Assembly: GCF_006974105.1 (NCBI RefSeq)
Contig: NZ_CP036282.1
Span: 992,001-1,056,000 of the forward strand
Source of the DNA: Rhodoferax aquaticus
GTDB lineage: Bacteria > Pseudomonadota > Gammaproteobacteria > Burkholderiales > Burkholderiaceae_C
Length of the DNA stretch: 64,000 nucleotides
Reading direction: 5' to 3'
Shown: positions 1 to 64,000 of the stretch, one piece after another
Layout: each line of letters opens with the position of its first letter
How positions within the stretch are numbered: the first letter of the stretch is position 1
Program-made: the position numbers and the translations under genes
Notes under the pieces: model-generated
Told to the model about the DNA's origin: nothing
What the model saw: only the letters and a program-made list of their open reading frames with translations
Database searches by the model: none

Positions 1-435
1 CTGGTGGATCCCGACATCCAAGTGGAGGTGCCTGGCTTGGGTGACCGTGGCCCGCGCATGCTGAGCCGCCAAGCCTTGGCCGGGGTGATAGAGCCCCGTA
101 TTGAAGAAATCTACTCCTTGGTTAACCAAGTCATGCGCGACTCTGGTTACGAAGAAGTGCTTTCTTCCGGGATTGTGCTCACCGGCGGCAGCTGTGTGAT
201 GCCAGGCATGGTGGAGTTGGGCGAAGACATTTTTCTCAAGCCCGTGCGACGGGGTATTCCGAAGTACTCCAGTTCATTGGCCGACATGGTGGCGCAGCCC
301 CGCGCTGCCACCGTAATGGGCTTGATGGAAGAAGCCCGCATGGCACGCATGCGTGGCTACAAGGTTGCTCAGAAAAATGGGTCCATGAAGACCGCTTTAG
401 GCCAGATGAAAGACTGGTTTGTGGGGAACTTCTGA
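1..435 (+). CDS. ftsA: Cell division protein FtsA (C-terminal part)
   Basis: This is the last ~144 codons of an actin-like ATPase. FtsA anchors FtsZ filaments to the inner membrane and recruits later divisome proteins. The frame is open from the first base, so the N-terminus lies upstream of the window. The LTGGS motif of the actin-fold nucleotide pocket is visible about one third of the way in. The protein ends in an amphipathic stretch (MKDWFVGNF), as expected for the membrane-targeting helix. ftsZ follows, which is the normal dcw-cluster order. The identification is firm despite the truncation by the window edge. Confidence 0.96.
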   Translation: MVDPDIQVEVPGLGDRGPRMLSRQALAGVIEPRIEEIYSLVNQVMRDSGYEEVLSSGIVLTGGSCVMPGMVELGEDIFLKPVRRGIPKYSSSLADMVAQPRAATVMGLMEEARMARMRGYKVAQKNGSMKTALGQMKDWFVGNF

Positions 436-591
436 CCATGAAACACCCTATTCACTTTGCCCGTGGAAGTCCCTATGGATTCGGTTCCATCGCGGACCCT
501 CCTTCGTAATAAGGAGACCGCCTCATTGAACACTGACACAAGCGTTAAGTTAATCCAACCGTATACAGATCGAAATCAAAGGAGTCCACAA

Positions 592-1818
592 ATGCCTATC
601 GAATTATTTGAAGAAGAAGCGTTTAACCAAGGTACACAAATCAAGGTGATTGGTGTCGGTGGTGGCGGCGGAAACGCCGTTGAGCACATGATCCAGACAG
701 CCGTGGGCGGCGTGGAGTTCATTTGCGCCAACACCGATGCACAGGCCCTGAGCCGCAGCAGCGCACACAAAACCATTCAGCTCGGCGCAAGCGGCTTGGG
801 TGCTGGTAGCAAGCCTGACAAGGGACGTGATGCTGCGCAAGTGGCAGAAGCTGACATTCGCACCGCCATCGAAGGTGCCCACATGCTGTTCATCACGGCA
901 GGTATGGGCGGCGGCACTGGTACGGGTGCTGCACCCGTGATTGCACGCATCGCAAAAGAAATGGGCATCTTGACCGTGGGCGTAGTAACCAAGCCTTTCG
1001 AGTTTGAAGGTGGCCGCCGCATGACCAATGCCGATGGCGGCCTCTCTGAACTAGAAGCCAACGTTGATTCTCTGATCGTGGTGTTGAACGAGAAGTTGCT
1101 TGAGGTACTGGGTGATGATGTGACCCAAGACCAAGCCTTCGCGCACGCCAATGACGTGCTGAAGAACGCCGTGGGTGGTATCGCCGAAATCATCAATGTG
1201 CCAGGCCACGTCAACGTCGACTTCGAAGACGTCCGCACGGTCATGGGTGAACCAGGCAAAGCCATGATGGGTACTGCATTGGCCAGCGGCCCAGACCGCG
1301 CCCGTATTGCCGCTGAGCAAGCGGTAGCGTGTCCACTGCTGGAAGGTATCGATCTCTCTGGCGCCAAAGGTGTGTTGGTCTTGATCACGGCCGCCAAGGG
1401 TTCGCTCAAACTGGCCGAGTCCAAACTGGCGATGAACACCATCCGTGCCTATGCATCGCCAGACGCACATGTGATCTACGGGACTGCGTATGACGACAGC
1501 CTGATGGATGACATCCGCGTCACCGTGGTGGCCACTGGCTTGAGCCGCCAAGGTATGCGCCGCACCGCGCCGCCTTTGCAAGTGCTGCGCACCGGCACGG
1601 ACAATGTGCCGTTTAACGTGCCGACCCTCAACACCATGGCTAATCCTAGTGCTGCCCCTGCAATGGGCAACGGCATTGCGCAACCTGACTACGGCAGCAT
1701 GGGTACTCCGGCTGTATGGAGAGGACGTACCTCGGCAGCGGCTCGGGTCGACGCTTTGTCCAACGGAGGCATGGATGATTACGAAATCCCTGCCTTTTTG
1801 CGCAAGCAAGCAGACTGA
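592..1818 (+). CDS. ftsZ: Cell division protein FtsZ
   Basis: Tubulin-like GTPase that forms the Z ring at mid-cell. The reading frame is open from 457, but the start at 592 (MPIELFEEE) is chosen because it follows AAAGGAGT and matches the usual FtsZ N-terminus; it gives 408 residues. The tubulin signature GGGTGTG is at residues 106-112. A glycine-rich nucleotide-binding segment lies near residues 21-27. The conserved C-terminal tail YEIPAFLRKQ, which binds FtsA and ZipA-type partners, is present. The 156-bp gap after ftsA may hold its own promoter, but I could not identify one. A strong hairpin follows the stop. Confidence 0.98.
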   Translation: MPIELFEEEAFNQGTQIKVIGVGGGGGNAVEHMIQTAVGGVEFICANTDAQALSRSSAHKTIQLGASGLGAGSKPDKGRDAAQVAEADIRTAIEGAHMLFITAGMGGGTGTGAAPVIARIAKEMGILTVGVVTKPFEFEGGRRMTNADGGLSELEANVDSLIVVLNEKLLEVLGDDVTQDQAFAHANDVLKNAVGGIAEIINVPGHVNVDFEDVRTVMGEPGKAMMGTALASGPDRARIAAEQAVACPLLEGIDLSGAKGVLVLITAAKGSLKLAESKLAMNTIRAYASPDAHVIYGTAYDDSLMDDIRVTVVATGLSRQGMRRTAPPLQVLRTGTDNVPFNVPTLNTMANPSAAPAMGNGIAQPDYGSMGTPAVWRGRTSAAARVDALSNGGMDDYEIPAFLRKQAD

Positions 1819-1849
1819 TCCCTCTCCTGCTTGGCTCGCGAGGGAGTCA

Positions 1850-1890
1850 GGCTTGGCGCTAGCCTAGCTAGGGTTAGCGCCAAGCCGTTT
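1850..1890 (+). terminator. Hairpin terminator after ftsZ
   Basis: A 12-bp near-perfect stem (GGCTTGGCGCTA / TAGCGCCAAGCC) with an 11-nt loop is followed by GTTTG. It lies between the ftsZ stop and the lpxC start and should separate the two transcripts. The T run is short, so termination may be partial. Confidence 0.7.
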
Positions 1891-1947
1891 GTAGGCCCAT
1901 AAAGGGCACAATGCGTGCCCTTGGCCGCATACTTTTACAATACCCTA

Positions 1948-2871
1948 GTGCTAAAACAACGAACTCTCAAGTCTTTAACCCGTGCCGTGGGTGTCGGCCT
2001 GCATAGTGGCAAGCGTGTGGAGATAACGCTGCGCCCGGCAGCGCCTGATACAGGCATTGTGTTTCGCCGGATAGATTTACCAGAGCCTGTCGATATTCCA
2101 GTGTCAGCGCTGGGCGTTACGGAGACCCAACTGGCGACTACGTTGTCGGTCGGCGCTGTGAAAGTGCTGACGGTTGAGCACTTGATGTCCGCGTGCTCAG
2201 GCTTGGGCATTGACAATATGTATGTCGATGTCAGCGATGAAGAAATCCCGATTCTGGATGGTTCGGCTGCTTCGTTTGTCTTTTTGCTGCAAAGCGCAGG
2301 CATTGAGCTGCAAAACGCCGCTCGCAAGTTCATTCGCATCAACCGTCTGATAGAGGTTCGCGAGGGCGAGGGGGCCAATGAGAAGTGGGCGAGGTTTGAG
2401 CCATACCACGGCTACAAGCTGCGCTTTGAGATTGTGTTTAACCATCCTGCAGTCGATGGCAGCGGCTCGGTCGTGGAATTCGATCTGAGCAAGGACTCCT
2501 ATACCAAGGACATCGCACGCGCTCGCACGTTTGGCTTCACCAAAGACGTGGAAGCCATGCGAGCCAAAGGTCTTGCTATGGGGGGAGGCTTGGACAATGC
2601 CATCGTGATGGACGAATACAAAGTCCTCAACTCGGATGGCTTACGTTACGACGATGAGTTTGCAAAACACAAAATTTTGGATGCCATGGGTGACCTTTAC
2701 GTCATAGGCAAGCCCTTATTGGCCAGCTACAGTGCGTTTCGTTCCGGCCATGCCATCAATAACAGACTATTGCGTGAGTTAGTTGCGCATCCCGATGCGT
2801 GGGACGTCGTAACGTTCGAAGATGAAAAGCGTGCGCCGAGTGGTTTTTCCAAGCTCGCTAACGCTTGGTAA
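1948..2871 (+). CDS. lpxC: UDP-3-O-acyl-N-acetylglucosamine deacetylase LpxC
   Basis: Zinc deacetylase for the committed step of lipid A synthesis. The frame is open from 1915, but a GTG at 1948 starts the protein at [10 protein letters not shown], the usual LpxC N-terminus, and gives 307 residues, the usual length. Zinc ligands are visible: H78 in VEHLMSA, and H241/D245 in HKILDAMGD. The likely catalytic H268 sits in FRSGHAI. Its position directly after ftsZ is conserved in beta- and gammaproteobacteria. The GTG start could help limit expression of this tightly controlled enzyme, but that is inference. Confidence 0.96.
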
Positions 2872-2895
2872 GTACTAGGCAAAAACCATCCCACC

Positions 2896-3072
2896 ATGCT
2901 GCTCTTTCGTTGGACTATGCTGATGCTCCTGCTAGGTGCGGGAGTATGTTTTGCTCTGTACATTGCCACCGGCCAAGAGCGCTTTAAGCGGTTTGGCCAA
3001 AAAACCTTGAAGTGGACCATGCTGGCTGCATTTGGTTTTTTTTGCGTACTGGTCTTGGAGCGAGTAGCTTAG
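2896..3072 (+). CDS. Small two-helix membrane protein
   Basis: A 58-residue ORF starting MLLFRWTMLM and ending LVLERVA. It has two hydrophobic segments (about residues 5-24 and 42-54) separated by a short basic loop (RFKRFGQKTLK), so a helical hairpin in the inner membrane is predicted. It starts 24 bp after lpxC in the same orientation, probably on the same transcript. No catalytic motif is visible and I do not recognise a named family. Its position next to lpxC suggests an envelope-related role only by association. Confidence 0.65.
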   Translation: MLLFRWTMLMLLLGAGVCFALYIATGQERFKRFGQKTLKWTMLAAFGFFCVLVLERVA

Positions 3073-3170
3073 ACAGGTCGAGGTGCCTAGGTCGGACTGC
3101 ATGGTCCCTGCCTTCCGTTAGCTAAGACTAAACTCACGGTCTCGCCCATCCCTTTTTTTGAATAAAGTCC

Positions 3171-4277
3171 ATGACTATGCATCCCGTTCAGTCCGTCCGC
3201 ATATCGCTGGCAGAGCGAAGCTATGACATCTCCATCGGAACGGATTTGCTAAGTGCCACTGACCAGTTTGCGGACTTGCCAAAGGCAAGCGCCGCATTAA
3301 TCGTCAGCAATGAAACAGTCGCACCTTTGTACTTGAGCCGCTTGCAGGCTACGTTAAGCCTAAGCTATCGACAGGTTCACACAGTGGTCTTGCCGGACGG
3401 GGAGGCCTACAAGCATCTCGATACCCTCAACACAATTTTTGACGCCTTGTTGGCGCACCATTGCGACCGTAAGACTACGCTTTTTGCACTCGGCGGGGGG
3501 GTGGTCGGGGATATGACCGGGTTTGCCGCTGCCTGCTATATGCGGGGGGTGCCGTTTGTTCAAGTTCCAACGACGCTGTTGGCCCAAGTGGATTCGTCCG
3601 TAGGTGGAAAGACCGGCATTAACCATGTGATGGGCAAAAACATGATCGGCGCCTTCTATCAGCCGTTGAAGGTCATTTGTGATTTGGGCACGCTTCAGAC
3701 ATTGCCTGTACGTGAGCTCAGTGCGGGTCTGGCTGAAGTGATTAAGTACGGCCCCATTGCAGATATGGAGTTCTTTGTCTGGATTGAAGATAACTTGGAC
3801 CGACTGCTTTCGCGGGACGCTAGTGCCTTGGCCCATGCGGTAAAGCGCAGCTGCGAGATCAAAGCATGGGTGGTCGGTCAAGATGAGCGTGAGGCTGGGC
3901 TGCGCGCCATCCTTAACTTTGGTCATACGTTTGGACACGCTATTGAAGCAGGTCTTGGCTATGGCCAATGGCTGCACGGTGAAGCGGTGGGCTGTGGCAT
4001 GGTCATGGCTGCCGAGTTGTCCCATCGCCTTGGCGGCATTGATGCAGATTTTTTGGCGCGTATTCGGACCTTGGTCGCCCGCGCAGGTCTGCCTGTGACT
4101 GCACCTATCTTGGATTCGACCAACAACGTGGCGCGCTACATGGATTTGATGCGGGTAGACAAGAAGGCCGAAGCTGGCGAGATTAAGTTTGTCGTGATCC
4201 AGAAGCCCGGTGTTGCCGCGGTTCAAGGCGCCCCGGATGCGTTGGTGCACGCGGTGATCCAAGCGGCCTGCGCCTGA
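3171..4277 (+). CDS. aroB: 3-dehydroquinate synthase
   Basis: Converts DAHP to 3-dehydroquinate, step two of the shikimate pathway, in the cytoplasm, using NAD+ and a divalent metal. The 368-residue protein has [11 protein letters not shown] of the NAD-binding region near residue 105, [11 protein letters not shown] near 143, and the metal-ligand region GHTFGHAIE near 250. The start at 3171 lacks a good ribosome-binding site; an in-frame ATG lies two codons downstream. The usual partner aroK is not in the window. Assignment rests on clear family motifs. Confidence 0.97.
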
Positions 4278-4336
4278 TGGCATCCCAGCTTGAGTCCTAG
4301 CTTTTTCTCTTGGCTTTGCGTCCGAAGGTCTCCACC

Positions 4337-5539
4337 ATGAGTCTCGCCGTTTACGCGTCTGATCCATCGAAGACAAGAGGCCGCAAGTACCCAGAATCTG
4401 CTGCACCCACCAGAACTGAGTATCAGCGTGACCGGGATCGCATCGTGCATTCCACCGCTTTCAGGCGTTTGGTCTACAAAACCCAAGTGTTCCTCAACCA
4501 CGAGGGAGATTTGTTTCGCACCCGTTTGACGCATTCACTTGAAGTGGCTCAACTTGGCCGATCCATCGCTCGGACCTTGTGCCTCAATGAAGATATGGTG
4601 GAGGCCATTGCACTCGCCCATGACCTTGGCCACACGCCATTTGGTCACGCTGGGCAAGACGCTCTGAATGAGTGTATGCAGGCGGCGGGAGGGTTCGAAC
4701 ACAACCTACAAAGCTTGCGCGTAGTGGATGTGCTTGAGCAGCGGTATCCAGCTTTCAACGGCTTGAACCTGTGCTTTGAAACCCGCGCTGGTATTTTGAA
4801 ACACTGCTCACGCGCCAACGCACTATTGCTGGAAGCCCAAGAGCACCGCTATGTCGACAGCGGAGGAGGAGTTGCAGCGCGATTTTTGACCCGAACGCAG
4901 CCCAGTTTAGAGGCGCAACTGTGCAATTTGGCCGACGCTATTGCCTATAACGCGCACGATATGGACGACGGTGTGCGCTCAGGCTTGTTGACTGTCGATC
5001 AATTGTCTGAAGTGCCGGTGTTTAAGCGCTTTCACCAGCAAGTATTGGCTTCACACCCCCACCTGGCCAAGGCCTCGGAAGCACGTCGACTTTTGTACGA
5101 GGTCATTCGCTGCATGCTGAGCGCTCAGGTATATGACGTGATCGAGACCACAAAGAATCGTTTGCTCACCGCGCAGCCACGCTCAAGTGAAGAAGTGGGC
5201 GCCTTGCCACCCTTGGTAGCATTCAGTGAGGCCATGTCTAGGGAGGCAGGGGAGATGAAGTCATTTCTTTTTGCAAAGCTGTATCGCCATACCAATGTGG
5301 TCAATCAGATGACATTGGCCAAACAAGTGATACGTGACTTGTTTGCTGCCTATACGGGGAGCCCTCAGGAGATGCTCAAAAAGGAAGGCGACACATTGGT
5401 TGCCGAAGAAGGCCGCGATGCCGCGCATGTGGGCAATGGGGACCCACGCGCAGTGGCCGATTACATCGCCGGCATGACCGACCGTTTTGCACTGAAGGAG
5501 CACGAACGTATGACGGGGCAAAAGCTATTTTCGGCTTAG
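4337..5539 (+). CDS. dgt: Deoxyguanosinetriphosphate triphosphohydrolase-like protein
   Basis: HD-superfamily dNTP triphosphohydrolase. The family cleaves dGTP or other dNTPs to the nucleoside and tripolyphosphate. At 400 residues from the ATG at 4337 it matches the shorter dGTPase-like class common outside enterics, rather than the ~505-residue E. coli Dgt. HD-domain metal ligands are visible: H in LTHSLEVAQ, then AHDLGHTPFGHAG. An N-terminal FRRLVYKTQVF segment is typical of the family. An upstream in-frame TTG at 4310 is less likely. aroB precedes it by about 60 bp. Substrate specificity cannot be read from sequence. Confidence 0.92.
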   Translation: MSLAVYASDPSKTRGRKYPESAAPTRTEYQRDRDRIVHSTAFRRLVYKTQVFLNHEGDLFRTRLTHSLEVAQLGRSIARTLCLNEDMVEAIALAHDLGHTPFGHAGQDALNECMQAAGGFEHNLQSLRVVDVLEQRYPAFNGLNLCFETRAGILKHCSRANALLLEAQEHRYVDSGGGVAARFLTRTQPSLEAQLCNLADAIAYNAHDMDDGVRSGLLTVDQLSEVPVFKRFHQQVLASHPHLAKASEARRLLYEVIRCMLSAQVYDVIETTKNRLLTAQPRSSEEVGALPPLVAFSEAMSREAGEMKSFLFAKLYRHTNVVNQMTLAKQVIRDLFAAYTGSPQEMLKKEGDTLVAEEGRDAAHVGNGDPRAVADYIAGMTDRFALKEHERMTGQKLFSA

Positions 5540-5589
5540 CAGTTTGTACGATGCTGTCTTACACCGTGGCCGTGCGTTTTGCTTTGCGA

Positions 5590-5608
5590 GCGATGCGCTC
5601 TGCATCGC
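5590..5608 (+). terminator. GC-rich hairpin after dgt
   Basis: A perfect 7-bp stem (GCGATGC / GCATCGC) with a 5-nt loop lies in the 95-bp gap between dgt and the DUF1415 gene. It is not followed by a T run, so it may be a weak terminator, an RNA-stability hairpin or chance. Confidence 0.3.
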
Positions 5609-5634
5609 ATGTTGAAACCTAAACTGGAAATACC

Positions 5635-6204
5635 ATGCAAAGCTCGGACATAGCAGAAAGAGCGATCCAAGACACGGTTCGCTGGATAGAGAAGGCTGTC
5701 ATTGGACTCAACTTATGCCCGTTTGCTAAAAGCGTGCACGTCAAGGGCCAGATCCACTACGCAGTGAGTGCCGCTCTGACTCCCGAAGAGCTATTGCAGG
5801 ACTTGGAGAGTGAGCTTGGACAGCTCCGTGCCCTTGATGCGAAAGCGCGGGACACTACACTTTTGATAGCGGTTTCCTGTCTGTCCGACTTCTACGAATA
5901 CAATGCCTTCCTAGAGCGAGCGGATCGGTTGCTAGTAAGGCTTGATGCGCAAGACGACTTCCAGATTGCGTCCATGCACCCGCAGTACCAGTTTGCGGGC
6001 ACATCACCTGACGACATCACCAACTACACCAATCGGTCGCCGTACCCCACCTTGCACTTGCTTCGAGAGTCCAGTATTGACCGCGCTGTGCAGGCATTTC
6101 CGGATGCGTCCGCTATTTTTGAAACCAATATGGAAACGATGACTGCGTTGGGCTTAGAGGGCTGGCAGGGCCTGGATGTGGGGCCACATCCAGTAATATC
6201 ATGA
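5635..6204 (+). CDS. DUF1415 family protein
   Basis: A 189-residue cytoplasmic protein matching the DUF1415 family as I know it: an N-terminal WIEKAVIGLNLCPFAK segment with a conserved Cys, a central SDFYEYNAFLERAD block, and HPQYQFAGTSPDDI followed by NRSPYPTLHLLRE. The biochemical function is unknown. The invariant Cys, His, Asp and Arg residues hint at an enzyme. The stop overlaps the start of the next gene by 4 bp (ATGA), so translation is probably coupled to the methyltransferase-like gene downstream. Confidence 0.85.
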   Translation: MQSSDIAERAIQDTVRWIEKAVIGLNLCPFAKSVHVKGQIHYAVSAALTPEELLQDLESELGQLRALDAKARDTTLLIAVSCLSDFYEYNAFLERADRLLVRLDAQDDFQIASMHPQYQFAGTSPDDITNYTNRSPYPTLHLLRESSIDRAVQAFPDASAIFETNMETMTALGLEGWQGLDVGPHPVIS

Positions 6205-7136
6205 AACAAAAGCTTCTTACCAAAAACAACCAGCGCTCCACTCCATTGAGTGCCGCGACTGCGCTAGCGGTGCCCCCGGAAATTCGTCCCGGGCAGTCCA
6301 TTGAACTGCTCAAAGAGTTGCACATTCTGACGAGGGAAGGCAAGCTAAACCAAGACTCGCGCCGCAAGCTCAAACAGGTGTATCACCTGTACCAGTTCAT
6401 TGAAAAATTGCTGCTCGAACTGGTTTCCTCAGGCGAGGGTGGCGCGCGTGGACTTACCTTGGCTGACCATGGGGCAGGGAAGTCTTACCTAGGCTTCATC
6501 TTGTACGACTTGTTTTTCAAGGCGCAAACCACTGGGACTTCGCTCGGTCATATCTATGGAATAGAAACGCGTTCTGAGTTGGTTGAGCGATCAAAGGCGT
6601 TGGCTGAGCGCCTAGGCTTTAGCCGCATGTCTTTCTTGAATATATCTGTGGCGCAGGCCACCATTGCAAGCGATCTGCCTGCAAGCATGGACGTCGTTAC
6701 TGCACTGCACGCATGTGACAGCGCAACCGACGACGCGATTGCGTTTGGCTTTGAAAAGCAAGCCAAGTACATGGTGCTGGTGCCGTGTTGCCAGGCAGAA
6801 GTTGCCCGGCATCTGACCCAGAGCAAAGCGCTTTCATTGGCCCGCACGCCCTTGGCTGAACTCTGGCGGCACCCCTTGCACACGCGTGAAATGGGGAGTC
6901 AGCTTACCAACGTGCTGCGTTGTCTGTATTTGGAGGCCCGTGGCTACCAAGTCACGGTGACCGAGTTGGTCGGTTGGGAGCACAGCATGAAAAATGAGCT
7001 CATCATCGCCCGCCACATCGGTAAGCCCAATGTCAAGGCCGCGACTCGGCTACGTGAACTTCTGCAGCAGTTCGGGATCACAGAGATGCTTCATACACGC
7101 TTTACACTGCCACCCGACAATCTGGGTGGCGTCTGA
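6201..7136 (+). CDS. SAM-dependent methyltransferase (Methyltransf_32-like)
   Basis: A 311-residue protein with a class I methyltransferase core. Motif I reads LADHGAGKSYLGF near residue 90. A second strand with an acidic residue (YGIETRSEL) should bind the SAM ribose. LHACDSATDDAI and LVPCCQAE follow. This pattern fits the Methyltransf_32/METTL25-like group, whose substrate is unknown in bacteria. The basic, polar N-terminal ~30 residues are probably disordered. It overlaps DUF1415 by 4 bp, so the two likely form one translation unit. RNA or protein methylation are both possible. Confidence 0.8.
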   Translation: MKQKLLTKNNQRSTPLSAATALAVPPEIRPGQSIELLKELHILTREGKLNQDSRRKLKQVYHLYQFIEKLLLELVSSGEGGARGLTLADHGAGKSYLGFILYDLFFKAQTTGTSLGHIYGIETRSELVERSKALAERLGFSRMSFLNISVAQATIASDLPASMDVVTALHACDSATDDAIAFGFEKQAKYMVLVPCCQAEVARHLTQSKALSLARTPLAELWRHPLHTREMGSQLTNVLRCLYLEARGYQVTVTELVGWEHSMKNELIIARHIGKPNVKAATRLRELLQQFGITEMLHTRFTLPPDNLGGV

Positions 7137-7199
7137 CAACGCTTTAGGGACTTGATGCGTTAAGCATGGATGTGGTTGTTTTTTAATTTGGAGATCGAA

Positions 7200-7667
7200 A
7201 TGGGTTCAGTCATTAAGCTGGTGTGCGCTTCTGCGTTAGTAGGGCTCTTGGCCGCTTGCGCAAGCAGCAGTCCAGACGTCATTAAGCGCGGGGATACCCA
7301 GCGCATGGCCCAAGTGGAAGACGCTGTTGTGTTGTCCATTCGCACGGTGGTGGTCGATGGATCTCAAACCGGTGTCGGTGCGGCTGTAGGTGGAGTGGTG
7401 GGGGCGCTAGGAGGTTATGGCGGTAGTGGCGTTCAACGCGAGGCCCAAGTGCTGGGCGTATTGGCTGGAGTCGCTGGTGCCGCGGCAGGCAACGCGATTG
7501 AACGGTTTGCGACCAAAGAAGACGCGATTGAAGTACTCGTGCAACTTAAAGGCGGCGATCGCAGGGCGATTGTTCAGGCCAAAGGTACCGAGCAGTTGGC
7601 TGCAGGTGACCCGGTCATCATCATCACCACCGGTGGCAAGGTCCGTGTCACCAAGGCTCCGAAGTAG
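7200..7667 (+). CDS. Glycine-zipper outer-membrane lipoprotein (SlyB/Pcp-like)
   Basis: A 155-residue lipoprotein. From the ATG at 7200 (preceded by GGAG) it has a signal peptide ending in the lipobox LLAAC, giving a lipidated Cys near residue 20. A glycine-zipper helix pair follows (GVGAAVGGVVGALGG, then VLGVLAGVAGAAAGNAI). A C-terminal beta-rich domain ends in VIIITTGGKVRVTKAPK. This architecture is that of the SlyB/PcpA outer-membrane lipoproteins, which respond to envelope or Mg2+ stress in other proteobacteria. An upstream in-frame start at 7170 would spoil the signal peptide. Confidence 0.85.
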   Translation: MGSVIKLVCASALVGLLAACASSSPDVIKRGDTQRMAQVEDAVVLSIRTVVVDGSQTGVGAAVGGVVGALGGYGGSGVQREAQVLGVLAGVAGAAAGNAIERFATKEDAIEVLVQLKGGDRRAIVQAKGTEQLAAGDPVIIITTGGKVRVTKAPK

Positions 7668-7713
7668 CCTTTTGTTGAAGGCTGCAGTACGTCAATAGAG
7701 CTCGAATCGGCTT

Positions 7714-8418
7714 GTGGCGCGACTCGCTAGGCTCTCCGTCCCCGGGTGTTTGCACCATGTCTCTCAGCGTGGTAACAATGGGCAGCCCGTGTTTCGCAGT
7801 GACGTTGATTACGCCTTGTTCCTCAGCTTGCTGCGTGAACACGCGCAGAAGTTCAAGGTTGCAGTCCATGCCTTTTTACTCATGCCTGACCATTTCCAGC
7901 TGTTGCTCACACCCTCGGCTGAAGGGGCGCTATCGAGCATGATGCAAGCCATAGGACGAACCTATGTGCGCGTCTACAACAACAGCTATGGCCGTTCAGG
8001 CACTTTGTGGGAAGGGCGCTACAGAAGCACTGTATTGCAGCCTGAAACCCACTTGTTGCCGACCATGGTTCGAATGGATGCGTACCCAGCGCTGGTGGGC
8101 CTTGGCGATGAGGCCAGTCCCTATCCATGGTCTAGCCAAGCACACTACCTAGGCTTTGCAAACATCAGTTGGCTCACCAGCCACCCCACGGTTTGGGCAC
8201 TTGGGAATACACCGTTTGCACGTGAGGCGCGCTATGCTGAGCTGAGCCAGTCTGCAGTTAGCACCAGTCAAGGACTGGATTTGATGGACACAGCGAAGCA
8301 TGGCTGGGCTGTGGGCGATCAAGAATTTGTGGCTAGTCTGCAAAAGAAAACAGACCGAAGACTCCAAAAACTATCCCCAGGGCGTCCCACGAAATTAACT
8401 CCAAAGGCCTTGCAATAG
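7714..8418 (+). CDS. RAYT-type Y1 transposase relative (atypical HUH motif)
   Basis: A 234-residue member of the IS200-like Y1/REP-associated tyrosine transposase family, starting at GTG. The N-terminal strand HHVSQRGNN and the catalytic-Tyr region YVRVYNNSYGRSGTLWEGRY fit the family. The metal-binding HUH motif, usually HVHLL in family members I know, reads HFQLL here, so the second His is Gln. The usual ELNPVRAG block reads MDAYPALVG. These changes suggest a catalytically altered, possibly domesticated, single-copy gene. Repeat debris downstream (8465-8528) is consistent with the family. Strand transfer is not assured. Confidence 0.8.
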   Translation: MARLARLSVPGCLHHVSQRGNNGQPVFRSDVDYALFLSLLREHAQKFKVAVHAFLLMPDHFQLLLTPSAEGALSSMMQAIGRTYVRVYNNSYGRSGTLWEGRYRSTVLQPETHLLPTMVRMDAYPALVGLGDEASPYPWSSQAHYLGFANISWLTSHPTVWALGNTPFAREARYAELSQSAVSTSQGLDLMDTAKHGWAVGDQEFVASLQKKTDRRLQKLSPGRPTKLTPKALQ

Positions 8419-8464
8419 GCCAAGGACTTTTCTTTATCTGGCCTTATTGCTCGCATCTTTGATG

Positions 8465-8528
8465 TGTCCCCATTTTTATACCAACAACCATACAAGCAAT
8501 TAAAATTGTATCTGACCCCATTTATTTT
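8465..8528 (+). repeat. RAYT-flanking repeat debris (TGTCCCC / TGACCCC)
   Basis: Two related motifs 48 bp apart, TGTCCCCATTTTTAT at 8465 and TGACCCCATTTATTTT at 8513, flank an AT-rich stretch ending in CAATTAAAATTGTATC. From memory, ...ATCTGACCCCATTTA sequences recur next to RAYT genes in many proteobacteria. A mobile or REP-like origin is inferred. The motif lies between the transposase relative and gltB. Confidence 0.4.
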
Positions 8529-8592
8529 GCTTTGAAATTCTGCTGCACTGCAGTATTCTTGACGTCCCTGTGAAATTAATGAGGAGTGCGCC

Positions 8593-13365
<4,773 letters not shown>

Positions 13366-13398
13366 GCCAGCGGCGTATTGCAATAAAGGACGGTCATC

Positions 13399-14865
13399 AT
13401 GGGAAAAGTCACTGGCTTCATGGAGTTTGAGCGCATCGAAGAGGGCTACAAGCCCGTCACCGAGCGCTTGAAGCACTACAAGGAATTTGTTATTGGTTTG
13501 GACGATGCACAAGCCAAAACCCAAGCGGCCCGTTGCATGGACTGCGGCACACCGTTCTGCACGAACGGATGCCCGGTGAACAACATCATTCCGGACTTCA
13601 ATGACTTGGTGTTTCGCCAAGATTGGAAGGCTGCAATTGACACACTCCACAGCACCAACAACTTCCCTGAATTCACAGGACGTATTTGCCCCGCGCCATG
13701 CGAAGCTGCATGTACCTTGAATGTGAACGCAGACGCTGTGGGTATTAAGTCGATTGAACATGCCATCATTGACCGAGCTTGGGCTGAAGGTTGGGTGACA
13801 GCCCAGCCGGCCATCCACAAAACCGGCAAGAAGGTTGCCGTAGTCGGCTCAGGTCCTGCAGGCTTGGCAGCTGCCCAACAGCTAGCGCGTGCAGGGCACG
13901 CTGTCACTTTGTTTGAAAAGAATGACCGCGTTGGGGGATTGCTCCGCTACGGTATTCCAGATTTCAAGATGGAAAAATCGCATATTGACCGCCGCGCTGA
14001 CCAGCTAAAGGCAGAGGGCGTGACGATCCGAACAGGGGTGTTAGTCGGAGAGATGCCCAAGGGTAGCAAGGTGACCAACTGGGCTAAAGAGACTATTTCA
14101 GCAGCGCAACTCAAGGCTGATTTTGACGCCGTGTTGTTGACCGGCGGCTCTGAGCAGTCACGTGACCTGCCAGTCCCTGGCCGTGATCTCGATGGCATTC
14201 ATTTCGCCATGGAGTTCTTGCCGCAGCAAAACAAAGTGAATGCAGGTGACAAAGTCAAAGGCCAACTGCGTGCCGACGGCAAGGCCGTGATCGTCATTGG
14301 TGGCGGCGATACGGGGTCCGATTGCGTAGGGACGAGCAATCGGCACGGTGCGGTAAGCGTGACGCAGTTTGAGGTGATGCCCCAGCCTCCGGAAGTTGAA
14401 AACCGCCCGATGACATGGCCCTACTGGCCGCTGAAACTGCGTACCAGCTCTAGCCATGACGAAGGATGCGAGCGCGTTTTTGCCATCTCCACCAAAGAGT
14501 TTGTCGGGGAAAAAGGCAAAGTCACCGGTCTGAAGACTGTGAAGGTGGAATGGAAAGACGGCAAGATGGTGGAAGTTGCGGGCTCCGAGCAAGTGCTCAA
14601 AGCCGACTTGGTACTGCTTGCCATGGGTTTCGTAAACCCTGTCGGCACCGTGCTGGATGCCTTTGGCGTTGGCAAGGATGCGCGTGGCAATGCAAAAGCG
14701 AGCGTCGATTTGGTAGGGGGCTACAGTACGAACGTGGACAAAGTTTTCGTCGCTGGTGACATGCGCAGAGGGCAAAGCTTGGTGGTTTGGGCCATCCGTG
14801 AAGGTCGACAAGCCGCTCGGGCCGTAGATGAGTACTTAATGGGTGTAAGTAACCTGCCCCGCTAA
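13399..14865 (+). CDS. gltD: Glutamate synthase small subunit
   Basis: Beta subunit of NADPH-GOGAT (488 residues). It passes electrons from NADPH through FAD and [4Fe-4S] clusters to GltB. The N-terminal Cys motifs [14 protein letters not shown] and CPAPCEAAC bind the clusters. The FAD-binding Rossmann motif [10 protein letters not shown] is near residue 152 and the NADPH-binding motif GGGDTGSDC near 302. A good ribosome-binding site (AAAGGACGG) precedes the ATG. It lies 33 bp after gltB, so the two are clearly one operon. A hairpin terminator follows. Confidence 0.98.
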
Positions 14866-14886
14866 TAGGTGTAATCCCGTATGATC

Positions 14887-14913
14887 CAAAGGCCGGAAAT
14901 ATACCGGCTTTTG
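14887..14913 (+). terminator. Terminator-like hairpin after gltD
   Basis: AAAGGCCGG and CCGGCTTTT form a stem of at least 5 GC pairs around an AT-rich loop, ending in four T residues. It separates gltBD from the mla operon start at 14919. Confidence 0.6.
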
Positions 14914-14918
14914 CATTT

Positions 14919-15761
14919 ATGGAATCCAACGATTTAGCTCCCCCCTTGATAGAGTTTCGCCACGTGAGCTTCGGCTACGGGGGGCGCTTGATCTTGGATG
15001 ACATCAGTCTTAGCATTCCTCAAGGCAAAGTCACAGCATTGATGGGCGCATCGGGTGGGGGCAAAACGACAGTGTTGCGTCTCATCGGTGGGCAAGTCCA
15101 AGCCCAATCGGGAGAAGTGTTGCTCCATGGGGGCTCTCAAGAGGCTGCTCCACAAGATGTGGGACGTCTGGGGCGCGAAGCCTTGTTTCAAGCACGGCGT
15201 CGCATGGGCATGTTGTTTCAGTTCGGGGCTTTGTTTACGGACCTCAGTGTTTTTGACAATGTTGCCTTTCCCTTGCGTGAACACACGGACCTGCCGGAAG
15301 CCATGGTCCGCGACGTGGTTCTCATGAAGCTCAATGCAGTGGGGCTGCGCGGAGCGCGAGATCTCATGCCTTCCGAAGTGTCCGGGGGTATGGCCCGCCG
15401 CATCGCTTTAGCCAGGGCAATTGCCTTGGATCCTGAATTGGTGATGTACGACGAGCCCTTCGCTGGTCTAGACCCGATATCGTTGGGGACTGCCGCACGC
15501 CTCATCCGACAGCTTAACGACGCCATGGGACTGACTAGTATTGTTGTGTCGCATGATTTGGATGAAACTTTTCAAATTGCGGACCACGTCATCGTGCTAG
15601 CCAATGGGGCCATAGCCGCGCAGGGCACACCCCAAGAAGTGCGTGATAGCCGGGACCCATTGGTGCATCAGTTTGTCAACGCACTGCCCGAAGGGCCGGT
15701 GCACTTTCATTACCCTGCGGTCGACATTGACCAGGACTTTGCGCAGGAGTTATTGCCATGA
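14919..15761 (+). CDS. mlaF: Phospholipid transport ATPase MlaF
   Basis: ATP-binding subunit of the inner-membrane MlaFEDB complex, which moves phospholipids between the outer and inner membrane to keep outer-leaflet asymmetry. The 280-residue protein has Walker A GASGGGKT at residues 43-50, signature EVSGGMARR, Walker B MYDEPFAGLDP and the switch His in VVSHD. FQFGALFTDLSV around the Q-loop is characteristic of MlaF. It overlaps mlaE by 4 bp and starts a tightly packed mlaF-E-D-A-C-B operon. Confidence 0.95.
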   Translation: MESNDLAPPLIEFRHVSFGYGGRLILDDISLSIPQGKVTALMGASGGGKTTVLRLIGGQVQAQSGEVLLHGGSQEAAPQDVGRLGREALFQARRRMGMLFQFGALFTDLSVFDNVAFPLREHTDLPEAMVRDVVLMKLNAVGLRGARDLMPSEVSGGMARRIALARAIALDPELVMYDEPFAGLDPISLGTAARLIRQLNDAMGLTSIVVSHDLDETFQIADHVIVLANGAIAAQGTPQEVRDSRDPLVHQFVNALPEGPVHFHYPAVDIDQDFAQELLP

Positions 15762-16540
15762 AGTGGTACGACCCTCGCGAGCTGGGTTACGCTGTTCGCG
15801 GCAAGCTTGCAGATATAGGTTTTGGGGCTCGGCTCTTTCTGCGATTACTGACCTCTTTGGTTGCCACAATGCGTCGCCCGTCCTTGGTGTTGGACCAGGT
15901 GCACTTTATGGGTAACTACTCCTTGGCCATCATTTCGGTGTCGGGCGTGTTTGTGGGTTTTGTTCTTGGGTTGCAGGGCTACTACACGTTGCAGCGCTAT
16001 GGATCGTCTGAGGCTTTGGGTTTGCTGGTAACCCTGAGTTTGGTTCGAGAGCTTGGGCCTGTGATCACGGCGCTCTTGTTTGCTGGACGCGCAGGGACCT
16101 CACTGACCGCTGAGATCGGCTTAATGAAAGCTGGCGAGCAGCTCAGTGCGATGGAAATGATGGCGGTAGATCCTGTGCAACGTATATTGGCCCCTCGGTT
16201 TTGGGGCGCTGTAATTGCGATGCCCCTATTGGCTGCGATATTCAGTGCGGTTGGTGTGATGGGGGGCTGGTTGGTCGGGGTCTTGCTGATTGGTATTGAC
16301 TCAGGTTCCTTCTGGAGTCAAACCCAAGGCGGTGTGGATGTCTGGCGTGACGTTGGCAATGGGGTGTTGAAGAGCGTCGTTTTTGGTTTTGCAGTCAGCT
16401 TTATTGCACTGCTGCAAGGCTATGTCGCACAAGCAACGCCCGAAGGTGTTGCAAGGGCGACCACACGCACAGTTGTGGCGGCCTCGCTCGCGGTGCTAGG
16501 GTTAGATTTCGTGTTAACGGCGATGATGTTCAGTATCTAG
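15758..16540 (+). CDS. mlaE: Phospholipid transport permease MlaE
   Basis: Inner-membrane permease of the Mla system, 260 residues. About five hydrophobic helices flank the family's conserved cytoplasmic segment LGPVITALLFAGRAGTSLTA, followed by EIGLMKAGEQLSAMEMM, which couples to MlaF. It starts inside the mlaF stop (ATGA) and ends 11 bp before mlaD, so stoichiometric coupled translation is likely. Confidence 0.95.
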   Translation: MKWYDPRELGYAVRGKLADIGFGARLFLRLLTSLVATMRRPSLVLDQVHFMGNYSLAIISVSGVFVGFVLGLQGYYTLQRYGSSEALGLLVTLSLVRELGPVITALLFAGRAGTSLTAEIGLMKAGEQLSAMEMMAVDPVQRILAPRFWGAVIAMPLLAAIFSAVGVMGGWLVGVLLIGIDSGSFWSQTQGGVDVWRDVGNGVLKSVVFGFAVSFIALLQGYVAQATPEGVARATTRTVVAASLAVLGLDFVLTAMMFSI

Positions 16541-16551
16541 GTGGGGTGTTT

Positions 16552-17034
16552 ATGCAACGTTCGAACAGTGATGTGTGGGTAGGTTTATTTGTGTTGCTGG
16601 GGGCTGCCGGGATTGTGTTTTTGGCCTTGCAGGCAGCGAACCTGCTTTCCTTGGGTTTTGATAAGGGATATGCTGTAACAGCGAAATTCGACAACATTGG
16701 TGGATTAAAGCCAAAAGCAGCTGTGAAAAGTAGTGGCGTAGTGGTCGGTCGGGTGGAATCCATAACCTTTGATGACAAAACCTACCAAGCCAAAGTTGCT
16801 TTGGCAATGGACAAGCGTTATGCCTTTCCTAAGGACAGTTCCTTGAAAATACTCACGAGCGGCTTGCTTGGGGAGCAATACATTGGCATTGAAGCAGGCG
16901 CTGATAGTGTGAATTTGGCGCAAGGCGACAGTATTTCAACGACGCAGTCCGCCGTGGTGTTGGAAAATCTGATCAGCCAATTTCTATACAGCAAGGCGGC
17001 TGATGGCCCTTCTTCTGATAAAGACAAAAAGTGA
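16552..17034 (+). CDS. mlaD: Phospholipid transport MCE protein MlaD
   Basis: A 160-residue MCE-domain protein. One N-terminal transmembrane helix (about residues 9-28, VGLFVLLGAAGIVFLALQAA) is followed by a single MCE domain (AKFDNIGGLKPKAAVKSSG, then GLLGEQYIGIE). In the family a hexameric ring of MlaD on top of MlaE shuttles lipids through its pore. The ATG at 16552 is preferred over the GTG two codons upstream. The stop overlaps the mlaA start (GTGA). The C-terminus ends in a charged SSDKDKK tail. Confidence 0.95.
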   Translation: MQRSNSDVWVGLFVLLGAAGIVFLALQAANLLSLGFDKGYAVTAKFDNIGGLKPKAAVKSSGVVVGRVESITFDDKTYQAKVALAMDKRYAFPKDSSLKILTSGLLGEQYIGIEAGADSVNLAQGDSISTTQSAVVLENLISQFLYSKAADGPSSDKDKK

Positions 17035-17783
17035 TTCGGAGCCATATGTTTGTGATTGGTCGAGTTACCAGCGGGTGGTTACGGTGTCTGAGCTTGGGCG
17101 TGGTCATTGCCTTATTACAAGGTTGTGCCAGTGTGCCCAACCCGGATGCACGGGATCCCTTTGAGTCGGTCAATCGCGGTGTTTTCTCCTTCAATGACGC
17201 GGTCGACCGGGCAGTGGCCAAGCCAGTGGCTACGGTCTACAAGGGCATTACGCCTTTTTGGTTTCGTAAGGGCGTCGGTAACTTTTTTGGTAATTTGGAC
17301 GACGTTTGGTCAGCCTTCAACAATGCCTTGCAACTTCGTGGGCAAGAGACTGGTGACAGCATCGGTCGTGTAATGGTCAATACGACCATCGGGCTATTGG
17401 GTGTGGTGGACGTGGCCAGTGATCTCAATATCGACAAACACCCCTCCAACTTCGGTTTGACATTGGGCCGATGGGGCGTAGCGCCAGGCCCCTATCTTGT
17501 GCTGCCTTTGCTTGGGCCGAGCTCCTTGCGCGACGCCGTAGGGCTTCCTGTGGATAGCCAAGGCAGTATTCTTGGCAAAGTATCAGATGTGCAAGTTCGT
17601 GACACACTAACTTTGGTGAATTTGGTAGACACCCGAGCCGCTTTCTTGGGGGCTGGGCAGGTGGTCGAAGAGGCTGCGTTGGATAAGTACAGCTTCATCC
17701 GTGATGGCTATTTGCAGCGCCGAAGAAACCTAGTCTATGATGGAAACCCTCCCGAAGAAGATGAGGCTCCGTTGGGTAAGTAG
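17031..17783 (+). CDS. mlaA: Outer-membrane lipoprotein MlaA (VacJ)
   Basis: A 250-residue lipoprotein that removes misplaced phospholipids from the outer leaflet and hands them to MlaC. The signal peptide ends at lipobox LLQGC. The conserved DPFESVNRGVFSFND, GVGNFFGNLDD and NFGLTLGRWGV segments define the family. The GTG start overlaps mlaD; an ATG at 17046 is an alternative. In E. coli mlaA is unlinked, whereas its place inside the operon here is normal for betaproteobacteria. Confidence 0.94.
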   Translation: MIRSHMFVIGRVTSGWLRCLSLGVVIALLQGCASVPNPDARDPFESVNRGVFSFNDAVDRAVAKPVATVYKGITPFWFRKGVGNFFGNLDDVWSAFNNALQLRGQETGDSIGRVMVNTTIGLLGVVDVASDLNIDKHPSNFGLTLGRWGVAPGPYLVLPLLGPSSLRDAVGLPVDSQGSILGKVSDVQVRDTLTLVNLVDTRAAFLGAGQVVEEAALDKYSFIRDGYLQRRRNLVYDGNPPEEDEAPLGK

Positions 17784-17852
17784 GTGCTTTTCAGCACGGT
17801 GACTGCACAAAACGTGCGTCACGCCGATAATGGGTTGTCTGACTGGAGAAAT

Positions 17853-18497
17853 ATGTTGGTTTTTGTTCGTGACTTTCGTAATTTGTTCCTCTTGCTCGTG
17901 GCGTGTCTGAGTTTGGCGCTGCCACGTTTGTCTCATGCGCAAGATGAGCTGCCTGATGTTTTGATTAAGCGCATTTCCACAGAAGTATTGGATACGATTC
18001 GCGCAGACAAAGCGATCCGCTCTGGTGATCTCAGCAAGGTTATCGTTTTGGTGGACTCGCGCATCATGCCCAATGTGGATTTCCAGCGCATGACAGCCTC
18101 GGCGGTGGGCCCTGCGTGGCGTCAGGCTAGTGCTGAGCAGCAAAAGCGGCTTGAAGAGGAGTTCAAAATACTGCTGGTTCGTACGTACGCAGGTGCATTG
18201 GCGCAAGTGACTACGCAGACCATTTCGATGAAGCCGTTTCGAGCGTCACCAGATGACAAAGAGGTCGTCGTACGCAGTGAAATCAAAGGGGCTGGTGATC
18301 CAATTCAACTGGACTACAGGTTGGAAAAAACCCCAGGCCAAGGTTTCGGGTGGAAGATTTATAACCTCAACGTCTTGGGTGTGTGGTTGGTGGAAACATA
18401 TCGGACGCAGTTTTCCCAAGAAATAAATGCCAAGGGACTTGATGGTTTGATTACTACTCTCTCGGAAAGAAACAAGTCCAACAACAAGAAGGGTTAA
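17853..18497 (+). CDS. mlaC: Periplasmic phospholipid carrier MlaC
   Basis: A soluble periplasmic shuttle between MlaA and MlaFEDB, 214 residues. The ATG at 17853 follows GGAGAA and opens a signal peptide with the likely cleavage site SHAQ-DEL near residue 31; the frame also extends upstream to a GTG at 17784, which is less convincing. The mature part has the MlaC/Ttg2D features VDSRIMPNVDFQRMTASAVG and the C-terminal GVWLVETYRTQF. It is followed one base later by mlaB. Confidence 0.93.
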   Translation: MLVFVRDFRNLFLLLVACLSLALPRLSHAQDELPDVLIKRISTEVLDTIRADKAIRSGDLSKVIVLVDSRIMPNVDFQRMTASAVGPAWRQASAEQQKRLEEEFKILLVRTYAGALAQVTTQTISMKPFRASPDDKEVVVRSEIKGAGDPIQLDYRLEKTPGQGFGWKIYNLNVLGVWLVETYRTQFSQEINAKGLDGLITTLSERNKSNNKKG

Positions 18498-18498
18498 C

Positions 18499-18765
18499 GT
18501 GCTCAGTCTACCCGCCACCCTCACCCAGAACGATGCAAGTGCTTGTTTGGAGCAATTGACCGCAGGTTTACGGTCAGAAGCCGCACAAGTGGTTGTTGAT
18601 GCGGCCCGCTTGCGAAGTTTTGATACTTCGGCCTTAGCTGTCTTACTTGCATTGCGCAGAGAATGCGCGCGTGCGGGTAAGCACTTTACAGTGCAGGGTT
18701 TGCCGCAACGGCTGCGGGATTTGGCTTCCTTGTATGGGGTCGAAAGCTTGTTGCCAAGCGCTTAG
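18499..18765 (+). CDS. mlaB: STAS-domain protein MlaB
   Basis: An 88-residue STAS-domain protein that in the family binds MlaF and is needed for activity of the complex. The central VVVDAARLRSFDTSALAVLL is a typical STAS strand-helix with the phosphorylatable-type Ser/Thr position (FDTSAL). It starts with GTG one base after the mlaC stop. It completes the set of six Mla proteins in one operon. Confidence 0.88.
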   Translation: MLSLPATLTQNDASACLEQLTAGLRSEAAQVVVDAARLRSFDTSALAVLLALRRECARAGKHFTVQGLPQRLRDLASLYGVESLLPSA

Positions 18766-18804
18766 CCCGTACCTCAATCTGACCGCACGAGACTGCGGCA
18801 TCTC

Positions 18805-19746
18805 ATGTCCGCTATTTCATTTACATCCGTTTCTAAAGCCTATCCGTCGCCCAAAGGACCCAAGGGAAGTACCTTCTTCGCATTAGATGGTGTCAATCTC
18901 GACATTCAGGAAGGTGAGTTTTTTGGCTTGCTAGGCCCCAACGGGGCAGGCAAAACGACCATGATTAGTATCTTGGCGGGCCTGTCCAAGGCAACGGCAG
19001 GCACCGTCTCAGTGTTAGGCAGCAATGTCCAAACTGATTTTGCACAAGCGCGACGCAAGCTGGGAATCGTTCCGCAAGAATTGGTGTTTGACCCATTTTT
19101 CAATGTCCGCGAAGCCCTGCGGATTCAGTCAGGGTATTTCGGCATCAAGAATAACGACGCATGGATAGACGAGCTACTTGAGAGCCTAGGTCTTGCCGAC
19201 AAAGCCAACGCCAATATGCGTCAACTGTCCGGGGGGATGAAGCGTCGTGTATTGGTGGCGCAAGCCTTGGTACACAAACCCCCTGTTATTGTGTTGGACG
19301 AGCCTACGGCGGGTGTGGATGTGGAGTTGCGTCAGACGCTATGGCAGTTCATTGCACGGCTCAACAAAGAAGGCCACACCGTGCTGTTAACTACGCACTA
19401 CCTAGAAGAGGCGGAAGCGTTGTGCGGCCGCATTGCAATGCTTAAGACCGGGCGGATCGTAGCGCTAGACAGCACTACTGAATTGCTAAAGGCGGCCTCA
19501 AGCAACGTGTTGCGCTTCAAGATTGACGGAGTGTTACCAACGCATTTGCTGAATAAAGCCCGAATTACAGGCCGTATCGTTCAGTTTCCTGCCCATAGCG
19601 CAGTGGAAATAGAGCACTACTTATCCGAAGTACGAAAGACAGGCTTGGTCGCGCAGGACGTTGAAATTCGCAAAGCCGATCTGGAAGACGTCTTTTTGGA
19701 CGTCATGACCAAAAACAAGGACTCTGTCCACGGAGTGTCACGATGA
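18805..19746 (+). CDS. ABC transporter ATP-binding protein (YadG-like)
   Basis: A 313-residue ABC-2-type ATPase. Walker A is GPNGAGKTT near residue 49, signature LSGGMKRR near 137 and Walker B VLDEPTAGVD; LLTTHYLEEAEALC carries the switch His. The ~90-residue C-terminal domain after the ATPase core is typical of YadG/CcmA-type exporters. The stop overlaps the permease start by 4 bp (ATGA). It sits at the end of the mla operon in many betaproteobacteria; the exported substrate is unknown. Confidence 0.9.
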   Translation: MSAISFTSVSKAYPSPKGPKGSTFFALDGVNLDIQEGEFFGLLGPNGAGKTTMISILAGLSKATAGTVSVLGSNVQTDFAQARRKLGIVPQELVFDPFFNVREALRIQSGYFGIKNNDAWIDELLESLGLADKANANMRQLSGGMKRRVLVAQALVHKPPVIVLDEPTAGVDVELRQTLWQFIARLNKEGHTVLLTTHYLEEAEALCGRIAMLKTGRIVALDSTTELLKAASSNVLRFKIDGVLPTHLLNKARITGRIVQFPAHSAVEIEHYLSEVRKTGLVAQDVEIRKADLEDVFLDVMTKNKDSVHGVSR

Positions 19747-20498
19747 ATGGTTGGCAAACGCTGTTGTACAAAGAAGTCTTGCGCTTTTGGAAGGTGGCTT
19801 TCCAGACCATTGCTGGGCCTGTGCTCACTGCCATGTTGTACTTGCTGATCTTTGGTCACGCCCTCGAGGCGCACGTCAAGGTGTATGACACCGTCAGCTA
19901 CACGGCCTTTTTGGTGCCTGGCTTGGCAATGATGAGTGTGCTGCAGAACGCGTTTGCCAACAGCTCGTCGTCCTTGATCATGAGCAAAGTCATGGGTAAC
20001 TTAATTTTCTTGTTGTTGACCCCTTTGTCCTACATGCACTGGTATGTGGCCTATGTGGGCGCGGCAGTTGTTCGAGGGGTCGTTGTTGGGGTTGGCGTGT
20101 TTTTGGTCGCGGCCTTGTTTACGCCTATTAGTTTTGTCGCGCCTTTGTGGATCTTGGTTTTCGCCTTCATGGGGGCTGCTTTGATGGGCACACTGGGGCT
20201 GATCGCTGGATTGTGGGCGGAGAAATTTGATCAGTTGGCCGCCTTTCAAAATTTTGTCGTCATGCCGATGACATTTTTGAGTGGCGTGTTTTACTCGATC
20301 CATTCACTCCCCGCGTTTTGGCAAAGCGTGAGCCATTTCAACCCATTTTTTTACATGATCGACGGTTTTCGCTATGGCTTCTTTGGCGTTAGCGACGCTT
20401 CACCTTGGTTAAGTTTTGGCGTGGTCGCGGGATCATTGCTTGCCGTAAGTGCTGTGGCGATTCAGTTATTGCGCACAGGCTACAAACTCCGTAGCTAA
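19743..20498 (+). CDS. ABC-2 type permease (YadH-like)
   Basis: A 251-residue integral membrane protein with about six hydrophobic helices and the ABC-2 motif FVVMPMTFLSGVFYSIHSLP near residues 173-192. It pairs with the ATPase whose gene overlaps it by 4 bp, forming a homodimeric exporter of unknown substrate. Its link with Mla and MurA genes suggests an envelope component, but this is only context. Confidence 0.9.
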   Translation: MNGWQTLLYKEVLRFWKVAFQTIAGPVLTAMLYLLIFGHALEAHVKVYDTVSYTAFLVPGLAMMSVLQNAFANSSSSLIMSKVMGNLIFLLLTPLSYMHWYVAYVGAAVVRGVVVGVGVFLVAALFTPISFVAPLWILVFAFMGAALMGTLGLIAGLWAEKFDQLAAFQNFVVMPMTFLSGVFYSIHSLPAFWQSVSHFNPFFYMIDGFRYGFFGVSDASPWLSFGVVAGSLLAVSAVAIQLLRTGYKLRS

Positions 20499-20516
20499 TT
20501 TTTATTTGTACTTTCC

Positions 20517-20762
20517 ATGACTTCTGAAGAACTGACCTCCCTGATTTCCAACGGCTTGCCTGTGGAGCATTGCCACCTTGAAGGTGACGGTCGGCATTGG
20601 TACGCAACGATAGTGTCCGCCTCGTTCGAAGGTAAGCGCTTGATTCAACGCCACCAAATGGTGTACGCGACTTTGGGCAATCGGATGCAAACGGATGAAG
20701 TGCATGCTTTGTCCATGAAGACCTATACACCCACCGAGTGGGCGACGTCTGCTGCCCAATAG
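20517..20762 (+). CDS. BolA family protein (IbaG-like)
   Basis: An 81-residue BolA/YrbA-type protein. The core FEGKRLIQRHQMVYATLG and the conserved His in EVHALSMKTYTP are the family's Fe-S/glutaredoxin-binding elements. It lies 12 bp before murA, like ibaG (yrbA) in E. coli, where IbaG is linked to acid resistance and iron-sulfur handling. The N-terminus is short and lacks any signal, so it is cytoplasmic. Confidence 0.9.
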   Translation: MTSEELTSLISNGLPVEHCHLEGDGRHWYATIVSASFEGKRLIQRHQMVYATLGNRMQTDEVHALSMKTYTPTEWATSAAQ

Positions 20763-20774
20763 GAGCGCCAACCG

Positions 20775-22040
20775 ATGGATAAATTATTGATTCGGGGTGG
20801 GCGGAACTTGGCGGGGCAAGTTCTGATTTCAGGTGCCAAGAATGCGGCCTTGCCTGAGTTGTGTGCTGCGCTTTTGACGCGCGAGGCTGTTACTCTGCGC
20901 AATGTGCCGCGGTTGCAAGACGTGAACACGATGCTGAAGCTGATTGGCAACATGGGCGTGCAAGTCAGCCAAACTGAGCTTGGTGTGGTTTGTATCAATG
21001 CGAGTTCGCTTAGCTCTCCCGAGGCACCTTACGAATTGGTGAAGACCATGCGTGCATCGGTGCTCGCATTGGGCCCTTTACTCGCTCGTTTTGGTGAGGC
21101 GACCGTGTCACTTCCTGGGGGCTGTGCTATTGGTTCACGCCCGGTAGATCAGCACCTTAAAGGGCTTACCGCCATGGGTGCGGAGATCGTGGTCGAGCAT
21201 GGCTACATGATTGCAAAACTTCCCAAGGGAAGAAGCCGGCTTCAAGGTGCCAGAATTGCGACCGACATGGTCACGGTCACCGGTACGGAGAACTTGCTTA
21301 TGGCTGCAACCCTCGCAGAAGGGGAAACTATCCTCGAGAATGCAGCGCAAGAGCCAGAGATTCCTGATTTAGCAGAAATGCTTATTGGGATGGGGGCCCA
21401 AATTGAAGGACATGGAACCAGTCGAATTCGTATTCAAGGCGTTGACGCCCTGCATGGGTGCGATCACCAAGTGGTGGCAGACCGCATTGAGACAGGCACT
21501 TTCTTGTGTGCCGTGGCCGCGACCGGCGGGGATGTCGTGCTCAAGCATGGGCGAGTGGAACACCTTGAGGCCGTGGTTGAGAAGTTGCGTGATGCGGGTG
21601 CTACCGTGACCGCTGTTACCGACGGAATACGTATCCAAGCGACTGGACGCTTGAAGGCGCAATCGTTTCGCACCACCGAGTACCCGGGCTTCCCGACCGA
21701 CATGCAAGCCCAGTTTATGGCCCTGAATTGCATTTCACATGGCCATGCCAAAGTCACAGAGACGATTTTTGAAAATCGTTTCATGCATGTGAATGAATTG
21801 GTGCGACTGGGCGCGCGAATCCAGATCGACGGTAAGGTGTCCGTGATGGAGGGGGTAGAGAAACTATCGGGGGCGACCGTGATGGCCACTGATTTGCGTG
21901 CATCTGCCAGTTTGGTGATCGCAGGTTTGGTCGCTGATGGTGAAACGGTTGTTGACCGTATCTACCACCTTGACCGTGGCTACGATCAAATGGAATCCAA
22001 GTTACGCGGAATTGGTGCGGACATAGAGCGTATTCGCTGA
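20775..22040 (+). CDS. murA: UDP-N-acetylglucosamine 1-carboxyvinyltransferase
   Basis: Transfers enolpyruvate from PEP to UDP-GlcNAc, the first committed step of peptidoglycan synthesis. The 421-residue length is typical. [15 protein letters not shown] near the N-terminus is the substrate-binding segment, and the catalytic Cys lies in [16 protein letters not shown] near residue 118. Because Cys rather than Asp is present, sensitivity to fosfomycin is expected from family knowledge. GGAG precedes the start at a normal distance. Confidence 0.97.
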
Positions 22041-22046
22041 GCCGTA

Positions 22047-22718
22047 ATGAATGAACCACACATGAGCAACAGCATGATTACCCTAGCCCTATCCAAAGGG
22101 CGTATTTTTGAAGAAACTGTGCCCCTACTCAAAGCAGCGGGCATTGAAGTGTTAGATGATCCAGAGAAGTCTCGCAAGCTGATCCTGGAGACCAACCAGC
22201 CACACGTGAGAGTGCTGGTCGTGCGCGCAACGGATGTGCCAACGTACGTGCAGTATGGTGGGGCAGATCTAGGCATTACTGGCAAAGATACGCTCTTGGA
22301 GCACGGTAGCCAAGGCTTGTACCAACCCCTGGACTTGCAAATTGCCAAGTGCCGAATCAGTGTGGCAGCACGCGCAGACTTTGACTATGTATCAGCGGTG
22401 AAGCAGGGGTCTCGCTTGAAGGTTGCGACGAAGTATGTCGCCATTGCCCGTGATTTTTTTGCGTCCAAAGGTGTGCATGTGGACTTGATCAAGCTATACG
22501 GCAGCATGGAACTTGCCCCGCTAGTGGGACTCGCGGACGCCATCGTTGACTTGGTCTCTACAGGAAACACCTTGCGCGCGAATCACTTGGTGGAAGTAGA
22601 GCCCATTATGGAAATCAGCTCGCGCTTGGTGGTGAATCAAGCCGCACTCAAGCTCAAACAAGACCCCATTCGGAAGATCATTGATGCATTCGCTGGCGCG
22701 ATTGGCCAAGGAACCTGA
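22047..22718 (+). CDS. hisG: ATP phosphoribosyltransferase (short form)
   Basis: First enzyme of histidine synthesis, joining ATP and PRPP. At 223 residues it is the short HisG form lacking the C-terminal ACT-like regulatory domain. Such enzymes need HisZ for activity and feedback control, and hisZ is not in this window. [15 protein letters not shown] near the start and the PRPP-binding stretch [12 protein letters not shown] are visible. Starts at 22047 or 22062 are both possible. It lies 6 bp after murA and 8 bp before hisD. Confidence 0.96.
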
Positions 22719-22726
22719 GTAACGCT

Positions 22727-24043
22727 ATGAAAATAGTAGCTTCCCCCGCTTATCTGTCAACGGCTAGTGCCGACTTTTTCCAAAATTTCCAAGCCCGATT
22801 GCATTGGTCAGCTGACACGGATGTAGCCATTGAAGCGCGTGTGGCTGAAATCCTGCAGGATGTGCAATCCCGTGGCGATGCTGCCGTGTTGGAGTACACC
22901 GCGCGATTTGATGGCTTGACTGCCGCCACGGTGCAGGAACTAGAGCTTTCGCAAGCTGAGCTGAGAGCAGCATTCGATGCTATTCCCTCAGCCCAACGCA
23001 GTGCCCTTGAGGCTGCGGCACATCGCGTTCGTTTGTACCACGAGGCGCAGAAGCGCGCATGCGGTGAGAGCTGGAGTTACCGCGATGCGGACGGAACTTT
23101 GCTCGGGCAAAAAGTGACTCCCATTGACCGTGTGGGTATCTATGTGCCCGGTGGCAAGGCGGCGTATCCTTCTTCCGTATTGATGAACGCAATCCCTGCG
23201 CATGTGGCGGGTGTGGGCGAAATCATCATGGTCGTCCCGACTCCAAGAGGAGAGAGAAACCTGTTGGTGCTTGCCGCCGCTTACGTAGCTGGGGTGACGC
23301 GCGCCTACACCATGGGAGGTGCGCAGGCCATTGCGGCCTTGGCTTACGGCACCGCCACCATCCCCGCGGTTCATAAGATCACGGGGCCTGGCAATGCCTA
23401 TGTTGCAGCGGCAAAGCGGCGGGTGTTCGGCACGGTGGGCATTGACATGATTGCAGGACCTAGTGAAATTTTGGTTCTCGCCGACGGCACAACACCACCC
23501 GATTGGGTGGCTATGGATATGTTTAGCCAAGCCGAGCATGATGAGCTCGCTCAGAGTATTTTGCTGTGCCCAGACCCCGCCTACATTACAGAGGTTCAAG
23601 CGGCCATTGATCGCTTGTTGCCCGAAATGCCCCGCGCTGAAATCATTGCCAAATCCCTTTCAGGGCGAGGCGCTTTGATACTCACCCGCAGCATGGAGGA
23701 GGCTTGTGATCTCAGTAATTCCATTGCACCTGAGCATTTGGAGGTCTCCAGCCAAGACCCACACCGCTGGGAACACCTGCTTAAACATGCAGGGGCGATT
23801 TTTTTGGGTGCTTATACCAGCGAATCCCTGGGTGATTACTGCGCGGGGCCCAACCATGTATTGCCGACCTCCGGGACTGCGCGTTTTTCAAGTCCTTTGG
23901 GCGTTTATGACTTCCAAAAGCGCTCTAGCTTGATTGAAGTAACCGCAGCGGGTGCTCAGGTCTTAGGTCCAATTGCCGCCGAGCTTGCCTATGGCGAGGG
24001 CCTTCAAGCCCATGCACGTGCCGCGCAAATGCGCTTGGTGTAA
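22727..24043 (+). CDS. hisD: Histidinol dehydrogenase
   Basis: Zinc enzyme oxidising L-histidinol to histidine in two NAD+-dependent steps; 438 residues. [28 protein letters not shown] and the catalytic region MFSQAEHDE are present, and [14 protein letters not shown] lies near the C-terminus. The first ~15 codons ([15 protein letters not shown]) overlap a palindromic repeat relic, so the N-terminus is locally derived. hisC/hisB do not follow, unlike in many relatives. Confidence 0.97.
22731..22771 (+). repeat. Palindromic repeat relic in the hisD 5' end
   Basis: TAGCTT-N4-CGCTTAT-N4-CAA at 22736 onward matches, base for base in the fixed positions, the reverse strand of 26891-26933. It encodes the variable HisD N-terminus. 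By eye it looks like the interspersed comamonad repeat I recall. Confidence 0.5.
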
Positions 24044-24072
24044 GAATAGGTTGATAGGTCCGACTTAAGGCC

Positions 24073-24453
24073 ATGTTGCATACCTCATTCAAATCTAAGT
24101 GGTCCTTGGTAGGGCTTGCTGTGCTGTCCTTTTTGATGCTAGCGAGCAATGCCCACGCGATGTCGATACGTGAACTACGTGGCTTGGAAAAATCGGACAA
24201 GTCACATGGCGAAAACTACGTCAACTATTACTTGGTCGGCACGATGGAGGGTGTTCTAGAAGCGCAAGCGCAGTCTGCTCGTACTGGGGTTCTCGTTGCT
24301 GTTTGTCTGGAAGGTCGGAAGCTTGAGCCCAGTATGGCGAAGAGTTTGTACAACACCGAACTCAAGCGCAATCAAGGTGTTTATGAAGCGGATATGCCGG
24401 TGCAATTGGTCATGTTCAATGCCCTGAGCACCGTGTATCCCTGCTCTCATTGA
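24073..24453 (+). CDS. Secreted Rap1a/Tai-like protein
   Basis: A 126-residue exported protein. The signal peptide is LAVLSFLMLASNAHA, with cleavage after AHA near residue 29. The mature domain has YYLVGTMEGVLEAQ, then a Cys (VAVCLEGRKL), a segment resembling the family's SxxxVVxKYLxxxP block, and a closing ALSTVYPC. This spacing, with Cys residues likely to form a disulfide, resembles the Rap1a/Tai immunity-protein fold, whose founders protect against type VI amidase effectors. No effector gene is adjacent, so a general periplasmic role is equally possible. Family assignment is from memory and tentative. Confidence 0.55.
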   Translation: MLHTSFKSKWSLVGLAVLSFLMLASNAHAMSIRELRGLEKSDKSHGENYVNYYLVGTMEGVLEAQAQSARTGVLVAVCLEGRKLEPSMAKSLYNTELKRNQGVYEADMPVQLVMFNALSTVYPCSH

Positions 24454-24531
24454 ATTATTCAGTTTCTTGAGGGCAAGCGTTTAGTTTTCGAAACCACTAA
24501 CGGCACAGCCAGCTTGCGGTAAGCTGCGCGC

Positions 24532-25164
24532 ATGAAAGATAAAAAAGTCACAAAAACGAAGCCGGGCGCGCGTACAAAGGCCCCGCGCCGAGCGAACGGT
24601 CCCCAGTCCCATGAAGTTCGAATCGTAGGTGGCCAGTGGAAACGCACCAAGTTGAAAGTTGCCGATAAGCCAGGTTTGCGACCCACGCCAGACCGGGTGC
24701 GCGAAACACTGTTTAATTGGCTTGGACAAGATCTCACCGGTTTACGCTGTGTAGATGCATTTGCAGGTACAGGTGCTTTGGGATTTGAAGCCGCGTCACG
24801 CGGTGCAAAAGAAGTTTTGCTGGTGGAGTCAGATGGTGAGTTGGTGGTCCAACTTACGAACATACAAACGCAGCTTGGCGCTTCGGCCGTGCGTGTACAA
24901 CGAGGCGATGGCGTGGCGGCATTGAGACATTTGTCGGCACGAAGCCAAGACGTTATCTTTCTCGACCCTCCCTTTGATGCCAAAGTATTCGAGGCCGCAG
25001 TGGAGGCAGCCGGTAAAGCTGTTGCCGCGGAAGGGTATATCTACTTAGAGGCCCCTGAGCTGTGGGATGAATCTAGACTTGCCAATGCTGGGCTTGCAGT
25101 GCACCGTTACCTAAAGGCCGGTGCAGTTCACGCACATTTGCTGCGCTGCACAAGTGCCGTTTGA
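24532..25164 (+). CDS. rsmD: 16S rRNA (guanine(966)-N2)-methyltransferase
   Basis: A 210-residue class I methyltransferase that modifies G966 of 16S rRNA. The N-terminal ~25 residues are very basic and probably bind rRNA. VRIVGGQWKRTKL and LRPTPDRVRETLFNWL are family hallmarks. Motif I is DAFAGTGALGFEA and the N2-guanine catalytic motif is DPPF. coaD follows closely, the usual rsmD-coaD pairing. Confidence 0.95.
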   Translation: MKDKKVTKTKPGARTKAPRRANGPQSHEVRIVGGQWKRTKLKVADKPGLRPTPDRVRETLFNWLGQDLTGLRCVDAFAGTGALGFEAASRGAKEVLLVESDGELVVQLTNIQTQLGASAVRVQRGDGVAALRHLSARSQDVIFLDPPFDAKVFEAAVEAAGKAVAAEGYIYLEAPELWDESRLANAGLAVHRYLKAGAVHAHLLRCTSAV

Positions 25165-25176
25165 GGAAGGATGACG

Positions 25177-25695
25177 ATGGAACAAGCGCACACAGTAGCG
25201 GTCTATCCGGGCACGTTCGACCCGCTGACGGTAGGCCATCTCGATTTAATTCAGCGGGCCGCGGTGCTGTTTGGAACAGTGATCGTGGCGGTTGCAACTG
25301 CCCACCACAAGAAGACCTTGTTTTCTTTTGACGAACGTATCGCGCTTGTTACGCAGGAGTTGGCACCATTTCGCAATGTACGCGTCCACGGATTCAGTGG
25401 TTTGGTGGTCGAGTTTGCATCTCAGCACAAGGCAAGTGCCATGGTCAGAGGTATTCGCTCGGTGACGGACTATGACTATGAAGCACAGTTGGCGGGTATG
25501 AACCGCACACTTTGCTCTGCGGTTGATACCGTCTATCTCAGTGCTGATGCTCGCTACCAAGCTATTTCGAGTACCTTGGTGCGTGAAATCGCGGCCTTGG
25601 GGGGCAATGTGGGCGACTTTGTCACGCCGAGTATTCACCAGGCATTGCTACAGAAGTTTCCCAAGGCCCCGTCCCAATCCACTAGGAGTTCATGA
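25177..25695 (+). CDS. coaD: Phosphopantetheine adenylyltransferase
   Basis: Penultimate enzyme of coenzyme A synthesis, adenylating 4'-phosphopantetheine. The ATG at 25177 is preferred because GAGGAAGG lies 6 bp upstream, too close to the ATG at 25171; this gives 172 residues. PGTFDPLTVGHLDLI carries the nucleotidyltransferase (T/H)xGH signature and ISSTLVREIA the C-terminal phosphate-binding segment. It overlaps the next gene by 4 bp. Confidence 0.96.
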   Translation: MEQAHTVAVYPGTFDPLTVGHLDLIQRAAVLFGTVIVAVATAHHKKTLFSFDERIALVTQELAPFRNVRVHGFSGLVVEFASQHKASAMVRGIRSVTDYDYEAQLAGMNRTLCSAVDTVYLSADARYQAISSTLVREIAALGGNVGDFVTPSIHQALLQKFPKAPSQSTRSS

Positions 25696-26126
25696 TGCGT
25701 ATTCTTCTTCCTGTTGATGGTTCGCTACTAGCCCTAGAAGCTGTGCATTACGTGGTTCGATTGGTCAAAGCAGGACTTAATGCAACAGTGATCCTTGCCA
25801 ATGTCCAAGAGCCCGCGTCTTTGTACGAGCTAGTGCTTGTGCATGACGCGGAGGCGATTGACCGAGCAAGTGCGCAAGCGGGATTGCATGCTTTGCAAGA
25901 TGCCTTAGCTTTGCTGCGCGCCGCAGGCATAGACTGTGAATGTGAGGTGGCCAAAGGCGACCCCGCCCACACCTTAATTGAGATATCTGAGCGGTTTGAT
26001 TGCGATATGGTCGTGATGGGTGCGCGGGGTACCAGTACGTTGAGAAGCGCCATGATGGGCTCCGTGTCCAATGAACTCTTGCACTCCAGTAACGTGCCTG
26101 TGGTGGTTGTTAAACCCCAAGAGTAG
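25692..26126 (+). CDS. Universal stress protein (UspA family)
   Basis: A 144-residue UspA-fold protein starting MMRILLPVDGS, with the ATP-binding motif GARGTSTLRSAMMGSVSNEL near residues 113-132 (G-x2-G-x9-G-S). Such proteins bind ATP and accumulate in stress or stationary phase; the specific role is unknown. Start codons at 25692 and 25695 are adjacent (ATGATG), the first overlapping the coaD stop, so translation is coupled to coaD. Confidence 0.9.
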   Translation: MMRILLPVDGSLLALEAVHYVVRLVKAGLNATVILANVQEPASLYELVLVHDAEAIDRASAQAGLHALQDALALLRAAGIDCECEVAKGDPAHTLIEISERFDCDMVVMGARGTSTLRSAMMGSVSNELLHSSNVPVVVVKPQE

Positions 26127-26241
26127 TGCGGCGTCAGTTGGGGCTTTGGTGCTCTGCGTTGGTCCTCGGTACTGTCAACTGGGATAATCCCATTATGCGC
26201 CCCCATTATTTCTTTTCGTTTTCACGGTCTATGGATTCGTC

Positions 26242-26514
26242 ATGGCACTAACCATTACCGATGAATGCATCAATTGCGACGTCTGCGAGCCCGAGTGCCC
26301 CAATGAGGCCATCTATATGGGCACCGCAATCTATGAAATCGACCCGAACAAATGCACAGAATGCGTCGGGCATTTCGATGAACCGCAGTGTGTTCAGGTC
26401 TGTCCGGTCTCTTGTATACCCATCCATCCCGAGTTTGTGGAGGCTAAAGAAACCCTGTGGGAAAAATACCGCCGCTTGCAGCAAGCGCAGCCCCCGTCGC
26501 CACCATCTGTTTGA
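26242..26514 (+). CDS. 2[4Fe-4S] ferredoxin (YfhL/Alvin type)
   Basis: A 90-residue bacterial ferredoxin. The first cluster motif is CINCDVCEPECP. The second, CTECVGHFDEPQCVQVCP, has the enlarged loop between the second and third Cys that marks the Allochromatium/YfhL subgroup. A helical C-terminal extension (WEKYRRLQQAQ) ends in a Pro-rich tail. It acts as a low-potential electron carrier; its partner is not evident here. About 115 bp separate it from the usp gene, leaving room for its own promoter. Confidence 0.93.
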   Translation: MALTITDECINCDVCEPECPNEAIYMGTAIYEIDPNKCTECVGHFDEPQCVQVCPVSCIPIHPEFVEAKETLWEKYRRLQQAQPPSPPSV

Positions 26515-26543
26515 GCATTGGCTAGTCGGTCACTGATTGGGAG

Positions 26544-26981
26544 TTAAGGCTTAGGGCGCTTAGGTGGTTTTTCGGCGCTGGCAGTGAAGAACTCCGGAGC
26601 GTTCTTTTTATTTGTTTTTGCCTTTGCCTTGGTGCCTTTTAGCTTGTCCTTAGACCCGCTTTTCGCCTTGGCTTTGGCATTACCGGAAGTTTGTTCCGGT
26701 TTTTCAGATAAAGCTTCTTCCGCCAAGCGCTTTTTCTCTAAGCTCTGGGCTTGTATCCAGTTTTTTTCGGTAGCGACTTGTGCATGTCTAGCTTGTTCGG
26801 GCGTGCGCGCATCTTTTGCTTCTACGAGTTCACTACCGGGGCAAGGCAATTCACTGTAAGCGTTACCGCACTTATACACATTTGTGGCCACGGCGCTTGT
26901 AGAATAAGCGCTACAAGCTATAAAAAACATAGCGAATGTTTTGCACATTGAGTTCGACCCCACGATGCTGTTAACCGTCAT
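26544..26981 (-). CDS. Secreted Lys-rich protein with DUF4124-like N-terminus
   Basis: A 145-residue protein with a signal peptide ([14 protein letters not shown]), then [15 protein letters not shown], which resembles the DUF4124 core (Cys-bearing, 'xxYKCxxxYSxxPC'). The rest is a helical charged stretch and a low-complexity Lys/Ala/Ser tail ([18 protein letters not shown]). The ATG at 26981 overlaps the pth stop by 4 bp; a second Met at 26948 starts a tighter signal peptide. The signal peptide is encoded by a palindromic repeat relic (26891-26933). No function is known. Confidence 0.7.
26891..26933 (-). repeat. Palindromic repeat relic encoding a signal peptide
   Basis: On the minus strand: TTTATAGCTTGTAGCGCTTAT followed by TCTACAAGCGC, with AGCGCTT/AAGCGC-type symmetry. 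The fixed positions match the relics at 22731 and 62023. It encodes the hydrophobic core of the signal peptide of the gene at 26544-26981. Confidence 0.55.
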
Positions 26982-27643
26982 GTTGGGTTTTTGCTGGTGG
27001 TCTCAACCACTTCTTGGGCAGCGGCTGCGGGCACCGCAGGCAGGGTCTGCCTAGGGGGCTTAGGCCGAGCGGGTTTGCTGGTGTGAATCTTCAATGTTGC
27101 TTTGGCTATGTCCCCAGCTAAGAGGTCTGGAAGCGCCAACACAGTGCGATCAATACACTGCGCAATGGCAATGCGGTGGTCTAGGCTGGGCTTTTTCAGT
27201 ACCCAGTGGACCACTTCCGCCTTAACGCCCGGGTGTCCTACTCCTAGGCGTAAACGCCAATAGGCATCGGTGCCGAGCTGCGCGTGGATATCGCGTAGAC
27301 CATTGTGGCCAGCATGGCTGCCACCTAGCTTTAGTTTGGCTTCCCCTGGCGCAATGTCAAGCTCATCATGAACCACCAAAACTTCGTCTGGAGCAATCTT
27401 GAAAAATTTGGCCAAGGCAGCGACTGATTTACCCGAGAGATTCATAAAGGTCTGGGGCGCCAAGAGCCAAACCGGTTGGCCTTGTACCATGGTCCTTCCG
27501 GCCAAACCGTAGTAGCCCTTTTCTGGTTGTAAAGTTACCTTGAGCTGCTGCGCCGCAGTGTGAAGCCACCAGAAGCCCGCGTTATGGCGTGTCTCTTCAT
27601 ACTCGGGACCAGGGTTACCTAAGCCAACCAATAATTTAATCAT
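26978..27643 (-). CDS. pth: Peptidyl-tRNA hydrolase
   Basis: Recycles tRNA by cleaving the ester bond of peptidyl-tRNA released during abortive translation. [17 protein letters not shown] carries the conserved Asn and catalytic His near residues 9 and 20, and [16 protein letters not shown] the Asp. At 221 residues it has a ~30-residue Pro/Lys/Ala-rich C-terminal tail beyond the usual ~190, probably disordered. It lies downstream of prs and rplY, a common order. Confidence 0.96.
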
Positions 27644-27704
27644 GTGAAATGAAATGTAGACACTGACATCACGCGTAAGATGTTATGCCATTTTCCCAAG
27701 GCAC

Positions 27705-27737
27705 CAATGAAAACGGCCCACCTAGGTGGGCCGTTTT
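27705..27737 (-). terminator. Terminator after rplY
   Basis: A perfect 28-base palindrome at 27710-27737 (AAAACGGCCCACCT and its complement) gives a long stem with flanking A and T runs on either strand. It directly follows the rplY stop on the minus strand and is a strong intrinsic terminator, so pth must rely on read-through or its own promoter. Confidence 0.85.
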
Positions 27738-27755
27738 ACCATCCGCTAGCGCAGA

Positions 27756-28394
27756 TTACTTCTTGGCAGCTTTACCACCCTTAGCGCCGGCCTTGCCAGC
27801 AGGTGCGGCTTCCACAGGTGCAGCGACTTCAACGGCCAACGGCACAACAGACACCAACACGGGGTTCTTGTTGCCACCGCGGGATACGGCTGTCACGCCC
27901 TTTGGCAGAGTGATGTTGGCCAAGTGCAAAGAAGCCCCCTTCTTTAGTCCGCTCAGGTCCACAGCCACGAATTCTGGCAAGTCTGTGGGCAAGCACAACA
28001 CTTCGATTTCGGTGACGACGTGGTTAGCCAAGCAGTTGTCTGTCTTCACTGCGGGGGAGTTTTCTTCGCCGCTGTAATGCAATGGCACTTTCATGTGCAG
28101 CTTGGTGTTCGCATCGACGCGTTGGAAGTCGATGTGCAAAATCAGTTGTTTGAAGGGGTGCATTTGCACGTTGCGCAGCAGAACCTTGCTGTCAACACCA
28201 TTCAGTTCCATGTCCAATACGGACGCGTGGAACGCTTCCTTCTTGAGGGCGTGCCACAAAGCATTGTGGTCGATTTCAATGGCCAAAGGTTCGGCAGAAC
28301 CACCATAGACGATACCGGGTGTACGGCCGGAAATGCGGAGACGGCGGCTCGCACCCGTGCCCTGCTTAGCGCGCTCAAAAGCGACAAATTTCAT
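27756..28394 (-). CDS. rplY: 50S ribosomal protein L25/general stress protein Ctc
   Basis: Binds 5S rRNA in the large subunit. The 212-residue form has the N-terminal L25 domain (ending about residue 95) plus the TL5/Ctc C-terminal beta domain, then an Ala/Lys-rich tail ([14 protein letters not shown]). [15 protein letters not shown] near the N-terminus is typical. The ribosome-binding GGAG sits in a small hairpin just upstream of the ATG. Confidence 0.95.
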
Positions 28395-28399
28395 AACTT

Positions 28400-28413
28400 A
28401 CTCCAGAAGGAGT
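28400..28413 (-). promoter_or_regulatory. Hairpin covering the rplY ribosome-binding site
   Basis: On the minus strand ACTCC-TTCT-GGAGT forms a 5-bp hairpin whose 3' arm is the GGAG Shine-Dalgarno, 5 bases before the rplY ATG. It could slow initiation or be a target of autoregulation. The stem is short, so this may be chance. Confidence 0.3.
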
Positions 28414-28487
28414 CCACCGCGACCAGTGTGACTCCGGTTTAAAAAGACGCCGACTTACACAAATGCGACGTCAACTTTTGGTCTCGA

Positions 28488-29465
28488 TCAGAACAAATTG
28501 TCCTGGTCTGAGAACAAACTCATCACAGACTCACCCTTGGCAATGCGTTGTATGGTTTCACCAATCAACGGAGCCACGGTAAGTTGGCGAATTTTGCTGC
28601 ATGCGATGGCAGCACTGCTGAGAGGAATCGTATTGGTTACGACAACCTCATCCAATGCACCGCCGTTAGCGATGCGCTCTATGGCGGGGCCGGAAAAAAT
28701 AGGGTGTGTGCAATACGCATAAACCTTCTTAGCGCCACGCTCTTTCAGGACTTCAGCTGCCTTAACCAATGTTCCAGCAGTGTCAATCATGTCATCCATG
28801 ATCACGCAGTTGCGACCTTCAATTTCGCCGATCACGTGCATGACTTCACTGACGTTAGCCCGTGGACGGCGCTTGTCAATAATGGCCAAGTCACATCCTA
28901 GTTGCTTGGCTAAAGCTCGTGCACGCACAACACCGCCAACATCAGGAGAAACAACGATCAAATCTTCGTAGTTCTTTTGACGTAGATCTCCCAGCAATAC
29001 GGGAGACGCATAGATGTTATCTACGGGAATGTCGAAAAATCCTTGGATTTGGTCCGCATGCAAATCCATGGTCAAAACACGAGCAACACCCACAGTTTGA
29101 AGCATATTCGCCACTACTTTTGCGGTAATGGGGACACGGCTTGAACGAGGCCTACGGTCTTGGCGCGCGTATCCGAAATAGGGAATCACTGCGCTGATCC
29201 GCTCTGCGGATGCACGCTTCAGTGCGTCCACCATGATGAGCAGTTCCATGAGGTTTTCATTGGTCGGCGCACATGTACTTTGCACCACAAACACATCCCG
29301 TGCCCGCACGTTCTGGTTGATCTCGACGGTAACTTCCCCATCGGAAAAACGGCCGACAGTCGCAGAACCCAATGAAATTCCAAGATGACGTGCAATATCT
29401 GCCGCCATGCCAGGATTGGCATTGCCAGTGAAAACCATGAAATCAGGGGGGGTAGGTGCCTGCAT
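28488..29465 (-). CDS. prs: Ribose-phosphate pyrophosphokinase
   Basis: Makes PRPP from ribose-5-phosphate and ATP for nucleotide, histidine and tryptophan synthesis. The 325 residues include [18 protein letters not shown] of the ATP flexible loop, [16 protein letters not shown] near the catalytic region, and the PRPP-binding motif [13 protein letters not shown]. It forms a hexamer in the cytoplasm. It follows tRNA-Gln and ispE, a widely conserved order. Confidence 0.97.
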
Positions 29466-29542
29466 GTGAGTTCCAGCGAAGAGAGTGGGTTTATGCCTGT
29501 ACTATGCAAGTGCTGTTTCCGGCACCTTCCGGCTAACAGATT

Positions 29543-29619
29543 TGGCAGGGGAAGAAGGATTCGAACCTTCGCATGCTGGAATCAAAATCCAGTGCCTTAA
29601 CCAACTTGGCGATTCCCCT
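29543..29619 (-). tRNA. tRNA-Gln (TTG)
   Basis: On the minus strand a 77-nt cloverleaf with encoded CCA folds fully: acceptor AGGGGAA/TTCCCCT, anticodon stem CTGGA/TCCAG with loop TTTTGAT (anticodon TTG), and T-arm GAAGG-TTCGAAT-CCTTC. It reads Gln CAA and, by wobble, CAG codons. It lies between ispE and prs as in many proteobacteria. Confidence 0.97.
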
Positions 29620-29648
29620 ACACGGGTTGGCAGCTAACAGCTACCCAC

Positions 29649-30497
29649 CTATAAACCATCTCTGGTTGCCCATCCATATAAAGGATGAACTTCCAATACA
29701 TTACAAATTCTCGCTTGCGTCCCGCTTGGCGCGCCACACAAGTCAACTTCGCTCAATGAATGTGCAAATACAGCACTTCCAGACCCAGTCATCTTTGCAT
29801 TTAAGCCCTTGGAGGCTAGCCACGAAATTGTTCGTGTAATGCTCGGACACAGCTTTTCGGCTACGGCCTGCAAGTCATTCTGGCCGTAGCCAAAAGCATC
29901 TGCAGCGAAGCCTGAAATTATAGCAGGCTCTGTATCGCGTTTCAAAGAACAATCTGAAAAAATTTTTTGAGTCTCTAGTCCTTCCTCTGGCTTCGCCACT
30001 GCAAACTGCCCGTTGGGTAGGTCGATGGATGTCAATTGCTCGCCAATGCCTTCTACCCAAGCATGGGTGCCATGCAAAAAGAAGGGTATGTCGGCACCAA
30101 GGGACAGGCCAATTTGGTGCAATGTTGAAAGTGGGAGATCTAAACCCCATAGCTTGTTCAATGCCAAAAGGGTGGACGCAGCATCAGACGATCCACCGCC
30201 CATGCCCGCTTGGGCGGGTATAGATTTTTCTATGCCGATATGGGCGCCCAAGGGGCAATGGCTGTGTTGCTGCAAAGCTTTGGCAGCGCGAATGATTAAG
30301 TCATCTGCTGGCAAAGGCGAGCTTAAGTCTTCTCGGCTAATGTGGCCATCCGCTCTCACATCGATGTGCAGCGTGTCGCTCCAGTCGATTAGCATAAAGA
30401 CTGATTGCAGCAGGTGATAGCCATCTGCGCGCCGCCCTGTGATGTGTAAAAACAAATTGAGTTTGGCGGGGGCGGGAATGTCGTAAAGCGACTGCAT
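29649..30497 (-). CDS. ispE: 4-diphosphocytidyl-2-C-methyl-D-erythritol kinase
   Basis: GHMP kinase of the non-mevalonate isoprenoid pathway. The N-terminus PAPAKLNLFLHITGRRADGYH and the ATP-binding glycine-rich loop (AGMGGGSSDAAS, about residues 94-105) are diagnostic. KMTGSGSAVFA near the C-terminus is GHMP motif 3. The 282-residue length is normal. It lies between lolB and tRNA-Gln on the same strand. Confidence 0.96.
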   Translation of the reverse strand: MQSLYDIPAPAKLNLFLHITGRRADGYHLLQSVFMLIDWSDTLHIDVRADGHISREDLSSPLPADDLIIRAAKALQQHSHCPLGAHIGIEKSIPAQAGMGGGSSDAASTLLALNKLWGLDLPLSTLHQIGLSLGADIPFFLHGTHAWVEGIGEQLTSIDLPNGQFAVAKPEEGLETQKIFSDCSLKRDTEPAIISGFAADAFGYGQNDLQAVAEKLCPSITRTISWLASKGLNAKMTGSGSAVFAHSLSEVDLCGAPSGTQARICNVLEVHPLYGWATRDGL

Positions 30498-30525
30498 GAA
30501 CGTGCGTTGTTACTGCGATAAGGGA

Positions 30526-31029
30526 TTAGTCAGAGCTTAGGATTATCTTTAGTTCAGCGGTGGTGGCGATCACGCGTCTGGCTTGAATACGCATGTTTTG
30601 GTAGTTGCTCAGGTCTGTTTGCCATCCTTCGGCAGAAGTGTCTAAACCCTGCACCCAGTCAAACAGTTGGGCCACGGGCAAAGGGGTCCCTGTTGCATGC
30701 AGAACCAACGCCTCCAAAGAGTCAAACTGTTGGGTCGATCCCTGCGCAGTTAGCTGCGCTCCTGCTGGCGACCAATTCAACGCAGCCAGTACGTTGCCCA
30801 GGGGCGAGTTCAGCCGCAGTGCGCCTTTGTCTTTGTTGCCTTCCAACTCAAAATCGGCTGTTAGAGACGTCGGGGGCGTGTTGTGCACGGTGAGCGACAA
30901 GCGCCCTTGCCAGTACGGCGTGTCGGTGCTTGTTTTAAGCTTGTTTGTTGCGGTGCTGGCGCAGCCTGATAGAAGCACAGTCACCCACAGAATACAGGTG
31001 CAAGCCAACGCGCGTGAGATCGTGCGCAT
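30526..31029 (-). CDS. lolB: Outer-membrane lipoprotein LolB
   Basis: Receives lipoproteins from LolA and inserts them into the outer membrane. A 167-residue protein with a signal peptide and lipobox LLSGC near residue 23. YWQGRLSLTVH and LNSPLGNVLAALNWSPAGAQL are recognisable LolB segments. The order lolB-ispE-tRNA-Gln-prs supports the call, because LolB sequences diverge strongly. It starts 5 bp after the TPR gene. Confidence 0.88.
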   Translation of the reverse strand: MRTISRALACTCILWVTVLLSGCASTATNKLKTSTDTPYWQGRLSLTVHNTPPTSLTADFELEGNKDKGALRLNSPLGNVLAALNWSPAGAQLTAQGSTQQFDSLEALVLHATGTPLPVAQLFDWVQGLDTSAEGWQTDLSNYQNMRIQARRVIATTAELKIILSSD

Positions 31030-31034
31030 AAGCT

Positions 31035-32759
31035 CTAGGGCTTCAGTCGCTTCATGGTTTCGAGCAAAGTCTCATTCTCGGCATTCAAGCCAAGGCCCTT
31101 TGTCCACACCTCTTGGGCCTCAGTTTGTTGCCCCATGCTCCACAAAACTTCACCTAAATGCGCGGCAATTTCAGCGTCCGGTTTTGCGGCAAACGCTTGC
31201 CGCAGCAGTCTCAATGCTTCCTGAGAGCGCCCGCTTCTAAACTCGGCCCAAGCTAAGCTGTCTACGATGTAGGGATCAAGTGGCGCAAACGCTAAGGCTT
31301 TTTTGATGAGTGCAATGGCTTCTGGCAGTCGTATGTTTCTGTCTGCAAGCGAATAGCCTAGGGCGTTGTACGCATAGTGGGCGTCCGGCTTTGCGGCAAT
31401 TACGCCACGAAGTAGGCGCTCCATTTCGTCCAGCGCACCTATCTTTTCCGCAACCATTGCCTTGTCGTAGGCCAAATCAGTATCTCCGGGGAAGCGTGCC
31501 AACGCATCGCCAAGCAACTGATGCGCTTCTTGAAAGCGCTTGTGGTCCCGCAATAGTTGGACTTCCGCATTGAGCTTCATTCGTGCGTCTTCCGGCTGTG
31601 ACTCGGGTAGATTGCGAATTAGAGCGCGTGCCTCATCCACTTTGCCTTGCCGCGCAAGTAAGCTTGCTTTGCGCGTCTGAATTCGAGCGATGTCTTGGCT
31701 ACTCTTGATTTTTTGCAAGAACTGGAGCCCTGCATCGTACTGTTGCTTGCGCTCCTCGATTTCCGCCAACAAAAGGTAGGCCTGAACCAAGCCGCGAGGT
31801 GTTTCCTCTGTTCCTTTGAGAGTTGGGATAAGTAAATCGACGTACTTCTTCAGTGATGCTTCCGCCTGGGTATGGCGTTTGTCTTGCAATTCAAGCGATC
31901 CACGTACAAGCCACCCGTCCCCATAGTCCGGATGTTTGCCAGTAAGCAACAGCATTTGCGCGTATGCGTCCGGGTAACGCTGCGCATCCAACAGTTTCCG
32001 TGTGTAGGCCATGCGCATGTCTGCAGTCGGGCTTCCTGCCAAGTAGGTTTTTACGATGGCCTCAGCGGCGGGCCTATCCGGGCTGATCAGATTCAGAGCC
32101 AAGGCAGCAGGCTCTTCGGACATTGGGTTGAGCTTCGCTGCATTTTTGGCTGCCTGCAACGCGCCCTCTGAGTCAGACGCTATCAAACGCATTTGTCCTA
32201 TAACCGCCCAAGCTAAAGGGCCGGTTTCCACATGGCTCAGCTCGGATTGCAGTGCTTGCTCCACGGTAGTGGTCGCAGCTTTCTTATCCGTCGCACGTGC
32301 GAAGTAGCGAGGTATCAGCGCGATGGCGACTAGCTTGTCGCGCACGGACGCAACTGCAACCTCTTTTTTGAGTGGCTCTAGTGCTTCTGGAATACGGTTC
32401 AGTCCAATCAGAATCTGAATGACATAGCGATTGGCTTCGCGGGAGGCAGGAAACGCTTTGGCCCATGCCTGCGACGCCATAAGCGCGGACGGGCCATTGC
32501 GCGCACTAAGCGATAAGCCAACCGCGCGCTCATACAACTGTTCAGAGTTGGCGCGGCGGGCCGCATCCAGCATTAATGAAAAAGCCGAATCAATGTCTCC
32601 ACTCTCTGCGCTCAACTCGCTCACCAAGAGCTGGTGGAATAGAACGGCGCTCAAATTTGAGTTCTTGACTTCTGGTGGTTTCTGCAGAGCTTGCGCATAG
32701 GCGCAGCTGGCTACAAGCAGCCCCAGTGTGAAGCCCATCAGGCGTTTGATTCTGTACAT
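31035..32759 (-). CDS. Exported tetratricopeptide-repeat protein
   Basis: A 574-residue protein beginning [19 protein letters not shown] with a signal peptide ending near AYAQ. The rest is almost wholly helical, with TPR-like repeats clearest between residues ~260 and 560 (for example [38 protein letters not shown]). It probably acts as a periplasmic scaffold. It is the first gene of the leftward group with lolB and ispE, and such TPR proteins upstream of lolB are frequent in betaproteobacteria. An upstream Met at 32777 would weaken the signal peptide. It is divergent from mutM with ~40 bp between starts. Confidence 0.85.
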
Positions 32760-32797
32760 CAAGCCATAATAATCCAACTACATGGACGACACACTGC

Positions 32798-33613
32798 ATG
32801 CCCGAATTACCTGAAGTTGAAGTCACTCGCTTGACCCTGGTTGCAGGTATTCGTGGCGCCAAGGTGCAGGCCCTTTACTTGGGGAAACCACTTCGCTGGC
32901 CGTTGAATTGCCCCACCGACGATTTGATTGGGCGGCGAATCCTCGGCGTGCGCAGGCGTGGCAAATACTTGTTGTTTGACTTGGAGCATGGGCTACTGCT
33001 TGTGCATTTGGGTATGTCTGGCAGTCTGTCATTTGCAACCACACTGCCGGCACGCGGACCTCATGACCATTTTGAGCTGCTCACAGACCAGGGCACTTTG
33101 CGCTTGCATGACCCACGCCGATTTGGCGCGGTGGTGTACGCAGATGCCGAGTCAGCGCCCATCGCGCAGAAGCTTCTTGGCAAATTGGGTATGGAGCCTT
33201 TGGGTGATGGTTTCCTCTCGTCAGACTTTGTGGGCGGACTCAAGCGCCGCAATTCGCCCATTAAGCAAGTACTGTTGGCTGGTGACCTTGTGGTCGGGGT
33301 TGGCAATATCTACGCTTCTGAAGTTTTGTTTATGGCAGGTATACGGCCCAGTACAAAAGCTTCGACACTCAGTCGACCCAAAGTCTTGCGCTTGCACCAT
33401 GCGATTCAACAGGTGTTAGCGCGGGCAGTCGAGCTAGGGGGCACAACTCTGAAAGACTTTTCAAACGCACACGGCGATTTAGGGCACTTCCAGCACGAAA
33501 CTATGGTGTACGGACGCCAAGGCTTGCCGTGCAAGGTCTGCAACTCAGAGGTTCGGATGATTCGTCAAGGTCAACGCTCCACCTATTTTTGCCCCACTTG
33601 CCAAAAGCGATGA
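32798..33613 (+). CDS. mutM: Formamidopyrimidine-DNA glycosylase
   Basis: Bifunctional glycosylase/AP lyase removing 8-oxoguanine and Fapy lesions. MPELPEVE supplies the catalytic Pro (after Met removal) and Glu. The C-terminal zinc finger is C-x2-C-x16-C-x2-C, ending YFCPTCQKR, and LPCKVC opens it. The 271-residue length is typical. It lies two genes before mutY, the glycosylase acting on A opposite 8-oxoG, so both GO-system enzymes are encoded in one 4-kb stretch. Confidence 0.97.
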
Positions 33614-33661
33614 GGCCCAAACGGGGCGGAATGCTATATTGAAGGATTCCGTGGGGGACTC

Positions 33662-35611
33662 TTGGCTACATCATTCAACGAACAATTTGACCAACTCGGC
33701 ACTTGGCGGCGCGAGTTTGCGCTCCGTCTAAAGCTGCTAGCTGAGTGGATGAAGGACCACGATCTGCTGGACGCAGGCGTGGAAGAGCGGTTGCGCCGTT
33801 TGGAAACCCAGGTGCGCTCCGATAAGGTAATGGTTGCGTTTGTGGCGGAGTTTTCGCGCGGCAAATCCGAGATGATTAATGCGGTGTTTTTTGCCGGATA
33901 TGGCCGTCGCATCATGCCCGCCAGCGCTGGGCGCACGACGATGTGCCCCACAGAAATGGGTTACGACGCAGATGTACCACCCTGTTTACGACTTTTACCG
34001 ATAGAAACACGTTTGCAGCCACAGGCACTCATGGAGTGGCGAATGGCCCCGGAAAAATGGGTGCGCTTTGACTTGGATGTCAATAATCCACAGCATTTAG
34101 CAAAGTCGCTTGAGAAAGTGGCAGAGACAATCAAGGTTACCCAAGACGAAGCGCGCTCGCTTGGGTTTTGGCATAACCAGTCGCCACAAGACAACCCCAT
34201 GGTGGACGCTCACGGCATGGTGGAAGTTCCGCGTTGGCGTCATGCGTTGATCAACATTGCGCACCCTTTGTTAAAGCAAGGGTTGGTGATTTTGGATACC
34301 CCGGGCTTGAATGCCATTGGCGCTGAACCAGAGTTGACGGTCAGCCTCATTCCCCAGGCACATGCCGTGGTCTTTATTTTGGGAGCAGACACCGGAGTTA
34401 CCAAATCCGATTTGTCTATTTGGCGTGAGCATTTGATCACCGAATCTAGCGAGGCGGATACACGCTTGGTGGTGCTTAACAAGATCGACACTATGTGGGA
34501 TGCGCTTAGCACCCCGCAGCAAATTGACTCTGAAATTGAGCGTCAAAAGGCATCCACTGCACAGATTCTGGAAATCGCGCAGGACCATGTCATCGCAGTG
34601 TCGGCACAAAAAGGATTGGTTGCCAAAGTCACCAAAGACGATGAGCTTTTGCAACAGAGTTGTTTGCTTCAGCTGGAGGATGCACTTGGCAATGGCATCA
34701 TGGGGCGCAGGCAAAAAATCTTGAGTCAAGCGATGGCGGATGGCATCAAGGCTTTGCGCCAAGAAACAGGCCGGGTTATCAACATTCGCAAGCGTGATTT
34801 GAACGAGCAGACCTTGGAGCTCAAAGGCTTGCAAGGGAAAAATGCCACCGTCATCAAAAACATGCGCGCACGCATTGCTGACGAGCAAAGCGAGTTCGAC
34901 GTGGGCGGTGCGAAGATTCATGCGGTTCGGTCTGTGCACTTGAAACTCTTGCGAGAAGTTTTTCTGCTTCTAGGGTCCAGCGTGCTGAAACGAGAAATGG
35001 CCGAGTTGACCATCGTGCTGACTCAAAAGGGCCTCAAAATTGGCGCCAAGAAAGCCTATGGGGATACTTTTGAGAAGCTGCGTGCCAATCTCAAGACGGT
35101 GCAGAGCATCGTTGCTGAAATTCAATCGATGTTGAATGCCTCATTTCGCCAGCTCAATGCGGAGTACGGCTTGTCTTTGCAAGCACCTAGTGAGCCCCAA
35201 GTCTCGGGGGTCATTGCAGAGTTAGACATGATCGAACGCAACCATTTGCAGTACTTGGGCGTGGGTAATGCCTTTAAGCTGGCTCAGGTGGAGTTTTCTG
35301 ACCGATTGGTCCGCGCACTCTCTACCCGTGTGCGCAGCGTGCACGAGTCAGCTCTGGCTGAAGTTGAGCTGTGGAGCAAAACGGCCGCAGCACAACTCGA
35401 TGCCCAAATGCGCGAACGTCGGCGCAATTTCACGCGCCGCATCGAGGCTATTGACCGGATTCAGCAAGCCTCCGGTGGTTTGGAAGATCGCATTGTTGAA
35501 ATTGACCAGCAGGTCCATACCCTGAGTCAACTAGACGTCAAACTCACTGAGCTAACGTCTTACTTAATTGCCGCACACGACAGTGCAAGGCAATTGGCCC
35601 CCTCAGCTTGA
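33662..35611 (+). CDS. Dynamin-like GTPase
   Basis: A 649-residue dynamin-family GTPase starting at TTG after GTGGGGGA. G1 is AEFSRGKSEMINA, the Thr of G2 lies in GRTTMCPTE, G3 is DTPGLNA and G4 NKID. The C-terminal two thirds are helical with long charged stretches, as in bacterial dynamin-like proteins that bind or remodel membranes. No transmembrane helix is obvious. It overlaps the mutY start by 4 bp and follows mutM by 48 bp, so it is co-transcribed with two DNA-repair genes; the reason is unknown. Confidence 0.88.
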   Translation: MATSFNEQFDQLGTWRREFALRLKLLAEWMKDHDLLDAGVEERLRRLETQVRSDKVMVAFVAEFSRGKSEMINAVFFAGYGRRIMPASAGRTTMCPTEMGYDADVPPCLRLLPIETRLQPQALMEWRMAPEKWVRFDLDVNNPQHLAKSLEKVAETIKVTQDEARSLGFWHNQSPQDNPMVDAHGMVEVPRWRHALINIAHPLLKQGLVILDTPGLNAIGAEPELTVSLIPQAHAVVFILGADTGVTKSDLSIWREHLITESSEADTRLVVLNKIDTMWDALSTPQQIDSEIERQKASTAQILEIAQDHVIAVSAQKGLVAKVTKDDELLQQSCLLQLEDALGNGIMGRRQKILSQAMADGIKALRQETGRVINIRKRDLNEQTLELKGLQGKNATVIKNMRARIADEQSEFDVGGAKIHAVRSVHLKLLREVFLLLGSSVLKREMAELTIVLTQKGLKIGAKKAYGDTFEKLRANLKTVQSIVAEIQSMLNASFRQLNAEYGLSLQAPSEPQVSGVIAELDMIERNHLQYLGVGNAFKLAQVEFSDRLVRALSTRVRSVHESALAEVELWSKTAAAQLDAQMRERRRNFTRRIEAIDRIQQASGGLEDRIVEIDQQVHTLSQLDVKLTELTSYLIAAHDSARQLAPSA

Positions 35612-36666
35612 GTACGCCTATGGAGTCGGGTGTGTTCGCCAGCGCAGTGGTGGCATGGCAAGCTGTGCATGGTCGAAACAGCTTGCCTTGGCAGAACACC
35701 CAAGACCCCTACCGGGTGTGGTTGTCAGAGATCATGCTGCAGCAGACCCAAGTGGTCACCGTCAAGGACTACTTTGCACGGTTTTTGGCGCGATTCCCCA
35801 CGGTGCAAACATTGGCCGAAGCCAGTTTGGACGAGGTGTTGGGCTTGTGGAGTGGCCTTGGCTACTACAGCCGGGCCAGAAATCTGCACCGTTGCGCCCA
35901 AGACGTGATGCACCTGCATGGCGGTAGTTTTCCAAGTTCCGCCGCTGTCCTCGTCACGTTGCCCGGCATCGGGCGTTCTACGGCGGCGGCCATTGCTTCT
36001 TTGTGTTTTGGCGAGCGTGTTGCCATCATGGACGCCAATGTCAAGCGCGTGCTGACCCGCGCGCTCGGGTTTGATTCGGACCTAGCCTCGGCGCGCAACG
36101 AACGCACGCTGTGGGACCTAGCGGAGACGCTGTTGCCAGCGCAAGCCGAAAATGCCCAAGCCATGCCCCGCTATACCCAAGGCATGATGGATTTGGGTGC
36201 AACAGTGTGCACCCCCAAAAAACCGCAGTGTTTGCTCTGCCCGGTCAACCGGTTTTGCATGGCGGCCAAAGCTGGAAACCCAGAGGTTTATCCCGTTCGC
36301 ACACGTAAACTAAAGCGCTCAACGCAGTCGCTTTGGCTGCTCTGGGTGCACACGGCGGACATGGCGGTGGCACTCTCTCAGCGGCCGACACCGGGCGTGT
36401 GGGCGGGTTTGTATTGCCTTCCTCTGTTTGACAGTGAAGCCGAGCTATTGGCAGCGGTGCCGGAGCATTTGCAACGGCAACTGCATCCAGCGCCCGTGTT
36501 CACCCATGTGCTGACCCATAAAGATTTGCACATGCACCCATGGTCTTTAACTGTGGCTCAGCCAGACTGGAAACCCCAAGACAGCCAATGGATGGCGCGA
36601 GACACCTGGGAGGCCATGGGCCTGCCGGCCCCCATCCGCAAACTGCTGTCACCGCTGGCAAGCTAA
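35608..36666 (+). CDS. mutY: A/G-specific adenine glycosylase
   Basis: Removes adenine mispaired with 8-oxoguanine. Catalytic Glu lies in [10 protein letters not shown], the helix-hairpin-helix in [15 protein letters not shown] with the Asp in [11 protein letters not shown], and the [4Fe-4S] loop in [17 protein letters not shown]. The C-terminal Nudix-like domain that reads 8-oxoG spans about residues 230-350. A TTG at 35608 overlaps the dynamin stop, and an ATG at 35620 is an alternative start. Convergent with rapZ; the two coding ends overlap by 4 bp. Confidence 0.97.
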
Positions 36667-37541
36667 TGCACCTGCAAAGCGTCCATTTCACGGTGGCGTT
36701 TTAGTGTGACCCACTGCGTCTCAAATTGAGCAGCCAACTGCTCCACCAAATACACAGACCTGTGCTGACCGCCCGTACAGCCAATGGCCACGGTGACGTA
36801 GCTGCGATGGTCTTTGGCAATAGCGCCCAACCAGTGCTCCAAGAACTGGGCAATGTGCTGCTGCATGACGCCTACTTCGGTTTGCGCACGTAAGTAGTCG
36901 GCAACGGCAGGGTCTTTGCCCGTCAGGCGCTTGAGTTCGGCCTCGTAATGGGGGTTCGGCAGCATGCGAACATCAAATACATAGTCGGCGTCGGTGGGCA
37001 CACCGCGTTTAAACGCAAAGGACTCAAATACCAACGTTAATTGGTCTCCCGGGGTCGCAATCAGTGTTTTGACATAGCCTTGCAGTTGCGCCGCGCGAAT
37101 GATGCTGGAGTCAATGACATGGGCCTGTTCGCGCAGCACAGCCAAAAGCTCACGCTCCAGCTCTATCGCGTCCATCAGCGCGCGCCGATCATCGTCTTGA
37201 GGCATCCGCGTGTCCACCTGCGAGAGTGGGTGCTTGCGCCGTGTCTCTGAGTACCGGCGGACTAGAGTTTCGGTAGCCGCGTCTAGAAAAATGAGCTTAA
37301 CCACCACACCTTGTGCCCGCAGGGCCTCAAGCTGCTTGGGAACGATGGGGAGGGAAGTCGCACTGCGTACATCCATGGCAATGGCCAAGTGTCTGACTTG
37401 ATGTTGCCGCTCAAGTTCAACAAACGGCATCAAGAGCTCGGGTGGCAGATTGTCCACACAGTAAAAGCCTGCGTCTTCGAGGGCGTGCAGGGCGACCGAT
37501 TTGCCCGAGCCAGACATTCCCGTGATCAGCACGATCTCCAT
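36663..37541 (-). CDS. rapZ: RNase adapter protein RapZ
   Basis: P-loop protein that in enterics guides RNase E to the sRNA GlmZ to control glucosamine-6-phosphate synthase, and binds GlcN6P. The Walker A motif GMSGSGKS is near the N-terminus, and [14 protein letters not shown] in the C-terminal domain is diagnostic. The ATG at 37541 is chosen because AAGGGG lies 7 bases upstream (292 residues); 37545-37547 is too close to it. GlmZ itself is not expected in this lineage, so the local target is unknown. Confidence 0.94.
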
Positions 37542-37565
37542 CGACATACCCCTTTAGTTGTGAAT

Positions 37566-39215
37566 TTACAGGCCTGTTACCAGCATCTCGCGCGCATGGG
37601 CCAGGGTGGCATCCGATATCTTTTCACCTCCGAGCATGCGTGCTATCTCGGCAACACGCATGTCACCTTGAGCAACCGAGACTGTACTGAGCGTCTGCTT
37701 TGCATCGCGTTGCTTGGCAACCACCAAATGGTGATCGGCACAGCTTGCGACTTGGGGCAAATGGGTGACAGCCAATACTTGGCGGTCTATGCCCAATTGG
37801 CGCATGAGGCGCCCGACAGTTTGGGCGACCGCACCGCCCACGCCGGAGTCCACTTCGTCAAAGATGAGGGTTTGCGCAGTGCCCAGCTGGCTGGTGGTTA
37901 CCGCAATGGCTAACGCCATGCGTGACAACTCACCGCCTGAGGCCACTTTGCCCACGGGCCTAGGCGTGCTACCTGGGTGGCCCGCTGCCAAGAAGCTCAC
38001 GTCTTCTAGCCCACTTTGCATCGCTTGTGGGCTGGCCTCAAGCGCCACATGAAACTGCCCACCTTGCATACCCAAGCCTTGCATCGCTTGGGTAATGGCC
38101 TGTGCCAGCAAGGGCGCTGCCTTGGTTCGGGCTTTGGAGATGGATTTGGCTTCTGCCATATACGCAGCTTCGGCTTTTCTCTCACGCTGCTGCAGGCCTT
38201 CTAGGTCGGTAGCCGCATCGAGTTGCAGGCGTTCTGCCTTCCAGCTATCCAAGAGGGTGGGCAAGTCTTCGGGGCTGCGTTTGTAGCGCCGTGCCAGTGA
38301 CACCCAGAGCCCCAAGCGTTCATCCAAATCGGCCAAGCGCTCGGGGTCTAGCTCAGTGCGCCGAATATAGGCGCGCAGGGTGTGCACCGTGTCTTCCACC
38401 TGCGCAATGCTAGACGCCAATAGTTCAGCTGGCTCCTTAAAGTCTGCCTCTACATGGCTTTGGCTTTGCAGCTGTTGCATGGCCCCGTGCAGCAGCGTCA
38501 GCGCATTGCTGTCTTCGTCCTCCAACAGGGTGAGCGCGCCCTGTGCCGCATCCAACAAGGCTTGCCCATTGGACAAACGGCTGTGGCTGGTGTTGAGCTC
38601 ATCCCACTCGTCGGCTTGGGGGGCGAGCTTTTCAACCTCTCCAATTTGCCATGCCAGCCGCTCACGTTCGCGTTGCAGCGAGTCTTGCGCATCTTTCGCT
38701 TGGCTCAGCGCGGCTTGTGCCTGGCGCCAAGCACTCCACAGGGTGCTGAGCTGGGCCGTAGACACCTTGGCATAAGCATCCAACAGGCCGCGCACTGCGT
38801 AAGGGCGGGTAAGGCTTTGCCAGGCGTGCTGACCGTGGATGTCTAGCAATTGTTCCCCAATGGCACGCAGCTGCTGCGCTGTAGCGGGGCTGCCATTCAC
38901 CCAAGCCCGGCTTTTGCCTTGTTGGTCTACCGTGCGGCGCAGCAGCAAGACCTCGGCATTGTCAAAGCCCGCTTCTTCTAGCAAGGGCAGCACCTGCGCT
39001 GGCGTGTCAAATTCAGCGCTGACATCGGTGCGGCTGGCGCCTTCACGGATCACGCCGACGTCGGCCCTTGCGCCGGTTACCAGCTGCAAGGCGTCAATGA
39101 GGATGGATTTGCCGGCCCCGGTTTCGCCGGTGAGTACCGTAAATCCGCTTTCAAAGTCCAGTTCTAGCTCGCTCACGATGACAAAGTCACGCAAGACAAT
39201 TCGTTTGAGACCCAC
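37566..39215 (-). CDS. recN: DNA repair protein RecN
   Basis: SMC-like ATPase for double-strand-break repair, ~549 residues. Walker A GETGAGKSILIDAL is near residue 35, followed by a long coiled coil (about 150-350). The C-terminal half has ASGGELSRMALAI and Walker B LIFDEVDSGVGG. A GTG at 39215 is preferred over ATG 39239 because TTGGAGG sits 8 bases upstream and the protein then begins MGLKRIVLRDFVIV, like other RecN. It lies downstream of nadK, as in E. coli. Confidence 0.96.
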   Translation of the reverse strand: MGLKRIVLRDFVIVSELELDFESGFTVLTGETGAGKSILIDALQLVTGARADVGVIREGASRTDVSAEFDTPAQVLPLLEEAGFDNAEVLLLRRTVDQQGKSRAWVNGSPATAQQLRAIGEQLLDIHGQHAWQSLTRPYAVRGLLDAYAKVSTAQLSTLWSAWRQAQAALSQAKDAQDSLQRERERLAWQIGEVEKLAPQADEWDELNTSHSRLSNGQALLDAAQGALTLLEDEDSNALTLLHGAMQQLQSQSHVEADFKEPAELLASSIAQVEDTVHTLRAYIRRTELDPERLADLDERLGLWVSLARRYKRSPEDLPTLLDSWKAERLQLDAATDLEGLQQRERKAEAAYMAEAKSISKARTKAAPLLAQAITQAMQGLGMQGGQFHVALEASPQAMQSGLEDVSFLAAGHPGSTPRPVGKVASGGELSRMALAIAVTTSQLGTAQTLIFDEVDSGVGGAVAQTVGRLMRQLGIDRQVLAVTHLPQVASCADHHLVVAKQRDAKQTLSTVSVAQGDMRVAEIARMLGGEKISDATLAHAREMLVTGL

Positions 39216-39262
39216 TACGCTTGCCTCCAAGTCAGGCACAAAGTGTTGTGGTTTGCACGCAT

Positions 39263-40159
39263 TTAAACGGCTCCTTCATTCCAATGTAGTTTTTGACGCA
39301 AGGTGTCAAAGTACGACCATCCGCGCGGATGCAAAAAGCGCACATGGTGCTGCGATTGGGTAACCACGATGCGGTCACCGTGCATCAAAGTGGCCAAAGA
39401 CTGCATATCGAAATTGGCACTGGCATCACGTCCCGCTACTATTTCTATAGCTATCTCCGCAATATTGGCGAGCACAATTGGCCTATTTGATAATGTGTGT
39501 GGCGCAATTGGCACCATTACCCACCCGGGGATAGAGGGATGCAGCAATGGCCCCCCAGCCGACAGTGAGTAGGCGGTAGACCCTGTGGGGGTGGCGATGA
39601 TCAAGCCGTCCGCCCGCTGGTTAGCCACAAAGTGCCCGTCGACTTCCACCCGCAGCTCCACCATGCCAGATGTAGCGCCACGGTTGACCACCACATCGTT
39701 CATGGCCAGTGCAGAAAACACGCAATGGCCATCACGCATCACGCGGGCTTGCATCAAGCCCCGGTGGTCTTCCTCAAACTCGCCAGCCAACATAGGCAGC
39801 AGCGAACTCTGGAACTTATCGAACGGAATGTCGGTGATAAAGCCCAAGCGCCCTTGGTTGATACCAATGAGCGGCACCCCGTACTGCGCCAGCTGGCGAC
39901 CAATGCCGAGCATGGTGCCGTCGCCCCCAACCACAAGGCACAGGTCACAACTCTCACCTATGCCTGCCACATCCATCTCTGTGTAGCGGTGCAGCCCCAT
40001 ATTGGCGGCGGTGTCTTTCTCAACCACCACGTCACAGCCATGGTCCATCAAGAAATGGGCGATTTTTTCCAACGCGTGCTTCGAAGATGCCCCCCCCGCA
40101 CCTGCGGCAGTGGCCTGGTACTTGCCAACGAGAGCAACCTGTCTAAATTGGGACTTCAT
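39263..40159 (-). CDS. nadK: NAD kinase
   Basis: Phosphorylates NAD+ to NADP+. [15 protein letters not shown] carries the GGDG catalytic motif, [12 protein letters not shown] follows, and [19 protein letters not shown] closes the active site. ATG at 40159 gives 298 residues; a TTG two codons upstream is less likely. It is divergent from hrcA with ~28 bp between the starts, so promoters overlap in a very short region or lie within the genes. Confidence 0.97.
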
Positions 40160-40187
40160 TGGCAAATTACATCACTAAAATGTGTCG

Positions 40188-41192
40188 ATGCTTGATGATC
40201 GTTCTAAGTTGTTGATGAAAGCTCTGGTTGAGCGTTATATCGCTGACGGTCAGCCTGTGGGAAGCCGTACTTTGTCTAAGGCCTCTGGCCTAGAGTTGTC
40301 TCCCGCTACGATCCGCAATGTGATGTCTGACCTAGAGGAACTGGGGCTCATCGTAAGCCCGCACACCTCGGCAGGGCGCATCCCCACCGCGCGTGGCTAC
40401 CGCTTGTTTGTGGACACCATGCTTACGGCGCAACCGGCACAGTACGCCAGCCACAGCTTGGCGCCTGACCAGCCGCAGCGCGTGATTTCTAACGCCGCGA
40501 ATTTGCTCTCCAGCTTGTCGCAGTTTGTAGGCGTTGTTGTGGCACCGCGGCGTGCGTCTGTGTTCAGGCACATGGAGTTTTTGCGGCTCTCTGAGCGTCG
40601 TGTGTTGGTCATCATTGTGTCGCCCGATGGCGATGTGCAAAACCGCGTGATCTACACCGAGGTGGACTACACCCAAGCCCAACTGGTCGAGACGGCCAAC
40701 TTTCTCAATAGCAACTACCTGGGTCTAGACATTGAGCAGGTGCGCGACCGGCTGAAGGGCGAAGTAGAAAGCCTGCGCTCCGAAATCGCCAGCCTGATGC
40801 AAGCCGCAGTGACCGCTGGCACAGAGGCCATGACCGAAACCCAAGATGACGTGGTCATCTCGGGCGAACGTAACTTGCTCTCTGTGTCCGATTTTTCCAG
40901 CGACATGAGCCACCTGCGCCGCGCCTTTGATCTGTTTGAGCAAAAAGCCCAGCTCATGCGCTTACTGGACAACACCGGCCAGGCCGAAGGTGTGCGTATA
41001 TTTATTGGCGGCGAGAGCCAAGTCGTACCGTTTGAAGACCTGTCCATCGTGAGTTCACCCTACGAAGTCGATGGCAAAGTGGTAGGCACCTTGGGCGTGA
41101 TCGGCCCCACCCGCATGGCCTACGACCGCATGATCCAAATAGTGGACATCACATCAAAATTGGTGAGCAACGCTCTAAGCCACCACAAGTAG
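40188..41192 (+). CDS. hrcA: Heat-inducible transcription repressor HrcA
   Basis: Represses groESL and dnaK-type operons at CIRCE operators; activity depends on GroEL. The 334-residue protein has the N-terminal winged helix [19 protein letters not shown], followed by [16 protein letters not shown], both diagnostic. I found no CIRCE element in the window, so hrcA is not self-regulated here by an obvious site. tRNA and the mobile island follow directly. Confidence 0.97.
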
Positions 41193-41216
41193 CCCGTTAC
41201 AATAGCGGGCTGGTTC

Positions 41217-41293
41217 GGGGCGTTAGCTCAGTTGGTTAGAGCAGAGGACTCATAATCCTTTGGTCGACAGTTCAAGTCTGTCACGCCCTACCA
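41217..41293 (+). tRNA. tRNA with CAT anticodon (Met or Ile2), island insertion site
   Basis: A 77-nt cloverleaf with CCA: acceptor GGGGCGT/ACGCCCT (first pair G-U), anticodon loop CTCATAA (CAT), T-arm GACAG-TTCAAGT-CTGTC. It is elongator Met or lysidine-dependent Ile2. The TTGGTCG variable region and TTCAAGTC resemble Ile2 tRNAs I know, so Ile2 is favoured, but not firmly. A TACAAT -10-like box lies at 41198. From the anticodon loop onward the gene is repeated at 46540, so its 3' half is supplied or copied by the island. Confidence 0.95.
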
Positions 41294-41298
41294 TTTAA
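41249..41298 (+). repeat. attL direct repeat (tRNA 3' half)
   Basis: 50 bp identical to 46540-46589, from the anticodon loop (CTCATAA) through CCA and TTTAA. The base before differs (A here, T at attR), fixing the repeat edge. Crossover within an anticodon loop is typical of many tRNA-targeting tyrosine recombinases. Confidence 0.95.
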
Positions 41299-41315
41299 TA
41301 CCGCGTCAGATATAG

Positions 41316-41352
41316 AAAGCCTGCTATTCAAAAGATAGCGGGCTTTTCTGTT
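41316..41352 (+). terminator. Terminator downstream of the tRNA (island copy)
   Basis: AAAGCCTGCTAT pairs with ATAGCGGGCTTT (one G-U) around a 7-nt loop, followed by TCTG and TTTTT. It lies inside the island and should end the tRNA transcript before the integrase; the original terminator is probably the hairpin at 46597. Confidence 0.75.
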
Positions 41353-41359
41353 TTTGGGC

Positions 41360-41408
41360 TCATGGGGCACTGGCGGGACACTGCGGCAGAATAAGTCAGA
41401 ACAATTGC
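41360..41408 (+). repeat. Left-end island repeat (GGGACACTG type)
   Basis: CTCATGGGGCACTGGCGGG followed by ACACTGCGGCAG and AGTCAGAACAATT closely matches 46399-46447 at the right end (ACTGGCGGGACACTG shared exactly; AGTCrGAACAATT shared with one change). Same orientation at both ends. Likely recombinase arm-type sites. Confidence 0.7.
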
Positions 41409-41480
41409 ACTATTGCTAGCACGCTGCTAGCCCTTTACTAGCGTCACTTTTGGAGCATTGGGAAGCGGTTTTTTGACGTC

Positions 41481-41500
41481 ACTGCCCCGCCAGTGTCCCA
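41481..41500 (-). repeat. Inverted copy of the island end repeat
   Basis: ACTGCCCCGCCAGTGTCCCA is the reverse complement of TGGGACACTGGCGGGGCAGT, the same motif as at 41360 and 46404 but in opposite orientation. Paired inverted and direct copies are common among accessory sites of tyrosine integrases. Confidence 0.65.
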
Positions 41501-41641
41501 ATTTGGTTGGGCAACCATAAAAAACATATATAAAACAACGGTCTATTTAATTAGATCAATGGATTGTTGATCTGTTGTTGCCATTTATGCCCAGTTCCGC
41601 CACACTCCTTTCATTAGTTTTCAATGATTCAAGGGGGCAAC

Positions 41642-42703
41642 ATGGCGGCAATCGAAAAACGGCAGAACGCGGACGGCTCATTCAGCTACAGGGCAAAGGT
41701 TCGGCTTAAAGGCCATGAACCCGTAAGCGCGTCATTTGAGCGCAAGACTGACGCTGTCGAGTGGGCTAAGAAGATTGAAGCGGAGCAAAAGGATCGGCGC
41801 TACTTTGGAGCGTCCAAACGTCATACGCTCACAGAGTTGATTGATCGGTACACCACTGACGAACTGCACAAGCTCAAAAGCGCTAAGACGGTAGGCGCAA
41901 GGCTTGATTATTGGAAAGACTCCATTGGCAAGCGGCTGTTGTCGGACGTAACGCATGACGTGCTTATGAAGGCGCGTGACACGCTGAAGGCCACACCTAC
42001 GGAACGGGGCGGCAAGGTTCGCTCTGGCGCTGACGTAAACCGGACGCTGGCGGCTCTGTCTTCGGCGCTGTCGTATGGGACAAAGGAACTGCGCTGGATC
42101 GCAAGCAATCCACTGAAAGACGTTCGCAAGTTTTCAGAATCAAAGGGACGGGTTCGCTATCTGTCTGACGAAGAACTTCCAAAGCTGTTAGCGGCGTGCA
42201 AAGCTTCAGCCAGCCCCCACCTTTTGCTTGCTGTTTGCCTTGCGCTGTCCACTGGAGCGCGTAAATCGGAAGTGTTGGGCCTATGCTGGAAGCAAGTCGA
42301 TTTGAAGGCTCAGACGGCCCTTCTAGGCGATACAAAGAACGGGGACGCTAGGACACTGCCCGTAGTGGGGACGGCGCTGCAATTGCTCTTAGAACGCGCC
42401 AAAGTCAGAACGCTGAAGGAAGACCGGATATTCCCGCCAACGGCGCGATCCACCAAAAGCGAGTATTTCGACTTGCGGAAGGCTTGGGACGCGGCTGTAA
42501 AGACTGCTGAACTGGAAGACTTCCATTGGCACGACTTACGCCATACGGCGGCAAGCTATCTGGCAATGTCCGGCGTTAGTCCATTGGAGATATCCAAGCT
42601 GCTAGGCCATAGAACAATGGCAATGGTTAGCCGATATGCCCACCTTGCACCGGGGCGCAAGATTGAGATATCGGGCGCTCTGGCAGCTAGATTGGGGGTC
42701 TGA
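41642..42703 (+). CDS. int: Tyrosine recombinase/integrase
   Basis: A 353-residue phage-type integrase that would insert and excise the island. Residues 1-60 form an arm-binding-like domain (GSFSYRAKVRLKG...FERKTDAVEWAKK), ~61-165 the SAM-like core-binding domain, and ~170-353 the catalytic domain. Active-site residues are R207 (GARKSE), K232 (TKNG hairpin), H297-R300 (HDLRH), H323 (LGH) and nucleophile Y332 (SRYAHL): all present. ATG 41642 is chosen over 41624 because AAGGGGG lies 4 bases upstream. It sits next to attL, as usual, and overlaps the next gene (TGATG). Confidence 0.96.
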   Translation: MAAIEKRQNADGSFSYRAKVRLKGHEPVSASFERKTDAVEWAKKIEAEQKDRRYFGASKRHTLTELIDRYTTDELHKLKSAKTVGARLDYWKDSIGKRLLSDVTHDVLMKARDTLKATPTERGGKVRSGADVNRTLAALSSALSYGTKELRWIASNPLKDVRKFSESKGRVRYLSDEELPKLLAACKASASPHLLLAVCLALSTGARKSEVLGLCWKQVDLKAQTALLGDTKNGDARTLPVVGTALQLLLERAKVRTLKEDRIFPPTARSTKSEYFDLRKAWDAAVKTAELEDFHWHDLRHTAASYLAMSGVSPLEISKLLGHRTMAMVSRYAHLAPGRKIEISGALAARLGV

Positions 42704-43416
42704 TGGCGCACATTAAAAAGTTTGATACGAATTGGTTGGATCAGGCTTGGCGTATTAGTAGCGTAATCGCTGACATGCCAGATAGCCCACCTATGTCACT
42801 AGTTGAAGGTGTAGGCAAGCCACCACAATTGAGTGATCTACAAAGGACTTTGATTGAATTGCTTCAGGATCACATTGAAGTGTTCTTGCAATACAGGTCT
42901 AGGCTCGTTCACAAAATCACGGTCACATTGCCGGACGGGGCAAAAGCCGACATTGCTCCGCAGTCACGCAATCCAGTCGCAACTGCAAAGACACTGGCAT
43001 TGCTGCAGAAAATCGGCGTCAAGTTGAAAGACGTGGATTTGTGGGCCTATGACGCGCACATGAAGCTCGGGCGCATATTGATTGATCGTTATGTCTGTCC
43101 AGAGTGGAAGCGGCAATTGCCCTTAATCGTAGCTTCTATTAGTGGAGAAACAACCAGCCAGACGGCAACGCTCAAAGCCAAACAAACTCGCAAGGTTGAT
43201 CGTAGAAGCACCTTGACAAGGGCAGTCGCAGAACAAAGGCGGTTTGATCCGTTTGCTTCGGCTGCTGAAATATTGGATCGTCTGTGCGGCGGCGATGTGG
43301 TTAGAGAAATGAAGGGCGGACGGGTTTGGTACTGGGACGTGAAGGGCGATCTAAAAGACATTGGCCTTGATAGGTTCGAGACAATTTTCGGAGAGCAAAA
43401 ACCTTCCACGGGTTAG
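42703..43416 (+). CDS. Island hypothetical protein, 237 residues
   Basis: Unknown cytoplasmic protein whose ATG overlaps the integrase stop, so the two are co-translated. The N-terminal ~130 residues are helical with conserved-looking aromatic patches (NWLDQAWRISS, DVDLWAYDAHMKLGR). A basic linker (LKAKQTRKVDRRSTLTRAV) is followed by a compact C-terminal segment (PFASAAEILDRLCGG, then GGRVWYWDVKGDL) that could be a winged-helix-like DNA-binding domain. No signal peptide or membrane helix. A recombination-directionality or replication-related role is possible but unsupported. Confidence 0.7.
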   Translation: MAHIKKFDTNWLDQAWRISSVIADMPDSPPMSLVEGVGKPPQLSDLQRTLIELLQDHIEVFLQYRSRLVHKITVTLPDGAKADIAPQSRNPVATAKTLALLQKIGVKLKDVDLWAYDAHMKLGRILIDRYVCPEWKRQLPLIVASISGETTSQTATLKAKQTRKVDRRSTLTRAVAEQRRFDPFASAAEILDRLCGGDVVREMKGGRVWYWDVKGDLKDIGLDRFETIFGEQKPSTG

Positions 43417-43431
43417 CCGGGTAACCAATAG

Positions 43432-43764
43432 GTGCATTTTCAAAATCCTTTTACTCCAAATGTCGCAGGAACAATCCAGCGGTTGGGGGCACAAGGAACT
43501 GACTTGGAAAAGCAATCTTCACCCAATCTCGCCACGGTCGAGAACGCAGCTAAACACTTCGCCAATGCCGGACAGACGCCCGGCGCTATTCGCTGCAACG
43601 TCTTCAAAGCAGATAGCCGTCTGAACTCACGCGGCGAAACCATTCAAGGTAACGGCCTAGCGGCTCACGGCGCAATCATTCGCCGTGGTCGCCGTGTCCT
43701 GATTGATCTGGATCGCTATGGCGCATGGCTGGCAGGTCAAGCACCAGAAAGCAAGGTGGCGTAA
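43432..43764 (+). CDS. Excisionase/HTH-like small protein
   Basis: A 110-residue protein from a GTG at 43432; later alternative starts are possible. The segment NLATVENAAKHFANAG, then AAHGAIIRRGRRVLIDLDRYGAWLA resembles MerR/excisionase-type helix-turn-helix proteins, where a helix pair is followed by 'RxGRRVLID...W'. It would suit an Xis or regulator of the island. It ends immediately before the ATG of the next gene (TAAATG). Fold assignment is by eye. Confidence 0.6.
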   Translation: MHFQNPFTPNVAGTIQRLGAQGTDLEKQSSPNLATVENAAKHFANAGQTPGAIRCNVFKADSRLNSRGETIQGNGLAAHGAIIRRGRRVLIDLDRYGAWLAGQAPESKVA

Positions 43765-44076
43765 ATGACGAACTCCACCAAAACAACGCTTAAGCCTGCT
43801 AGCAAGTCGGCACACAAGGAAGCCCAATATCAGCGAGTCGACAAAGGGTTTGATTACCCCGGCAAGCTCATATCTACCATTGACTTCCGCAAGTTGGGCG
43901 TCATTCACCCGTCCGGACGTATCAAGGAAATGAACGAACGGCACGGTTACAACATCGCCAAGGTTGATCAGCGCACCGTCTACGACGATCAAGGCTTTCC
44001 ACACCCGCGCATTGCCTTCTATGAGTTGATCGAGCGTCCCCATAGCGCTACGTCAAAAGTTGCGGAAGGACACTAA
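43765..44076 (+). CDS. Small helix-turn-helix-like protein
   Basis: A 103-residue basic protein. FRKLGVIHPSGRIKEMNERHGYNI, interrupted here as FRKLGVIHPSG and RIKEMNERHGYNIA, resembles the HTH_39-type winged helix in which a short helix is followed by 'RIxELxxxGxxI'. The following strands (RTVYDDQGFPHPRIAFYEL) would be the wing. It probably binds DNA, as a regulator or recombination accessory factor. It starts directly at the previous stop codon. Confidence 0.6.
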   Translation: MTNSTKTTLKPASKSAHKEAQYQRVDKGFDYPGKLISTIDFRKLGVIHPSGRIKEMNERHGYNIAKVDQRTVYDDQGFPHPRIAFYELIERPHSATSKVAEGH

Positions 44077-44155
44077 CCATGCCGTCAATACTGCACATTG
44101 CGTTACGGATAAAGCTTGCTGTCCTGACATTCCTACAGCGCGGAAGGATCAAACA

Positions 44156-44713
44156 ATGATCCATTCATTCAATGACGACTTCCGCTTTTCAGATACACCA
44201 GCGGCCTATGAGTTGGTAATCAGGGCGTGCAAAGCCGAATTGCCGGACTGTATCGGCCTGAAGCGTGCAAGCCATGCCGAAGACAAAGCAGGCGTTGATT
44301 TTTGGGCACATATGCCGGACGGCTCACGCATTGGCATTGATCTGAAGCTTCGCCGCAAGGACTACGGCGCTCAGTACGGCAAACCCTTGGATTGCGTTGT
44401 TGAACTTGACTGTGCTGGCTCGCATGGTTGGTTAAACAAGGCTGGTGGCGCTGAACTGATCCTGTTTGCAGCAAGTGACACCGGGCGCTATTTCATGGTG
44501 GCGGCTAACGAACTTCGTGCGGCTGTGATTACGGGTCTTCCCCGTTGGATTGCGGCAGGCAAGGTGCACGAACTGGAAACCACGTCCAAATGGGACAAGG
44601 GCCAGGACGGAAGGCAGTGGCAATCTAAGGCTGTGGCGATAGGCTCAGATTTGATTCAACGCCAGATACAGGCGCTGAACTCTTGCGCTGCTGACTATCA
44701 GACTCCGCTATGA
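44156..44713 (+). CDS. PD-(D/E)XK-like island protein
   Basis: A 185-residue protein from the ATG at 44156, which has GGAAGGA upstream; the frame extends to 44060 but without support. Residues 40-64 contain AEDKAGVDFW, then IGIDLKLR, giving D48-x13-D62-x-K64. This is the spacing and strand-hairpin-strand pattern of PD-(D/E)XK nucleases. The rest has aromatic-rich beta/alpha elements (LILFAASDTGRYFMV). It overlaps the relaxase gene by 4 bp (ATGA), so it may work with mobilization, or act as a resolvase, nickase or protective nuclease. No named family recognised. Confidence 0.6.
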   Translation: MIHSFNDDFRFSDTPAAYELVIRACKAELPDCIGLKRASHAEDKAGVDFWAHMPDGSRIGIDLKLRRKDYGAQYGKPLDCVVELDCAGSHGWLNKAGGAELILFAASDTGRYFMVAANELRAAVITGLPRWIAAGKVHELETTSKWDKGQDGRQWQSKAVAIGSDLIQRQIQALNSCAADYQTPL

Positions 44714-45711
44714 GTGCAAGTGGCTTCTTCAAGATGCAAAAGCTCAAAGGCTCTGGCAAGGTCTTGGCAGCGAGTCGCCACAACAAGCGCGCAATACAGG
44801 CAGAACAGGGCGCTGACAGTCACATAGACGCGGCGCGTATCTGTCTGAACCTATCGCTTCACGGGCCTGATTCACCTGAAGCTGTGGCACGTCTCGCAAA
44901 GGATCGCATGGCAGCCGCTGGCGTTAGGCCACAAAAGAAGAACGCTGTGCTGGCGCTGGAACAGGTCTTCAGCTTGCCAGCAAACACCGACATTGATCTG
45001 AAAGCCTATTTCAATGATTGCGTCCATTGGGTGGCGCGGAACTTTGGCGGGTTGGATAACGTGCTTTCTGCTGACGTACACCTAGACGAAAGCGCTCCAC
45101 ACCTGCACGTCTTGATATTGCCCTTGATCGACGGGCGCATGAATGGCAGCGATCTGTTCGGAAATCGGCAGCGCTTGCAATTCCTGCAAAACGACTTTCA
45201 TGCTGCGGTAGCAGGGCGCTATGGGCTTGCAAAGGCTCCGGCAAGGCTACAGGGACAAGCGAAGGCTAAAACGGCTCAGACGGTCATGAATCACATTCAT
45301 GCCACCATTGACACCGCGCAGACTTCGGCGCTATGGCCCTTGATACGCGATTTGATCGCCCGTGATCCCGTTGCTTGCGCTCAGGTCTTGGGGCTGGAAG
45401 TAACCAAGACTGCGGACAAGCCACAACGATCAACGGCGCAAATATTCACAAGCAAGGGCAAGGGTTCAAACAAGCCTTTGAAGCCTATAGGGTTTGCCTA
45501 CAGCCCAAAGCCTATAGGGTTAGAACGCTCTGGAAACAGTCTATCCCTATGCTCTGTAGGGTTAGGCAACAAACCAACCACACCAGCGCAAGCACCACGG
45601 CCTGCTATCCAGCTAAATCAGAACGAAGACACCCGCGTCATTGTTCGTGAAGACTGCGACTTTTCAGGCTGGCAGGACTCCGAAGCATTTGAACAAAGCG
45701 CGTGGCAATAA
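44710..45711 (+). CDS. MobV/Pre-family relaxase
   Basis: A 333-residue mobilization relaxase. Motif I at residues 8-27 (KMQKLKGSGKVLAASRHNKR) and the metal-binding motif HLDESAPHLH at 124-133 (H-x-D-E-x3-H-x-H) are those of the Pre/Mob (MobV) family, which nicks oriT and also mediates plasmid recombination. After about residue 175 the protein is poorly conserved and contains KPIG repeats. At 333 residues it is short for the family, which often has a long C-terminal coiled coil. Its oriT should lie near or upstream of the gene; I could not locate it. Confidence 0.88.
   Translation: MSASGFFKMQKLKGSGKVLAASRHNKRAIQAEQGADSHIDAARICLNLSLHGPDSPEAVARLAKDRMAAAGVRPQKKNAVLALEQVFSLPANTDIDLKAYFNDCVHWVARNFGGLDNVLSADVHLDESAPHLHVLILPLIDGRMNGSDLFGNRQRLQFLQNDFHAAVAGRYGLAKAPARLQGQAKAKTAQTVMNHIHATIDTAQTSALWPLIRDLIARDPVACAQVLGLEVTKTADKPQRSTAQIFTSKGKGSNKPLKPIGFAYSPKPIGLERSGNSLSLCSVGLGNKPTTPAQAPRPAIQLNQNEDTRVIVREDCDFSGWQDSEAFEQSAWQ
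45481..45565 (+). repeat. CCTATAGGGTT repeats inside the relaxase gene
   Basis: AAGCCTATAGGGTT occurs at 45481 and again at 45508, 27 bp apart, followed by a degenerate CTGTAGGGTTAG near 45554. The core CCTATAGG is palindromic. They encode KPIG-F, KPIG-L and SVG-L, so the repeat is seen at both DNA and protein level. Confidence 0.6.
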
Positions 45712-45741
45712 CGCCATTGCTAAAGCAGGACTTTTACAAGC

Positions 45742-46170
45742 ATGACTGAATCAAAAAACAAACGGCCCGGACGGTGGAAAGCTGGCGAATCTGGCAACCC
45801 GGCAGGCAGAACACCCGGCAGCGGACAGCTACAAAAGCTCAGGGACGCAATCGCTGAAGACGTGCCTGAAATATTGGCTTCATTGGTTGACGCTGCAAAA
45901 GGGGGCAACATAAATGCGGCTCGATTGATCCTAGAGCGCGTATTGCCACCACTGAAGGCCATAGAACAGGCTGTAACGCTTCAACTGCCTGACGGCACTC
46001 TAACTGCCAAGGCAGGGGCATTGCTTGACGCTGCGGCCCTTGGAGAACTCTCGCCAGCACAAGCGGCCCAACTGATCGCGGCTGTCGGCACGATTGGAAA
46101 GATTGCCGAGTTTGACGAACTGAACGCACGCATAACCCAACTGGAGCAACGCAATGCAACAAAGTCTTGA
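45742..46170 (+). CDS. DUF5681-like protein
   Basis: A 142-residue protein starting MTESKNKRPGRWKAGESGNPAGR. The 'F/WKxGxSGNPxGR' opening is typical of DUF5681, short proteins found on phages and mobile elements; function unknown. The rest is an acidic/Ala-rich helical region (IAEDVPEILASLVDAAKGG, then a Leu-rich coiled stretch to the end). It overlaps the last island gene by 17 bp in another frame. Confidence 0.75.
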   Translation: MTESKNKRPGRWKAGESGNPAGRTPGSGQLQKLRDAIAEDVPEILASLVDAAKGGNINAARLILERVLPPLKAIEQAVTLQLPDGTLTAKAGALLDAAALGELSPAQAAQLIAAVGTIGKIAEFDELNARITQLEQRNATKS

Positions 46171-46459
46171 AAAACGAGTGTCGGCATTGGAAAAGTCTGC
46201 CCCCCAAGCAGACAAGGTGATCTTCATAATTCTTGTGGGCATGGGTGAAGTCGGCATGGAGATAACCCACATTCGTGACAACCACGGCAACCAGTGGAAC
46301 CGACGTCCTGAAGAAACGGAAGAAGCCTTCAAAGACAGGGCAAAGTCAGAAACACCGCGCAAGGACAATCAGGCTGTCATGTTGTTTGGTGAGATTGCTC
46401 ACATGGGACACTGGCGGGACACTGTGGGACAAACAGTCGGAACAATTCAAAACAATTGA
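46154..46459 (+). CDS. Small hypothetical protein at the right end of the island
   Basis: A 101-residue protein starting MQQSLEKRVSALEKSAP, a short coiled-coil-like opener, followed by VIFIILVGMGEVGME and a charged region (RRPEETEEAFKDRAKSE). No family recognised. Its last ~18 codons (MGHWRDTVGQTVGT) are the GGGACACTGG end repeat, so the C-terminus is dictated by a DNA site and may be dispensable. Confidence 0.6.
   Translation: MQQSLEKRVSALEKSAPQADKVIFIILVGMGEVGMEITHIRDNHGNQWNRRPEETEEAFKDRAKSETPRKDNQAVMLFGEIAHMGHWRDTVGQTVGTIQNN
46399..46447 (+). repeat. Right-end island repeat (GGGACACTG type)
   Basis: TGGGACACTGGCGGGACACT, then GTGGGAC and AGTCGGAACAATT, matches the left-end repeat at 41360-41408. 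It carries three GGGAC units spaced about 11 bp, near one helical turn. A further GGACACT lies at 46524, just before attR. Confidence 0.7.
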
Positions 46460-46539
46460 AAGCACTCACTTACGCTGAAACCCCCATAAACATTGCGCTC
46501 ACTTGTTTTGATTTATTCCAATAGGACACTTGAGACAGT

Positions 46540-46589
46540 CTCATAATCCTTTGGTCGACAGTTCAAGTCTGTCACGCCCTACCATTTAA
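46540..46589 (+). repeat. attR direct repeat (orphan tRNA 3' half)
   Basis: 50 bp identical to attL, from CTCATAA to CCATTTAA. It lacks the 5' half of the tRNA and so is not a gene. It marks the chromosomal tRNA end displaced by integration. Confidence 0.95.
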
Positions 46590-46596
46590 ACAAATG

Positions 46597-46627
46597 AAAA
46601 GGCCTGCGATGTTTCGCAGGCCTTTTT
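46597..46627 (+). terminator. Original tRNA terminator beyond attR
   Basis: AAAAGGCCTGCGA pairs with TCGCAGGCCTTTTT around a 3-5 nt loop: a strong bidirectional terminator. It follows attR at the distance expected for the pre-integration tRNA gene, and also faces the end of the MerR gene. Confidence 0.85.
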
Positions 46628-46667
46628 GCTTTGGGGCGCGTGGCGCATGTGTTGCGCCGTGCGGTGA

Positions 46668-47111
46668 TTACTTCACCGCTTTCATCCGTTCGGCTAAATG
46701 CCCATGGCAGCTTTCGTTGATAACACGTAGCTCGGCCAAGGTCACGTCGATTTGGGCGCGTTTGCGTTCTAGGTCGGCGATTTCTTTGGCGGTGCGGTCA
46801 ATCACGTACTGCAGTTGTTGCATGCGGCCTTCGCCTTGGTTGCCGTACAGGTCTAGGTAGCGTTTGATCTCTGAGAGCGGCGAGCCAATGGCCTTGGCGC
46901 GCAAGATCAGGGTGATGCGGGCGCGGTCACGGCGGGTGTAGACGCGTGCACCATTGATGCGGCGTGGAGAGAGCAAGCCCTTGTCTTCGTAAAAACGTAA
47001 GGCCCGCAAGGTGATGCCGAAATCTCGGCATAGCTCGGTGATGCCGAACAGTTCGGTCTCTTCCACATCGCGGTGGGAGTCGACAAAGGCTTGGGCTTCG
47101 CTCAGTTCCAT
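46668..47111 (-). CDS. MerR-family transcriptional regulator (LiuR-like)
   Basis: A 147-residue MerR regulator. The winged helix is ITELCRDFGITLRALRFYEDKGLL (shown here as ITELCRDFGITLRAL and RFYEDKGLLSPRR), followed by the wing and a dimerisation coiled coil (about 105-135). No metal-binding Cys pair is seen; the single C-terminal Cys is isolated. The group resembles LiuR regulators of branched-chain acyl-CoA catabolism. It is adjacent to the SCP2 gene on the same strand and divergent from the carboxylase operon; a MerR-style promoter lies between them. Confidence 0.88.
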   Translation of the reverse strand: MELSEAQAFVDSHRDVEETELFGITELCRDFGITLRALRFYEDKGLLSPRRINGARVYTRRDRARITLILRAKAIGSPLSEIKRYLDLYGNQGEGRMQQLQYVIDRTAKEIADLERKRAQIDVTLAELRVINESCHGHLAERMKAVK

Positions 47112-47408
47112 TTAAATCACTCTTTGTAAACGCATGGCCACACTCATGTCGCCCGAGACCTTGAGTTTGCCAGCCATAAAGCCAGTTGCGGGTTCTAAAT
47201 CACCGCTCAACATCGCGTTGAGGTTGTCCAAGGTGATGCCCACGGTGCAGTCGGTATCGGTGTTGGTGTTGCTCACGGTGTTGGGCGTGGACTTGCCATC
47301 AATCACGATGACACCGTCTGCACCCATGTCGAATTTTAGGGTGGCGGCCAAACCGCTGTCAGCGCCTACTTTGCTGCGGATGGCGTCAGTACAAGCTTCT
47401 AAGTTCAT
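47112..47408 (-). CDS. SCP2 sterol-binding domain protein
   Basis: A 98-residue stand-alone SCP2-type lipid-binding domain starting MNLEACTDAIRSKVG (AAGGA upstream; the frame extends to 47492 without support). FDMGADGVIVIDG, then TDCTVGITLDNLNAMLSGDL and the hydrophobic FMAGKLKVSGDMSVAMRLQ are the SCP2 core. Such domains bind acyl chains or acyl-CoA. Its stop abuts the merR start, so the two are one transcript, divergent from the acyl-CoA operon that its ligand may serve. Confidence 0.88.
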   Translation of the reverse strand: MNLEACTDAIRSKVGADSGLAATLKFDMGADGVIVIDGKSTPNTVSNTNTDTDCTVGITLDNLNAMLSGDLEPATGFMAGKLKVSGDMSVAMRLQRVI

Positions 47409-47505
47409 GGGGTTTCCTTGGGGTGGGTTGGAAGGGGGAAGCACTGGCGCAATGCTATCAGCGCAGCATGCCCTATACCCTAGTGAAAACACCTATTCGT
47501 TATTT

Positions 47506-47538
47506 GGTTGACGTTAACGTAACCATGTTTTCTAATGG
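47506..47538 (+). promoter_or_regulatory. MerR-type promoter and operator
   Basis: TTGACG at 47508-47513 and TAATGG at 47533-47538 are spaced by 19 bp, the long spacer typical of MerR-activated promoters. The perfect palindrome ACGTTAACGT (47511-47520), flanked by GGTT and AACC, overlaps the -35 and spacer. It resembles the LiuR motif as I remember it. It lies 28 bp before the carboxylase ATG and in the divergent gap to SCP2-merR. Confidence 0.6.
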
Positions 47539-47565
47539 CCTACGTTTTCACAAGGACCTGACGCC

Positions 47566-49176
47566 ATGCCCGCACTTCGCTCCAAGATCAACCCGCGCTC
47601 TTCTGCATTTGCTTCCAATGCCCAGCGCATGGGCGACTTGCTGGCAGAGGTGCAGCGCCTGGAGGCGATGGTGATTGCCGAGTCGGAGTCTAAGCTGGAT
47701 AAGTTTGAGAAACGCAAACAACTCCTTCCGCGCGAACGCGTGGCCCGCTTGCTCGACCGTGGCACCACGTTTCTAGAGCTCAGCCGTTTGGCGGGCCTCA
47801 ATATGCACGACGACGATGGCAAGAAGTCGGTCTTGGGCGGTGGCTCCATCGTGGGTATTGGCGTGGTGGCGGGCAAGCGCTGCTTGATCTCTGTGAACGA
47901 CAGCGCCGTCAAAGGTGGCACCGTGGCGCCCATGGGTTTGAAGAAAGGCCTGCGCGCACAAGACATTGCCCGCGAGAACAAGCTACCCATCATCTCCTTG
48001 GTCGAGAGTGGTGGTGCCAACCTGATGTACCAGAGCGAAATCTTCATTGAAGGGGGCCGCAGCTTCGCCAACCAAGCGCGCATGTCAGCCGCGGGCATTC
48101 CACAAATCTCAGTGGTGCACGGCTCCAGTACCGCGGGCGGCGCCTACCTGCCGGGTCTGTCGGACTATGTGATCTTGGTGCGTGGCCGCTCCAACATATT
48201 CCTGGCCGGGCCACCCTTGGTGAAGGCCGCCATTGGCGAAGACTGCACCGAAGATGAATTGGGGGGGGCCGAGACGCACGCTCAGGTCACGGGCTTGGGC
48301 GAATACCTGACCGAGGATGACGCACACGCCATTGCTATGGCTCGGGAGGTGATGGACAAGCTGCGCTGGGACGCTGTGCCCACATCGGCTGGCTTTGCTG
48401 AACCGCTGTTTGATGAGCAAGAACTGATGGGCATTGTCCCTGCCGACGAGCGCGAGCCTTACGACGTGCGCGAAGTCATCGCCCGCTTGGTCGATGGCTC
48501 AGACTTCTTGGAGTTCAAAGCTGAGTACGCGCCCGAGATGTTGTGTGGCCATGCACGCGTACACGGACAGCTGGTGGGCATCTTGGGTAACAACGGGCCG
48601 ATACAGCCCACAGGCTCCACCAAGGCGGCGCAGTTCATTCAACTCTGCGATCAAACCGGCACGCCCTTGGTCTTTCTGCAAAACACCACCGGCTATATGG
48701 TGGGCTCGGCGGCAGAGCGGGGCGGCGCGATCAAGCATGGCTCCAAGATGATCCAGGCCGTGGCGAATGCGCGCGTGCCCAAGTTCACCTTTGTGCTGGG
48801 CGGCTCCTACGGGGCGGGCAACTACGGCATGTGTGGCCGTGGGTTTGATCCGCGTTTCATCTTCGCCTGGCCCAGCGCGCGCACGGCGGTCATGGGCGGG
48901 GCGCAAGCTGCCAAGGTGATGGACATCTTGAATCGCTCCAAGATCGAGCGCATGGGCATGGAGGCCAATGAAGATGCCCTCAAAGCCATGTCGGATGGCC
49001 TACGCCTGCGCCTAGACAAAGAATCTGCCGCTTTGTTTGGTACTGCGCGCCTGTGGGACGACGGAATCATTGACCCGCGTGACACCCGCCGCATCTTGGG
49101 CTTGTGCCTGGCGTTGGCGGCTGAAGCTGACCAACGCCAACTGCGCCCCAACACCTTTGGCGTGGCCCGCATGTAA
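47566..49176 (+). CDS. Acyl-CoA carboxylase beta subunit (geranyl-CoA carboxylase/AtuC-like)
   Basis: Carboxyltransferase subunit of a biotin-dependent acyl-CoA carboxylase, 536 residues. STAGGAYLPGLSDYV, FLAGPPLVKAAIGE and GGSYGAGNYGMCGRG form the acyl-CoA/biotin sites. Where methylcrotonyl-CoA carboxylases have a GVxDHYAxDD segment and NNGxLFSESA, this protein has GLGEYLTEDD and NNGPIQPTGSTKAAQF, which I associate with geranyl-CoA carboxylase. Gene order beta-dehydrogenase-hydratase-alpha equals atuCDEF. The substrate is probably a branched unsaturated isoprenoid acyl-CoA; this is inference. Partner is the alpha subunit at 51420. Confidence 0.88.
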   Translation: MPALRSKINPRSSAFASNAQRMGDLLAEVQRLEAMVIAESESKLDKFEKRKQLLPRERVARLLDRGTTFLELSRLAGLNMHDDDGKKSVLGGGSIVGIGVVAGKRCLISVNDSAVKGGTVAPMGLKKGLRAQDIARENKLPIISLVESGGANLMYQSEIFIEGGRSFANQARMSAAGIPQISVVHGSSTAGGAYLPGLSDYVILVRGRSNIFLAGPPLVKAAIGEDCTEDELGGAETHAQVTGLGEYLTEDDAHAIAMAREVMDKLRWDAVPTSAGFAEPLFDEQELMGIVPADEREPYDVREVIARLVDGSDFLEFKAEYAPEMLCGHARVHGQLVGILGNNGPIQPTGSTKAAQFIQLCDQTGTPLVFLQNTTGYMVGSAAERGGAIKHGSKMIQAVANARVPKFTFVLGGSYGAGNYGMCGRGFDPRFIFAWPSARTAVMGGAQAAKVMDILNRSKIERMGMEANEDALKAMSDGLRLRLDKESAALFGTARLWDDGIIDPRDTRRILGLCLALAAEADQRQLRPNTFGVARM

Positions 49177-49225
49177 ACGCCACCCATCACCGCCCCTCCA
49201 ACCCATAACCACCCGAGAAGACACC

Positions 49226-50380
49226 ATGAAATTCACACCTGAGCATGAGCAAATTGCTGACACCGTCCGCAAATTCGTCGCCAACGAAATCAACCCCCAT
49301 CTGCCCGAGTGGGAAAAGGCCGGGCAGTTTCCCGCGCACCAGGTGTTTAAGAAAATGGGCGACTTGGGCCTCCTGGGCATCAAGTACCCCACCGAGTTTG
49401 GTGGCATGGGCTTGGACTTCAGCTACTCCATGGTGATGGCAGAGGCCCTGGGCGAATGCAACGCGGGCGGCGTGCCCATGGCGATTGGCGTGCAGACCGA
49501 CATGTGCACCCCAGCCTTGGCCCGCTTTGGCTCCGACGAGCTCCGCGCAAACTACCTCGCACCCAGCATTGCGGGTGACATGGTGGGCTGCATTGGCGTG
49601 AGCGAAGTGGGTGGCGGCTCGGATGTGGCAGCGCTAAAAACCACAGCCACCAAAGACGGCGACGACTACGTGATCAACGGCTCCAAGATGTGGATCACCA
49701 ATGGCATGCAGGCCGACTGGTGCTGCCTCTTGGCCAACACCTCTGAGGGTGCGGTGCACAAAAACAAATCGCTCATCGTGGTGCCTATGGATGCCGCTGG
49801 GATTACCCGCCAAAAGATTGAAAAAATTGGCATGCACTCCAGCGACACGGCGCAGCTCTTTTTTGACAATGTGCGCGTGCCACGGCGCAACCTCATTGGC
49901 CAAGAAGGCATGGGCTTTATGTTCCAGATGCTGCAATTCCAAGAAGAGCGGCTCTATGGTGCAGCGGGCTGCCTGCGCTCGCTAGACCGCCTCATCGACC
50001 AAACCATTGAGTACACCCGCCAGCGCAAAACCTTTGGCCAGCCTATTTTGAACAACCAAGTGGTGCACTTCCGTTTGGCCGAACTGCGCACTGAAGTAGA
50101 AGCCCTGCGCGCTCTGACCTATCGCGCCGTGGAGTCCTATGTAGGCGGCAAGGACGTGACCAAGTTGGCCTCCATGGCCAAGCTCAAAGCAGGCCGCTTG
50201 TCGCGTGAGGTGTCCGACAGCTGCTTGCAATACTGGGGGGGCATGGGCTTTACGGCCGACAACCCGATCTCCCAGTCCTACCGCGACAGCCGCTTGATCT
50301 CCATTGGCGGCGGTGCCGACGAAATCATGCTCGGCATCATCTGCAAGCTAGAAGGCACCCTGCCTGGTAAGGGCCAATAA
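49226..50380 (+). CDS. Acyl-CoA dehydrogenase (citronellyl-CoA dehydrogenase/AtuD-like)
   Basis: FAD enzyme of 384 residues from the ATG at 49226. SEVGGGSDVAALKTTA and KMWITNG are the FAD-binding signature region. FMFQMLQFQEERLYGA and QYWGGMGFTADNPI, then YRDSRLISIGGGADEIMLG make up the C-terminal domain. It begins MKFTPEHEQIADTVRKFV, unlike isovaleryl-CoA dehydrogenases, and resembles AtuD. It would introduce a 2,3-double bond to make the substrate of the carboxylase. It lies 49 bp after the beta-subunit gene. Substrate is inferred. Confidence 0.88.
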   Translation: MKFTPEHEQIADTVRKFVANEINPHLPEWEKAGQFPAHQVFKKMGDLGLLGIKYPTEFGGMGLDFSYSMVMAEALGECNAGGVPMAIGVQTDMCTPALARFGSDELRANYLAPSIAGDMVGCIGVSEVGGGSDVAALKTTATKDGDDYVINGSKMWITNGMQADWCCLLANTSEGAVHKNKSLIVVPMDAAGITRQKIEKIGMHSSDTAQLFFDNVRVPRRNLIGQEGMGFMFQMLQFQEERLYGAAGCLRSLDRLIDQTIEYTRQRKTFGQPILNNQVVHFRLAELRTEVEALRALTYRAVESYVGGKDVTKLASMAKLKAGRLSREVSDSCLQYWGGMGFTADNPISQSYRDSRLISIGGGADEIMLGIICKLEGTLPGKGQ

Positions 50381-50411
50381 GGCAGATTTGCGCCATCAAC
50401 AAGAGCCAAAT

Positions 50412-51299
50412 ATGCCACTGTCGCCCATGGATACTGCGCAAGCAGCTATCAATAGTGAAGCAAATCCGTTTCAAACCATTGCCGTAGAGCAGGTGGGCGG
50501 GGTGCTGCATGTACGCCTCAATCGCCCCGAATCGCGCAACGCCATGTCCTTGCACATGGTGGCAGAGCTGCGCCAAGCGCTGTTGTCGGCCGAGCAAAGC
50601 GCCGGCCAAACAGGTGCCGTGCGTGTGCTGGTGCTGCGCGGGGAGGGCGGCCACTTTTGCAGTGGAGCCGACCTCAAAGACATGGCGGCTGCGCGTGCAC
50701 GCTTGATGCAATCCCCGTCAGATGCAGCAGAGGCTGGCACGGGCTTGGACCCCATTGCCCAAGCCAACGCGGCGTTTGGTGAACTCTGTGCGGCCTATGC
50801 ACAGACGCCCTTGGCGGTGGTGGTTGTATTGGAAGGCACCGTCATGGGCGGCGGCTTTGGCCTAGCCTGTGTGGCCGATGTGGCCTTGGCCAGCACCACG
50901 GCCAGCTTCCGCTTGCCCGAAACATCCTTGGGTGTGGTGCCTGCCCAAATCGCGCCATTTTTAGTGGAGCGACTGGGCTACTCGCAGGCCAAGCGCTTGG
51001 CGGTCACCGGTGGTCGGCTGGACGCCGCCACTGCACTGGCCTTGGGCTTGGTGCATAGCGTGCACGCACCCGAAGCGGTTGAAGCGGCACTTAACCAAGT
51101 GTTGGTCGACATCTTGGCCTGTGCCCCCAATGCCTTAGCGGCCACCAAGTCGCTCATGGCGCGCGCCCGCTGGTGCGCGCCCCAGGACTTGGTGCACGAG
51201 GCCGCTCGCACCTTCTCCCAAGCCGCCCAAAGCCCAGAGGCCATGGAAGGCATGGGCGCATTTCTTCAAAAACGCAAACCCCAATGGGCCCTGCAATGA
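50412..51299 (+). CDS. Enoyl-CoA hydratase family protein (AtuE-like)
   Basis: Crotonase-fold protein, 295 residues from ATG 50412. LRGEGGHFCSGADLKDMA and VLEGTVMGGGFGLACVADV supply the two oxyanion-hole segments; LPETSLGVVPAQIAPF follows. By position it would hydrate a glutaconyl-CoA-type product, like isohexenylglutaconyl-CoA hydratase. The first ~20 residues (DTAQAAINSEAN) come from a repeat-like sequence, so the ancestral start may have been nearer FQTIAVEQ. Its stop overlaps an ATG at 51296 (ATGA), the remnant of the original start of the next gene. Confidence 0.85.
   Translation: MPLSPMDTAQAAINSEANPFQTIAVEQVGGVLHVRLNRPESRNAMSLHMVAELRQALLSAEQSAGQTGAVRVLVLRGEGGHFCSGADLKDMAAARARLMQSPSDAAEAGTGLDPIAQANAAFGELCAAYAQTPLAVVVVLEGTVMGGGFGLACVADVALASTTASFRLPETSLGVVPAQIAPFLVERLGYSQAKRLAVTGGRLDAATALALGLVHSVHAPEAVEAALNQVLVDILACAPNALAATKSLMARARWCAPQDLVHEAARTFSQAAQSPEAMEGMGAFLQKRKPQWALQ
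50434..50460 (+). repeat. Palindromic repeat relic in the hydratase 5' end
   Basis: TGCGCAAGCAGCTATCAATAG shares TGCGCAAGC.GCTAyCAA with the gltB relic at 13324. It encodes the hydratase's non-conserved N-terminal extension. Confidence 0.45.
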
Positions 51300-51419
51300 C
51301 TTTTTCAAAAATCTTGATCGCGAATCGGGGAGACCAGCCGCAGCGCGGTGCAGCGGCGAAGCCAAATTGCATGGCGCACGCAGTGCGCACAGGCGATTGC
51401 TCCCCGATGGGAGGTGGCC
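51296..51419 (+). pseudogene. Broken original start of the biotin carboxylase gene plus inserted hairpin sequence
   Basis: An ATG overlapping the hydratase stop opens MTFSKILIANRGD, a biotin-carboxylase N-terminus, which then runs out of frame to a stop at 51427. A 20-bp identical block (51314-51333) recurs at 51435-51454 in the functional gene. Between them lie IR ATCGGGGAG (51324-51332)/CTCCCCGAT (51400-51408), a hairpin GCGCAC-GCA-GTGCGC (51374-51388) and GCCGC/GCGGC. It reads as an insertion or duplication that displaced the ATGA-coupled start. Confidence 0.7.
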
Positions 51420-53405
51420 ATGTTTAACAAAATATTGATCGCGAATCGGGGAGAAATCGCCTGCCGGGTGATTCGCACCGCGCGTGACCTTGGCTACCAA
51501 ACGGTGGCGGTGTTCAGCGATGCCGACCGCGATGCACCCCATGTGCAGTTGGCAGACGAAGCCGTGCACATTGGCGCGTCGCCCGCTGCCCAGTCGTATC
51601 TGCGCGTTGCCGCCATTTTGGAAGCCGCCCGCAAAACCGGGGCGGACGCCGTTCACCCGGGCTATGGCTTTTTGAGCGAAAACGCTGGGTTTGCGCAGGC
51701 CTGTGTGGACGCGGGGTTGGTGTTCATCGGGCCGCCCGCCGCAGCGATTGAGGCCATGGGCGACAAGGCATTGGCTAAGCGCCGCATGCTGGACGCGGGT
51801 GTGCCCTGCGCACCGGGCTACTTGGGCCAAGAACAAGACAACGAGACTTTGTTGGCGCAGGCGGAAAAACTGGGCTACCCCTTGCTGGTCAAGGCGGTGG
51901 CAGGTGGGGGTGGCCGTGGTATGCGCTTGGTGCGTAGCGCCGCTGAGTTGCCGCAAGGCTTAGAGGGCGCACGCCGTGAGGCCTTGAGCGCATTTGGTGA
52001 CGGCACCTTGATGCTGGAGCGCCTGATCGACCATGGGCGCCATATTGAAATTCAGGTGTTTGCCGATGCCCATGGCAACGCGGTGTACTTGGGCGAACGC
52101 GATTGCACCGCACAGCGCCGCAGGCAAAAGGTGATTGAAGAGGCTCCTTCGCCAGTGGTGAGCCCCGCCATGCGCCAGGCCATGGGCCAAGACGCGGTAG
52201 CGGCTGCCTTGGCCGTGGGGTATCAGGGGGCAGGCACGGTGGAATTCATCGTGGATGAAAACCTCAAGCACTACTTCTTGGAAATGAACACCCGCTTGCA
52301 GGTGGAGCATCCGGTGACCGAAATGGTGACCGGCTTTGACCTGGTGGAGTGGCAGCTGCGTGTGGCCAGTGGTGAGCGCTTGCCAGTGAGCCAAGACCAA
52401 ATCCAGATGACGGGCCACGCCATCGAAGCCCGCTTGTATGTGGAAGACCCCTACGCCGCCTTCGCGCCGCAAACCGGCACGGTGCTGTGGTGGCAGCCGG
52501 AACAGGCGCTGCACGCTGGGGTGCGCATTGACCACGGCATACGCCAAGGCAGTGTGGTGTCGTCGTTTTACGACCCCATGGTGGCCAAAGTGATTGTCCA
52601 TGGCCGGGATCGTAATGACGCCATACGCCGCATGCGTGCTGCCTTGGCCCATGCGCCCTTGCTAGGCCTGCGCAACAACGGCCGCTTTTTGTCGGACTTG
52701 GTGGACCACCCGGCGTTTCGCGAAGCCAAGATGACCACCACCCTCATTGACCAATGGTTAGAGACCCAAGAGCCTTTGCTCCAAGCTCCTGTGGCGAGTG
52801 ACGAGGTCTGGCGCATCGCGGCACTTGCATTTGCCGTGCAGCACGGCAGCAGCTGGCGCGCCAACAGCGTGGCCGCCTTTGATGTGCGCTTGGCCTTGGG
52901 CGACAGCACACGCAGCTTGCGTGTACAACCGGGGCAGGGCGGTGAGGTGGTCGTGACCCAAGGCGGTACCAACCACGCATACCGTGGTGTGGCTTATCAA
53001 ACGGGCGCACTGTGCTATGAAATTGATGGCGTGCTACGCAGGCTGATTGCGGTGTTTGAGGGCAATGCCCTGCATCTTGCCATTGAGGAAACCTGCTTTG
53101 TATTCACAGAACCTTCTGCCATGCCCAGCGCTGACGCCTTGAAAGATGCCAGCCGCGCGCGCTCACCTGTGGCGGGACGGGTGACGCAGATTCTGGTGCA
53201 AGTAGGTGACACCGTGCAAGACGGCCAGCCCATGGTGTGCGTGGAAGCCATGAAGATGGAAATGTGGCTGAACGCGCAAGCCCATGGCACCGTGAAAGCG
53301 GTGCACACCCAAGTCGGCGAGCAGGTGGAGTCGGGGGCGCTCTTGGCGGAGTTAACCCTCGGCGAACCCGCAGCCACCCCCACCGCTTCTTCATCCGCAA
53401 CCTAG
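51420..53405 (+). CDS. Acyl-CoA carboxylase alpha subunit, biotin carboxylase + BCCP (AtuF-like)
   Basis: A 661-residue subunit that carboxylates biotin with ATP and bicarbonate. It has an N-terminal biotin carboxylase domain (KILIANRGEIACRVIRT; GGGGRGMRLV ATP loop; HPGYGFLSEN; EMNTRLQVEHPVTE), a linker domain (about 450-580), and a C-terminal biotinyl domain with EAMKMEM, whose Lys carries biotin. ATG 51420 follows GGGAGGTGG. This ribosome-binding site lies in inserted sequence that replaced the original start (51296-51419). It pairs with the beta subunit at 47566. The tail PAATPTASSSAT is low complexity. Confidence 0.93.
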   Translation: MFNKILIANRGEIACRVIRTARDLGYQTVAVFSDADRDAPHVQLADEAVHIGASPAAQSYLRVAAILEAARKTGADAVHPGYGFLSENAGFAQACVDAGLVFIGPPAAAIEAMGDKALAKRRMLDAGVPCAPGYLGQEQDNETLLAQAEKLGYPLLVKAVAGGGGRGMRLVRSAAELPQGLEGARREALSAFGDGTLMLERLIDHGRHIEIQVFADAHGNAVYLGERDCTAQRRRQKVIEEAPSPVVSPAMRQAMGQDAVAAALAVGYQGAGTVEFIVDENLKHYFLEMNTRLQVEHPVTEMVTGFDLVEWQLRVASGERLPVSQDQIQMTGHAIEARLYVEDPYAAFAPQTGTVLWWQPEQALHAGVRIDHGIRQGSVVSSFYDPMVAKVIVHGRDRNDAIRRMRAALAHAPLLGLRNNGRFLSDLVDHPAFREAKMTTTLIDQWLETQEPLLQAPVASDEVWRIAALAFAVQHGSSWRANSVAAFDVRLALGDSTRSLRVQPGQGGEVVVTQGGTNHAYRGVAYQTGALCYEIDGVLRRLIAVFEGNALHLAIEETCFVFTEPSAMPSADALKDASRARSPVAGRVTQILVQVGDTVQDGQPMVCVEAMKMEMWLNAQAHGTVKAVHTQVGEQVESGALLAELTLGEPAATPTASSSAT

Positions 53406-53413
53406 GAATCCCC

Positions 53414-54283
53414 ATGGAAAAAGCCATACTGACCTGCGCTCTGACGGGTGTGTTGACCAACCCCAAGCAGCACCCGGTGCCGGTAACGCCTGCGCAAATG
53501 GCTGCCGAAGCCAAAGACGCGTTCCATGCAGGTGCCAGCATCATGCATGTGCATGTGCGCAGCCAAGAAGAGGGCATGGGCCACATGCCCTCGTGGGACC
53601 CTGAAGTCGCAGCCCAAGTGGTTGACGCCATCCGTGAGGCATGCCCCGGCGTCATCATCAACTTAACCACGGGTGTTGTGGGCAAAGACATCTCCGGCCC
53701 CTTGAACTGCATACGCCGCGTCAAACCCGAGATTGCGGCGTGCAACGCGGGAAGCCTGAACTACCTCAAAATCAAAGACGATGGCCAGTGGGCGTGGCCC
53801 CCTATGGTGTTCGACAACCCGGTGGCCAAGGTGCAGCAATTCTTGGATGTGATGGGAGAAAGCGGCACGCACCCTGAGTTTGAGTGCTTTGACGTGGGCA
53901 TTGTGCGCAGCGTCACCATGTACCTCAAAGCGGGCATGCTCAAGCCCGAGATGGGCCGAGCAGAGTACAACTTGGTCATGGGCGTAGCCTCGGGCATGCC
54001 CTGCGACGCGGATCTCTTGGCCTTGTTGCCGCAATGGATGGCACCCAACAGCATTTGGCAAGCCACGCTGATTGGCCGCTCCGAGATATGGCCCGTGCAC
54101 CAAAAGACCGCTGACATGGGCGGCATGCTGCGCACTGGACTGGAAGATACGTTCTACTTGCCCAATGGTGAACGTGCCGCTGGCAATGGCGTCTTGATCG
54201 AGGCCTTGGCCCAATGCGCACAAAGGGCGGGCCGGTCAATCGCAACGCCTGCAGAAGCGCGGGCCTTGCTTGGACTCAAGTGA
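53414..54283 (+). CDS. 3-keto-acid cleavage enzyme (BKACE/DUF849)
   Basis: A 289-residue TIM-barrel zinc enzyme of the BKACE family, founded by 3-keto-5-aminohexanoate cleavage enzyme. Members condense a beta-keto acid with acetyl-CoA, giving acetoacetate plus a CoA ester. The Zn motif HVHVR (H45, H47) and INLTTGVVGKDISG are typical. ATG 53414 is 8 bp after the carboxylase stop; the frame is open much further upstream but overlaps it. In this operon it could cleave the carboxylated, hydrated intermediate's keto product in place of an HMG-CoA-lyase-type step; this is inference. Confidence 0.88.
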   Translation: MEKAILTCALTGVLTNPKQHPVPVTPAQMAAEAKDAFHAGASIMHVHVRSQEEGMGHMPSWDPEVAAQVVDAIREACPGVIINLTTGVVGKDISGPLNCIRRVKPEIAACNAGSLNYLKIKDDGQWAWPPMVFDNPVAKVQQFLDVMGESGTHPEFECFDVGIVRSVTMYLKAGMLKPEMGRAEYNLVMGVASGMPCDADLLALLPQWMAPNSIWQATLIGRSEIWPVHQKTADMGGMLRTGLEDTFYLPNGERAAGNGVLIEALAQCAQRAGRSIATPAEARALLGLK

Positions 54284-54342
54284 TCGTGTGGTTCAACTAT
54301 TGTCAGAAAACTTTGAATTAGTTCGCTGAACCCGAAAAGCCG

Positions 54343-54351
54343 TGCTACAAT
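54343..54351 (+). promoter_or_regulatory. Extended -10 promoter of tRNA-Arg
   Basis: TGCTACAAT is an extended -10 element (TG-N-TACAAT) ending 10 bp before the tRNA. No good -35 is seen at 17 bp, consistent with an extended -10 promoter. Confidence 0.5.
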
Positions 54352-54361
54352 ACACTTCTTA

Positions 54362-54438
54362 GCGGCTGTAGCTCAGCTGGATAGAGTACTTGGCTACGAA
54401 CCAAGGGGTCGTGGGTTCGATTCCTGCCAGCCGCACCA
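54362..54438 (+). tRNA. tRNA-Arg (ACG)
   Basis: A 77-nt cloverleaf with encoded CCA: acceptor GCGGCTG/CAGCCGC, anticodon stem CTTGG/CCAAG with loop CTACGAA (anticodon ACG), and T-loop TTCGATT. A34 would be deaminated to inosine to read CGU, CGC and CGA. It is followed by a strong terminator. Confidence 0.97.
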
Positions 54439-54444
54439 AAAAGT

Positions 54445-54479
54445 AAAGGTCTGCAATCGTAAGGTTGCAGACCTTTTTC
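54445..54479 (+). terminator. Terminator after tRNA-Arg
   Basis: AAAGGTCTGCAA and TTGCAGACCTTTTT form a ~12-bp stem with an 8-nt loop and a T run: a textbook intrinsic terminator ending the tRNA transcript before greB. Confidence 0.92.
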
Positions 54480-54544
54480 TTTTTCCGTTTCACTTTTGCA
54501 TGGTGCCCACTTGGGCACTATGAATCACGTGCACACTCTCCGCT

Positions 54545-55105
54545 ATGAGTAAAGCCTTCACCAAAGAGACAGACCAAGACGACGACGATGAAGTGCGCTT
54601 GCCCGCCATTCCTGCTGGCAGCAAGAACTACATCACACCAGCGGGCTATGCGGTCATGCGCCATGAACTGTTGGACTTGATTGACAACGAGCGCCCCAAG
54701 ATCGTGGAGGCTGTATTTTGGGCGGCTAGCAACGGCGATCGCTCCGAGAACGGGGACTATCTCTATGGCAAAAAACGCTTGCGTGAGATTGACCGCCGCA
54801 TCCGCTTCTTAACCAAGCGTCTAGAAATTGCCGAGGTGATTGACCCCTCGGTGCATCACGGTAACGAGCAGATTTTTTTTGGCGCGACCGTGCGTTACGC
54901 CGACGAAGAAGGTGTGGAACGCACCGTGACCATCAAAGGCATCGACGAGTCCAATAGCGCGGCGGGGGAGGTCAGTTGGATATCGCCCATCGCCCGCACC
55001 TTGCTCAAAGCACGTGAAGGCGATGTATTGAAGCTTTTGGTCCCTGGGCGTGTGAGTGAAATTGAGGTGCTCAGCGTGCAGTACCCCATGCCCCTAGCCG
55101 CTTAA
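54545..55105 (+). CDS. greB: Transcription elongation factor GreB
   Basis: Rescues backtracked RNA polymerase by stimulating transcript cleavage. A 186-residue protein with the N-terminal coiled coil whose tip carries the acidic NGDRSENGDYLYGK motif, and a C-terminal FKBP-like domain (EVSWISPIARTLLKAREGD). An acidic N-terminal extension (DQDDDDEVRLPA) of ~25 residues precedes the usual start. RRIRFLTKRLE identifies GreB rather than GreA. Convergent with spoT, with only 4 bp between stops. Confidence 0.95.
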   Translation: MSKAFTKETDQDDDDEVRLPAIPAGSKNYITPAGYAVMRHELLDLIDNERPKIVEAVFWAASNGDRSENGDYLYGKKRLREIDRRIRFLTKRLEIAEVIDPSVHHGNEQIFFGATVRYADEEGVERTVTIKGIDESNSAAGEVSWISPIARTLLKAREGDVLKLLVPGRVSEIEVLSVQYPMPLAA

Positions 55106-55109
55106 GCCA

Positions 55110-57386
55110 CTAAAAGGTACTGGCGGCCGACTTGCGTGAAGCGCGCAAGACAAAACTGGTTCGCGCGAGCGCCCGCAAAACGCCTTCTAGGTGGTTGTGG
55201 TCCCGTATTGCAATGATAAAGCGCAAGTCTGTTGCATCGTGTTGACCCTCTTGTCCCATGTCGATATGCACGATGTCGGCTTCTGCACTGGCCAGCGAGG
55301 CGGCAACTTTGGCGAGCACACCTTTGCCATTGGTAACGGTGACCACAACTTCTGTCTCAAACGGCCGCACGGGCTCATCGGACCACTCCACGCCAATAAA
55401 GCGCTCGCTGTCTTTGTATTGGAGTTTCTTGGCGACCTGGCACTCGTCACGGTGCACCACCAAGCCTTCTCCGCGCCCCAAGTAGCCCAAGATCGCATCG
55501 CCAGGAATCGGGCGACAGCAACTCGCAAACTGAACGGACGCGTTCTCACTTCCGTCTAGCGTAATGGCCCGCAAGGTGGACGAGTCGTGATTGGTAAATC
55601 GTTCACGTGTAAGTAACAGTGCGTCAGGGCGCGTGCCTTTCTCCATCAGCAGATGAACGAGGCGCTTGGCAACGATGTTGGCGATGCGTTTGCCTAGGCC
55701 AATGTCGGTCAGTAATTCTTGGCGTGTCTTGTTGCCAGTGAATCGAAGTAGCTTTTCCCACACGCCGTCGTAGGTGGGGTCATCGTGCGTGACGTTGTCG
55801 ATGCCTTCCGCGCGTAAGGCTTGCACCAAGAGTTTTTCCCCAAGCTCTTGCGACTCTACGTGTGCCAAAGTCTTTAAGTGATGTCTGATCTTAGAGCGCG
55901 CTCGGCCGGTTCTTACAAAGCCCAGCCAAGCAGGGTTGGGCGTAGACACAGGCGCTGTGACCACCTCCACCACGTCACCATTTTTGAGTTCTGTGCGCAG
56001 AGGCACTTGTTCCCCGTTGATACGGGCCGCCATGGTCCGGTCGCCAATGTTGCTATGGATCGCATAAGCAAAATCCACCACCGTTGCACCACGCGGCAAC
56101 GCCATGATGCGACTTTTCGGAGTGAAAACATACACCGCATCAGGGAATAAATCCACCTTCACATGGTCCCAAAACTCTGCCGCATCACGGGTCTCGTTTT
56201 GTATATCGAGCAACGACTGCAACCACTTAGTGCCCAAGCGGTCATTACTCGGGTCCTGGGCACCGTTGACTTTGTACAGCCAATGGGCAGCAACGCCAGA
56301 CTCTGCCACCACATGCATGGCTTCCGTGCGCATCTGGAACTCGACGTTCACCCCCGAGGGGCCAACTAAGGTGGTGTGCAGCGATTGGTAGCCATTGACC
56401 TTGGCAATCGCAATATGGTCTTTGAATTTGCCCGGCACCGGCTTGTAGAGCTGGTGCAGCAAGCCTAAGGCTGTATAGCAGTCAGTGATGGTGGGGACCA
56501 GCACTCTAAATCCATAGATGTCGGTAACTTGGGCAAAGCTCAGGTGTTTAAGGTCCATCTTTTTATAGATGGAGTACAGGGTCTTTTCTCTGCCAGCTAT
56601 GCGCACAGGCATGCCTGCTGCAGCGAAGCTGGCCTCTAGTTCCTTGTGAACCTTTTGAATCAAGTCCCGGCGGCGGTTGCGAGCTTTCGCAACCGCTTTG
56701 GACAAGATTGCATAGCGCCACGGGCGAAGGTGCTGAAACGACAGGTCTTGCAGCTCCCGATAGGTCTGGTTTAGGCCAAGGCGGTGCGCAATCGGGGCAT
56801 AGATTTCAAGGGTTTCTGATGCAATGCGCCCCCATTTTGAGCGAGGCATGTCGGATAGCGTGCGCATGTTGTGCGAGCGATCAGCGAGCTTGATCAAGAT
56901 CACGCGTACATCGCGCGCCATGGCCAGCAGCATTTTGCGAAAAGACTCGGCTTGGTTCTCTTCTCGCGTGTTGAATTGCAGCTTGTCCAGCTTGGTAAGA
57001 CCGTCGACCAGTTCCGCCACCGGGGCATCGAAGCGTTCGATCAGCTCTGCCTTGGTGACGCCGCAATCTTCCAGTGCGTCATGCAAGAGGGCTGCCATGA
57101 GAGCTTGCGCGTCAAGCTTCCATTCAGCGCATTGCGCCGCAACAGCAATAGGGTGGGTAATGTAAGGCTCGCCGCTATTGCGCATTTGCCCTAGGTGGGC
57201 CTCATCAGCAAAGCGATAAGCGAGGCGGACTTGTTCAATGTCTGCGGGTGAAAGGTAGTCTAGCTTTGCGGTAAGCCCGGCAAAACTGGCCGCTGCCGCG
57301 TTATTGGCTGCCGGGTGGGCTGCAGCAGCACCCGCGGTTTGGGTCTTGCTGTCCCCGTTGACTGTTGGATTGAGAGAGTTGCCCAT
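55110..57386 (-). CDS. spoT: Bifunctional (p)ppGpp synthetase/hydrolase
   Basis: Stringent-response enzyme of 758 residues. The order is an HD hydrolase domain (HPIAVAAQCAEWKLDA, LLHDALEDCG near 106-115), a synthetase domain (GREKTLYSIYKKM, DIYGFRVLVPT), TGS (YVFTPKSRIMALPRGAT), a helical region, and C-terminal ACT. An intact HDALED motif indicates hydrolase activity. Linkage rpoZ-spoT is conserved from E. coli to betaproteobacteria. The N-terminal ~35 residues are Ala-rich and variable. A terminator lies between it and rpoZ, so read-through or its own promoter is needed. Confidence 0.96.
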   Translation of the reverse strand: MGNSLNPTVNGDSKTQTAGAAAAHPAANNAAAASFAGLTAKLDYLSPADIEQVRLAYRFADEAHLGQMRNSGEPYITHPIAVAAQCAEWKLDAQALMAALLHDALEDCGVTKAELIERFDAPVAELVDGLTKLDKLQFNTREENQAESFRKMLLAMARDVRVILIKLADRSHNMRTLSDMPRSKWGRIASETLEIYAPIAHRLGLNQTYRELQDLSFQHLRPWRYAILSKAVAKARNRRRDLIQKVHKELEASFAAAGMPVRIAGREKTLYSIYKKMDLKHLSFAQVTDIYGFRVLVPTITDCYTALGLLHQLYKPVPGKFKDHIAIAKVNGYQSLHTTLVGPSGVNVEFQMRTEAMHVVAESGVAAHWLYKVNGAQDPSNDRLGTKWLQSLLDIQNETRDAAEFWDHVKVDLFPDAVYVFTPKSRIMALPRGATVVDFAYAIHSNIGDRTMAARINGEQVPLRTELKNGDVVEVVTAPVSTPNPAWLGFVRTGRARSKIRHHLKTLAHVESQELGEKLLVQALRAEGIDNVTHDDPTYDGVWEKLLRFTGNKTRQELLTDIGLGKRIANIVAKRLVHLLMEKGTRPDALLLTRERFTNHDSSTLRAITLDGSENASVQFASCCRPIPGDAILGYLGRGEGLVVHRDECQVAKKLQYKDSERFIGVEWSDEPVRPFETEVVVTVTNGKGVLAKVAASLASAEADIVHIDMGQEGQHDATDLRFIIAIRDHNHLEGVLRALARTSFVLRASRKSAASTF

Positions 57387-57430
57387 CCCGTAAATGTAGC
57401 GTGTGGTCTATTTTCGTGTCTCGTTCAGGC

Positions 57431-57462
57431 GAAAAAAAAGCACCGCTTGCGGTGCCCTTTTC
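57431..57462 (-). terminator. Terminator after rpoZ
   Basis: On the minus strand GCACCGC-AA-GCGGTGC is followed by eight T residues, 12 bp after the rpoZ stop: a strong intrinsic terminator separating rpoZ from spoT. Confidence 0.88.
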
Positions 57463-57474
57463 CGTGCGCCTGAT

Positions 57475-57678
57475 TTACAGGGGTACTTTTTTCAGCATTT
57501 CAATGCCGACTTTGCCAGCAGCGATTTCACGCAAAGCGGTAACGCCTGGCTTGTTCTTGCTTTCAATCTTGGGTGTATGCCCTTGGCTCAGCATGCGTGC
57601 ACGGTAGGTTGCCGCCAATACCAATTGAAAACGATTGGGGATCTGCACAAGGCAGTCTTCTACTGTGATACGGGCCAT
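57475..57678 (-). CDS. rpoZ: RNA polymerase omega subunit
   Basis: A 67-residue subunit that helps assemble RNA polymerase and forms part of the ppGpp site. ATG 57678 gives [10 protein letters not shown], the standard start; the frame continues upstream without meaning. [15 protein letters not shown] and [17 protein letters not shown] are diagnostic. It lies between gmk and spoT as in relatives. Confidence 0.97.
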
Positions 57679-57694
57679 GGGATTCTCCGAAAGA

Positions 57695-58348
57695 CTAGGG
57701 GATATGCAACGCTTTGAACGTTTCGGCTCTGGCGCGACGCTGCGCTGCAAATTTGAGCCGTTGGGAGTGAACGATGGCCTTCAAATCGAAAAGCGCTCGG
57801 TCAAACAACTCGTTAATTATAACGAAATCGAATTTTTCCGCGTGTGCAACTTCAACCTGGGCGTTCTTCATGCGCATTTCAATGACATCGGGCTTGTCTT
57901 CCCCGCGTCGCTCCAAGCGTGAACGCAGCTCTTCCCAGCTCGGCGGGAGGATAAAAATACACACCGCGTTCGCAAAGATGTTCTTGATTTGGACTGCGCC
58001 TTGAAAGTCAATTTCCAAAATCACATCTTCGCCATGTGACATGCGGTCTTCAATGGCTTTCTTGCTAGTGCCGTAACGGTTGTTGTGCACGTGGGCCCAT
58101 TCGACAAACGCATTGGCCGCGACCATCGCATCAAACTCTTGTTGGGAGGTAAAGAAGTACTCGCGCCCGTGCTTTTCTTGGCCACGCGGCGGGCGGGTAG
58201 TGTGTGACACAGACGGTTGAACATGCGAATCTAGCTCAAGCAATGCTTTTACCAAGCTGGACTTGCCAGCCCCACTAGGGGCGGCGACGACAAAAAGGTT
58301 CCCGGGGTATTCCATACAAAGGGCGCTGGAGGCGGTAGCTGAAGTCAC
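57695..58348 (-). CDS. gmk: Guanylate kinase
   Basis: Converts GMP to GDP. P-loop [10 protein letters not shown], the GMP-binding [12 protein letters not shown] and [11 protein letters not shown] are present; 217 residues. The GTG at 58348 starts one base after the yicC stop, suggesting coupling. An ATG at 58315 ([10 protein letters not shown]) matches the usual start better but has no ribosome-binding site. Next in line are rpoZ and spoT, linking nucleotide supply and ppGpp. Confidence 0.96.
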
Positions 58349-58349
58349 C

Positions 58350-59267
58350 CTATTCTATGTTCTGTACCTGTTCGCGCATCTGTTCTATCAGGACCTTCAT
58401 GTCTACCGAAATATGCGTCAACTCCAATGCCGCCGACTTGGAGCCCATGGTGTTGGCCTCGCGGTGCAGTTCTTGGATCAAAAAGTCCAGCCGCTTACCT
58501 ACTTCACCCCCCTTTTTTAGCAGCCGTTCTATCTCGTCAAGGTGTGAATTGACCCGGGTTATTTCCTCTGCAACATCAATTCGAATGGCAAACGCCGTTG
58601 CTTCCGTGAGCGCCCGGTCTTGCGCGGCTTCAGGCAGTGTGGTGCCGTCTGTCAAAGCCATGGCCTCTTTCCAGCGGTCTAGAAAACGCTGGCGTTGCTG
58701 AGCCACTAACTGGGGAACTAGCGGACTGGCCTGCTGCACCAAAGTGCGAATCTGTGACACGTGGTCGCTCAGCATGGCAGTTAAGCGCGCGCCTTCGCGT
58801 TGGCGTGCACTCAGTAGCTCTTTGAGCGCCTTTTCGGCCACTTGCAGCACTGTGCCGCTCCAGTCATGGTGACTGGACTGCTCAGCGGCGCACAAGCGCA
58901 ACACATCGGCCACACTGAGTGGGTTGGCCTGTGGGAGCCACGCTTTTACATTGTCTTGTACCGCGTTGAGCCGCTGCAGCAGTTTGGGGCTGGGGTCTGG
59001 CACACTGCTAGAGCTGCTGGTTTCCACGGATGCACGCACTTCCACCTTGCCTCGCTTGAGCTTGGCAATGAGCAAATCGCGCAGCGCGGGCTCGTAAGGC
59101 CGCAAGTCTTCGGGCAACTTGAATGACAAATCCAAAAAGCGGCTATTGACGGAGCGAATTTCCAAGCCCAGCTGACTGACCAGTGGGTTTTTAGGTTCGC
59201 CGTCAACGGCGGAATTGGCTGTGCTGTGCTGTGCACTGGCATAGCCAGTCATGCTGTAAACTGCCAT
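58350..59267 (-). CDS. yicC: YicC family endoribonuclease
   Basis: A 305-residue protein with [13 protein letters not shown] at the start (ATG 59267; the frame is open to 59360) and the C-terminal block [20 protein letters not shown], with [19 protein letters not shown] near the N-terminus. E. coli YicC is reported to promote RNA decay; a hexameric endoribonuclease activity is described for the family. It heads the leftward yicC-gmk-rpoZ-spoT set and is divergent from the kinase gene at 59347. Confidence 0.94.
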
Positions 59268-59346
59268 GGCGGTTTCTCGGGACGTTGGAACGGCTCCGAG
59301 AATAACCCGGTTCAGATGCACCAGACGAGATACCAACTCCAAATTT

Positions 59347-60354
59347 ATGTCAAAGGTCAAGCCAGCACCCTTACCCCCTGACTCCGTAATCGGTGGCTAC
59401 CGCATTGTTCGTAAAGTTGCTGCGGGGGGCTTTGGACTGGTGTACTTGGCCTTGGATTCCGATGGCCAGCAAGTGGCTGTCAAGGAATACTTGCCGTCAT
59501 CCTTGGCCTCACGTGCGCCCGGAGAGTTGCTACCTAAGGTTGCTCCAGAAAAGCTGTCTTTGTACCGGCTAGGGCTCAAGAGTTTTTTTGAAGAAGGGCG
59601 CTCACTGGCCCAAATCTCTCATCCCTCCGTGGTGAGTGTGTTGAATTTTTTCCGCGAAAACGAGACCGTGTACATGGTCATGAACTACTTGGAGGGCTGG
59701 GCCCTGCAAGATTTCATTGTTACAGCGCGCGATCTCAAACAAAGCAAGGTCTTTCGCGAGTCCACCATCCGTTCCTTGTTCGACGAAATTCTGCGCGGTT
59801 TGCGCATCGTGCACCAGCACAAGATGCTGCACTTAGACATCAAACCCGCCAATGTTTTTATTACCGATGACAACCGCTCGGTGCTTATCGACTTTGGCGC
59901 TGCACGTGAAGTGTTGAGCAAAGAAGGTAACTTCATTCGCCCCATGTATACCCCGGGCTTTGCTGCGCCAGAGATGTACCGCCGAGACGCGCCCATGGGC
60001 CCGTGGACGGACATCTATGCCATAGGGGCGTGTATCTACGCTTGTATGCAGGGCTATCCGCCCAATGAAGCCCCGCAGCGCTTGGAGAAGGACCGCATAG
60101 GTACTGCGTTAGCCCGCTTGCGTGGGGTGTATTCAGACAACTTGATTGAAGTGGTGGAGTGGTGCATGTCCTTAGATCCGCTCTCAAGACCGCAGTCGGT
60201 GTTTGCCTTGCAAAAAGAGTTGAGCCGTGAGGGTGAACGGCGTTACACCAAGCTGAGTGTCGGCGAAAAGGTGCGCATGCAGTTTGACACCATCGTGGCT
60301 GACACCAAGAAAACAGTGCAAGGTGGCCTGGGCCGTGGGGAAAAATCCTCATGA
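59347..60354 (+). CDS. Serine/threonine protein kinase
   Basis: A 335-residue Hanks-type kinase from ATG 59347. The Gly-rich loop AAGGFGLV (25-32), Lys46 in AVKEYLP, catalytic loop HLDIKPANV, DFGAAR, and APEMYRRDAPMGPWTDIYA are all present, so it should be active. The catalytic loop has HLD instead of the common HRD. There is no transmembrane segment and no PASTA or other sensor domain, so it is cytoplasmic. The C-terminal ~50 residues are basic and variable. It overlaps the PP2C gene by 4 bp, forming a kinase/phosphatase switch. Targets are unknown. Confidence 0.92.
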   Translation: MSKVKPAPLPPDSVIGGYRIVRKVAAGGFGLVYLALDSDGQQVAVKEYLPSSLASRAPGELLPKVAPEKLSLYRLGLKSFFEEGRSLAQISHPSVVSVLNFFRENETVYMVMNYLEGWALQDFIVTARDLKQSKVFRESTIRSLFDEILRGLRIVHQHKMLHLDIKPANVFITDDNRSVLIDFGAAREVLSKEGNFIRPMYTPGFAAPEMYRRDAPMGPWTDIYAIGACIYACMQGYPPNEAPQRLEKDRIGTALARLRGVYSDNLIEVVEWCMSLDPLSRPQSVFALQKELSREGERRYTKLSVGEKVRMQFDTIVADTKKTVQGGLGRGEKSS

Positions 60355-61268
60355 AGTTTTCGGTGTTTCAAATTAGCCGCCGCGGTGGACGAGACAAGAA
60401 CGAAGACCGCATGGGCTATTGCTATACCAAAAGCTCGGGTTTGTTTTTATTGGCTGACGGTATGGGGGGCCACCCGGAGGGGGAAGTGGCGGCCCAGATC
60501 GCACTGCAAGTCATCTCCGCGCTGTATCAAAAAGAAGCGCAACCTGAGGTCAAAGACGTCAAGGCCTTCTTCAGCATGGCAGTGATGACGGCCCATCGGC
60601 AGATCTTGCGCTATGCCGCCGAGCACGGGCTGATGGACACCCCGCGCACCACACTGGTGGCGGCCATCATGCAAAACGGAGCTGTGAGCTGGATGCACTG
60701 TGGCGATTCCAGACTGTATTTTGTGCGCCAAGGTGAGTTAGTGGCGCGCACACGGGACCATTCTTACTTGGAGCAGCGCCAGACGGGTACTGGGCCTAAA
60801 GCAGATCTCCCTGCATCCTTTAACCGCAATGTGCTGTTTACCTGTTTGGGGTCGCCGTCGAAACCCACGTTCGACATTGTTGGCCCCGTCTCTTTGCAGC
60901 AGGGGGATAAGGTCCTGCTGTGCTCCGACGGGCTATGGGGTTCTATAGACGATGCCGATATCGTGTTCCATTTGGGCCAAAAGCCAGTCGCCGTTGCCGC
61001 GCCTGATTTGGTGGAGCGGGCCTTGATCAAGGCGGGCACCCACAGCGACAACGTAACGCTGATCGCCGTAGAGTGGGAGACGCCCGACAACTTTGAGTCC
61101 ACCCGTGGCACGATCTCTACGGACCATATTGATGAAGGCGTATTCGCTTCGACCGTGCAAGCAGGTTGGCTGGATGGTGCGGAAGACGACTTGGATGACG
61201 CCGCCATCGAGCGCTCCATTGCCGAGATCAATGAAGCGATCCGCCGCTCCGCCGAGCGCAAGACTTAG
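60351..61268 (+). CDS. PP2C-family Ser/Thr protein phosphatase
   Basis: A 305-residue metal-dependent phosphatase. Motifs include the N-terminal [56 protein letters not shown] and [10 protein letters not shown], which supply the metal-binding Asp residues. After about residue 245 there is an acidic tail ([16 protein letters not shown]) with a predicted helix. It is translationally coupled to the kinase (ATGA) and presumably reverses its phosphorylation. rph follows 29 bp later. Confidence 0.93.
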
Positions 61269-61297
61269 CCCCGCAGGGGCCCACCAAAGGTTCAACT

Positions 61298-62022
<725 letters not shown>

Positions 62023-62029
<7 letters not shown>

Positions 62030-62045
62030 CGACTAGCGCAATAGC
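62023..62045 (+). repeat. Palindromic repeat relic at the rph stop
   Basis: TTTATAGCGACTAGCGCAATA matches the minus-strand relic TTTATAGCTTGTAGCGCTTAT at most positions and supplies the TAG stop of rph. Confidence 0.5.
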
Positions 62046-62072
62046 TGCGGGCGCAATCGGCACATTTTCTCT

Positions 62073-62729
62073 TTAGCGCTCATCAAGGGGGAGCAAGAAA
62101 GAGTTGGCACTCGTTCCAAACTCAGACCCAGGGGGGGAGCTATCCCCAAAGCCCCTTACTTCGTTGCGTCGGTCTTTGAGTCGCTCGTGGAGCTGTGCCT
62201 TTGCGTGCGTGAAGTCATTGCTATGGGCTTCGTCCGCAGAGTTTTGAAACGTTGCTTGGCCAACTTTTGAAAAGTCGAACTTTGCTTGCACCTTCTTAAG
62301 GTCGTCTAAGTAGTCGCTGCTCAGCACCCAGTAATCAATGCCTAGTGAGGCCATGATGGAAGCTTTAAGCCTCACATCTTTTCTCTTTCTTGATGCGGGG
62401 TCGTAAAAGTCGATGCATGCGAGCACATGGGTCTCAGCATCCATCACTACAAAGAGAAACACCAGATGCTCAATGCATTGAAACAGCGCCTGCGTTTTCG
62501 CTTCATCTGCGCTCACCACCATTCTTGTTAGCGATGTCTTGACCAAGACGTCCTGGCCTTCGTAAACATGCCTGACCAGCTGATAAATCTCGTACTCTTG
62601 CTGATTGAGTAGCTTGCGCTTTCGCAGCGGAAATTCCGCCGCGGTTGCCTTCATGAGCCTCGCAATCAGCGCTCGCTTTTCAGCCTTTTTCCTGTCGGGA
62701 AAAAGATAGGTGAATAAAGGGCCCAACAT
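62073..62729 (-). CDS. DUF2726-like protein
   Basis: A 218-residue protein. The core (about residues 35-150) has LLNQQEYEIYQLVRHVYEG, then LFVVMDAETHVLACIDFYD, SRKRKDVRLKASIMASLGI and YWVLSSDYLDDL. This resembles DUF2726, a PD-(D/E)XK-like domain in which an Asp/Glu strand is followed by 'RD..K...l...Gi'. Catalytic residues are not clearly complete. The basic N-terminus and charged C-terminal tail are variable. It is transcribed leftward, opposite to rph, in an accessory-looking region. Confidence 0.55.
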   Translation of the reverse strand: MLGPLFTYLFPDRKKAEKRALIARLMKATAAEFPLRKRKLLNQQEYEIYQLVRHVYEGQDVLVKTSLTRMVVSADEAKTQALFQCIEHLVFLFVVMDAETHVLACIDFYDPASRKRKDVRLKASIMASLGIDYWVLSSDYLDDLKKVQAKFDFSKVGQATFQNSADEAHSNDFTHAKAQLHERLKDRRNEVRGFGDSSPPGSEFGTSANSFLLPLDER

Positions 62730-62826
62730 AGTGCTTCCTACTGTGAAAGCTCACCTCGGTGAGCACAATTGATCAGGCACCAAAGCCCCAATGGACATAC
62801 GGCATGTCCCGCGCAAAAGGCCGGAC

Positions 62827-63030
62827 TTAGCTTGCCTCGGTGAGAAAAGCGGCGCGCCGTTTCTCGCTCCAACGTGGGGTTTCCACCTCGCCGTCTATTT
62901 CATACAACTGCACCAACGCTTCATCGCTGTGGCACAGGTCGTCTACATCTTTGTTGCCGAGTAAATGCTGCGCTGGTTGCGTAGCACGGGGTTTGGGGGT
63001 GTCGTAGTAACTCATGGCGGTCAGATGCAT
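62827..63030 (-). CDS. Small hypothetical protein next to the metallopeptidase
   Basis: A 67-residue polar protein beginning MHLTAMSYYDTPKPRATQP; a second Met six codons in is an alternative start. The ATG follows directly after the peptidase stop (TAAATG), so translation is coupled. No signal peptide, membrane helix or known domain is seen. The acidic middle (NKDVDDLCHSDEALVQLYE) and basic WSEKRRAAFL near the end are its only notable features. It might be a partner or inhibitor of the peptidase, which is speculation. Confidence 0.5.
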   Translation of the reverse strand: MHLTAMSYYDTPKPRATQPAQHLLGNKDVDDLCHSDEALVQLYEIDGEVETPRWSEKRRAAFLTEAS

Positions 63031-64000
63031 TTAGAACGGGTAGGCGGGCGTTGCCGCGTCGATAGGGGTCCACTGGCCGGTCGCCAGCTGGTTGTGCTTG
63101 CCAGGAGCCAAGGCATAGAAGGTGAGTGGAGCTATGGGCAGAGCTAAATCGGCCACAGAGTCCAGCGCGGTTTGGCTTAGCGGAATGCCGTACATCGCAA
63201 AATGCTTGCGCATGTCTTGGCCAATGATCTTGGAGCTCAGCACGTAGAACAGGTCTTCGTTTTCAATCGTGTTATTCGCAAATCGACCCATGCCGTACTT
63301 GGCCTTGTTGTTGGCATCCCAGGCACGGGCCACCAGTCGGTCGCCCTTGGTCAGCAGTTGGAAAAACTCCAAAGTGCTCTCCATCGTAGGTTGCGCCAGT
63401 GCAGCGCGCAGCTTGCTGTACTGAAAAGCCATCTGAAAATGCACCGCGCGCATGGGGTCTTGGCTAGGGCCTTGCCATAGCCTGACTTCCATATCGGCAC
63501 GCAAAGCCTCCCCCGCTAGGTTGGTCGCACGGTTAGCCACAATGTAGGCGTACAGGCCTTTGTGGTCGAGGCTGTGGCCGGTGTCTTCACCCAGCAAGGC
63601 TGCTTGGCGCAGCATGGTGGCGCTGGCCAGAATGTTGTTGTCACACTCCACCACGCAGCCCTTGCCATTGGGGGCAATGTGCATCACGCGTTGCACCGTG
63701 TTGTGGCCCAACTCATGGGCGTGGCCCCAGCCACTGCCAATGCCTGCAAATCCGTCAGACGGGTTGCCGGAGCACAAAAAGCCGCATGTTGCAATCCAGC
63801 CAATGAAATGCTGCACGCCGGGGGCGCGGTGCAAGGGCCCTGTACAGGTCCACCCCAAGCCATCGCACAGCGCTTGGGCGCGGTCTGACATGGGCATGTT
63901 GTTGTAGCCGTTGGCAAAGTGGTTGCTGTCAAACAGCATGTTTTTGAGGCGGCCCACCACATAGTCTTCAGGGCTCAAAGTGCCCATGGCACTTTTGGCG
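63031..64000 (-). CDS. M60/ImpA-like metallopeptidase (C-terminal part)
   Basis: At least 322 residues of a larger protein; the frame stays open to the window edge, so the N-terminus is missing. WGHAHELGHNTVQRVM carries the zinc motif HELGH, and an E is found further on in VVECDNNILA, giving the H-E-x2-H-x(n)-E arrangement of M60-like peptidases such as ImpA, which cleave mucin-type glycoproteins. The rest (FQLLTKGDRLVARAWD, FYVLSSKIIGQDMRKHF) matches the helical bundle after the catalytic site. Secretion cannot be judged. It is followed by a coupled 67-residue gene. Confidence 0.75.
   Translation of the reverse strand, partial: AKSAMGTLSPEDYVVGRLKNMLFDSNHFANGYNNMPMSDRAQALCDGLGWTCTGPLHRAPGVQHFIGWIATCGFLCSGNPSDGFAGIGSGWGHAHELGHNTVQRVMHIAPNGKGCVVECDNNILASATMLRQAALLGEDTGHSLDHKGLYAYIVANRATNLAGEALRADMEVRLWQGPSQDPMRAVHFQMAFQYSKLRAALAQPTMESTLEFFQLLTKGDRLVARAWDANNKAKYGMGRFANNTIENEDLFYVLSSKIIGQDMRKHFAMYGIPLSQTALDSVADLALPIAPLTFYALAPGKHNQLATGQWTPIDAATPAYPF

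Follow-up and report, generated by a model that had tools for sequence, protein, structure and literature searches.

A probable small MobV-type IME in a tRNA-CAT gene of Rhodoferax aquaticus with a candidate oriT inside the relaxase gene

The window analysed here (the whole 64,000-nucleotide stretch of contig NZ_CP036282.1) contains a plus-strand tRNA-CAT gene (41217-41293, anticodon 41251-41253), recognised by ARAGORN and by the Rfam tRNA model at 70.4 bits, which is the attB host gene of an inserted element and takes its 3' part from that element. A repeat search delimits the element by attL (41249-41298, +) and attR (46540-46589, +), direct core repeats identical at 50/50 positions and lying 5,291 bp apart, which is the unit size. 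attL begins at the 33rd base of the tRNA gene, in the anticodon loop; by the convention that numbers the anticodon 34-36 this is base 32, so the first-pass annotation of this DNA was right about both the perfect 50-bp repeats and their start at 'base 32'. In 3/3 related CAT elements perfect att repeats (47, 48 and 53 bp) likewise start in the tRNA, which argues that the arrangement is not due to chance. The empty site by which that annotation proposed to check the insertion was found in a congener (locus L107, genome G125), where hrcA, the tRNA gene and merR stand together without the island. When the att repeat was searched for in 100 congeners, 83 gave some match, with the tRNA part matching at the tRNA; in some (e.g. 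G355 and G383) this part has additional matches elsewhere, probably in other tRNA genes or islands. A search of viral_contigs for the circular joint attP found none.

Just past the restored tRNA the element carries a terminator-like hairpin (41315-41347, +), and a second one (46597-46626) lies outside it. Both top the stem-loop ranking; the number of terminator-like sites in the region is at chance level, since six were observed against a shuffle mean of 7.4. Left arm-type repeats TGGGGCACTGGCGGGACACTG are found at 41363-41383 (+), with an inverted copy at 41480-41500, and right arm-type repeats TGGGACACTGGCGGGACACTG at 46404-46424 (+); similar repeats occur about 115 bp inside the left end and near the right end, respectively, in 4/4 CAT elements.

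We counted eight genes in the element rather than the nine reported at first pass, all open and all on the plus strand. The tyrosine integrase, complete as previously described (41642-42703; PF00589, E 4.8e-32, open frame), has its first possible start at 41624, and the integrase ORFs of two relatives (L037 and L038) begin MAAIEK, as at 41642; compared with a third, L036, its dN is 0.011 and its dS 0.346. It is followed by orf237 (42703-43416), which has no assigned function, is present in 2/3 CAT relatives and matches 66 proteins, counting the one in the window itself, at E <= 1e-3, and by orf110 (43432-43764), a small protein also present in 2/3 CAT relatives and a candidate excisionase or regulator, with a weak match to a PHROG excisionase (E 0.06). 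The next gene, orf103 (43765-44076), encodes a possible winged-helix protein (PF14090 at E 0.021, below the cut-off) with homologs directly upstream of mobV in L048 and L056 and a partial one in L036. A probable PD-(D/E)XK nuclease-like protein (44156-44713; residues D48, D62-x-K64 and E83) is encoded in 4-bp overlap with mobV (44710-45711). Downstream are a DUF5681 protein (45742-46170; PF18932, E 3.2e-08), with homologs in L050 and L071, and orf101 (46154-46459), with no assigned function, the 3' end of which overlaps the right arm-type repeats.

The relaxase scores 101.1 bits with NCBIfam MobV (cut-off 100) and matches the profile of PDB 4lvi, a plasmid recombination enzyme that we take to be MobM, with E 4.2e-20. 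Motif III (HxDExxPHUH) is present as HLDESAPHLH, so that the MobV relaxase proposed from this motif is borne out, and motif I (HxxR) is present as HNKR, whose H24 and R27 are unchanged across 16 alignment rows. Motif II, given as NYD/EL for MOBV1 in the excerpted literature, reads NLSL in the window, retaining N47 and L50 and having no tyrosine; this is compatible with the histidine cleavage described for MobM in the excerpted text of PMC5863519.

The element has several of the features that define an IME (iMOB): a recombinase with defined ends (PF00589, 50-bp att repeats, empty site), its own relaxase and no mating-pair or coupling-protein genes among its eight genes. A profile search found no T4SS family among these genes, and the host chromosome gave no PF03135 or PF02534 match (VirB4 and VirD4), so the element would need a helper, as the first-pass annotation had also concluded from the lack of secretion genes. 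The structural, packaging and replication genes expected of a prophage or phage satellite were not found. A piece of a larger prophage was considered and rejected: none of the eight genes matches a phage structural PHROG at E <= 1e-3 (besides the integrase the best match, at 0.0011, is of unknown function, and a major head match stands at 0.035), and no relaxase relative turned up when viral_contigs was scanned. The first-pass annotation had suggested looking for the same gene set in other genomes, and three other tRNA-CAT loci have the integrase, the nuclease-like gene and the relaxase in the same order. Nine more distant relatives occupy Pro, Lys, Phe, Thr, His and Val tRNA genes and carry other tyrosine integrases (9/9 PF00589). 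The element fits a canonical IME, and the earlier IME interpretation is supported by the ends, the empty site, the relatives and the relaxase. That an undescribed IME family is at hand is plausible, as no such element was found described in the literature searched (titles and abstract beginnings); the unusual smallness also claimed for it does not hold, the size being ordinary by the excerpted 2017 review (PMC5704250), where most IMEs measure 5-15 kb and Tn5520 4.7 kb.

Inside mobV lies a candidate oriT nick hairpin (45539-45567, +) with the loop TGCTCTG and a predicted nick at G45556/T45557. The candidate upstream part (45485-45538, +) holds two CCTATAGGGTT copies, with right arms TAGGGTT at 45488-45494 and 45515-45521. 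From these sequence features we regard 45485-45567 as a strong candidate for the oriT of the element. The first-pass annotation had missed this intragenic candidate. Folded alone, the window hairpin is moderate (z -1.67, 14/200 shuffles as good), and its stem has a T-T mismatch, with the clade mates L037 and L038 mismatched at the same pair.

Of 65 relaxase loci scanned, seven same-place duplicates were dropped, and the hairpin was found in 32 of the 58 distinct loci: 30 with the 7-nt-loop form, and two (L050, as L158, and L020, as L157) that joined the set later, after the genome model search; in L033 a second match fell outside the position limit and was not counted. The hairpin lies within the mob reading frame in 27/32 loci and 24-118 nt past the stop codon in the other five. 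Among the 26/58 loci without the 7-nt-loop form, the loop has 8 nt in three and the match is weak in one; five loci are cut or deleted, and the hairpin is absent in four at 37-41% identity and in 13 at 25-34%. A further copy of the hairpin's own right arm occurs in the 200 nt upstream in 23/32 loci, compared with 7/288 for arms of other classes and 48/6,400 for base shuffles.

In one relative, L036, the hairpin is lost and mobV is fused with the DUF5681 gene. Together with the host chromosome devoid of VirB4 and VirD4 families, this would suit a defective remnant, formerly mobile and immobile in the present lineage. We think this improbable, given that the eight window genes are open, that the att repeats are identical and that int, the nuclease-like gene and mobV have dN far below dS against L036, although this comparison mostly reflects past selection.

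Six of the nine hairpin pairs change on both sides, the inner three being fixed by the search pattern. The covariation score is 0.300 compared with 0.093 when shuffled (0/500 shuffles reach it), and at most 0.106 when slid. The relaxase tree, which leaves out two rows (L134 and L022), requires at least 14 changes of arm class. These paired arm changes already contradict a reading of the hairpin as a by-product of a conserved relaxase segment, KPIGF..SLCSVG. While 26/27 intragenic copies do share one frame, L019 has it in another and some copies lie past stop codons, and the isoleucine of PIG is ATA in 24/25 cases as compared with 100/452 isoleucine codons overall, making this explanation very improbable indeed.

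A genome-wide search with a hairpin model gave 18 matches in 17/299 genomes, the best 14 of the 18 all at mobV and 15 in total at a mobV gene, including two outside the training set (G061 and G114); the other three have no mobV nearby, and two of these score higher than G114. Only 14/27 genomes with a MobV match have a model match; the filters of the model search lose weak ones.

Covariation is blind to RNA versus DNA, and the hairpin is intragenic and on the coding strand, so within an IME it might instead be an RNA structure of the mob operon (an attenuator, a translation control or a protein-binding mRNA hairpin), with oriT elsewhere. No Rfam family matches it at gathering score, which leaves it without a name as another kind of element. 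At the same time, the loop and following T resemble MobV nick sequences, given as GTGTG/TT and GTGcG/TT in the excerpted literature, even if the loop ends in CTCTG or CTGTG, unlike the GTGnG of papers on MobV oriTs; the arms are directly repeated upstream, and MobV oriTs hold extra repeats too; the hairpin is kept past the stop codon in 5/32 loci; and the 200 bp upstream of mobV hold none of the element's 12 best stem-loops. We therefore consider an RNA structure unlikely and an oriT within mobV, rather than upstream of it, likely, a placement that is new here.

What the DNA shows directly is the element's ends and gene set, the empty site, the spread of relatives over many tRNA genes, and the conservation and covariation of the hairpin; excision, nicking, helper use and transfer we infer. 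With good confidence we propose a small canonical iMOB whose own MobV would act at the arms and hairpin inside mobV. The integrase would recombine the 3' half of tRNA-CAT with the element's copy, integration restoring the tRNA and bringing the terminator-like hairpin along. After excision, MobV would bind the repeated TATAGGGTT arms and the hairpin in the 3' coding part of its own gene, nick CTCTG/TAGGG on the coding strand, and guide that strand through the type IV secretion channel of a helper. It also seems fairly likely that a lineage of small MobV elements that target tRNA genes, centred on the Burkholderiales, moved oriT into the relaxase frame, so that relaxase, binding arms and nick hairpin travel as a unit across integrases and tRNA sites; the 12 left/right arm combinations in 30 loci suggest that relaxase and oriT co-evolve. 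If the hairpin is oriT, the substrate of the relaxase is part of the gene encoding it, and this would account for the constant pairing of relaxase and oriT across elements that differ in integrase and target tRNA. Such elements would also offer a natural series of paired relaxase/oriT specificities, and could be recognised in Burkholderiales by their DNA signature.

Among known systems, IMESag-rpsI resembles the element in that it encodes a MobV relaxase of its own and, in the excerpted description, shows no T4SS gene, but its oriT lies upstream of mob. According to the excerpted review (PMC5704250), Tn5520 shares a tyrosine integrase, MobV and a small size, and NBU2 a tyrosine integrase and insertion at a tRNA gene 3' end, NBU2 being compared by its site; all three differ in having Firmicutes or Bacteroidetes hosts. 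The same review placed none of the IMEs then described in Proteobacteria in the canonical category; the present element would add MobV-type IMEs to that phylum. A later Mesorhizobium survey (PMC8627217) describes chromosomal proteobacterial IMEs with their own relaxases, but of other MOB types: those named for IMEs in its excerpted text are of traACD, MOBF or MOBQ type, with MOBV appearing once, in a family list. In a MobV plasmid of Oceanisphaera, a hairpin with a GTGAG loop lies upstream of mobV. The relaxase domain resembles MobM of pMV158 (MOBV1) in sequence (4lvi, E 4.2e-20). The pMV158 oriT, as excerpted from PMC5863519, forms a hairpin on the coding strand that is nicked at G/T within its loop and has additional inverted and direct repeats, but it lies upstream of mobM, overlaps the mobM promoters and differs in arm sequence and spacing. 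The pBBR1-type MOBV2 plasmids (PMC3632715, in excerpt) share a proteobacterial MobV and 8-bp inverted repeats at oriT, whereas they are plasmids with predicted oriTs upstream of mobA and a 3-bp spacer. In the excerpts covered (PMC5863519, PMC3632715 and the account of IMESag-rpsI), MobV oriTs thus lie upstream, while the candidate described here lies within mobV.

The tRNA-CAT gene, 50-bp perfect repeats, tyrosine integrase and MobV relaxase that the first-pass annotation placed in this island (41249-46589) were all found as claimed, the repeats lying 5,291 bp apart; its nine same-strand genes, however, came to eight plus-strand genes in our count. The element is single-copy in the host genome (one 4.74-Mb contig). 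It carries a terminator-like hairpin (41315-41347) directly after the restored tRNA, and a second such hairpin (46597-46626) lies outside it. The empty site proposed as a check was seen in the congener G125 (locus L107), where hrcA, tRNA and merR directly adjoin, while in the remaining 19 of the 20 congener genomes compared the element's genes are absent from the tRNA-merR interval, and there either other sequence precedes merR or the whole tRNA was not found. Of the 11 congener loci with whole tRNA-CAT and merR, 10 have an interval of about 0.9-8.8 kb without the element's genes (loci L108-L126); at several further ones the whole tRNA was not found before merR, though part of it matches. Integration at the tRNA-CAT/merR spot thus appears to recur, as at a hotspot.

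The gene set, suggested as worth seeking elsewhere, recurs, in the order int, nuclease-like gene, mobV, in three relatives that also sit in tRNA-CAT genes, bounded by 47-53-bp repeats: L036 (identity to the window 98% for int, 95% for the nuclease-like gene, 92% for mobV), L037 (int 84%, mobV 69%) and L038 (int 61%, mobV 64%). Accessory genes orf237 and orf110 are also common to L037 and L038, and L036 also has orf101 plus parts of orf103 and DUF5681. All four CAT elements have GGGACACTGGCGGGACACT-like repeats inside both ends, which we take, by analogy with lambda-type integrases, to be integrase arm sites. Between the window and L036, dN/dS is 0.011/0.346 for int, 0.025/0.502 for the nuclease-like gene and 0.040/0.388 for mobV residues 1-255. 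A PD-(D/E)XK-like protein gene (44156-44713), overlapping mobV by 4 bp, is present in all four; its best VIA-align match is a homing endonuclease. The L038 contig is labelled Ramlibacter, and a protein on a contig of equal length is labelled Bdellovibrionales, which raises doubts about binning.

More widely, end repeats were sought at 21 relaxase loci with a tRNA, the window's among them, and 13 show a tRNA repeat of at least 30 bp: the four CAT elements and nine in other tRNA genes (Pro, Lys (2), Phe, Thr (3), His, Val; repeats 4.5-9.2 kb apart), and each of these nine encodes a tyrosine integrase that passes the Pfam cut-off. Integrases and targets thus vary among related elements that have the relaxase type in common. 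Arm-DNA-bind_3 has no match in the window's integrase (41642-42700) and is found in eight of the nine distant elements' integrases (E <= 1e-3), four above the Pfam cut-off. Relaxase matches occur in 27/299 genomes of the family (E <= 1e-3) and, at E <= 1e-20, in 9/399 of the order and 2/369 of the class, these samples overlapping.

Because the preceding gene overlaps mobV (44710-45711, plus strand) by 4 bp, there is no spacer 5' of the relaxase gene, and none of the element region's 12 best stem-loops lies in the 200 bp before it; two are terminator-like and three fall within 45461-45567. Our candidate oriT lies inside mobV and comprises a hairpin at 45539-45567 (TCTATCCCTA-TGCTCTG-TAGGGTTAGG, one mismatch) with an upstream part from 45485. 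Across relatives the 7-nt loop reads TGCTCTG, TCCTGTG, TCTTGTG, CCTTGTG or TGCCCTG, and the two arms change together (AACC/GGTT, ATCC/GGAT, AAAC/GTTT, AGGA/TCCT, AGCC/GGCT, AAGT/ACTT and others, in some cases with a single mismatch). In an alignment of 30 hairpins, 28 of them distinct, pairing holds in 87.7% of cells and six of nine pairs show both-sided changes, the inner three pairs being set by the search pattern and carrying no information on pairing; the covariation score was reached by 0/500 shuffles and was at most 0.106 when the alignment was slid. The 12 arm combinations require at least 14 changes on the relaxase tree (30 rows). In the closest relative (L036:8001-8996), mobV and the DUF5681 gene have been fused by a deletion and there is no hairpin; L036 is likely an immobile derivative. 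An 8-nt-loop form occurs in the MobV relative L053, on a contig labelled Candidatus Saccharibacteria whose binning is doubtful.

A covariance model, run over 299 genomes under filtering that misses weak matches, yielded 18 matches (E <= 0.01) spread over 17 genomes. Fifteen fall within or immediately after a mobV gene (14 at 27.3 bits or more, and G114 at 24.0), 13 of these being training sequences and those of genomes G061 and G114 lying outside the training set; around the other three (26.5, 25.7 and 21.5 bits) no mobV was found in the 8-10 kb examined. Of the 27 family genomes with any MobV match, 14 have a model match, and the most distant relaxases are among the 13 without one. An insertion splits mobV in G061, where the hairpin is kept in the 3' piece. 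At L158:2928-4303 (L050:8824-10167), the insertion that splits a relaxase gene of the family carries a 447-aa ORF, probably a transposase, and the hairpin is again found in the 3' piece. Of 32 hairpins with the 7-nt loop, 27 lie inside an open frame matching the mob profile (26 share one frame, L019 uses another) and five lie 24-118 nt past its end. The 7-nt right arm is repeated upstream in 23/32 loci, against 7/288 for arms of other classes and 48/6,400 shuffles, and the PIG isoleucine codon is ATA in 24/25 cases, against 100/452 for all Ile codons of the same ORFs. The locations outside the mob frame or in another frame, the upstream arm copies and the ATA bias argue that the conserved relaxase peptide is best interpreted as reflecting an underlying DNA or RNA site.

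HNKR and HLDESAPHLH are both present in the window's relaxase, but NLSL stands where motif II has its tyrosine, which agrees with the histidine cleavage reported, in the source portions available, for MobM. Those portions give the nicks of the pMV158 and IMESag-rpsI oriTs as GTGTG/TT and GTGcG/TT, and by analogy we predict a nick at G45556/T45557; Oceanisphaera pD has GTAAGGTGTA-GTGAG-TACACCTTGC before mobV. The element's kind, an IME with MobV, is already known. In its available portion, a 2017 review placed none of the IMEs then described in Proteobacteria in the canonical category (own relaxase, no T4SS protein; PMC5704250), and a 2021 Mesorhizobium survey, likewise in part, describes IMEs with traACD, MOBF or MOBQ relaxases (PMC8627217), so that relaxase-bearing IMEs are no longer new to Proteobacteria. 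Our literature search, whose coverage mostly excluded subscription papers, turned up no publication describing elements of this sort from Burkholderiales. What is new is the host group and the position of the candidate oriT: as far as the available portions go, oriT lies upstream of mob, with three inverted repeats, in pMV158 (PMC5863519) and IMESag-rpsI, and is predicted upstream also in Psychrobacter pBBR1-like plasmids (PMC3632715), whereas the candidate of the window's element lies within mobV itself.
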